Source: an uncultured Bacilli bacterium
Lineage (GTDB): Bacteria; Bacillota_I; Bacilli_A; RF39; UBA660
Direction of reading: 5' to 3'
Length of the DNA stretch: 40,915 nucleotides
Assembly (NCBI GenBank): GCA_947629365.1
Contig: CANRDM010000003.1
Coordinates: 1 to 40,915 of the forward strand
Shown one piece after another: positions 1 through 40,915 of this stretch; position 1 is the stretch's first letter; each line of letters begins with the position of its first letter. The position numbers and the translations under genes were made by a program. The notes beneath the pieces were generated by a model. The model was not told where the DNA came from. It saw only the letters and a list, made by a program, of their open reading frames with translations, and ran no database searches.

Positions 1-3
1 ATG

Positions 4-58
4 CTTACTGCTTATATGCACAGTAAGGTAAAATGGTTCAACGCAATTTTAAAATTGC
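4..58. repeat. Two adjacent palindromic elements: cttactg/cagtaag (4-10/21-27) and perfect 16-bp palindrome gcaattttaaaattgc (43-58)
   Basis: Read directly; lies downstream of the relaxase stop (103). Function unknown. Confidence 0.6.
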
Positions 59-102
59 ACAATAATTATATCACTCTGTATTATAAATCGACAATATATA
101 AA

Positions 103-1470
103 TTAAATTTTCCTATCATTATAATTAAATAATTTACTAAATTCTTCCGATGCTTTATCCATTTCATAATTAATATTTTTTAATGCCCGTTCCATCTTTA
201 ACTTATTAGGAAATTTTGAAATATTATTTCCCCCTTTGAAATAATTTTCTAATACTAATTTTCTCCTTTGCTTATCACTAATATTGTTACTTTTTTTATT
301 GTTTAAATAGGCAATTTCTTGAATCAAATCATCTATGGTAATATAATTTTCATTTTTCTTATCTTTTACAATCATTTTAATATAATTGTATTTATATAAA
401 GAATGATTAACAATAGAATTATAAATATAATTATCAATATATTCTTCTTTTCTTGATACAATACTATTATTAATATCAACATCTTTTATATTATTATTCT
501 TATCTAAATTATCAAAATATTGATTTAAAGCAATTAAATCTTTATTAATTTCTTCTTTAGCATTATATAATATTGAATTTTCATCATTAAATAAATACTT
601 TTTGATTCTATTGGTAACTTCTTTTATTTCTTTCCCTAATTCATCATTTTTAATGGAATTATATTTTATCTTTTTAGATACCTGATTATTTTTTAATCTA
701 TATTGATTCAATAATTCTCCGAGTTTTAAAATATCTTCTTCAACATATATCTCACTAATGTTGTGTAGAGCAAAGTTTCTTTCTTTAGAATTAAAATAAG
801 ATTTTAAATTATCTATATCTTCATTAGTCTTTTTTAATAATGGTGTATAAAATTTTTCTCTTTCAATCGTAAGTTCAACAAGTCTTTTTAAATATCTTTG
901 CTCATCAAGTGATATTTTTCCTTTTCTCCTGTACCCTATTTTTTTGTCCGTACATTTAAAATTAGGACATTTTTCTATAAAAGCAAAGTGTATATGAGGT
1001 TGATGTACTCTATTAGTATGAACAGAAAAAACATAACTCATATTTTTAATGTCTTTAAAACCACAATACTTCAAAAAATTAGGAATTACCTCTTTAGCAA
1101 TTTTTTGCTCCAAAGTTTTTATATCAATATTTTCATCAAGATATTCTTTTTTAAAACTTAAAATGCCTTTCCATAAATTAGATTTTTCAATATATTTTTT
1201 ATATTCTTTTTTTAATCTTTGAATATCATCTTTAGTTGCATAAGATCCATTTTCTAAAATAAGATTATATTTTTCCTTTCTTGTATGCCCCATATAATAT
1301 TCAAACATACCAATAGTTTTTTTCTTTACATCCGAAAAATAATCTATCATATTATCAATATCATTTAATCTATTTTTTTCATAAATTGGAGATATATTTT
1401 TATTATCTCGGGAATTTAAGGCCAAACAATATTTATTTTTAAAAATAACATTTGGACTTCCTTTACTCAT
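103..1470 (-). CDS. MobL-like relaxase
   Basis: Motif VFSVHTNRVHQPHIHFAFIEK resembles the His-rich relaxase motif 3 (HxH); followed upstream by RHH gene. Start trimmed to ATG at 1470 (MSKGSPNVIFK), giving 8-bp overlap with the next gene. Confidence 0.75.
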   Translation of the reverse strand: MSKGSPNVIFKNKYCLALNSRDNKNISPIYEKNRLNDIDNMIDYFSDVKKKTIGMFEYYMGHTRKEKYNLILENGSYATKDDIQRLKKEYKKYIEKSNLWKGILSFKKEYLDENIDIKTLEQKIAKEVIPNFLKYCGFKDIKNMSYVFSVHTNRVHQPHIHFAFIEKCPNFKCTDKKIGYRRKGKISLDEQRYLKRLVELTIEREKFYTPLLKKTNEDIDNLKSYFNSKERNFALHNISEIYVEEDILKLGELLNQYRLKNNQVSKKIKYNSIKNDELGKEIKEVTNRIKKYLFNDENSILYNAKEEINKDLIALNQYFDNLDKNNNIKDVDINNSIVSRKEEYIDNYIYNSIVNHSLYKYNYIKMIVKDKKNENYITIDDLIQEIAYLNNKKSNNISDKQRRKLVLENYFKGGNNISKFPNKLKMERALKNINYEMDKASEEFSKLFNYNDRKI

Positions 1471-1792
1471 TAAAATTATCCTTACTATTAAATAATTCAT
1501 ATAAACATTTATCTTCGTTAATATTGGCATTAGATAAATAGCCAAAATTAGCAAATTGTTGTTTTGACAACTTAAAATGTAAATATTGCCTTTTAGATAT
1601 TTTTTCTAAAGAGTTATAAATTTCTTCCAATTTAACATCTAACTCTTTTAAATAATTTATTTCTCTTGGTTCATTAATATATTTTTCAAGTATTGCATTA
1701 ACAATTTTATTTACTGATGTTGAGTTATCTTTTGCCACAAGAGATAATCTATCAAAAATAAAATCATCAATCCTTATAGTTAATTTTTTCAT
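1463..1792 (-). CDS. Ribbon-helix-helix relaxosome accessory-like protein
   Basis: MKKLTIRIDDFIFDRLSLVAKDNSTSVNKIVNAILEKYI RHH pattern; directly upstream of and overlapping the relaxase. Confidence 0.65.
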   Translation of the reverse strand: MKKLTIRIDDFIFDRLSLVAKDNSTSVNKIVNAILEKYINEPREINYLKELDVKLEEIYNSLEKISKRQYLHFKLSKQQFANFGYLSNANINEDKCLYELFNSKDNFNE

Positions 1793-2241
1793 TTTTTACC
1801 ATCACTATAATCTTTAACTCGAATTTTTCCGTCTTCATCTTTATAAATTAAGAAAGCAAGAAAATCGGGTTTGCTAATAACTTTCTTAATATACTCAATT
1901 AAATGTCTATCGGCATCAGTTATATTACATTCTTTATTCAATGCTTTATATGAATATTTATTTTTATCATTAAAATAATCTTCTCCAAATTTTTGATATT
2001 TTTTCATCCAACAATATAATCTTTTTTGAGGCGTTCTATCATCTAAAATATTCATATCAAAACCGCCACTAACAAAAATTTCTCTAGCGGTTTTCTCATT
2101 ATGAAAAATTTTTTCTTTTACAGCCCACAATTTAAAATCATTTTTATAAATTATTTGGCTTTTATTTTTTATTCTTTCAACATTAGGATTACTTAATAAT
2201 ATTCTTATCTCATTATCATTATAAATTCTAATTTTATTCAC
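1789..2241 (-). CDS. Hypothetical ICE protein, possible HTH
   Basis: 150-aa ORF overlapping neighbours by a few bp in the relaxase operon. Confidence 0.6.
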   Translation of the reverse strand: MNKIRIYNDNEIRILLSNPNVERIKNKSQIIYKNDFKLWAVKEKIFHNEKTAREIFVSGGFDMNILDDRTPQKRLYCWMKKYQKFGEDYFNDKNKYSYKALNKECNITDADRHLIEYIKKVISKPDFLAFLIYKDEDGKIRVKDYSDGKK

Positions 2242-2443
2242 AATTATTACCTTCTCTTTCTAATTTTAAATTTTGTTCTTCATAATATTTATCAAATCTT
2301 TTTATATATGTTTGATAGCCAAGTTCTACTATATAATTTAACATTTTAGTAAAATTTAAATTATTTTTCTTGGCTAACAATTCAATTCTTGTTTTTAAAT
2401 TATCATCCATTCTTATTGAAAATTTAACTATTTCTCTATTCAT
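2234..2443 (-). CDS. Ribbon-helix-helix DNA-binding protein
   Basis: KFSIRMDDNLKTRIELLAKKNNLNFTKMLNYIVELGY; first gene of the relaxase operon. Confidence 0.65.
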   Translation of the reverse strand: MNREIVKFSIRMDDNLKTRIELLAKKNNLNFTKMLNYIVELGYQTYIKRFDKYYEEQNLKLEREGNNCE

Positions 2444-2463
2444 AAAACCTCCATAATTTTTTT

Positions 2464-2714
2464 AGAGTAGCCACTAAACAATACTTTTAAGGTGTTTTTT
2501 CTAATAAAAATATTGCATATTTTTAATGAGCATAAGATAAATGCCACCCAAATTCTTTTAAAGCCTTATAAAAGCCTGGCTAAAAGGGGTGGCATAACTA
2601 TTTCCGCACTTGCGAAAATGACCACTAATTTATTTTTAAGTGGCTACTCTATAAGAAAAACGCTCCTTAATTAGACAAATTTAGTGGCTACATATTTTAA
2701 AAAAATGACTACTC
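2464..2714. repeat. Cluster of TAGTGGCTACTCT-like motifs in both orientations
   Basis: agagtagccactaaa (2464-2478); tgaccacta (2619-2627); tttaagtggctactct (2635-2650); tttagtggctac (2680-2691); tgactactct (2705-2714). Confidence 0.7.
2541..2620 (-). other. oriT: Candidate origin of transfer (oriT)
   Basis: 9-bp IR atgccaccc/gggtggcat (2541-2549/2587-2595) next to minus-strand TTTTCGCAAGTGCGGAAA; AAGTGCG resembles the MobQ nic core TAAGTGCG/CCCT. Adjacent to the relaxase operon. Confidence 0.5.
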
Positions 2715-2770
2715 TAAAAAATAGCCATTTCAAATGTGCCTCCCGTTATTTATCAATAAAATTTTACATT

Positions 2771-3694
2771 TTAATTTTTATAATCGAATAAATTATTTTG
2801 TGAATTATCAAAATTATAATGATAATTAAATCTTTGTAAATTAAAATCAATCAATAACATACCATCTATTTTTTCTCTACTTACATTTTCTACTTGAAAA
2901 TGTAAGTGATTACCTGTCGAATATCCAGTCGTTCCTACCTCGGCAATTTCAGTCCAGTGATTGACTTTATCTCCGACTTTAACTTTAGCACTATTTGGAT
3001 AAAGATGTTCTAAAACTACATAATAAATCTCATTATAATCTTCATCACATTTTATAGTTATTTGATTCCCTGTACTATTTCCACTTTGACTATATGGAAC
3101 ATTTTCATCTTGCGTGAAAACAACTTTATCAATTACTCCGTTACAAACCGAATATACAGGAGTTTTTGATGGTGCTAACAAATCCCAACCACTATGAACA
3201 TTATTTTCTCCGTATATAACTCTTTGTTCATTAAAAAAACTCGTTATTGTAAAATCAATATCTAATGGCAAATTAAATCGACCATCACTAACAACTAAAT
3301 ATTCTTCATTATCTTTTATATTAGTTTCATTACAAGCAATCATATTAACTAGTTTTTGATCTTCACAAACAATTTGAATATCTCTTGTGATTTTTTGTTC
3401 TTTGTTAAGATTAACATCATATAAATAATCAAATGATAAAGATGTATTTTCTAAATAAAAATATAATAATCTTTGTAACGGAACATATCCATCCTTAATA
3501 TATTTATTAACTACTTTAATATAATTTGTAGCATATTCGGCATTGTTTTGAATCTTATCTTTTGTAAGTTTAGCACCAAAAAAATCTAATAACATCATTA
3601 CGCAAATTAACATTAAAATTGCTCCCATTATAGTTAAAACTGCACCACTACCAATAATTTTTAAGAAAATATTTTTTTGTTTTTTATCTCGCAT
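2771..3694 (-). CDS. Membrane-anchored M23 peptidase (T4SS cell-wall hydrolase)
   Basis: N-terminal TM; M23 motifs VHSGWD and HLHFQVE; next to VirB4. Confidence 0.8.
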   Translation of the reverse strand: MRDKKQKNIFLKIIGSGAVLTIMGAILMLICVMMLLDFFGAKLTKDKIQNNAEYATNYIKVVNKYIKDGYVPLQRLLYFYLENTSLSFDYLYDVNLNKEQKITRDIQIVCEDQKLVNMIACNETNIKDNEEYLVVSDGRFNLPLDIDFTITSFFNEQRVIYGENNVHSGWDLLAPSKTPVYSVCNGVIDKVVFTQDENVPYSQSGNSTGNQITIKCDEDYNEIYYVVLEHLYPNSAKVKVGDKVNHWTEIAEVGTTGYSTGNHLHFQVENVSREKIDGMLLIDFNLQRFNYHYNFDNSQNNLFDYKN

Positions 3695-3876
3695 TATTTG
3701 TACTTATCAAAATGAGTGTAATAATATTTTCCATCACTTTTGATAATCTCCATTAATTTTTCTTTAGAAAGCAAATCTAATAAAAAGTCCATAAACGATT
3801 CATTTGGATCTTCAAATTCTTCTATATAAATTTTTCTAAATGCGTTTTTCAACTCTTTTTTAGAAACTTTTTTCAT
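3694..3876 (-). CDS. Small hypothetical protein in T4SS operon
   Basis: 60-aa ORF overlapping both neighbours by 1-4 bp. Confidence 0.5.
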   Translation of the reverse strand: MKKVSKKELKNAFRKIYIEEFEDPNESFMDFLLDLLSKEKLMEIIKSDGKYYYTHFDKYK

Positions 3877-6374
3877 ACTTCAATTTCTTCTTCCATTAAT
3901 TCAAGTTCAAGTGGTGTTGCTACTATTTTTATTCTTATTCTTTTTTTAGAATTAATAGTAAGTAAAAACTCTCCCATTTCGGCTTGATTTAAAAATTCTT
4001 TTTGTGTATCGGTCAATGGATTTTGATAGAATAATTTTAAATAAGTTGCTAAATCGTCTTCCTTTAGCATTCCGACTAACTGATATTGACAATTATTAAA
4101 TATTGCCGTGGCACTTCTAACACTATCATCATCTCCTAAAAAATCGTGAATGCTTTGTGTCGCAGGAATAAATGCTCCGTGATATTTTCTTATTCTTCTT
4201 GCTATTTGCTCAAAAGTTAGTAAAACTTCACTATCAGTATTTTTCAAATATAAATGAAATTCATCAACAATAATTGCTATATTTTTAATATCTTTTTTAT
4301 CAACAATATTATCATTTACTATCTTATTTCTTACAATTATATTATTTAAATATGTTAAAAGGTTTACTAATTGAGTAGTAATGATTCTTTTATTTTTACT
4401 ATACAATAAGTCTTTTACATTAAAAGCAATTAAATTTGATTCAAGATTAACTGATGTGTATCCATTAAATAACATTGCATCAATTCCTACTTTAAATCTA
4501 TCTAATAATATTTCCAATTTATCAATTATTTTTAATTGCTCGGGATTGGAAATCATATTTCGATAATCAGGTAAAAAGTTAATTAAATCGGAAAAAATAG
4601 GATAATCGGTATTCTCTAATTTTTCTAAACTTGAAATTTTAGTATTTTTAGTTATACCAAATCTACTATATAATTTTTCTATCATATCGAGTAAAATCAC
4701 AGTTTCACTTTCAGTTATTTCTTCAAATGCACATTTAATAAACGTTTCTAATGAACCTAAATGCTTGGCAAGAGGACAATCTTCATAATTAATTTTATCT
4801 ACTGCATTATTATCTTTTTCTTCTTTATCACTTGGAAGAAATCTAACTTGTAAAGGATTAATTATTCCTCCACTTGCCGAATATAAATCAATATATTCGC
4901 CTTTATTCTTTTTAACTAGTTTTTCATACTCTCCCTCGGCATCAAATAAAAAGCATTTATTCCCCCGATATATTTCATTAACAATCATTTTCTTTAAAGT
5001 AAAACTTTTTCCACCACCAGTAGATGCTATAATTGCTAAATTGCTTGATGGTCTAGTAGCGTCTTTATAAAAAAAATCAAATATTGTAGGTAATGCTGTA
5101 TGAATATCTACTCCTAAAACATATCCGCTTTCATCATTAAAATTTGTAATTGTTAGTGGAAAAGATGCCGCAAGAGTTAAACTTGGAAGATAATTATGAT
5201 AATCTTCAAAGCCTTTTTTAGATATATCAAATGCTTTCCAACCTTCCATTTGCCTCATTCTTGGAGCATCTAATTTAATTCTAAAAACATCGGCTATTTT
5301 TTTTAATTCTTTTAATCTTTCCTCTCGTTCTTTCACATTACCATTAATTACAATAATAAAATCTACTTCTTTAATTTTTTCATCGCCATTTTTAATTTGG
5401 TTCATTAATGCTTGAAAATTTTCTTTCTCCGCATCTAATTCAGTTGCATCAGATAATTTTCTTGTCGTATTTCTTTCGGAAATTAAAAATTCATAATTAT
5501 TATCTAATCTTCTCACTAACTCATCAGTTGATATTGTATCTTTAATATGAATACAACATCTTGTATTAGGCACATTGAATAATTCTTCAAAAAATAATTC
5601 ATCTATAAAAGGTGGAAGTCTTTTAATTGTAACTACTTGTATCTCTTCTTCATCGGCTTTTATACAACTCATATTTTCTTGTATAAAAAAAGGAGAGATT
5701 AAATCGATTAAATCACTCCACATTAATTGTTCTATATTAGCATTAGAAAAATAAAGGTTTATAAGAAATTGATATATTTCTAATTTATTTATCATTGGTT
5801 TAACATTTAATCTTGGTGTCATATTATAGGTATATAATATAACTTCTTCGGATGTATGCTCTAATATTTTATCATTATCACTAATTAATACAAAATAATA
5901 CCTACTATTTGTTGTAAGATTTTCTCTTTCCAACATTTCTAATCTATCATATCTTTCTTTTAAAAATTCCTTTTTTTCTTCATCTTGCGAATATTTATTA
6001 ATAAGATTTTTATAATAGTCTTTATTTGCATTAAGATCTATTTTATCATCTAATTTATAAATTCTTAAATTTAAATCTTTTAATTGATATAAATACTTTA
6101 GTTGATGGAAAAAATTTACTTTTTGATTATTTGATGTTAAAGACAAATCTATTGCTTCAACTGATAAGACTTTAGCAAAACTATTATCACGTAATTTAAT
6201 CATTCCGTTATTATCTACAAAATCAACATTAACAAAAACCTCGGCATTACTTAATTTTTTTTCTAAAATGTTTTCAGTAATGTATTCTTTTTTTAACTTT
6301 TCCCTTTTTTTAATGAAGTTATCTATAATTTTTCGTTCTTTTTGTTTTTTTATTTCTTCTTTATTTTGTTCCAT
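3873..6374 (-). CDS. virB4: VirB4-family T4SS ATPase
   Basis: Walker A ASTGGGKSFTLKK; Walker B NIAIIVDEFHLYL; 833 aa. Confidence 0.9.
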   Translation of the reverse strand: MEQNKEEIKKQKERKIIDNFIKKREKLKKEYITENILEKKLSNAEVFVNVDFVDNNGMIKLRDNSFAKVLSVEAIDLSLTSNNQKVNFFHQLKYLYQLKDLNLRIYKLDDKIDLNANKDYYKNLINKYSQDEEKKEFLKERYDRLEMLERENLTTNSRYYFVLISDNDKILEHTSEEVILYTYNMTPRLNVKPMINKLEIYQFLINLYFSNANIEQLMWSDLIDLISPFFIQENMSCIKADEEEIQVVTIKRLPPFIDELFFEELFNVPNTRCCIHIKDTISTDELVRRLDNNYEFLISERNTTRKLSDATELDAEKENFQALMNQIKNGDEKIKEVDFIIVINGNVKEREERLKELKKIADVFRIKLDAPRMRQMEGWKAFDISKKGFEDYHNYLPSLTLAASFPLTITNFNDESGYVLGVDIHTALPTIFDFFYKDATRPSSNLAIIASTGGGKSFTLKKMIVNEIYRGNKCFLFDAEGEYEKLVKKNKGEYIDLYSASGGIINPLQVRFLPSDKEEKDNNAVDKINYEDCPLAKHLGSLETFIKCAFEEITESETVILLDMIEKLYSRFGITKNTKISSLEKLENTDYPIFSDLINFLPDYRNMISNPEQLKIIDKLEILLDRFKVGIDAMLFNGYTSVNLESNLIAFNVKDLLYSKNKRIITTQLVNLLTYLNNIIVRNKIVNDNIVDKKDIKNIAIIVDEFHLYLKNTDSEVLLTFEQIARRIRKYHGAFIPATQSIHDFLGDDDSVRSATAIFNNCQYQLVGMLKEDDLATYLKLFYQNPLTDTQKEFLNQAEMGEFLLTINSKKRIRIKIVATPLELELMEEEIEV

Positions 6375-6386
6375 TAATTAATCATC

Positions 6387-6659
6387 CTAGCCTTTCTTTT
6401 TATATATAAATATTTTCTCTCTAATTAAATAATTAATAATTAATTCTATGACTTTATACATTCTATTTTTTTTACTAACATTAATTGGAAGTAAACAAAA
6501 TATTCCAATCATTAAACCAACTATTGCCGGAATCTTTAATGAAGTAAAGCAAAAGAAAAATATAAATAAAATAATCATAGGTAAAGATATTATAATATCT
6601 AGAACTTCCAAACCTTTAAAGCCTAAATTCCTTTTTATTGATTTTAAAGTGATATACAT
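6387..6659 (-). CDS. VirB3/PrgI-like membrane protein
   Basis: 90 aa, paired TM helices, immediately upstream of virB4. Confidence 0.6.
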   Translation of the reverse strand: MYITLKSIKRNLGFKGLEVLDIIISLPMIILFIFFFCFTSLKIPAIVGLMIGIFCLLPINVSKKNRMYKVIELIINYLIREKIFIYKKKG

Positions 6660-6676
6660 TTGTACCTCCTAACTTT

Positions 6677-8065
6677 TTACATCATTTTTTTTCTTCTTCT
6701 ATAATAAGAAGTATTATAACTAGCCCTCGGTATTACTCTTCTAACTGCATTTTCGATGCTATTTGCACCGGCATTAATAAAAGTATCACTTGCACTAAAT
6801 TTGTTCGGGTTACTTTTTCTTCCCATTTTTTGTCCTGCAACATACATTCTACTTCCCATTGTTGACATAAATTTTTGAATTTTATTTGGTTCTTTATTAC
6901 TTTTCGAATCAACCGTCCCCAATGTTCCCAATGCCATACCTGCTCGAGATAGGGCTCGTGATCCAATCGCTTTACCACCTTTTATAGCACCACCAGTTGC
7001 TAATAAACCACCACCTAGTGTTGCTCCGGTTGCTAATGTAGCACCAACACTTGCCATTTTTCCATATCCCATTAATGACATTAATTGTTCTCTTCCATTT
7101 GCGGCACTAACATTTGCTCCTATGAATCTATTTATTACTTGACTTCCTGTTAATATAAAGGTTGCACAGCCTAAATATAATAATGATTTAATAGTTAAAT
7201 TCATAAATGTATTTGTAAAGAAACTGGTATTATTTATTTCTTGCATAATCATTACTGTCAAATTCACTATTAAAATAATAACAACACTTTGCAATGCTAA
7301 TGACACTAATTGTTCTATTACTGCACCTCTCCTTTGTTTATTACATATACTTGTTGAAAAAACTATTGGAGAAATTGAAAATAAAAACAAGAATTCAACT
7401 TGTCTTCTACCTAACATAATTCCTGCAAAAAACAAACTATATAAGAAAAAACCTCCACTTATAATAGCCATAAACCAATTTATATCATATTTATAATCTT
7501 TTTCATCCGAAAGTATTAATCGTGATTTAGTAACATATTTTTCAATATATTTTTCTTCTTTATCAAAAGAACCATTTTGTATTAATTCTTCTATACTACT
7601 ATTCTCGTTAAATTTATCGCTATTTTTATAATTATCATTATAAGAAACATACATTTCAAGAATAGAACTACTCATTTTAGTATTAACACTATTTTTAAAT
7701 ATATTGCTTATGTAATTGGAAAGAACTATTGAAAAATTAGATACTTGAACAAACAAAAATGTCGATAACATAATTAATAAACCACATTTTATTGTTTCTA
7801 CGATAATATTTTTAAATGAATTTTCATCATCAGGATCCAACAATTTATTTATAAATTTCCAAACTATAAACAAAGCAAATAATGTTAATGATATAGCCAT
7901 TACTCCAGTATAAAAACTTTTAAATGCTTGATTACTAGATAACGAATTAATTATATCTATTATATTTAATTTTTTTATAATTTCAAACAAACCATCTATT
8001 AAGTTATAAATAAAACTTATTAAATACCACCCTAAACTTCTTAATAAATCAAATACCTTTATCAT
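6677..8065 (-). CDS. VirB6/TrbL-like polytopic membrane protein
   Basis: 462 aa, several TM helices, Gly/Ala-rich then basic C-terminus; position in T4SS operon. Confidence 0.7.
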   Translation of the reverse strand: MIKVFDLLRSLGWYLISFIYNLIDGLFEIIKKLNIIDIINSLSSNQAFKSFYTGVMAISLTLFALFIVWKFINKLLDPDDENSFKNIIVETIKCGLLIMLSTFLFVQVSNFSIVLSNYISNIFKNSVNTKMSSSILEMYVSYNDNYKNSDKFNENSSIEELIQNGSFDKEEKYIEKYVTKSRLILSDEKDYKYDINWFMAIISGGFFLYSLFFAGIMLGRRQVEFLFLFSISPIVFSTSICNKQRRGAVIEQLVSLALQSVVIILIVNLTVMIMQEINNTSFFTNTFMNLTIKSLLYLGCATFILTGSQVINRFIGANVSAANGREQLMSLMGYGKMASVGATLATGATLGGGLLATGGAIKGGKAIGSRALSRAGMALGTLGTVDSKSNKEPNKIQKFMSTMGSRMYVAGQKMGRKSNPNKFSASDTFINAGANSIENAVRRVIPRASYNTSYYRRRKKMM

Positions 8066-8079
8066 TATATAAAACCCTC

Positions 8080-8355
8080 TTATATAAATAATCTAATAAT
8101 TATATTAACTAATGAAATGGCTAAAATAATTCCAAATATTCCTAGAAAAGTTTGTATGATTCTCGTTTTTACCCTTTGTTTTTGATCTACATCTACTATT
8201 GCATACATTATAAAACAAATCACTAATGCTACACCGGCGAGGGACATTCCAACTGCTATTGCCCAGTCAGTCACTTGCTTAATAACATTTAAAATTGTAT
8301 CTATGGTATAAGTACCACCCTCTAATTCTTGAATAGTTAATATATTAATATTCAT
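8080..8355 (-). CDS. VirB2/TrbC-like pilin-type two-TM protein
   Basis: 91 aa with two TM segments (WAIAVGMSLAGVALVICFIMYAIV, FLGIFGIILAISLVNIII) upstream of VirB6-like gene. Confidence 0.6.
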   Translation of the reverse strand: MNINILTIQELEGGTYTIDTILNVIKQVTDWAIAVGMSLAGVALVICFIMYAIVDVDQKQRVKTRIIQTFLGIFGIILAISLVNIIIRLFI

Positions 8356-8395
8356 TTTTATCCACCCTTTCTTTTTAACTAAACTACAAAAATAA

Positions 8396-8448
8396 AATAA
8401 CTACACAATATAAAGAAAATTTATTTTTTCTAAATATGTGTAGTTATT
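8396..8448 (-). promoter_or_regulatory. Large hairpin at head of T4SS operon
   Basis: Perfect 12-bp stem aataactacaca (8396-8407)/tgtgtagttatt (8437-8448), with an inner agaaaa/ttttct pair. Confidence 0.6.
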
Positions 8449-8456
8449 ATTAAATT

Positions 8457-9131
8457 CTATATCGATACTTCTATATTATTATTTTCTAATTCATCTAATA
8501 ACGAATCATTTAAATATGAATTTACTAAATCTTTATTGTAAATAATTTCTTCAATATCTACTTTATCATCATTACCGGCAATAAAACATTTACCATTAAA
8601 TGAATTATCCTTTTCACTAAAATTTCTCTCAAAGATTAAAGGCACAGTATTTTCACAATTAGAATGATAAATTGCGAAAAAGCCTTTTTGTTTTGATTTT
8701 AATTCTTTTTCAACATAGATATTGTTATCTACGATAAAGCCGATAACTTCATAATATTGATTAAATTCTTTACTATATGCCTGTCCTCTAACTAATGGCC
8801 CAATTTCAGTTGGTCTTAATTCAAATTCTTTTGTATTTGAATTTCTAATAATATCTAAACATCTTTTAATTTTTTCTTCCATTGATGAACTATCGAGTTC
8901 TTTCATTGACTGATAATACCAAGTGCTATTTTCTATCAAATCGGATTTCTCATTTAAAATATCTTTTATAAAAATGTTGCTTTTTATCATATAGCCTTGT
9001 TCTTTATCACTCCATAAATCTAATGTTGTAAAAAATATTTGATCATCAAAATCATATCCAAGAAAATAATATTTATTATCATCTACGCCAATAAATGCTT
9101 GACCCTTTTTTAATTCATTTTTCAAGTTCAT
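8457..9131 (-). CDS. Hypothetical ICE protein
   Basis: Start taken at internal Met 9131 (MNLKNELKKGQAF), overlapping the upstream gene; no recognised domain. Confidence 0.6.
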   Translation of the reverse strand: MNLKNELKKGQAFIGVDDNKYYFLGYDFDDQIFFTTLDLWSDKEQGYMIKSNIFIKDILNEKSDLIENSTWYYQSMKELDSSSMEEKIKRCLDIIRNSNTKEFELRPTEIGPLVRGQAYSKEFNQYYEVIGFIVDNNIYVEKELKSKQKGFFAIYHSNCENTVPLIFERNFSEKDNSFNGKCFIAGNDDKVDIEEIIYNKDLVNSYLNDSLLDELENNNIEVSI

Positions 9132-9618
9132 CACTTCCCTTTTCACAATCATCATTAAACATTGTTTGTAAACAACCATAAGCACATATTTTATATTCAT
9201 TATCATTAAGAATGATTAAATTATTAAGATTATATTTTTCTATTTCTTCTTGTAAAGTTAAAATATCTTCTTCGGTAAAATCGTAATTTTCTTTCAAATC
9301 ATTCCAATCATTATAATCAATATGACACATATTTGATTCACTTTCACAAACAAAATTATATACATATTTTAGTAATGGACTTAATTCGCTAACTTTTGGT
9401 AAAGAAAATTCTCTACCATTATTTTTTTCTATAAGAGAATACAATGCATTTTCTATTTCTTCAATAGAAGAATTATTATAATCACATTTAATATCATATA
9501 TATTATAATAATCTATAACATTAGCAATTTCCAAAGTTTTTTGGTCTTCAATAGTATAATTAACATATAAATCATCTTGATCGTTCCAATAATTTATTAT
9601 TTTATATTTATACTTCAT
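9115..9618 (-). CDS. Hypothetical acidic protein
   Basis: 167-aa ORF in operon; no recognised domain. Confidence 0.55.
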   Translation of the reverse strand: MKYKYKIINYWNDQDDLYVNYTIEDQKTLEIANVIDYYNIYDIKCDYNNSSIEEIENALYSLIEKNNGREFSLPKVSELSPLLKYVYNFVCESESNMCHIDYNDWNDLKENYDFTEEDILTLQEEIEKYNLNNLIILNDNEYKICAYGCLQTMFNDDCEKGSDELEK

Positions 9619-9620
9619 AA

Positions 9621-10040
9621 TTATCTTTCCATTTCAGTTTTATCTTTTGATTCATTATTTTTAGTTAATTCACTAACTTTACCATCAGAAGTATAAACTT
9701 TGTTATTCTTTTTATCAGTAACTTCAAAACCTGTCATAACTATAACTTTATCTTTATAAGTTTTTCCGTCTTTTTCTACATCTTTTTGATATGTTGATAT
9801 TTTACCTTTAACGGCAATCCAATCGCCTTTTTTCATTTCATTACCATAAGTATTTACTAATTCTCCTCTCAATATAATTGGAATATAAATTGTATTTTCA
9901 TAATCATTTTGGGCTAAATCAAATCTTAATGCTTTTTTACCATTTTGATTAGTAAATACTTCGTTAATATTAGCAACATTGCCCTCAAGTTCAAATTGGT
10001 TTTTGGATTTTTTAGTTTCTTTTCTTACTTCTTCATTCAT
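9621..10040 (-). CDS. ssb: Single-stranded DNA-binding (OB-fold) protein
   Basis: FELEGNVANINEVFTNQNGKKALRFDLAQNDY...KGDWIAVKGKISTYQ SSB-like pattern. Confidence 0.65.
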   Translation of the reverse strand: MNEEVRKETKKSKNQFELEGNVANINEVFTNQNGKKALRFDLAQNDYENTIYIPIILRGELVNTYGNEMKKGDWIAVKGKISTYQKDVEKDGKTYKDKVIVMTGFEVTDKKNNKVYTSDGKVSELTKNNESKDKTEMER

Positions 10041-10417
10041 CTTTCTCGTTCCTCCTCTTTATTATTGAATTTTTCTATTATTTTTTTATATAGTTTCAAA
10101 TCTAAACCATCTATGCTCTCTATATCACAATTATTTAATGTAAGAAAATCAAAAAACTCTATTAATTCAGTTACATTATTAGATAATTGTGAAATGTTTT
10201 CTATTATGACCTTTGAATATCGATGTTGTCTAACGTCATCTTTTAAATCTTCTAATTCTTTTCGGTTTTGTAAATTTCTTCTATCTTTAACTTTATCAAG
10301 ATAAATAGTACAATCATAACTTTTAATTAAACACCAATCTTTTATTCTTTTTAAATGATAACTAATTGATTTTTTATCTTTATTTTTAAAACTGGCATAA
10401 ACTGCGACTTTTTCCAT
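10037..10417 (-). CDS. Degenerate serine-recombinase-like catalytic domain, stand-alone
   Basis: VAVYASFKN...IYLDKVKDRRNLQNRKELEDLKDDVR...VIIENISQLSNN aligns by eye with resolvase N-terminal domain; catalytic Ser/Arg positions not conserved. Confidence 0.5.
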   Translation of the reverse strand: MEKVAVYASFKNKDKKSISYHLKRIKDWCLIKSYDCTIYLDKVKDRRNLQNRKELEDLKDDVRQHRYSKVIIENISQLSNNVTELIEFFDFLTLNNCDIESIDGLDLKLYKKIIEKFNNKEEERER

Positions 10418-10434
10418 TATTTTAACTCCCTTCT

Positions 10435-11073
10435 TTAATAATTTTCTTTTTCTATCAAAGTTGCTATATAAACAACTTGCATATTATTTTTAATGCAAGT
10501 AATAAGTGTTATATCCGATGTAGAGTTATTTTTTATAAAAGCCTTTCCTGTTTTTTCTATTTCATATCTATCCGATACTTCATATATATATTTAATACCT
10601 TTATAATAAAAATAAACTTCATCACTAATTTTTAATTTCTTTAAATTATTAAAAAAAGCAACTCGACTATTACCAGAATGAGATGCTAGTATTATATGAC
10701 TATTAGTTTGCTCATCTGGTAAAGTCGTTTCTTTTAAAAAATATATATTCTTATTTACATTATTTTTTGAACTATTTTTATCGTATAGTCCCCTTTTTAA
10801 ATTAATTTTTGGAATTTCTAAAATAGCAATATAATCTAATGAATCATCTTGAATATCAGTTTCTTGTTTCTCTTCTTCAATAGGAGGTTCTTCATTTACT
10901 TCAATTTCAAAAAAATTATCTACTTTTTCATTTTCAATTTTTTCTTGATTTTTATTATTTAGATAATCGTATATTATTATTGATGTTCCCCCAATAATTA
11001 GAAAAGTACCAATTACTACAAACAATGTATATATTTTATTTTTTATAGATTTTTCTTTTTTTAATAATGCCAT
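10435..11073 (-). CDS. Class B/D-like sortase
   Basis: N-terminal TM; catalytic ASHSG and LITC motifs; adjacent to LPXTG-like adhesin. Confidence 0.85.
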   Translation of the reverse strand: MALLKKEKSIKNKIYTLFVVIGTFLIIGGTSIIIYDYLNNKNQEKIENEKVDNFFEIEVNEEPPIEEEKQETDIQDDSLDYIAILEIPKINLKRGLYDKNSSKNNVNKNIYFLKETTLPDEQTNSHIILASHSGNSRVAFFNNLKKLKISDEVYFYYKGIKYIYEVSDRYEIEKTGKAFIKNNSTSDITLITCIKNNMQVVYIATLIEKENY

Positions 11074-14000
11074 AACTAATCATTCCAATTCCTATAATTA
11101 TTAAAGAAAACATTACTAATGTTTGATAATCATTTTTAAAAGTATCCGGTACTATGATTTCTTGTAATTCATTAATTAATTGATTTTCGATGATTTCGCC
11201 ATCATTTTTTACTTCAAATTCAACCTTATCTTCTGATAATATATAATTATCAAGAGTAGCAATCTCTTTAAAATAATAATGACCATATTCTAGTTCTACT
11301 TCAATTAATCCGTTTTCATCAGTTACATAAGTATTAATTAGTTCATCATTCATATTGTATAGACCTATTGTAACACCCGCCAATGGTTTATTATTTTCAT
11401 CCACTTTCAAAAATTTAATAATAGATTTAATTTTTCTATTTGTCATAGTTGCTTTAACTATTTCGCCATCATTTTTAATCTCAAAATACATTTTTTCTTC
11501 ATTTAACACATAACCTTCAGGTGCCTCTTTTTCAAGAATATAATATTTGCCATACTTTAATTCAGGAATAACTATTTTACCAAATTCATCAGTTAGTCCA
11601 CTAAATATTAATTCATCAGTTTCCCAATTGTATATTTCAATTAAAGTATTTGGTAATGGTTCACTAGTTGATAAATCTTCCTTACTAAATTCTAATGTTC
11701 CAGTAATTAATTTATTTGTCATAGTTGCTTTTACTATCTCGCCATCGTTTTTAATCTCAAAATACATTTTTTCTTCATTTAACACATAACCTTCAGGTGC
11801 CTCTTTTTCAAGAATATAATATTTGCCATATCTTATTTCAGGAATAGTGATTTTACCAAATTCATCAGTTAGTCCACTAAATATTAATTCATCAGTTTTC
11901 TCATTGTATATTTCAATTAAAGTATTTGGTAACGGTTCGCTAGTTGATAAATCTTCCTTACTAAATTCTAGCGTTCCAGTAATTGGTTTATCTTTCATAG
12001 TTGCTTTTACAACTTCGCCGTTTTCTTTAATTTCAAAATATATTTTTTCTGTATTTAGTACATAGCCCTCAGGTGCATTTTCTTCCAAAATATAATATTT
12101 GCCAACTGGTAAATCTTTAATTACAATTTTTCCGTTTTTATCAGTAACACCTGTAAAAATTAATTCATCATTAATTGTATAAATCTTAATAGTTGTATCC
12201 GGTAATGGTTCACTAGTTGATAAGTCAGTTTTTGTGAACTCTAATGTACCTTTCTTTAAATAATTTTTAAAGTTAAATTCAACACTTACAACTGGTGTAT
12301 ATTGATCTTTATATTTTAATTCAAAATAATGAATTTCTTTATCGATTACATATTTATCAGGTGCTGATACTTCAACTAAATAATATTTGCCTAAATATAA
12401 GTTGCTAATTTTTAATTTACCATTTTTCGTTATATATGTATTAATATAGCTATCTTTTGAATACATTAATTTACCATCACCACTATAAATATCTTCATTA
12501 GCGTATAACTTATAGGCAACATTATCTAAAGGCACTTCTTCATATTCAAACTTACCATCTTTGATATTGAATACTTCTCCTTTTTTACTTAAATTAACTT
12601 CTCCTCTTACTGGAGTATTTTCAAACATTAACTCAATAATAGTGCCTAAACTATCATCTACATAAACATTATTTGATTCTTTACTTATCGTAAATTTTAA
12701 AGGTGTATTATTCCACAAATAGCCATTCATATATGTATCAACTTCTTCTAACTGATACTCGCCTCCCATAATTTCGTATGGAGTATATAAAATTCCGTTT
12801 TTATCTGTTTCAAAAACACAAATATTTTGAACTTCGGGATAGGCAACTTGTTGACAGACATATTCATCATAAATTAAGTCTTTAATTCTAAATTTAACAC
12901 CCGCCATTGGTATTACCCTTTTAGTAACGGAATCAATTTTAACAACTTTTACTCTAGCATTTAATGGTTCATTATTTACTACCCTTTCAACATCTTTATT
13001 ATTAATATTAATTTCAAAGCAAGGCGAATCATTAGTATAATCTGTACCTTTTATTTGACATACTCTATAAATTCCATAAGGTAGAGTAATATTTGCTTTA
13101 CCTAGACTATCCGTACGAATTGTTCCGGCTAATTTATTATCTCTTTTAAGATAAATATTAAACACAACATTCGGTTCAGTTTCAACAACTCCGCTTTCTC
13201 CATTTGTAGCAGTTTTAGTTAAATAAAATTTAAATTTTAAAACTTCTTCTTTAGATGTAGTTTTAATTGTTTCTTTATCGCTATGAATTGTTGCATTATA
13301 AACCTTATTATCAATTTTATAACCTTCGCTAGGTTTTAATTCTTTAATAGTATAATTTCCATAAGGTAATAATTTACTTTTGGCATAACCATCTTTATTA
13401 GTAGTTATCTCTTCAACCTTTTCACTTTTTGAATTAAAAATTCCATAAACCGCACCACTTAATTTTGCGTCGCCTTGTGGAATCGCCATATTGTTTTCCG
13501 AATCAACTTTATAAATTTCTAAATAACCTTTGATTACTTCTTCTTTAGAAGTAGTAGTTATTACTTGTTTATTAGAATTAATCTTTACTTGATATTCTTT
13601 TTTATCGAGTTTATAACCTTCACTTGGAGTTTTTTCTCTCAAAAAATACGTTCCATAAGGCAATAAATTACTCTTTGCATAACCAAATTCATTAGTTGTT
13701 AAGGTTGCCACTAATTTTTCTCTAATATCATAAATTTCATAAACTGCACCACTTAATTTTGCATTTCCTTGTGGAATTGCCTCGCCAGTTTCGGCATCTA
13801 CTTTGTTTATTTCAATATAACCCTTTATTACTTCTTCTTTAGAATTTACTGTTACTGTTCCGTGATCTTCAATAATGCTTACGGAATATTCATTTTTATC
13901 TAACAAATAGCCCTCACTAGGTTTTTCTTCTCTTACTACATAATTTCCATACGGTAATAATTCACTCCTAGCATAACCAGAACCATCAGTCACAAGTTCG

Positions 14001-15172
14001 CCAACTCTTAAATTATTGCTATCATATATTCCATAAATTGCTCCTTTTAGTTTTGCATCGCCTTGAGCGGTTGCTCTATTATTTTCGGCATCCACTTTGT
14101 AAATTTCAATATAGCCTTGTATTTTTCCATTTGTAATATTTAACGTTGCATTTGTTTTGCTCTCGTTTAGTTCAAATGAATATGTTGTTTCGCTTTTTGC
14201 GTAGCCCTCCGGAGTTGACAATTCTTTTATAGTATAATTTCCATACGCTAAATTTTCACATTTTCCATAACCATTGCTGTCGGTAGTTATAGTACAAACT
14301 TCACTATTTTCGGCATTATAAACGCCAAATTTTACTCCTGCTAACTTATTATTGTTGTCATCAGTTTTATAAATTTCAACTGAGCCGGAAATGGTATTTA
14401 CAGTTACTGATGCGTAAACTGGATCCGATGTTCCAAAATATACTTGTTTTTGACTTTTTCCATCACTAGCATAAAAAAAGATATTTTCATCATTTGTATA
14501 AGTTTTCTTTTTTAATTGTATATTCACACTACCACTTTTTGTCGGGGTAACCACTAAATCATTTCCTGATATATTTGCATTAGCACCATTGGAATTCATT
14601 ATCTCAAATTCGGATAATATATTTGAAGTATCTGTAAAAGTTACTTGACCTCCAACTAATGTATCTTTGGATGTTCCATCAAAAGATGGTACGTCATAAT
14701 GATGTTCTATTAAATTATTAATTTCGGCTCTTTCATCGGTAAAACGTAACATTTCGCCTCCGCCTTGTGCTTCAGTCCAAATCTCGTTTTGTTGACCTCC
14801 AACTTTTTCCCATATCATAAGTTGAGTTACCATTCTATATCGTAAAGATTTATGGGTTGGATAATTGTAACCATAATATGCGATTAATGAAATATCTCTT
14901 GTTAATTCATCATCATAAGGCGATTCTCCTTGAGCCATATAAGTATGATCTGTTACATCTATACCTGGTTCGACACAAAAAGTTACTTTGCCGTCTATTT
15001 CATAACTATGGAATTCCCCCGAATGTGGTCTTTGACCTCCTCCTCTTCGATAAAAATAATAATTTTCAAATGTTTCAGTTAATGTTGCTGCTTTTACATT
15101 TTGATTATTAATACAAAAAAATGACAATATCATTGCCATTGTAAATAATATAAATTTTAATTTTTGTTTCAT
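11036..15172 (-). CDS. Thioester-domain Cna-B/SpaA-repeat surface adhesin (1378 aa)
   Basis: Signal peptide; thioester pattern (VTFCVEPG ... VTQLMIWE); about 11 Cna-B/SpaA-like repeats; C-terminal VPDTF + TM + KKRKIYKK anchor. Confidence 0.88.
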   Translation of the reverse strand: MKQKLKFILFTMAMILSFFCINNQNVKAATLTETFENYYFYRRGGGQRPHSGEFHSYEIDGKVTFCVEPGIDVTDHTYMAQGESPYDDELTRDISLIAYYGYNYPTHKSLRYRMVTQLMIWEKVGGQQNEIWTEAQGGGEMLRFTDERAEINNLIEHHYDVPSFDGTSKDTLVGGQVTFTDTSNILSEFEIMNSNGANANISGNDLVVTPTKSGSVNIQLKKKTYTNDENIFFYASDGKSQKQVYFGTSDPVYASVTVNTISGSVEIYKTDDNNNKLAGVKFGVYNAENSEVCTITTDSNGYGKCENLAYGNYTIKELSTPEGYAKSETTYSFELNESKTNATLNITNGKIQGYIEIYKVDAENNRATAQGDAKLKGAIYGIYDSNNLRVGELVTDGSGYARSELLPYGNYVVREEKPSEGYLLDKNEYSVSIIEDHGTVTVNSKEEVIKGYIEINKVDAETGEAIPQGNAKLSGAVYEIYDIREKLVATLTTNEFGYAKSNLLPYGTYFLREKTPSEGYKLDKKEYQVKINSNKQVITTTSKEEVIKGYLEIYKVDSENNMAIPQGDAKLSGAVYGIFNSKSEKVEEITTNKDGYAKSKLLPYGNYTIKELKPSEGYKIDNKVYNATIHSDKETIKTTSKEEVLKFKFYLTKTATNGESGVVETEPNVVFNIYLKRDNKLAGTIRTDSLGKANITLPYGIYRVCQIKGTDYTNDSPCFEININNKDVERVVNNEPLNARVKVVKIDSVTKRVIPMAGVKFRIKDLIYDEYVCQQVAYPEVQNICVFETDKNGILYTPYEIMGGEYQLEEVDTYMNGYLWNNTPLKFTISKESNNVYVDDSLGTIIELMFENTPVRGEVNLSKKGEVFNIKDGKFEYEEVPLDNVAYKLYANEDIYSGDGKLMYSKDSYINTYITKNGKLKISNLYLGKYYLVEVSAPDKYVIDKEIHYFELKYKDQYTPVVSVEFNFKNYLKKGTLEFTKTDLSTSEPLPDTTIKIYTINDELIFTGVTDKNGKIVIKDLPVGKYYILEENAPEGYVLNTEKIYFEIKENGEVVKATMKDKPITGTLEFSKEDLSTSEPLPNTLIEIYNEKTDELIFSGLTDEFGKITIPEIRYGKYYILEKEAPEGYVLNEEKMYFEIKNDGEIVKATMTNKLITGTLEFSKEDLSTSEPLPNTLIEIYNWETDELIFSGLTDEFGKIVIPELKYGKYYILEKEAPEGYVLNEEKMYFEIKNDGEIVKATMTNRKIKSIIKFLKVDENNKPLAGVTIGLYNMNDELINTYVTDENGLIEVELEYGHYYFKEIATLDNYILSEDKVEFEVKNDGEIIENQLINELQEIIVPDTFKNDYQTLVMFSLIIIGIGMISYGIIKKRKIYKK
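11441..12268 (-). repeat. Three tandem 276-bp (92-codon) Cna-B repeat units
   Basis: tgtcatag at 11441 and 11717 and tttcatag at 11993, exactly 276 bp apart; first two units nearly identical. Confidence 0.85.
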
Positions 15173-15196
15173 ATTTTACCTTCTTTCCATAAAAAA

Positions 15197-15214
15197 ACAA
15201 CCATTTTAGGTTGT
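15197..15214 (-). terminator. Terminator/attenuator overlapping lipoprotein stop
   Basis: Minus strand acaacc-taaaat-ggttgt followed by T7; 25 nt upstream of the adhesin start. Confidence 0.7.
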
Positions 15215-15877
15215 ATATATTTCGTTCGTGCCATCCGCAAAGAAAATAACAAGTTTATAACCTGATTCATTTTCATACGCTCCGCTTGAACACATTAAGT
15301 TTTTAAATTTTAATCCTTTTGAAAACAATTCACTTGCAACATCATCACAAGCCTTAGAACACTCATCATTTGAAGAATATCGATAAATTTTTTTCCATTC
15401 TTTGTATTCGGCAGTATTATGATAATCTTCTTTTTCAACAATATTTTTATCGAGTTCAGTATCCGTATTTTCTTCAACAACTTCATCATTTTTATTTGCA
15501 TCTTCGTTTATTTCTTGCTTTTCTTGATTATTTTCTATTTGACTTTCATCTTTTACATTGGAACTATTTACATCTTTTTTACTAGAATTATCTTCTATTT
15601 TACTATCTACTTGTTTGTCAGTTGCTTTTTTATCTTCGGTATCTTTTGGTAGTTCCTCAATTAAAGTATCGTCTTCTTTTGTTGTTTCTTCTTTTTCTTC
15701 ATCATCATTATTTTCAATATCTTGAATATCTTTAGTAGTTACTTGTTCTTCACTTGTTGAATCATCTTCTTTAAAAACTGCTTTTTCAGTAATATTGTTA
15801 TTCATATTCTTATTATTACTACACCCAGTTGAAATTATTACTAAAATGGCTATAAAAATAAATAGTACCTTTTTCAA
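15206..15877 (-). CDS. Low-complexity acidic lipoprotein
   Basis: MKKVLFIFIAILVIISTGCSNN lipobox; long Asp/Glu/Lys/Asn linker; C-terminal Cys-containing domain. Confidence 0.75.
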   Translation of the reverse strand: MKKVLFIFIAILVIISTGCSNNKNMNNNITEKAVFKEDDSTSEEQVTTKDIQDIENNDDEEKEETTKEDDTLIEELPKDTEDKKATDKQVDSKIEDNSSKKDVNSSNVKDESQIENNQEKQEINEDANKNDEVVEENTDTELDKNIVEKEDYHNTAEYKEWKKIYRYSSNDECSKACDDVASELFSKGLKFKNLMCSSGAYENESGYKLVIFFADGTNEIYTT

Positions 15878-16058
15878 ACAAATTACTCCTTTACTTATTA
15901 ATATTATACCACAATTTTAAAGCATTGTTTTTCACGCTATCCTAGGTCAAATAAATGTAACTTGGATAAAAAATTTAGATACTTATAATATGAAATTTTA
16001 AATTCATAATTTTTTAAATATTTTTCCATACTTACCTCCTTTACTCCAAATAAAAAAA

Positions 16059-16075
16059 GATAGTTAAATACTATC
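16059..16075 (-). terminator. Rho-independent terminator overlapping stop codon
   Basis: gatagt/actatc stem followed by T7 on the minus strand. Confidence 0.65.
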
Positions 16076-16582
16076 ATTTAATGTTTTTAATTCAAGCCAA
16101 ACTTTGACTAAACAACTCATTTTAATTCCCTGCAATGTTTGCTTACAAATATGTAATCTTTCAGCAATAAATTCTTCCGACTTATTTCTAAAAAATGAAT
16201 CTACTAAATAAATAGCCTCATTTAATGTCAATTTTGCCGAAACGTGAATTAAAGTCTTGTAAAAAATACTAACCCAAATTTTTCCATCTTCTTGCTTTTG
16301 AACAATATTTTCTACACTACTTTCAGTTGACTTACTTGTTTCATAATCTTTTAAAGCATAATCAGGAACTAGATTAATTAACTGCTCTAATTGAAAATTA
16401 TAATAATATTTTGCATCTTTAAATTTATTAAACTTTTTAGTAATTTCTTCTTTTATTTCTTTAATATTATATTGGTCAATTACACTTTTTCTTAAAGGTT
16501 CCGAAAACTCATCATATTTTTTTGATGTTTTTAGAACTTCATTAGGCAAGTCTAATATTTTATCTAAAGTCAAAATATCCAT
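16064..16582 (-). CDS. Putative transcription regulator (sigma region 4/ArpU-like HTH)
   Basis: C-terminal LTLNEAIYLVDSFFRNKSEEFIAERLHICKQTLQGIKMSCLVKVW resembles an HTH. Confidence 0.4.
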   Translation of the reverse strand: MDILTLDKILDLPNEVLKTSKKYDEFSEPLRKSVIDQYNIKEIKEEITKKFNKFKDAKYYYNFQLEQLINLVPDYALKDYETSKSTESSVENIVQKQEDGKIWVSIFYKTLIHVSAKLTLNEAIYLVDSFFRNKSEEFIAERLHICKQTLQGIKMSCLVKVWLELKTLNDSI

Positions 16583-16623
16583 TATACCCTCCTTCTAAGC
16601 AATATTTCCAATAATTGCCATTT

Positions 16624-16652
16624 ATTTTAATTTAATGCGGTGTTTATGTCAA
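16624..16652 (-). promoter_or_regulatory. Sigma70-like promoter for 16064..16582
   Basis: Minus strand TTGACA (16652-16647), 17-bp spacer, TAAAAT (16629-16624). Confidence 0.6.
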
Positions 16653-16678
16653 GCGACATTTATAAAAACATTAAAAAA

Positions 16679-16714
16679 AATGAATTTATTTCTCTTTCCA
16701 GAATTAAATTCATT
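16679..16714 (-). terminator. Rho-independent terminator
   Basis: 10-bp perfect stem aatgaattta/taaattcatt followed by T8 on the minus strand. Confidence 0.7.
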
Positions 16715-16759
16715 GTAACTAATTATACTCATTAAAATTCTAATGTCTATACTAAAATC

Positions 16760-16810
16760 AGTCTAACTTTAGTCTAAAATCAGTCTAATGTTAGTCTAAT
16801 AATAGTCTAA
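16760..16810. repeat. Five AGTCTAA repeats at exact 11-bp period
   Basis: AGTCTAA at 16760, 16771, 16782, 16793 and 16804. Confidence 0.9.
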
Positions 16811-18612
16811 TTTTTCTTCTTTATAATTTTAACTATCTTTTCAAGTGTTCTATTTTTAACTAAATATTCTAAATATTTTTTATATATATTATAAAATAAT
16901 TTATTAGAAAATTCTCTTCTTAATAATGATGGTGCAATTTCGTCATATATACTAATATTTAAAGACAATTCCCATTTATTATTAATATCAAAACCTATTA
17001 ATTCAACATCATAACCCTCTTTTTGATAATTTTTATCAAAAATAAGTTTCTTTATCTTATCGTCATAATTATTTTTGTTAGAATAACTTTTTAAATCATC
17101 TATATTAATATTTTTATTAAAAGCATCATTTATATTAATTTTTTCTTTATGTTCACTATTGGCATAATGATTATGAATTCCTAAAGCACAACTTGATAAT
17201 ATTTCAATTCCTAATGCTTGATCTTTAATATCGCCTTTTTTACAATTTCCTTTTAAAAATTTACTTAAATATACTTCTCTTGAAAGTTCATTATACCCTA
17301 AAATATTTTCTTTTTCTTTGTCAGTATATAAACTACCTAAAGTTACTCGTTCAAAAGGCTTTCCACCAATTACATCAACATTTCTATATATATCTATATC
17401 AAAATGTTCTAACCCGCCTGTTTGTTCTTCTAAAGCCATATCATCTAATCTATCTTTTATTTCTTTTGATTGGTAACTATGTATTTGAATATTTAATAAA
17501 GTTCCAACTTGTATATTTATTCTTTCGTGTCTTATTCTTCCATTATTTTTATAATAGTCTTTTGATTGAATCCAACCCCGTCTTGAAAATCCATAATGCA
17601 ATAAATTAAGGTTTACATTTGTAATAGTTTCATTATAGTCATTTGTAAATTTCATTAATCCATAATAATTCTTTTCGCCATATTTTTTAAATTCAAAGTT
17701 TCGCTTATCATTATAAAATTCAGGAATAATTTGATTTTTAAATATAGTTTTATAATCTTCTATATTAAAGACATTTAACTCATCTAATGGTGTAAAACAA
17801 TTACTATAAACTTCTCCTTTAGTTATTTTTTTAGTACCACCTAGTTGCATATTTATTTTAAGAAAATCACTTAATAAGTCGATAAAATGATAACCACTAT
17901 GGAATAACTTACCATATCCATACTTATATGGATGATTTTCTTTATTAAGATCGTGAGGCATTTCCCAGTTTCCATCACAATGATAAATGTCTATATATGT
18001 AATTGGAATATTATATTTTTTAACAACATCATTAAGAAGTTTTTTTACATATTCATAGCCTTTATGATATTGTCTTTGACACATTATTTTACACATACCA
18101 CTTGAATTTTTTGATAGTTCCAATAACTCATAATATTGGTTTTTAATATCATTAATACTTTTTATACTAGTCATATTTTTATTTACGGAAATTGGTTTGT
18201 CTGATAAAACGTGAATATTATTTTTTAAAGCAAATTCGATATACATATAATGGGCTTTAGGTTCAGTTGCCACTATAATATGTGTTATTTCTAATAAATT
18301 ACATACCACTAATAAATCGTTTGATTCTTTTGAAGGCAAATGCAAATTGTCCTTTATACTATCATCAATAGTAAATAATTTAGTATGATTAAATCCCATT
18401 TCCGTTAAATATTTTTTTGTTACATCTTTCTTGGAATTTAATTCAACTACTAATGCTAAATTAATATGATGTTTTTTTAAGTAATTTAAATAAATTCTTT
18501 TTGCGTGAGGCCCAATGCCTATTAAAGCAACGGAAATAGTATCATTATTTTTAAACATTTTTTTATTTATATCTTCTTTATTGTCTAAAATATAACCAAT
18601 TGCTTTATTCAT
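16807..18612 (-). CDS. Gfo/Idh/MocA-like oxidoreductase domain protein
   Basis: N-terminal Rossmann VALIGIGPHAKRIYLNYLKK; IIVATEPKAHYMYIEFALKNNIHVLSDKPIS (EKP-like motif). Confidence 0.75.
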   Translation of the reverse strand: MNKAIGYILDNKEDINKKMFKNNDTISVALIGIGPHAKRIYLNYLKKHHINLALVVELNSKKDVTKKYLTEMGFNHTKLFTIDDSIKDNLHLPSKESNDLLVVCNLLEITHIIVATEPKAHYMYIEFALKNNIHVLSDKPISVNKNMTSIKSINDIKNQYYELLELSKNSSGMCKIMCQRQYHKGYEYVKKLLNDVVKKYNIPITYIDIYHCDGNWEMPHDLNKENHPYKYGYGKLFHSGYHFIDLLSDFLKINMQLGGTKKITKGEVYSNCFTPLDELNVFNIEDYKTIFKNQIIPEFYNDKRNFEFKKYGEKNYYGLMKFTNDYNETITNVNLNLLHYGFSRRGWIQSKDYYKNNGRIRHERINIQVGTLLNIQIHSYQSKEIKDRLDDMALEEQTGGLEHFDIDIYRNVDVIGGKPFERVTLGSLYTDKEKENILGYNELSREVYLSKFLKGNCKKGDIKDQALGIEILSSCALGIHNHYANSEHKEKININDAFNKNINIDDLKSYSNKNNYDDKIKKLIFDKNYQKEGYDVELIGFDINNKWELSLNISIYDEIAPSLLRREFSNKLFYNIYKKYLEYLVKNRTLEKIVKIIKKKN

Positions 18613-18712
18613 TGAAAAAGACCTCCCTTTTGTAGGCCTTATTATATTTTAATTATTGACTTTTTGTAAATTATAAATTTTGCAACGTGTATTATCAAAT
18701 TTGCAAAGCCAA

Positions 18713-19255
18713 TTAATAATAATTAATTTTGTAGTATTTTAATATGTTATAATCTCGCTTTATAATAAATCTTGTATGATAAATACTTAAATCGCCATCA
18801 TATTTAGAACTTTTTAAATCTTTTTCACATTCTTTTATTTTTTTCATTGCAATATCATAATCAAGCCAAAGTAATTTAGCACCTTCATCTAATTCTTGCT
18901 TTGTGTAATTCGGGCTATGAAGTTTTTTAACAACGTGAGCGACAAATACATAAGAGGTTTGAATAAAATTATCATATGATTTTAATTCTTCGATTGTTCC
19001 TAAACTTTCATCTATTGAAATTTCATAACCAGTTTCCTCTAATGATTCTCTTATAAATGCATCAACTGGATCTTCATCTTTTTCAATTCCACCACCAACT
19101 AACTTATATTCATTTTTATTTTCTTTATACAAAATTGCAATTTTATATTCATCATTAAAAATAATTCCTCTTGCTCCGTAACGGCGTCTAGGGTTTTCAA
19201 ACTTTATTGGTTTCATTCCTAAATCTTCATCAGTTATATTTTTTAAGCATATCAT
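18713..19255 (-). CDS. Nudix hydrolase
   Basis: Nudix box GGGIEKDEDPVDAFIRESLEETGYEI. Confidence 0.9.
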   Translation of the reverse strand: MICLKNITDEDLGMKPIKFENPRRRYGARGIIFNDEYKIAILYKENKNEYKLVGGGIEKDEDPVDAFIRESLEETGYEISIDESLGTIEELKSYDNFIQTSYVFVAHVVKKLHSPNYTKQELDEGAKLLWLDYDIAMKKIKECEKDLKSSKYDGDLSIYHTRFIIKRDYNILKYYKINYY

Positions 19256-19281
19256 TTTGTACCACCTTTACCTTATTAAAA

Positions 19282-19312
19282 AGCCAGTTTTAATTACTAT
19301 TTAAAACCGACT
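19282..19312 (-). terminator. Terminator overlapping the LysR stop
   Basis: Minus strand AGTCGGTTTT...AAAACTGGCT (two G:U pairs) followed by a T run. Confidence 0.6.
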
Positions 19313-20192
19313 CTATAAACTTTTTAGTAATATTGTTGATAGTATTTTTATTATAACTTATACCTATTTCATTTTTAGGAAGTTCCTCATCTAAATTAAG
19401 TTCTTTTAAATCGTAACTATCAACTTCTTCTTTAATAAAGTAGCCAATACAATCATTTGATTTTATAAAATCAGCCATTAATTTAGAATCAGGCATTTCA
19501 CAAATTGGATTAAGTTCAAGATTTTTTGATTGTAATAAAGCATCTAACATTTGTCTTCTTCGGCTTGCTCCAGGAATAACTATATCATAATTTTTTAAAT
19601 CATTAATACTTTTTATTTTTTTACCATTTTTATTATAAAAGTCTTGGGATGATGCAAAGCAAGTTTGAAACCTTCCTAAAGCAAGAGTTTTTAAATCATA
19701 CTTTTCAGTAAAATTGATTTGTTGCATATAATCAATTAGAACATCAATCTTATGGTCTAATAAATATTTGTTAATATTACTAGCACTATCTATCGTGATT
19801 TTGATTTTTATATTAGGATATTGTTTGTGAAATATTGTAATATATTTTTCTAAAAAATTATCTGCAATATTTCTAGTAGTTCCTATATTTATACTACCAA
19901 CAAGATTAATATCATTATCGTTAATATTACTATCTATAAAACTATTAAATTCATTAAATAAACTATCTAATTGTTTAAATAGTTTTTCGCCATCAAGAGT
20001 TAATTGGAAACCTTTATTATTACTATTTATTAATTTAACTTGTAAATTTTCTTCTAATTTTTTTACACTTCTACTCAAGTTTGAAGCCGATAAATTACTT
20101 ATTTCTTCGGCTTTATTGAAACTTTTTGCATTTGCAACAATATAAAAATCATAAAGCAACGTTAAATTACCCCTTATATCCAACAAAATCAC
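19290..20192 (-). CDS. LysR-family transcription regulator
   Basis: N-terminal HTH FYIVANAKSFNKAEEISNLSASNLSRSVKKLEENLQVKLI; LysR substrate-binding domain. Confidence 0.88.
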   Translation of the reverse strand: MILLDIRGNLTLLYDFYIVANAKSFNKAEEISNLSASNLSRSVKKLEENLQVKLINSNNKGFQLTLDGEKLFKQLDSLFNEFNSFIDSNINDNDINLVGSINIGTTRNIADNFLEKYITIFHKQYPNIKIKITIDSASNINKYLLDHKIDVLIDYMQQINFTEKYDLKTLALGRFQTCFASSQDFYNKNGKKIKSINDLKNYDIVIPGASRRRQMLDALLQSKNLELNPICEMPDSKLMADFIKSNDCIGYFIKEEVDSYDLKELNLDEELPKNEIGISYNKNTINNITKKFIESVLNSN

Positions 20193-20260
20193 TCCTTAAA
20201 AATTGCTTATATAATAGTATAAATTAGGTAAAATGTCAATTTATAACTAATCTTTTTATA

Positions 20261-20707
20261 TTATTTTAAGTCTTTATTATTTGTTCTTCCTACTAAATAA
20301 TCCATAGAAACATTATAAGTTTTACAAATTGTATATATTGTTATTGAATTAATTAAAAATTTGCCGTTTTCGTATGTGCTATAAGTTGATTGAGAAAAAT
20401 TACAATCATCGGCTAATGCTTGTTGTGATAAATTTAATTTAGTTCTTAATTCTTTTAACTTTTTACCTATCATTTGCTTATTTACATTAATTTTTTCATA
20501 CTTTGTATTTTTCCTAGAAAGACCACAAACATAATCTAATGAATATCCATACAAATTACAAAATTTTATCAGTTTATTAAAAGGCATCGTATCGTGAGCA
20601 TTTTCCCAACCTGATACAGTATTCTTACTAACGCCAAAGACATATCCTAGTTCTTCTTGTGTCATTTCTAATTCTTCTCTACAATATTTTAAATTATTTC
20701 CAATCAT
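20261..20707 (-). CDS. Tandem XRE-type HTH regulator
   Basis: Two HTH_3 domains: LKYCREELEMTQEELGYVFGVSKNTVSGWEN and LKELRTKLNLSQQALADDCNFSQSTYSTYENGK. Divergent from the EEP-RT operon. Confidence 0.85.
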   Translation of the reverse strand: MIGNNLKYCREELEMTQEELGYVFGVSKNTVSGWENAHDTMPFNKLIKFCNLYGYSLDYVCGLSRKNTKYEKINVNKQMIGKKLKELRTKLNLSQQALADDCNFSQSTYSTYENGKFLINSITIYTICKTYNVSMDYLVGRTNNKDLK

Positions 20708-20782
20708 ACTACTATCACCAACAATAATTTTCCCATTTAAAACAAAATTATTAATAAAAGTGTGGGTCTATTAGTAAATGTG

Positions 20783-20791
20783 TGTTATAAT
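20783..20791 (+). promoter_or_regulatory. Extended -10 promoter of the EEP-RT operon
   Basis: TGTTATAAT (TGn-TATAAT), followed by agggtgat SD and ATG at 20810; near-repeats aaagtgtgggt/aaatgtgtgtt nearby. Confidence 0.55.
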
Positions 20792-20809
20792 TAGATTAGG
20801 GTGATATTA

Positions 20810-21043
20810 ATGATAACTAAAACTTTAGAAATGTTTATTTTAGAAAATTCTTTTATTATCGAAATTATTGGAATTTTATTAATTATTTTTATTTTTTTGT
20901 TATTGCTTTGGAATGAACATAACAATAATAAAAAGTTAGTAGAATTGATAAATATGTTAAATAATCAACGAAAAAGTGATAAAGACACTATTATGGAATT
21001 AGGAAAAATAATTGATGAACAAGACAAAGAATTTAATAGATGA
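20810..21043 (+). CDS. Small single-TM, coiled-coil-like protein
   Basis: ATG with SD agggtgat; TM FIIEIIGILLIIFIFLLLLW then charged helix. Confidence 0.65.
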   Translation: MITKTLEMFILENSFIIEIIGILLIIFIFLLLLWNEHNNNKKLVELINMLNNQRKSDKDTIMELGKIIDEQDKEFNR

Positions 21044-21200
21044 TATTTTTAACGAAATAAATAATTGTAATGTTACTCAAAAAAATTTAGCAAGAAAATA
21101 TAATTTGAACGAAAGGACTATTAGAAGATATTTTAAAAAGATAAAAGATAGTAATTTGATTACTTATGATCGTATTCAAAAAAAATGGATAATCAAATAA
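21015..21200 (+). CDS. Winged-HTH/DeoR-like DNA-binding protein
   Basis: NVTQKNLARKYNLNERTIRRYFKKIKDSNLITYDR; overlaps the upstream ORF by 29 bp. Confidence 0.6.
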   Translation: MNKTKNLIDDIFNEINNCNVTQKNLARKYNLNERTIRRYFKKIKDSNLITYDRIQKKWIIK

Positions 21201-21273
21201 TATAATCTTTTATTAATTTAAACTAAAATAGTAATTTAAATAGTGGTAAAATAAAGAGGTATGGTGGATAATT

Positions 21274-21675
21274 GTGATGGAAAATAATGATTACTCAAAA
21301 AATGAAAAATTCAGTTTGTTACTTACAAAAATTATGATTATATTTTTATCTATATGTATAATTATAATTATTGTTTTAACATATTTAAATGCTAAAATAA
21401 ATAATGGCACTTTAAGTATAGAAAGTATAAATAGTTTGAAAAACATATCTAATATACTAGGCATCATAATATTAAGTATTGCAATTATTAACGTATTTTT
21501 ATTATTTATAATTATGTTTTTAAACCCCGATGATTCTGATTATAATAAATATAAAGATTATGTGTTTGTATCAAAAAAAGATATAAAAGAATTTAGAAAC
21601 GAACATATTAGAAGAGAAAGAAATTTAAAAAAAGATATTCGGAATTTAAAAAAAATAATTAAAAATAAGAAATAG
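21274..21675 (+). CDS. Two-TM protein with basic C-terminal tail
   Basis: TM IMIIFLSICIIIIIVLTYL and ILGIIILSIAIINVFLLFIIMFL; charged C-terminus. Confidence 0.65.
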   Translation: MMENNDYSKNEKFSLLLTKIMIIFLSICIIIIIVLTYLNAKINNGTLSIESINSLKNISNILGIIILSIAIINVFLLFIIMFLNPDDSDYNKYKDYVFVSKKDIKEFRNEHIRRERNLKKDIRNLKKIIKNKK

Positions 21676-21709
21676 AATTTATAAAAGGGGTGCTTTGGGA
21701 GGTATTAAA

Positions 21710-22432
21710 TTGAGAGTTGTTTCACTAAATGTAAACAGTTTGAAGTCTTGTATTGAAAAAGGACTAACAAATAATATTTTTTCTTTAAACCCTGACATTG
21801 TATGCTTTCAAGAGATTAAATGTCAAACAAATATCTTAAATATTAACAATTATTATAGTTATTGGAGTTTTTGTAACAAAAAAGGCTATTCCGGAGTTGC
21901 TATATTTACTAAAATTAAACCTCTAAAAATTATTGAGGGATTTTTAAATGATAATTTTGATGCCGAAGGAAGAATTTTATCTTTGGAATTTAAAGATTTT
22001 ATATTAATAAACGTATATGTTCCAAATTCCAAATCAAACTTGGATAGACAAAATTATAGAATGAACTGGGATGACCTTTTATATAATCATATTTCTACTT
22101 TAGAAAAATTAAAACCTTTAATTATATGTGGTGATTTTAATACTGATTTAAAAAAATTAAAAAATAACAATGAATTTATTGATAACGAATTAGATATATT
22201 TCAAAGCATTTTAACTCGTGGATATACTGATTCTTTTATTTACAAAAATGGTAATCAAAATATAGAAAAATTTTGTACTTGGTATTTAAAAAACAAAAAA
22301 GTTGGCTATCGGCTTGATTATTTTCTCATATCGAACTATTTGCGAGATAAAATAATTGAATCTACTATACTAAATAACATTAATTGTTCCGACCACTATC
22401 CTATTCTACTGGATATAGATATAAAAGGTTAA
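21710..22432 (+). CDS. ExoIII/APE-type endonuclease/exonuclease/phosphatase (EEP) nuclease
   Basis: SLNVNSLKS, VCFQEIKC, GYSGVAIFTK, NVYVPNS, ICGDFNTD, RLDYFLIS, SDHYPI. TTG start 6 nt after ggaggt. Confidence 0.9.
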   Translation: MRVVSLNVNSLKSCIEKGLTNNIFSLNPDIVCFQEIKCQTNILNINNYYSYWSFCNKKGYSGVAIFTKIKPLKIIEGFLNDNFDAEGRILSLEFKDFILINVYVPNSKSNLDRQNYRMNWDDLLYNHISTLEKLKPLIICGDFNTDLKKLKNNNEFIDNELDIFQSILTRGYTDSFIYKNGNQNIEKFCTWYLKNKKVGYRLDYFLISNYLRDKIIESTILNNINCSDHYPILLDIDIKG

Positions 22433-22434
22433 AA

Positions 22435-24480
22435 ATGAACTTTCCTGATGAGATTTTAGAAAAAATGTGGAATTCGTTTAACTGGGATAAAATCGAAAGT
22501 AATTTACTTGAAATGCAATGTCAATTAAGTAAAGCCGCTTTTAAGTATCAAAAAGATAATGTAAAAGAGTTAAGTATTAAAATAACTAATTGTTTATCTT
22601 TTAAAGCATTAGCAGTTAAAAAAGTTTCCGAAGATTTAAACTCGGCAAGTGGTATTGATAATGTTAAATGGCTAACACCGGTCGAAAAAATGAAAGCAAC
22701 ATTATCTTTAAACCCAAAAAACTATAAAGCCAAGCCATTTAAAAGATTCATTATTAAAGATTCTAAAAATGGTAAAGAAAGAAGAATAAATATTCCTACT
22801 ATTTTTGACAGGGCTATGCAAATATTATATATGTTTGCATTAGATCCAATTTCCGAGGCAACTGCTGATAGAAAATCATTTGCTTTTAGAAAAGGTAGAT
22901 CCACGTTTGATGTTCACTCACTTATTATTAATTTTTTAAATGAAAAGGACTTCCCTATGTTTGTATTAATTTGTGATGTTAAATCTTATTATGATTCAAT
23001 TTCTCACAAATGGCTTTTAAACAATATACCAATGTCAAAGCCAGTTTTAAGAGAGTTTATTGAAGCAGGTATAGTTTTTAACAATGAAGTTTTCCCTACT
23101 GATGTTGGAATATCACTCGGTTGTAATATTTCAACTATTCTTGGTAATATGACACTAGATGGACTTCAAAAGTTATTATACGATTTACAGGGAGATAAAG
23201 TTTCCGATTATTGGCAAGGATATGTAATAAGATTTGCCGACGACATTTTAGTTACTGCTAGAAGTAAAGATGATGCATTGAAATTTAAACGAGTTATTGA
23301 AGATTTTTTGAGATTAAGAGGTTTAAAATTATCGGAATCTAAAACACAAATTAAAAACGTATTTGAGGGTTTTGAATTTTTATCAAGATTTTATTTTAAA
23401 AAAGAAGATCAGGCTCATTCTATTCCATCGGAAAAATCTATAATGAAACTAGAAAATGATTTAATGGAATTAATATTAAACAATCCAAAAAGGTGGTCGC
23501 AAAAAAATCTAATTCAAACTCTAAATTCAAAACTAATCGGATGGGCAACATATCAAAAAGTGACGGAGGCAACCGATACATTTAAACACATTGATGTTGT
23601 TGTAAATGCTTTAATTTTAAGATTAATGCATCAAATGTACCCTAATAAAACAACTGCTCAATTAACTAAAAAATATTGGTTTAAAGAAAATAACAAGTTT
23701 ATTTTTTCTTTACCAACAAATAAAAGTATAAGAATTATTCAATTATCCGATATTGTATTGATTAAACCTAGTCATCTTGATACAAAACAAAATGTATATT
23801 TAGATAAAGAATACTTTGATAATAGAAATGAAATTCAAGAAATTAATAGAATAAGTGGAAAATTTAAAACTATTTGGAATAGACAAGATGGAAAATGTTA
23901 CTATTGTAATAAATCAATTAAGCCAGATCAACCCAAAAAAATTGTAATTAAAAACCCTTGTATTAAAGACACAACCATTAAAAATATGGCTTATATTCAC
24001 TCTTATTGTGCTTACGATGAACTTGTATTTATTAACTCTAATTTAGATAAAAATTCAAAAATCAATGTTGAAGAAATATTAAAAGAAATTAATGACCCAA
24101 CATTATCAAATTTTTTTAGAAAAGAAAATAAATATTCAAAACTTTATGACTACTTTACTAATTGTAATAAATATTCTTTTCAATTAAAGTTTAGCGAGAT
24201 TGAAAAAATTATTGATAATAAATTATGCAATTCCCTTTATAAATATGATAGTTATTGGCGACAATCAAAAAATGGTTCGATTGCTAGTAGTTGGCTAAAA
24301 AATGGATATAGAATTAAAAAATTATATTTGAAAGAAAAGAAAGTAACATTTATAAGAACCAAAAAAGCCACTTCAAAACTAGAAATACCGGAACAGCTAC
24401 AATCTTCTAATTTACCTAAATCTGCTAAAGCCGAATTAGAACAATTTTTCTATTATATTATAGATAAATACGGACTATAA
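22435..24480 (+). CDS. Group II intron-type reverse transcriptase/maturase with degenerate HNH and C-terminal extension
   Basis: RVT_N; RT motifs RRINIPTIFDRAMQ, SFAFRKGRSTFD, CDVKSYYDSI, RFADDILVTA; domain X LIGWATYQKVTEATDTFKHID...YPNKTTAQLTKKYW; zinc finger CYYC...HSYC. ATG 2 nt after EEP stop. Confidence 0.92.
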   Translation: MNFPDEILEKMWNSFNWDKIESNLLEMQCQLSKAAFKYQKDNVKELSIKITNCLSFKALAVKKVSEDLNSASGIDNVKWLTPVEKMKATLSLNPKNYKAKPFKRFIIKDSKNGKERRINIPTIFDRAMQILYMFALDPISEATADRKSFAFRKGRSTFDVHSLIINFLNEKDFPMFVLICDVKSYYDSISHKWLLNNIPMSKPVLREFIEAGIVFNNEVFPTDVGISLGCNISTILGNMTLDGLQKLLYDLQGDKVSDYWQGYVIRFADDILVTARSKDDALKFKRVIEDFLRLRGLKLSESKTQIKNVFEGFEFLSRFYFKKEDQAHSIPSEKSIMKLENDLMELILNNPKRWSQKNLIQTLNSKLIGWATYQKVTEATDTFKHIDVVVNALILRLMHQMYPNKTTAQLTKKYWFKENNKFIFSLPTNKSIRIIQLSDIVLIKPSHLDTKQNVYLDKEYFDNRNEIQEINRISGKFKTIWNRQDGKCYYCNKSIKPDQPKKIVIKNPCIKDTTIKNMAYIHSYCAYDELVFINSNLDKNSKINVEEILKEINDPTLSNFFRKENKYSKLYDYFTNCNKYSFQLKFSEIEKIIDNKLCNSLYKYDSYWRQSKNGSIASSWLKNGYRIKKLYLKEKKVTFIRTKKATSKLEIPEQLQSSNLPKSAKAELEQFFYYIIDKYGL

Positions 24481-24484
24481 ATTT

Positions 24485-24730
24485 TCAAGAATTAATCAAT
24501 TTTATGTTTTTTATAATATCAATAAGAGGCTCATTATAAACTTTATAAGTTCTTAATAATTCATCTATATTATTATAACTTTTCTCGCTGTATTTATATG
24601 AATCAACAAAAATTACTACTCCACCATCCTTATTTTGAATCGTGTAATTTAACGAATAAAGTTTAAACTTGATAATGCCCTTTTCTAATAAGATTTTTTT
24701 TAATTCAATTTCAACCATACAAACACCCAT
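24485..24730 (-). CDS. Hypothetical small protein
   Basis: 81-aa ORF, 1 bp from next ORF upstream; convergent with RT. Confidence 0.5.
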   Translation of the reverse strand: MGVCMVEIELKKILLEKGIIKFKLYSLNYTIQNKDGGVVIFVDSYKYSEKSYNNIDELLRTYKVYNEPLIDIIKNIKLINS

Positions 24731-24979
24731 TTAATTATTGTCTTTATCAACATATAGATTAGTAATACCGCCTATCTCGATTTTTATATCATAATATTTC
24801 ATTTTTTTAATATTTGCGGGAGCATCTTCTACCATACCGTCATATTCTAATTTATCATTGATATATACTTTAATTGAAACTGTTCTTATAGAACTAATAG
24901 GCCCATATAACTTTTTAACATTTTTATTTTCTGCTTTTTTCATAAATTTCTCCTTAATATATATCATTTCTTTTTTCAT
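24731..24979 (-). CDS. Hypothetical small protein
   Basis: 82-aa ORF overlapping the methyltransferase stop by 4 bp. Confidence 0.5.
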   Translation of the reverse strand: MKKEMIYIKEKFMKKAENKNVKKLYGPISSIRTVSIKVYINDKLEYDGMVEDAPANIKKMKYYDIKIEIGGITNLYVDKDNN

Positions 24980-27900
24980 TCTGATATCTTAATTAAATAT
25001 TGTATTTCTTCATCGGTAAAATGATATTTTGCACATAAAAAGTCATCAATTTCTAATAATTCTTCTTTATATGATAAATTATTATTTAATTTATCATTAA
25101 TATTTTTTAAGTATTCTTTAAATTTTTGATATTCATCTTCTGTTATCGTTGGTAAAGGCAAATTTACTAAAAATGCTTTTTTATATCTATAACCCTTTTC
25201 ACCAAGTCCGCCTCCTGCATAAAATGATTTAAATATATTTCCTATAAGTTTTGAATTTAATGCACATATTAAATATTCTAACTTTTCGCCTGAAATAATA
25301 AACGTTGTTGCTTCAGGATAATATCCTAATTCATCATAATAAAATTGTGGTTTTTTTACTATTTCACTATACATAATTTTAGGACTAGCAAAATCCTCAA
25401 TATAAGCACAATTTCTAAGATTATAAGGTGTATCACCCTTATCATATCTTTTTTTTAATTTATCATAAAATTGATCTAAATATGATTTAATAGTTGGAAA
25501 ATCGTTTATATCAATTCTTTTTGTGTTACCATATCCATTATGAGTAACAATCATATATAAATTAGAAAAATTACATTTATATTGTTCTAAATCTCTGCCA
25601 CGAATAATTGGTTTAATAACATTTTTGTTATTTTCATCTAGATTTATTAGATAATTATAAGTATTATTATTAATTATAAATGCATCATTAAATCCAGTTA
25701 ATAATCCACGATTTATTCTAATATTCCAATTTAATAATTTTTTACCGTATTTTTCAACTTTATTCTTTATATTGCTTTCAATGTTAGTCATTAATATCCA
25801 ATTAGAATTATCAATATAGGAATTTTCAACAAAATTATTATTTAAATTATCTTCTAAATTTCCCTTATAATTATCGTGTATTTCAACAGTTTTAGTATTT
25901 CTTTTATTTTTTGAATTTTCAGTTAATAAAATATTTACATCAACTTGCGCTGATTCAAAAACTTTATTACCACAAAAATTTATTAACATTAATGGATTAT
26001 ATTTACTTAAAAAACCTCTTAATTTTTCGCCATAAGCAGCTCTTAACCATTTATTGGATGTAATAAAGCATTCTATTCCGTTCTCTTTTAATAATTCAAG
26101 TCCTTTCTCATAAAAAATACAATAAATATCCCCAGTTCTAGTGAAAGTTTTATATCCTTGACTTTCTAATTCATTCGCTAATTTACCACTATCTTTTTGA
26201 AGTTGAACATATGGTGGATTACCTATAACAATATCAAAACCATTATTATTTTTAAAAACATCAAAAAACTCTAATTTCCAAATAAACCACGATTTATTTT
26301 TCTTCTTCTCTTCATCTTTAAATTTTAATAATTTATCTGAATTATTCTTTAACGATTCTTCTATCATACCAAATTGAATCAAGTCAATTTTATTTTTTAA
26401 TTCTTTTTTCAATTTATTATCAGATGTTCTAAAATATTCTTTTTGTAAATTTAGCATTTTTTCAATATAGCTATTCAAGTTAATAGAATTTTCATCAAAC
26501 TGAAATGATTGCTGAATATGAATATCGCTTACAAAATTAATATCAGATTCTTTTCTTTTATAATTTTTAAGATTATTAGAAAGAATTTTTTCGCTGAAAA
26601 GTGGAACGCCTTCAAACGACTCAACTAGACTATTTCCTTGCATAATTTTACAATCTAAATTAGGCAATGGTCTAGGTTCCGCATCATTTGGATAATCAAC
26701 TATTAAAGACAGCCATAATCTTAATTTCGTAATGTCTATTGCACTAGATTCAATATCAACCGCATAAATGCAATTTTCAATGGTCTGTAATTTAATATCA
26801 AATAAACTTCTCTTTAATTGCTCATTATTAGTTAATTTATTAATATTTATTTCTTTTTCATCATTTTGAATCATAATGTATGTGGATAAATTATTGCGTA
26901 TTTTTGATATTTCAGTAAGCATTCCTAATGGGAACGCACCAGAACCAACTGCTGGATCTGCAATTTTAACATTTATTAGTGCATTATCAATTTTTAAAAC
27001 ATTATCATAAATACTCTTACCTATTAAATAAGAATTTGAATTTTTTGTGATATGTTGTTCCCAATCTAATTGAGTTATTAAATCACCATATTTAATAAAT
27101 TCTATTATTTCATCATAAGATATATTTACATTTTTAACTAAGTATTGTGCTAAGCATTCTTGACACATATAATATACGATTTCTCTAGGAGTATAAAATG
27201 CTCCTTTTGATTTTCTATCATTCACTTCTAGTAGGTTTTCAAATATTTTACCAAGCATTTCTGGATCAACTGCAACATCTTTTTCTAATGGTTCTTCTTC
27301 ATCAATAGTAAAGTTATAAAGATCCAAAAAATCTAAAATGCCATCTTTGGTATCATTGCTAAACATACTATTAGGAATATTAAAATAAGCACTAGACCAG
27401 CGATAATTATTTAAAGGTTCAAATAGTCCACCATTTAAAAATGGAATTTTACAATTAAATAATGGGAAAAATTGATTTTCTCTTTTTTCATTTAGTCCTC
27501 TATAAAAAAATGGTTCTAAATAATCATCAAAAAAATTTTTATGTTCTTTAATTGCTTGTTTGTATATAGAACGGATAAAATCTTTTTTTCCAGTTCCCCA
27601 ATTTTTATCATAACTTGTTCCTTTAAATAAATTAGACAAATTTATTATATCTTCTACAGAATCTGTTGCTTTTAATTCAGTTTTACTAATTACATAAAAA
27701 TTTTCCTGCTTTTCATAAAATTTATTTAAAAGATTTTGAGAAACACTATCAATATTATTATATAACTCTTTATACTCAATCAAATTTAATTCATTTGGTA
27801 CAAGTTGTACTCCAAGCCATCCTTTTTTTTGTAAAAAATACAAAAAAACTATTTGACCCATTAATTTTTTTGCAAATTCAACAGATGTAAAATCTGATTT

Positions 27901-28551
27901 TTTGGATTCAGTTAAAAAATCTTCATTTTTATCAAGGTACTCTTTAAGTTGTAAATATTTTTCTTTGTATTCTTCAAAAAATTTTTTTGTAACTTTTTCT
28001 ACATCAAATACTTGCTCAATATCTTCAAGTTTAATTTTTCTGTCATTTATTTTCAACAGTTTTAGTAAAAATTCTTGTGCTGTGTGAACTGACTCATTTT
28101 CACCTACTAAATAAGAATATCTTTTTGCAGGTGTCAGTTCAATTTTAAAACCTTTATCTGTAAAATTTACTTCTTTCTTTACAAATGATAATCTCCAATT
28201 AGTTTCAGTTTCAGAATAAAATGCTACTAAAGATGCATCTAAATCATATTTAGATAAGATAGTAGCTATAAAATTTCTTTGAGAAGTTCTTGCATTTGTT
28301 GAAGTACTATTGCTAAGTTTAACTATCAATATACCAATAGTATTTAGTCCATCATTGTATTTAGCAATATATTTATAATAATCTATATTGCCTCTATATT
28401 GATTAGGAATATCTTTTCGTTCATCAATATTATTAGATATATCAAATTGACTTAGATTTAGCAAATCTTTTACAAAGTCAATATAATTATTTTCTTCAAA
28501 TCTCTTTGTTAAAATATTTAGATATTCTTTTTCTCTTTGATCCACTTGCAT
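24976..28551 (-). CDS. Eco57I-like N6-adenine DNA methyltransferase (type IIG/DrmMI-like)
   Basis: GAFYTPREIVYYM, ADPAVGSGAFPLGML, DIVIGNPPYVQL; 1191 aa. Confidence 0.9.
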   Translation of the reverse strand: MQVDQREKEYLNILTKRFEENNYIDFVKDLLNLSQFDISNNIDERKDIPNQYRGNIDYYKYIAKYNDGLNTIGILIVKLSNSTSTNARTSQRNFIATILSKYDLDASLVAFYSETETNWRLSFVKKEVNFTDKGFKIELTPAKRYSYLVGENESVHTAQEFLLKLLKINDRKIKLEDIEQVFDVEKVTKKFFEEYKEKYLQLKEYLDKNEDFLTESKKSDFTSVEFAKKLMGQIVFLYFLQKKGWLGVQLVPNELNLIEYKELYNNIDSVSQNLLNKFYEKQENFYVISKTELKATDSVEDIINLSNLFKGTSYDKNWGTGKKDFIRSIYKQAIKEHKNFFDDYLEPFFYRGLNEKRENQFFPLFNCKIPFLNGGLFEPLNNYRWSSAYFNIPNSMFSNDTKDGILDFLDLYNFTIDEEEPLEKDVAVDPEMLGKIFENLLEVNDRKSKGAFYTPREIVYYMCQECLAQYLVKNVNISYDEIIEFIKYGDLITQLDWEQHITKNSNSYLIGKSIYDNVLKIDNALINVKIADPAVGSGAFPLGMLTEISKIRNNLSTYIMIQNDEKEININKLTNNEQLKRSLFDIKLQTIENCIYAVDIESSAIDITKLRLWLSLIVDYPNDAEPRPLPNLDCKIMQGNSLVESFEGVPLFSEKILSNNLKNYKRKESDINFVSDIHIQQSFQFDENSINLNSYIEKMLNLQKEYFRTSDNKLKKELKNKIDLIQFGMIEESLKNNSDKLLKFKDEEKKKNKSWFIWKLEFFDVFKNNNGFDIVIGNPPYVQLQKDSGKLANELESQGYKTFTRTGDIYCIFYEKGLELLKENGIECFITSNKWLRAAYGEKLRGFLSKYNPLMLINFCGNKVFESAQVDVNILLTENSKNKRNTKTVEIHDNYKGNLEDNLNNNFVENSYIDNSNWILMTNIESNIKNKVEKYGKKLLNWNIRINRGLLTGFNDAFIINNNTYNYLINLDENNKNVIKPIIRGRDLEQYKCNFSNLYMIVTHNGYGNTKRIDINDFPTIKSYLDQFYDKLKKRYDKGDTPYNLRNCAYIEDFASPKIMYSEIVKKPQFYYDELGYYPEATTFIISGEKLEYLICALNSKLIGNIFKSFYAGGGLGEKGYRYKKAFLVNLPLPTITEDEYQKFKEYLKNINDKLNNNLSYKEELLEIDDFLCAKYHFTDEEIQYLIKISE

Positions 28552-28559
28552 TCACTTCC

Positions 28560-31500
28560 TTACTTAACAAACAATTCAGATAATATGATTTCTCTTGTTA
28601 TTATATTTTCTTCTTCGTTCTTTTTTTCTTCTAAATCAAAATATGTAGATGGAATTGATGCATAAAAGTCTTTATAAAATTTTATCAAATCACTTTTTGA
28701 TTTTACATTTATTTGAATCATTTTATTGGCATTTTTTAACATTTTTGTAGGCAATTCACCATTTTGCAACAATTTTATTAGTTTATTTCCTTTATCAATT
28801 TCTTCATCCGTTAAAATATCTGTTGACTTTAATGCTTCTTTTAAAATATAAATAATATTTTTAGCATTGCTTGTTCCTTTTCTTTTTTCAGTTTTAGTAA
28901 ATTCCTCTTGATTTTCTTCTAATTCAAAATTATCAAAAGAATTTTTATTTTTATTCAATAGTATATAATATTTTGAATTAATAGTTTCTGCTGTTTCTTC
29001 TGGAGTAGTTTTAATCATTTCAATTGCATTATCAAAAGTTATTTCATCGGTATTACTTTGATTAGATAAATAAAACTTTTTAACATATCCCTTTCTAAAA
29101 AAAGTTAATAATTCTTCATCTTGACCTTTTCTAGCAATTTTAATTTTTTTAGGCATTTGTTGAATTTTACTAAATAATTCTGGTTTTTTATCTCTAATTT
29201 CTCTTATTAATTTTAAATATTTCAATTCAGTATTTAAACCTGTTTCATCTTCATCATTTATAGTAGTCATTTTTTTAAACAATTCGTGCGTAGATACATT
29301 TTCTTCATCCGTTAAGAATTTAGAGTCTTCACCTAATATATTATGAAACATTTGAATTTTGCTAATAATGTTTTCATTTTGATGAATCAAATCATTTGAA
29401 TTAGAAGTCGGGAAAAAATTATATACAAATAATTCTTTATATCTTGTTCCAACTCGATTGATACGACCCACTCTTTGCATTATTTTAGTAGGATTCCAAG
29501 GTAAATCGTAATTTATTATTACATTACTTCTATGTAAATTCATTCCTTCTGCTAATACATCAGTGGTAACTAAAACATCATATTCATCTTTCGCAAGTTC
29601 CGAATCAACATTCGGATCAAAATTGTTCCTAATTTCATTTTTTATGTTATCACTCATAGATCCAGAAAATAATATAACCATTCTATTCAATTTTTTTTGA
29701 ATATTTTGTGATAAATATTCTGCTGTTTCTTTTGATTCAGTAAATATAATAATTTTATTTTTTAAATTTTTATCGGTTCTTAATAAGTCTAAAAAATATT
29801 CTAATTTACAATCACTATTCAATTCTTCCCATTTTTCTTTTAAACAAGTTAAAATATTTAAATCTTTTATTAAGTCTTCTATAAAATTATCTTTAAATTC
29901 ATTAGATTTAAAAGAAAATGCATTTCCTTTTTCTTTGCCTTCAATAAGAACTTCAAAATCTTCACGATCTAATAAATCATCAACATTTAATTTTCTACTA
30001 ATCCATACTTCGCCATTATTATACATTTTAATAAATCTTTCGTGAGATTCAATAAATCTAGTTAATGTTTTTGTAAAAGCATATTTACTACTTTCTAATC
30101 TTTTTATTAAAGTTCCTTTCATAAAAGCACCCATATTTCTTTGCCCCGTCAATAAGGTATTCATTTCACTAGTCAAAAATTTATCTTTAACATAAGTTAA
30201 GGGTTTATAACGAGAATAAGTTAACTCTTTTATTAAATTTATAGTTTCCTCAAATATTTTTTCAGTTTGCTCATCAAATTCGTAAGTTTCCTTAATTGGA
30301 TTGTTTAGTTTAGGAAAAGTTAATCCTTGCTTTTCTAAATCTTCTTTATAATTATTTTGTATTTCTGTTCTTGTTCTTCTTATCATTACTTCTCTTAAAA
30401 CTCTATCTCTAATTTTACAAGAAGCTGTTTCAAGGGCATTAAAATAATCATCTGTACCTTTCTTATGTTTATTAACTTCAGATTTCAGATTTAAAAAGAA
30501 TTGTTCTAATTTTCTAACACCTGGAATAGTAGAGTTAGTTTTTGATTCAAATAAATACATTTGATTAGCAATATCAGTAACATAATTATTTTGTGGGGTT
30601 GCAGTAATTAAAATAATTTTTTTATTAGCACATATTTCGGATAAATAGGTATAATTATCTGTATTATCATTTCTAAATTTATGAGCTTCATCAACAAAAA
30701 TATATGAAAAAGTTCTATATAATTTTTCTTCACTAATTTTTCTTAAATTACCACTAGAATAAACCTCAAAATTTCTTACTCCAAATGATCTTAAAACTTT
30801 TCTCCAGTAATCAACTAATACAGGGGGAACTAAAAATAATTTACCTCCAGATAGTTCATTTCCTAATAACGCACACATATACGTTTTTCCTAGGCCAACT
30901 ACATCTGATATAAATACCCCATTATGTTTTTCCAACATTTTTTTTGCCTGTATAACTGCATCCATTTGATATTGAAGTGGTCTAAATCCTTCTATCAAAT
31001 ATTCATTTGTTTTAAATTTAAATGATTGATCATCATTAATTTCTTCTTTAAAATATTCATATAAAAATTTTAAATACATTTCATAAGGAGTAATATCATT
31101 CTTTATCCAAGTATCTTTTTCAATAGTATCAATACATTCTTGACTTATATCAATAGAATCTTTCCACAATTCTTCAAATTTAGTGTATGCAAATTCCACA
31201 TCTCCACGATTCTTTAACTCAACATTAAATTCAAGGTTATTTAATAATCCGTTATATGAAAAATTACTAGAACCTGTTATAACTTTTCCATAATCTGCAC
31301 AATCATTATAATTTCTCATAACATAAACTTTGGCGTGAATAGGTTGCTTTGAATATACTCGAATCTCTAATTTTCCATTTCTGATAAATTCAATAAATTT
31401 ACGAACTCCAATTTCTACACATTCAGAATCATCAGAATTTTCAAATTCTTGTTTCAATTTATTTTTATAAAATAACTTACTTTCATAAGTATTTAAATTT

Positions 31501-31754
31501 ATTTCATCAATAGACATTTGACTTTCTTTATATAATTTTAATACCTGTTCATCCGTATTTATTCCAATTAAAATTCTTGTTTTTTCAACATTATCTAGTG
31601 AATCCTGTAGTAAATAAAATCCACTAGCTCTAAAATATCCAACCAACACATCAAAGAATTGTGTATCTCTTTTCAAAATTTTGTTAAATCTTTCATTTAA
31701 ATTTCTTTCTGGTTCATTAGTAAAAAAAGTTAAATCATTATTCATATTTATCAC
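28560..31754 (-). CDS. PLD-nuclease/SNF2-type helicase fusion
   Basis: N-terminal PLD motif HAKVYVMRN...KVITGSSNFSYNGL; VGLGKTY, DEAHKFRN, TATPQNN, VGRINRVG. Confidence 0.9.
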   Translation of the reverse strand: MINMNNDLTFFTNEPERNLNERFNKILKRDTQFFDVLVGYFRASGFYLLQDSLDNVEKTRILIGINTDEQVLKLYKESQMSIDEINLNTYESKLFYKNKLKQEFENSDDSECVEIGVRKFIEFIRNGKLEIRVYSKQPIHAKVYVMRNYNDCADYGKVITGSSNFSYNGLLNNLEFNVELKNRGDVEFAYTKFEELWKDSIDISQECIDTIEKDTWIKNDITPYEMYLKFLYEYFKEEINDDQSFKFKTNEYLIEGFRPLQYQMDAVIQAKKMLEKHNGVFISDVVGLGKTYMCALLGNELSGGKLFLVPPVLVDYWRKVLRSFGVRNFEVYSSGNLRKISEEKLYRTFSYIFVDEAHKFRNDNTDNYTYLSEICANKKIILITATPQNNYVTDIANQMYLFESKTNSTIPGVRKLEQFFLNLKSEVNKHKKGTDDYFNALETASCKIRDRVLREVMIRRTRTEIQNNYKEDLEKQGLTFPKLNNPIKETYEFDEQTEKIFEETINLIKELTYSRYKPLTYVKDKFLTSEMNTLLTGQRNMGAFMKGTLIKRLESSKYAFTKTLTRFIESHERFIKMYNNGEVWISRKLNVDDLLDREDFEVLIEGKEKGNAFSFKSNEFKDNFIEDLIKDLNILTCLKEKWEELNSDCKLEYFLDLLRTDKNLKNKIIIFTESKETAEYLSQNIQKKLNRMVILFSGSMSDNIKNEIRNNFDPNVDSELAKDEYDVLVTTDVLAEGMNLHRSNVIINYDLPWNPTKIMQRVGRINRVGTRYKELFVYNFFPTSNSNDLIHQNENIISKIQMFHNILGEDSKFLTDEENVSTHELFKKMTTINDEDETGLNTELKYLKLIREIRDKKPELFSKIQQMPKKIKIARKGQDEELLTFFRKGYVKKFYLSNQSNTDEITFDNAIEMIKTTPEETAETINSKYYILLNKNKNSFDNFELEENQEEFTKTEKRKGTSNAKNIIYILKEALKSTDILTDEEIDKGNKLIKLLQNGELPTKMLKNANKMIQINVKSKSDLIKFYKDFYASIPSTYFDLEEKKNEEENIITREIILSELFVK

Positions 31755-31836
31755 CTATTGTCTCTACTATATCTTTTAATTATATTATAACATTATATAA
31801 CAATATTTTTAATATTTATCTCATATTTTTTAATAA

Positions 31837-32862
31837 TTAATCCTGTGCCCACTCATCTTCGCCATCATAATCATAATAATTACATAAACTTATTTCTTGC
31901 ATTAATTCATAGGTAATTGGAAAAACATATTTTTCTTGAAATTCTATCTTATAATCTTCTTCTGTTTCGCTTACAATAATTGAAAATTCATAATCACTAA
32001 TTAAAAGTCTATTTAATACAAAAAAATCTATATCATCCATTGAACTATAAGATTTAGTATAGTCTTCACAAATAAATTCACCATCTAATATTAAAAAATC
32101 ACATTTACAATTCACAAAAAATTGTTTATCTTTATGACTTATTATATCAATATCTGTAATTTTTTGAATAACTAAATTATCTAATTGTAAATTTTCATAA
32201 TTTAAGTCTATACTCTTTAATTCAATTTTATTTAATAATTCTTCTTGAATATCTTTTAATTTATTATTTATGCAGTCTTTTATTTTATTGATTACATCTG
32301 GTGATGCATTATTTATTTTAGCTAAAAACTCGTTTAAATCATCAAATACTTCAATTTCTTCCTTTAAAGCATTTTTTATGCCTTTATCATTCGTAACAAA
32401 ATATATTTCTTCATTATTACTAATTTCTATACTATTAACATAGCTTACTATAAAAGCATCTGGAAACTCTTTTCGCTTTTCTTTTCTATTTTCAAAAGGA
32501 TATTCAACTTTAAAATATTTTTTAAAAATTTCTTCTGAATTAACACTAGAAATATCACATTTTTTTGCCGAAATATTTATCTTAAAATTGTTATAATCAA
32601 CTAGATCTTTATAACAATGTTCCCTTATCTTTTCATCTGAAATATATTTTTTAATCCATTTTCTATTAGATATTAATTTATATTCTTGATCTCCTCTTTG
32701 ATTTAAATGCGAACTAATTTCGCCATCAATGACACTTAAACTATAATATTCATATTTTTTATCTCTAACATTTTGTATCAACGTTTTAATTATTAAATTT
32801 TTTTCAGAAAAATTATATCCTATTTTTTCAAAAGCATTTGTATCTACAAACAATTTATTCAT
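31837..32862 (-). CDS. PIN-domain-like protein
   Basis: N-terminal LFVDTNAFEKI; EFPDAFIVSYVNS; IYFVTNDKGIKNAL fit the acidic PIN motif spacing. Confidence 0.6.
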   Translation of the reverse strand: MNKLFVDTNAFEKIGYNFSEKNLIIKTLIQNVRDKKYEYYSLSVIDGEISSHLNQRGDQEYKLISNRKWIKKYISDEKIREHCYKDLVDYNNFKINISAKKCDISSVNSEEIFKKYFKVEYPFENRKEKRKEFPDAFIVSYVNSIEISNNEEIYFVTNDKGIKNALKEEIEVFDDLNEFLAKINNASPDVINKIKDCINNKLKDIQEELLNKIELKSIDLNYENLQLDNLVIQKITDIDIISHKDKQFFVNCKCDFLILDGEFICEDYTKSYSSMDDIDFFVLNRLLISDYEFSIIVSETEEDYKIEFQEKYVFPITYELMQEISLCNYYDYDGEDEWAQD

Positions 32863-32889
32863 ATTACTCCCTAAATTTTAAATAAAGTT

Positions 32890-33108
32890 TTATTTATCAT
32901 CTTCTGAATAATAATCATCTTCATCTAAATCTTCATCCATTGAATCTTCAAAATTATAAATATCATAGTTTCCTTTTCTAATTTCCTCTTTTTCATAATC
33001 ATCAAAATTATTCCAATTCATTTCCTGCTCTAGCTTTTTTTGCTTTTCTTTTTTTTCTGTTTCATTAATTGTTTCATTTAATCCTAATAAAAAACTAAAT
33101 AGTCCCAT
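32890..33108 (-). CDS. Small acidic hypothetical protein
   Basis: 72 aa, C-terminus EDSMDEDLDEDDYYSEDDK. Confidence 0.5.
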   Translation of the reverse strand: MGLFSFLLGLNETINETEKKEKQKKLEQEMNWNNFDDYEKEEIRKGNYDIYNFEDSMDEDLDEDDYYSEDDK

Positions 33109-33333
33109 ACAAAATCACTCCAAAAATCCTTGATAAATATTATATCATAATTAGAATTTTTTAAATAGTCTTTAAACTAAATTATAGACATAATATTTCA
33201 ATATCTAAATAAAATATTTATTATTCAATAAATTTATTAATTTATACTTCTAAAACAATAAAAATCTTAATTGTAAAGCTATTAATAATATATTTTTTCT
33301 ATCATTGCTTCAAACATCAACTCTTAATATTTT

Positions 33334-34116
33334 TTATAATGATTTATAAAAAAGATCACTTTCATCATTCCATAAATCATCGGTTTCTTCTATATTTAAT
33401 TTATTTATATTACTTATAATAGAATTTTTGAAGTACCCAAACTTATTTTCAATTGTATTTCCGTCCTCATCTCTAAAATCTCTTTGAATAACTCTTGGAA
33501 TAATATAGTGTATAATTTTAATTAAATCTTTATATGAATTGTTTTCTAATAATTGTTCAAACAATTTATCATAATAAAATATTTGCATATCTTCTTCATT
33601 TATATAGCCTCGATTAATTAATTCAATCGTTAATTTATTGTGTTCTTCAGGAACAAAAAAAGATGATATTTTTGTTTTATCATCTTTATCTATTTGTTTA
33701 TTAGTATTTATTTGTATTGGTTTTCCCATATTTGGACTATCCATATATGGAGATTCCATACCTGGATTATTATTGCTTTTATCTAAATCAATAAAGTGAG
33801 GAATTTCATATATTAAATAATTATATTCAAAGTATCCTTTTTTTCCTCTCACTTTTTCAATTTCCAAATAATGATGGTCTTGCAATTCTTTTAATATAGA
33901 TCTTATTCCGTCTTTACTTTCTTTACTTATAGAACATAAACCTGCAAGTGAATAATCCCAATCTTTGGGTAATGATAGCATAAACGATAACAAGCCTTTT
34001 GCTTTATAAGATAACTCTTTATCTCTTAAATGATAATTACTCATAACCGTATAGTTATTATTTTTTTCTATTTTAAAAACTGACAATTTGTACACCTTCT
34101 TTCTTGAAAAAAGCAC
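33334..34116 (-). CDS. HTH replication-initiation-like protein (DUF6017-type)
   Basis: YTVMSNYHLRDKELSYKAKGLLSFMLSLPKDWDYSLAGL; C-term ENKFGYFKNSIISNINKL; beside parB. Confidence 0.65.
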   Translation of the reverse strand: MLFSRKKVYKLSVFKIEKNNNYTVMSNYHLRDKELSYKAKGLLSFMLSLPKDWDYSLAGLCSISKESKDGIRSILKELQDHHYLEIEKVRGKKGYFEYNYLIYEIPHFIDLDKSNNNPGMESPYMDSPNMGKPIQINTNKQIDKDDKTKISSFFVPEEHNKLTIELINRGYINEEDMQIFYYDKLFEQLLENNSYKDLIKIIHYIIPRVIQRDFRDEDGNTIENKFGYFKNSIISNINKLNIEETDDLWNDESDLFYKSL

Positions 34117-34129
34117 ATAAAACTATGTG

Positions 34130-35029
34130 CTAATTAATTCTCAAGCCAATATCTATTTCTTCTTTTTTTGATAATTCATTATAATTCAATATGGCTTTTA
34201 TAATATATTGCTCTATATATCTTTTATCTCTCTTTAACAAATCTTGAGGCAATACTGATTCAATTTTATCTTTATTAAAGGAAATTTGTTCATTTTGATT
34301 ACCTTTTTTTTGACAAAGTATATCTTCTAGAGAATCAAAATCTAACTGATTATTTTTACTTAATTTTCTAATCTCCATTGCTTGAGAGTGACTTGGAGTA
34401 GCACTTTCATAAATTATTAAAGAATATACCAAAGTTTGCTCCTCTTTACTTAAATACGATAATTCTACTGCCGGTTTCATTCCCATAGTTAAAGTAGTTC
34501 TACTATCATACATTATAGTATTATCTACTAATTCCAATAATTCTGGAATTAGGTACGTCAACCTTATATAATTGTGAATTGTTCTTGATGAATCTTTAGA
34601 ATTTGAAGCCACTTCATCTCTTGACTTGTGGCAACGATTGCCACAAGTCAATTTTCCTTGATGTTTAATTGCATCATATTTCATTTTATAAGCAAAGGCC
34701 TTTTCGGATGGTAAAATTTTTTCTCTATACATATTGGAATCTACCATTAGTATAGTGGCTTCATCATCATTTAAGTCTTTAATATTTACTTCGACATCTT
34801 CCACACCGTTTAATTCTAATGCTAATTTTCGTCTATGACCTGATATTAGTTCATATCTATTATTACTTTTCTTTCTAACTATTAAAGGATTAAGTAATCC
34901 ATTTTCTTTAATACTTTGTGCTAATTCATTTAGAGAATCATTATTTTCTACTTTATATGGGTGATTTTTAAAAGAATCAATACTTGCTAATTTAATAATA
35001 CTATTCATTTCACAACTCCTTATTTTCAA
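34130..35029 (-). CDS. parB: ParB-like partition protein
   Basis: LAQSIKENGLLNPLIVRKKSNNRYELISGHRRKLAL, central HTH. Confidence 0.88.
   Translation of the reverse strand: MKIRSCEMNSIIKLASIDSFKNHPYKVENNDSLNELAQSIKENGLLNPLIVRKKSNNRYELISGHRRKLALELNGVEDVEVNIKDLNDDEATILMVDSNMYREKILPSEKAFAYKMKYDAIKHQGKLTCGNRCHKSRDEVASNSKDSSRTIHNYIRLTYLIPELLELVDNTIMYDSRTTLTMGMKPAVELSYLSKEEQTLVYSLIIYESATPSHSQAMEIRKLSKNNQLDFDSLEDILCQKKGNQNEQISFNKDKIESVLPQDLLKRDKRYIEQYIIKAILNYNELSKKEEIDIGLRIN
34621..34651. repeat. Perfect 14-bp inverted repeat inside parB
   Basis: ttgacttgtggcaa-cga-ttgccacaagtcaa. Confidence 0.95.
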
Positions 35030-35486
35030 TCGAATAATTTAATTTCCATTCTATATATTCTTCATAAGATATGTATCTTTTTTTTCTTTTCAATCTCATT
35101 TTCTCCCATTCATCAAGAAAACCATCTATATTTAAATTATTTTTTCCATACAAATTGAAAATTGGCTCTAATTCTATTTGATAATTTGGAATTAATTCCT
35201 CAAGCCATAATAATGTATAAATAATATCGATATCTTCTTTAAAATCATATTTTTTAATAGCATCAAAACTAACATTTAATATTCTTGATATTTCATTTGT
35301 CCTATCATCTTTTGGATTTCTTATTCCCTTTTCATATCTTGTCATTGTTCTCCTTTTGCATTCTCCTGTTAATCCAAGTTTGTCCGATAATTGATCTTGA
35401 GTCATAAACCTAAATTGTCTAGCAAATGCTATCCTAGACCCCTGTGATAAATCTCTTAACTTAGGTTTAGTATAAATTAATCGCAT
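35010..35486 (-). CDS. XRE-family HTH regulator
   Basis: FARQFRFMTQDQLSDKLGLTGECKRRTMTRYEKGIRNPKDDRTNEISRILNV; overlaps parB start. Confidence 0.75.
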   Translation of the reverse strand: MRLIYTKPKLRDLSQGSRIAFARQFRFMTQDQLSDKLGLTGECKRRTMTRYEKGIRNPKDDRTNEISRILNVSFDAIKKYDFKEDIDIIYTLLWLEELIPNYQIELEPIFNLYGKNNLNIDGFLDEWEKMRLKRKKRYISYEEYIEWKLNYSIENKEL

Positions 35487-35525
35487 TTTTTATCCCTCCA
35501 TTTCTTTGTCGCATATAGCACAAAA

Positions 35526-35566
35526 AAAGACTAAAATATACTATGAAATAAGCAATTATAGTCTTT
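35526..35566 (-). terminator. Rho-independent terminator downstream of ppdK
   Basis: aaagacta/tagtcttt stem followed by T run on the minus strand. Confidence 0.6.
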
Positions 35567-35664
35567 AATTTATATATAAATATCAATAAATAATGGTTTG
35601 GAATAAATTTTAATTTTTCACAAACTCCCAAATTTCCTTTTAAATACGGGCTTTATCAATATTT

Positions 35665-38307
35665 TTAATTTTTACTCCCGTTTTTGATTGCGGCTTGAGC
35701 AGCAGCAAGTCTTGCAATAGGAACTCTAAATGGTGAACAAGATACATATGTAAGACCTATATTATGGCAGAATTCAACACTTGATGGTTCTCCACCGTGT
35801 TCTCCACAAATACCAAGTTTAATATTTGGTCTAACACTCTTACCTTTTTCTACAGCCATTTTAACAAGTTCTCCAACTCCAGTTTGGTCAAGTTTTGCAA
35901 ATGGATCGATTTCATAAATCTTATTTTGATAATAACTGTCTAGGAATTTAGCAGCATCATCTCTAGAAAAACCAAATGTCATTTGAGTTAAATCATTCGT
36001 TCCAAATGAGAAGAATTCAGCTTCCGTAGCAATCTTATCCGCCGTAATTGCTGCTCTTGGAATTTCAATCATTGTCCCAATATGATATTCCATATCGCTA
36101 TTTTTCTCACTCTTAACTTTTTCGGCTGTTTCAATAACAATATCTTTAACAAATTTTAATTCTTTAACTTCACCAACTAAAGGTATCATAATTTCCGGAA
36201 CAATATCATATCCCTCTTCTTCTTTAACCTCTATAGCAGCTTCCATTAAAGCTCTTGTTTGCATTCTGGCAATTTCTGGATAAGTTACGGCAAGACGGCA
36301 ACCACGGTGTCCCATCATTGGGTTAAATTCGTGTAATTCACTACATTTATTTTTAATCTTTTCAACACTTACACCCATATCTTTAGCAAGTTCACTAATT
36401 TCTTCATCAGTTGTTGGTAAGAATTCGTGTAGAGGTGGATCAAGATAACGAACCGTCATAGGTAGTCCTTTTAATTCTTTATACATTGCCTTAAAGTCAC
36501 CTTTTTGGAATGGAATTAAAGCATCTAAAGCTTTTTCTCTTTCTTCAACTGTATCAGCTAGAATCATTTCTCTTATTTTAGGAATACGATCTGCTTCAAA
36601 GAACATATGCTCTGTTCGGCATAAACCAATACCTTCTGCTCCAAGTTCAACAGCTTTTTTAGTATCTCTCGGATTATCAGCATTAGTTCTTACTTTTAAT
36701 TTACGATATTTATCAGCCCAAGCCATAATACGGCCAAAATCACCTGTAATAGTAGCATCTTTAGTTTCAATATCACCATTATAAACTTTACCAGTATTAC
36801 CATCTAAAGAAATATAATCGCCTTCTTTAAAGGTATGTCCACCAAGGGTAAATGTTTTAGCAGCTTCATCAATTTTAATTGCTCCACATCCCGCTACACA
36901 GCAAGTACCCATACCTCTTGCAACAACAGCAGCGTGACTAGTTCTACCACCACGAACAGTTAAAATACCTTGACTAGCAACCATTCCTTCAATATCTTCA
37001 GGAGTAGTTTCAAGTCTAACTAAAACAACTCTTTCACCCTTACCACCTTTACCTTCTCTTTTAGCATCTTCAGCTGTAAAGACAACTTTACCAGCTGCAG
37101 CACCAGGAGAGGCAGGAAGTCCTTCACCAATAACTTCTGCTTTCTTTAAGGCATCATTATCAAATGTAGGGTGTAATAATTGATCTAAACTTTTAGCTTC
37201 AATTCTTAGAACAGCTTCTTCTTCACTAATCATTCCTTCATCAACTAAATCACAAGCAATTTTTATTGCCGCTGGAGCGGTTCTTTTACCATTTCTTGTT
37301 TGTAAGAAATATAATTTACCATTTTCAATTGTAAATTCCATATCTTGCATATCACGATAATGATCTTCTAGCTTTTGAGCAAGAGTCATAAATTCTTTAT
37401 AACATTCTGGTAAATCAGTTTCAAGTCTTGTAATAGGTTGTGGTGTTCTAACGCCCGCAACTACATCTTCACCTTGAGCATTAATTAAATATTCACCATA
37501 AATACCTTTTTCACCAGTGGCAGGGTTTCTTGTAAATGCTACACCAGTACCTGATGTATCACCCATATTACCAAAGACCATTGCTTGAACATTAACAGCT
37601 GTTCCCCAATCACCTGGAATATCATTCATTCTTCTATAAACTATTGCTCTTGGATTATCCCACGAACGGAATACTGCTTTAACTGCCCCAAGGAGTTGTT
37701 CTTGAACGTCTTGTGGGAATTCTTCCCCATTCATATTATCTTTATAAACTTGTTTAAATCTTTTAACAAGCTCTTTTAAATCTTCTGTAGTAAGTTCATT
37801 ATCATAAGTTACGCCTTTTTCACTTTTTAATTCATCAATAATTTTTTCAAAGTAACTTTTTGGTACTTCCATTACAACATCAGAATACATTTGAATAAAT
37901 CTTCTATATGAGTCATAGGCAAATCTTGGATTATTTGTACTCTTTGCAAAGCCCTCAACTGATACATCATTTAAACCTAAGTTTAAAATAGTATCCATCA
38001 TACCAGGCATACTTGCTCTTGCCCCACTTCTAACAGATACTAGAAGAGGCATAGAGACATCACCGAATTTTTTGCCAACCATTTCCTCTAATTTCTTTAA
38101 TGCATTTTGCATTTCATCAATAATTTCATCACGGATTACTTTACCATTAGCATAGTAATCTGTACAAGCTTCAGTAGTAATCGTAAAACCTTGAGGGATC
38201 GGTAATCCTAAATTAGTCATTTCGGCTAAATTAGCACCTTTTCCACCAAGAAGCTCACGCATATCTTTATTACCTTCGCTAAATAAATAAACATATTTTT
38301 TTGCCAT
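35665..38307 (-). CDS. ppdK: Pyruvate, phosphate dikinase
   Basis: GGKGANLAEM, LTVRGGRTSHAAVVARGMGTCCV, FGTNDLTQMTFGFSRDD, GICGEHGGEPSSVEF; about 880 aa. Confidence 0.98.
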   Translation of the reverse strand: MAKKYVYLFSEGNKDMRELLGGKGANLAEMTNLGLPIPQGFTITTEACTDYYANGKVIRDEIIDEMQNALKKLEEMVGKKFGDVSMPLLVSVRSGARASMPGMMDTILNLGLNDVSVEGFAKSTNNPRFAYDSYRRFIQMYSDVVMEVPKSYFEKIIDELKSEKGVTYDNELTTEDLKELVKRFKQVYKDNMNGEEFPQDVQEQLLGAVKAVFRSWDNPRAIVYRRMNDIPGDWGTAVNVQAMVFGNMGDTSGTGVAFTRNPATGEKGIYGEYLINAQGEDVVAGVRTPQPITRLETDLPECYKEFMTLAQKLEDHYRDMQDMEFTIENGKLYFLQTRNGKRTAPAAIKIACDLVDEGMISEEEAVLRIEAKSLDQLLHPTFDNDALKKAEVIGEGLPASPGAAAGKVVFTAEDAKREGKGGKGERVVLVRLETTPEDIEGMVASQGILTVRGGRTSHAAVVARGMGTCCVAGCGAIKIDEAAKTFTLGGHTFKEGDYISLDGNTGKVYNGDIETKDATITGDFGRIMAWADKYRKLKVRTNADNPRDTKKAVELGAEGIGLCRTEHMFFEADRIPKIREMILADTVEEREKALDALIPFQKGDFKAMYKELKGLPMTVRYLDPPLHEFLPTTDEEISELAKDMGVSVEKIKNKCSELHEFNPMMGHRGCRLAVTYPEIARMQTRALMEAAIEVKEEEGYDIVPEIMIPLVGEVKELKFVKDIVIETAEKVKSEKNSDMEYHIGTMIEIPRAAITADKIATEAEFFSFGTNDLTQMTFGFSRDDAAKFLDSYYQNKIYEIDPFAKLDQTGVGELVKMAVEKGKSVRPNIKLGICGEHGGEPSSVEFCHNIGLTYVSCSPFRVPIARLAAAQAAIKNGSKN

Positions 38308-38380
38308 TTTATAAGCCTCCTAAAGAATATTTTATCACAAGGTTTATTTATCACCAAAAAATATGTAATATTTTTGACAT

Positions 38381-39274
38381 TTATTGACGTTTTTTATTCG
38401 GATGATACATTAAATAAGCATTCCTTAATCTTTCATTACTTATATGGGTATATATTTCTGTCGTATTTAAATTAACGTGTCCTAATAGTTCTTGAACACT
38501 TTTTAAATCAGCCCCATTATCAAGAAGATGTGTTGCAAAAGAATGTCTTAAAGTATGGGGTGATATTTTATGTTTAACAGATGATTTTTTAATAATTTTG
38601 TCAATAATATATTCAATACTTTCTCTACTTATCTTGCTACCCTTTTGATTAACGAGTAAGTATTCTGTCCCATCTTTTATTAAATTATTTCTAATACTTA
38701 AATATTTATTTAATAATCTTTCACAAGACTCTCCATAATAAACTAATCTTTCTTTACTACCTTTACCCATAATTCTAATTGTTTTATTTTGGTAATCTAT
38801 ATCACTTAGTTTAATACTAGCACATTCACTAACTCTTATTCCAGTTGAATATAATAACTCAAAGATAAACTTTTCTTTAATATCTTCCTCATTATCTTCA
38901 TCTATTCCATCTATAATAGTATCTATTTCAACAATACTCAAATAATTAGGTAATTTTTTAGGTACTTTAGGATTTCTCACTCTTTTATAAATATTACTAC
39001 TAATTAATTTTACTTCTACTAAATAATTATAAAAACTTCTAAGTGTACTTAAAAGTCTCGAAATAGTTTTATTAGTAAATTTTAAATTATCTAAATATTT
39101 TAAATAATTCATCACTTCTTCTTTATTAATATCTAAATAATTTATTTTTTGCATCTTTAAAAAATCTTTATATAAAGATAAATCTCTTGCATAGCTTTCT
39201 TTAGTTAAAGAGCTATAGTTAAGTTCAAATTCAATATATTCTAAAAATTTATTAATTGCCTCTTCTATTTTCAT
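38381..39274 (-). CDS. XerC/XerD-type tyrosine recombinase
   Basis: ELLYSTGIRVSECASIKLSDID, SPHTLRHSFATHLLDNGADLKSVQELLGHVNLNTTEIYTHIS; start at internal Met 39274. Confidence 0.92.
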   Translation of the reverse strand: MKIEEAINKFLEYIEFELNYSSLTKESYARDLSLYKDFLKMQKINYLDINKEEVMNYLKYLDNLKFTNKTISRLLSTLRSFYNYLVEVKLISSNIYKRVRNPKVPKKLPNYLSIVEIDTIIDGIDEDNEEDIKEKFIFELLYSTGIRVSECASIKLSDIDYQNKTIRIMGKGSKERLVYYGESCERLLNKYLSIRNNLIKDGTEYLLVNQKGSKISRESIEYIIDKIIKKSSVKHKISPHTLRHSFATHLLDNGADLKSVQELLGHVNLNTTEIYTHISNERLRNAYLMYHPNKKRQ

Positions 39275-39296
39275 AACTATATTATACAACAAAAAA

Positions 39297-39326
39297 AGAT
39301 AGATGACTAGGCAACATCATCTATCT
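39297..39326 (-). terminator. Rho-independent terminator
   Basis: agatagatga/tcatctatct stem and T7 on the minus strand; overlaps 3' end of 39307 ORF. Confidence 0.75.
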
Positions 39327-39870
39327 TTTCTAATTTTCTTATTTTATTATTTTGGCGTTTATTTACTTCATCAATTATCATAAAATATATACATCTAGCT
39401 TTAGCATAAGGTAATTTATTAATTAAGGCTATAACATCTTTATAATTATTTGTATTTAAAGCAAATTTATATTGTTTTAAGTATTCTTGATACAATTCAT
39501 TATTATCAAGCTTTTCTACTACTTTTTTAAAATAACCATACAATTTATCTTTAAATGATTGTTCTAATTCATCAGTTGTATTAGCAAAATCATTTATGAT
39601 ATCAAACTTTTCTTTGGTTAATGCTTTCAAATTATGTTTTAAATTACTAATAATTTTAAATGTTCCAAATAAATAAAGTGGTTCAACTAAATTATTCTTT
39701 TCAATCAAACTTCTTAATTCTTCTTCCGTATATTTCGAAGTAAAAGAGTCAATTGAGCCAATATCATTAGTGCAATACTCATTAGGAATACTATTAATTT
39801 CAATGACATTATAGTCACCAGGTTTTCTTTCTAATACTAAATTATAAATTATATATTCATTTTTCATCAA
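39307..39870 (-). CDS. Conserved-looking hypothetical protein
   Basis: 187-aa ORF with terminator; no recognised domain. Confidence 0.65.
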   Translation of the reverse strand: MMKNEYIIYNLVLERKPGDYNVIEINSIPNEYCTNDIGSIDSFTSKYTEEELRSLIEKNNLVEPLYLFGTFKIISNLKHNLKALTKEKFDIINDFANTTDELEQSFKDKLYGYFKKVVEKLDNNELYQEYLKQYKFALNTNNYKDVIALINKLPYAKARCIYFMIIDEVNKRQNNKIRKLEKIDDVA

Positions 39871-39927
39871 TTCATCCCCTTAACAAGGAGATTTATTATA
39901 CCATTTATAAGTAGCTATTGTCAATTA

Positions 39928-40845
39928 CTAACGATTACTTTGCTTATCTTTTACCAAAGATAAGACTTGTACTAACTTTTGCTTTGCACTTATTTCTTCA
40001 TTAAATTCTTTAACTAAATCATTAATATCAGTATCAATAAAACAATAATCATCTAAAGAGATTTTATATTCCCTTATGATATCATTTAATGTTGTATTTT
40101 CATCTATTTTAAAATTAAAGCCATTATAATTAAATCTTACTTCGCCTTTATTAACTCTAGCAATTAAAAATGCATCCATTAATATTTTTAAAAAACTATA
40201 ATTTAAACCAAATTTAAGGAAATGAACTTGATATTGTTGATCATAATGATAATCCGCAATCGATAACTCATAATTACTTACTCTTTGGTCAAATTCTAAG
40301 TGTTTTTTACGAGCATAAGCTACTTTAAAATCATTTTGAGGATAACCATAATGACGTTTTTTATAAGATGCCATTGCTTTTAGTATTTTATCTTCATTTT
40401 TAAAGAAGATAAAATAATCATTTTCTACATCCCACCAAAATTCATTGCCTTTTTCAATTCCTCTTTCAATATTTGCCCGTAAATTACATCTTTCTTGTAA
40501 ATAATATTTATCTTCAATAAGGCCATCAACATATTCTAAAATTTTATCTTTATAAATAATGGGAGCATAAACCTTAAGAGGATTACCATTCTTATCTTGA
40601 TATTTAGAAATAGTAAAAACTTGATAAAAATCACCATTAATAGTCATTCTCCGAAGTGAATGAGGTAAAACCCCACATTCAAATTCAGCTGAACCCATTA
40701 AATTAAAAAATAAAATATCATCTATACCATTAATGTCTTCATCTTTAAGGCTAGCAATATTCTTTTTAAAATAACCACTTTGAACAAGCCAAGGGTTTTT
40801 AGAAACTAAATTATATCTTTCCGAACCATACATTAATAAATACAC
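39928..40845 (-). CDS. Hypothetical protein
   Basis: 305-aa ORF; no recognised domain. Confidence 0.65.
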   Translation of the reverse strand: MYLLMYGSERYNLVSKNPWLVQSGYFKKNIASLKDEDINGIDDILFFNLMGSAEFECGVLPHSLRRMTINGDFYQVFTISKYQDKNGNPLKVYAPIIYKDKILEYVDGLIEDKYYLQERCNLRANIERGIEKGNEFWWDVENDYFIFFKNEDKILKAMASYKKRHYGYPQNDFKVAYARKKHLEFDQRVSNYELSIADYHYDQQYQVHFLKFGLNYSFLKILMDAFLIARVNKGEVRFNYNGFNFKIDENTTLNDIIREYKISLDDYCFIDTDINDLVKEFNEEISAKQKLVQVLSLVKDKQSNR

Positions 40846-40915
40846 CTCTTTTTTTGCTCATATTCTAACACTAGCAATTATAAAAATCAATTAAATTATT
40901 TAAAAAAAGTAAACC

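Follow-up and report, generated by a model that had tools for sequence, protein, structure and literature searches.

Roles in DNA repair and in the acquisition of CRISPR spacers are known for domesticated group II reverse transcriptases (RTs), and roles in defence for other RTs of prokaryotes. The APE-type LINEs combine an APE-type nuclease with a group II-related RT. G2L4, a domesticated RT of microhomology end joining, has YIDD at its active site (PMC4244168, PMC12337344), is devoid of the D and En domains and keeps the XQG motif as AQG (PMC12337344). Here we describe a locus in which an ExoIII/APE-family nuclease (EEP) lies directly upstream of a group II-type RT. This is the kind of enzyme pairing used by LINEs, found here in bacteria and possibly in archaea without signs of self-mobility, and a system of just two genes is therefore available for the study of how a nuclease is replaced and a primer supplied.

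Architecture of the locus

The window, i.e. the whole stretch of 40,915 nucleotides analyzed, encodes the EEP at 21710..22432 (+), a protein of 240 amino acids with all catalytic residues present, whose TTG start at 21710 is preceded by GGGAGG. The RT (22435..24480, +; 681 amino acids) starts with an ATG 2 nt past the EEP stop, the junction being TTAA-AA-ATG. These coordinates and the EEP motifs N, E, Y, GDFN, RLDYF and SDHxP were given in the original prediction and all of them hold; the coupling of the two genes that it proposed agrees with the 2-nt gap in the window and with the immediate upstream position of the EEP in all the RT loci described below. The EEP matches Pfam Exo_endo_phos (1.4e-19) and the NCBIfam xth family TIGR00633 (4.7e-56), scoring 190 bits against the latter where the family cut-off is 99 bits.

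Four Pfam domains were found in the RT, the first three of them in the order typical of group II proteins, namely RVT_N (22468..22710, +; residues 12-92), the polymerase domain RVT_1 (22765..23379, +; residues 111-315), the maturase/thumb domain GIIM (23446..23679, +; residues 338-415) and DUF7662 (24133..24351, +; residues 567-639), which lies within a C-terminal extension. RT motif 4 (23107..23124, +) reads GISLGC as against GTPQGG in group II RTs, and the catalytic motif (23233..23244, +) is FADD where the group II references have YADD. An En remnant (23896..24009, +; residues 488-525) keeps its CxxC and HxxC zinc ligands and has lost the catalytic histidine. Both this degenerate zinc/HNH domain and the C-terminal DUF7662 had been overlooked in the original prediction.

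Distribution and sequence conservation

The RT was sought in 120 genomes of relatives, 246 of the family, 397 of the class and 348 of the phylum, and further in 38 genomes of the genus, in GTDB contigs and in viral contigs. Six more loci with the RT were found in these database scans, with RTs 39-60% identical to that of the window. L035 occurs in a genome of the same genus as the window (G022) and L034 in one of the same family (G224), L069 comes from roe deer rumen, L071 from a ‘Lapin’ Bacilli assembly and L091 from an IMG/VR viral contig, while L073 is a 2.6-kb contig of 54% G+C from goat cecum that is binned as Methanocorpusculum and could be mis-binned. The hosts of the pair are Bacilli of the gut, this one gut Methanocorpusculum assembly and the one viral contig. 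The viral contigs gave no match when the window RT or the first three-sequence alignment was the query; L091 was recovered using the L073 protein and a C-terminal alignment. A wider alignment also found L094-L097; the three that were tested, L094, L096 and L097, show group II intron RNA, and they served as controls.

The EEP lies directly upstream of the RT in all seven loci, with junctions ranging from -8 to +2 nt. The L073 contig holds only the C-terminal part of the EEP, and its RT start was read as a GTG at 329-331 that overlaps the EEP stop. The RT is rare across the genomes searched and very patchy within the genus and the family, and the DNA homology between loci comprises the two genes and little else. 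For L034 and L071, the locus pair close enough to be measured well, dN/dS is 0.14 for the EEP and 0.14 for the RT, and both genes are under purifying selection. Homologous RTs that normally stand without an EEP neighbour had been named beforehand as the finding that would count against the pair, and the opposite was observed in 7/7 RT loci. Because every RT locus found has an EEP directly upstream, the pair is evidently a conserved module and not a chance pairing.

Origin of the reverse transcriptase

In maximum-likelihood trees the EEP-paired RTs form one clade (support 100/100) with a long stem (0.96) inside the group II intron RTs, and this clade groups with the RT of an Aneurinibacillus intron and with that of the viral locus L094 (support 100/98). 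Among PDB sequences the RT matches the group II maturase 6me0 best (5e-117), and Foldseek with the structure model of the RT, a weak one (pLDDT 64, pTM 0.44), also places group II RTs first. Group II intron RNA (D1D4-7 and domain V in Rfam) was found in the flanks of all eight nearest intron RTs tested, versus none of the seven EEP-RT loci in the same Rfam search; a hidden intron around the RT was rejected on this account. Since the clade nests in the group II RTs, the best PDB match of the RT is a maturase and intron RNA is present at 8/8 controls and 0/7 pairs, the RT comes from a group II intron and no longer has the intron around it. The original prediction had likewise taken it for a group II-type RT without an intron, and had named a functional intron around the RT as the second finding that would count against it.

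The EEP-paired RTs differ from their relatives at several sites. The XQG glutamine is lost in all seven (PQG being replaced by SLG or SEG) and kept in 16 of the 17 reference RTs, and the seven read FADD where 16/17 references read YADD; in each count the remaining reference failed to match the search pattern. As the glutamine is part of the dNTP-binding element, its uniform loss predicts an unusual polymerase. The En-domain histidine is absent in 7/7 and present in most intron references, while the CxxC and HxxC zinc ligands are kept. This histidine is also missing in the functional-looking intron references L075 and L078, so that En decay alone is not unique to the EEP-paired RTs; the reference L074 is degenerate.

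The C-terminal extension with DUF7662 occurs in the EEP-paired RTs and not in the intron references aligned. DUF7662-like sequence was also observed at L100 (Halomicrobium) and L101 (Caballeronia), where it is part of genes for GIY-YIG and HNH nucleases or adjoins them, and the domain may be a nuclease-associated DNA-binding module. A gene divergent from the EEP in L069 (6494-7099, -) encodes a protein that matches, at 56% identity, the C-terminal region of another (L068:1498-2376, +) which carries DUF7662 at its N-terminus, and therefore a DUF7662 fusion partner adjoins a DUF7662-bearing RT; Pfam, NCBIfam and PDB gave no name for this partner.

Features of the nuclease

The catalytic residues of the EEP (N, E, Y, DxN, D and DH) are kept in all full-length members, the L073 sequence being a C-terminal fragment. 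Its nearest PDB matches are ExoA/APE1 enzymes (8igi, 5cfe and APE1) at 1e-85 to 1e-65, against 1e-15 for the LINE-1 endonuclease, which does not support the original description of the pair as LINE-like in so far as kinship was meant. The loops at residues 145-161 and 195-207 have low model confidence, and it is in these two that the EEP departs furthest from housekeeping ExoA.

In APE1 the tryptophan of the GWR motif lines the AP-site pocket. The five Bacilli EEPs have Y, S or C at this position, which is W in 30/30 housekeeping ExoA sequences, and given the place of the residue in APE1 a substrate shift is possible for them. Loss of the tryptophan was dropped as a trait of the whole EEP family as the L073 and L091 EEPs keep it. 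The EEPs of the five Bacilli loci group together as a clade (support 100/99) on a long branch. A single acquisition of the EEP by the RT was also considered and set aside, the support for the L091 EEP joining the Bacilli EEPs being just 65/10.

No other ExoIII-family gene above the cut-off was found in the six cellular host genomes, and among 37 congeners the cut-off was exceeded only in G022, itself a carrier of the pair; this absence is soft because most host and congener genomes are draft assemblies. We also rejected the EEP as the housekeeping gene of its host, as housekeeping ExoA sequences fall outside the cassette clade and the congeners without the RT have no such gene above the cut-off.

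Neighbouring genes and flanking sequences

The pair in the window is convergent with a type IIG restriction enzyme-methyltransferase (24976..28551, -) and a PLD-helicase related to DISARM DrmD and to phospholipase D anti-phage proteins (28560..31754, -), both of which are taken as context outside the module. These two genes and one for a PIN-domain protein stand in a row at 24976-32862 (-), likely a separate defence cluster facing the pair. The window region also encodes a TraG-like ATPase and an M23 peptidase, which are consistent with the label of ICE given to it earlier. Three small genes, two with membrane-like stretches and one with an HTH, lie upstream of the EEP on the same strand (20801-21675, +); none of the other pairs was seen to have them. 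Elsewhere in the window (11036-15172, -) a surface protein of 1378 amino acids combines a thioester domain with some ten SpaA prealbumin-like repeats.

Restriction-modification genes were observed near three of the seven loci (the window pair, L069 and L091) and were absent from the stretch read at the remaining four, of which L071 and L073 are short contigs. The L091 pair has XRE, WYL and SLOG-like genes around it and is followed by the type I methyltransferase HsdM. In L069 an EcoRI-type methylase is encoded at a distance of about 5 kb to one side of the pair, and XRE and integrase genes to the other. The pair in L034 comes after the genes of a small membrane protein and an M23 peptidase, which are perhaps for the lysis functions of a phage. 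In L035 it is preceded by a resolvase, and a DUF5655 protein (6966-7784, + in G022) is encoded upstream of this resolvase-like gene and the EEP. L071 has a transposase downstream of the pair. Each cellular genome contains one copy of EEP-RT.

The 400-nt flanks of six loci were no more alike than shuffled controls, except upstream of L034 and L071. A conserved template RNA adjoining the genes was rejected, as these two alone of the six share upstream sequence; a template RNA from elsewhere in the genome, or from within the two genes, would be compatible with this result. Their shared stretch (L034:6427-6600 and L071:171-344; 174 nt, 92% identical) has a promoter-like TTGAAA-17-TATAAT site and then, ahead of the EEP promoter, a strong hairpin resembling a terminator. 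This unit was seen at no other pair and could possibly be a short RNA or an attenuator.

Proposed role of the pair

We tentatively interpret EEP-RT as a two-gene nuclease-polymerase module that is carried as cargo by mobile elements, was domesticated and is most likely anti-phage, and assign to this reading a probability of about 0.42; the architecture follows from the sequences, and the mechanism and role are proposed. In this module the target-cutting activity of the RT itself would be gone and the separate ExoIII/APE-type EEP would take it over, nicking or trimming DNA to expose a 3'-OH. The zinc and DUF7662 domains would hold the RT on the DNA, and the occurrence of DUF7662 with GIY-YIG and HNH nucleases is counted in favour of the module. 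The EEP-made 3' end would then be handed over as a primer and extended by the RT without a dedicated template RNA. An anti-phage effect could arise if incoming DNA is tailed, mis-filled or otherwise damaged, or if an immune DNA product is made. Such a division of labour, in which the RT lost both its RNA and the nuclease for its target and a separate nuclease that makes 3'-OH ends stepped in, is the simplest reading of the joint changes. The fuller proposal of a prokaryotic immune system, where the EEP replaces the lost En domain in making the 3' end for the RT and the two proteins form a counterpart of the LINE enzymes that serves defence and not transposition, is a doubtful one. Nick-coupled DNA synthesis, if true, would be of interest to genome engineers.

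The rarity, the mobility and the neighbours of the pair speak for defence; the types of enzyme involved and the case of G2L4 speak for repair. The original prediction had offered an antiphage or repair RT next to the LINE-like reading, and the former is the better of the two. As an accessory repair system parallel to G2L4, the EEP would clean AP sites or blocked 3' ends and the RT would fill gaps or join microhomologies in hosts without a housekeeping ExoIII. The ExoA/APE1-like EEP with its intact catalytic residues would suit this role, as would the lack of another ExoIII-family gene in the six cellular hosts and in the congeners (1/37 above the cut-off, itself a carrier), and in G2L4 there is already a group II-like RT with a role in end joining (PMC12337344). 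However, the pair is very rare and patchy within the genus and the family, unlike a repair gene, and is carried by mobile elements; the five Bacilli EEPs have another residue in place of the tryptophan found in 30/30 housekeeping ExoA, the XQG motif that G2L4 keeps is lost from the EEP-paired RT, and the missing ExoIII is a soft observation in draft genomes. We consider repair rather unlikely.

A role of the EEP as a brake is more unlikely still. Here the RT product would be a toxic or immune DNA that the EEP degrades as a 3'-5' exonuclease until phage infection blocks it. There is a precedent in DRT9, whose product is degraded by the host ExoI and for whose tolerance sbcB is needed (PMC12483538). 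The tight coupling with the nuclease gene placed first would also suit an antidote. ExoIII-family exonucleases, however, act mainly on duplex DNA, and a single-stranded product would therefore be a poor substrate for the EEP.

An autonomous retrotransposon, whose RNA would be copied by the RT into a target site nicked by the EEP, is very improbable. A nuclease and an RT do make up the LINE enzyme pair and the surroundings differ among the loci, but the pair is single copy in each genome and lies inside larger mobile elements, homology between loci does not reach beyond the two genes, neither a 3' RNA nor element ends being shared, and the EEP does not resemble the LINE endonuclease. A self-mobile retroelement was rejected on the single copy and the lack of shared ends. 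With one copy in each genome, and with neither flanking RNA nor element ends in common, the term LINE-like is not supported in the sense of mobility either.

That the genes adjoin by chance, or that a group II intron has decayed next to the gene of a housekeeping nuclease, is barely credible and effectively refuted by the conserved pairing: relatives do contain group II-type RTs and the host is without another ExoIII, but the pairing holds in 7/7 loci amid unrelated flanks, both genes are under purifying selection, Rfam finds no intron remnant at the pairs and congeners without the RT are also without ExoIII.

Relation to described systems

The mobile group II intron RTs (the closest being WP_272444045 of an Aneurinibacillus plasmid and the viral L094, with 6me0 as a solved relative) share the RVT_N, RVT_1, GIIM and zinc/En layout with the EEP-paired RT, whereas the latter has no intron RNA, no XQG glutamine and no En histidine, reads FADD for YADD, and has gained DUF7662 and an obligate EEP neighbour. 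Housekeeping ExoA/APE1 enzymes have the fold and all the catalytic residues in common with the EEP, which differs in a shortened NVAHQEIDLKNPK loop, an altered GWR-side loop, the loss of the GWR tryptophan in the five Bacilli members and its long branch. The APE-type LINEs likewise join an APE-superfamily nuclease to a group II-related RT, but in one gene as against two; the nuclease here is of the ExoA type and not a LINE endonuclease, and the pair is single copy without element ends.

With the DRT, UG and Abi systems and the retrons the pair shares mobility, rarity and a defence-like neighbourhood. The best class-level PADLOC match of the RT is UG17 (80 bits, to the RT domain only), and the tree held no curated UG sequences. 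In contrast to these systems, the EEP-paired RT nests in the group II introns and keeps RVT_N and GIIM, and the pair is without a shared ncRNA adjoining its genes and without a known DRT effector. PADLOC has no entry for the EEP, and its RT models match the RT as a generic relative only. The pair as such has no entry in PADLOC, NCBIfam or PHROGs and no description was found in the open-access full-text literature, in agreement with the earlier view that it is not among the known RT systems.

G2L4 is likewise a group II-type RT without an intron (PMC12337344), and the parts of the G2L4 text that were searched make no mention of an EEP partner. The EEP-paired RT differs from it in reading FADD in 7/7 members, in keeping the D/En region and in having lost the XQG glutamine. 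On these comparisons EEP-RT belongs with the domesticated group II-like RTs in a broad sense, being neither G2L4 nor an intron, and there is a real chance that it is a new system.
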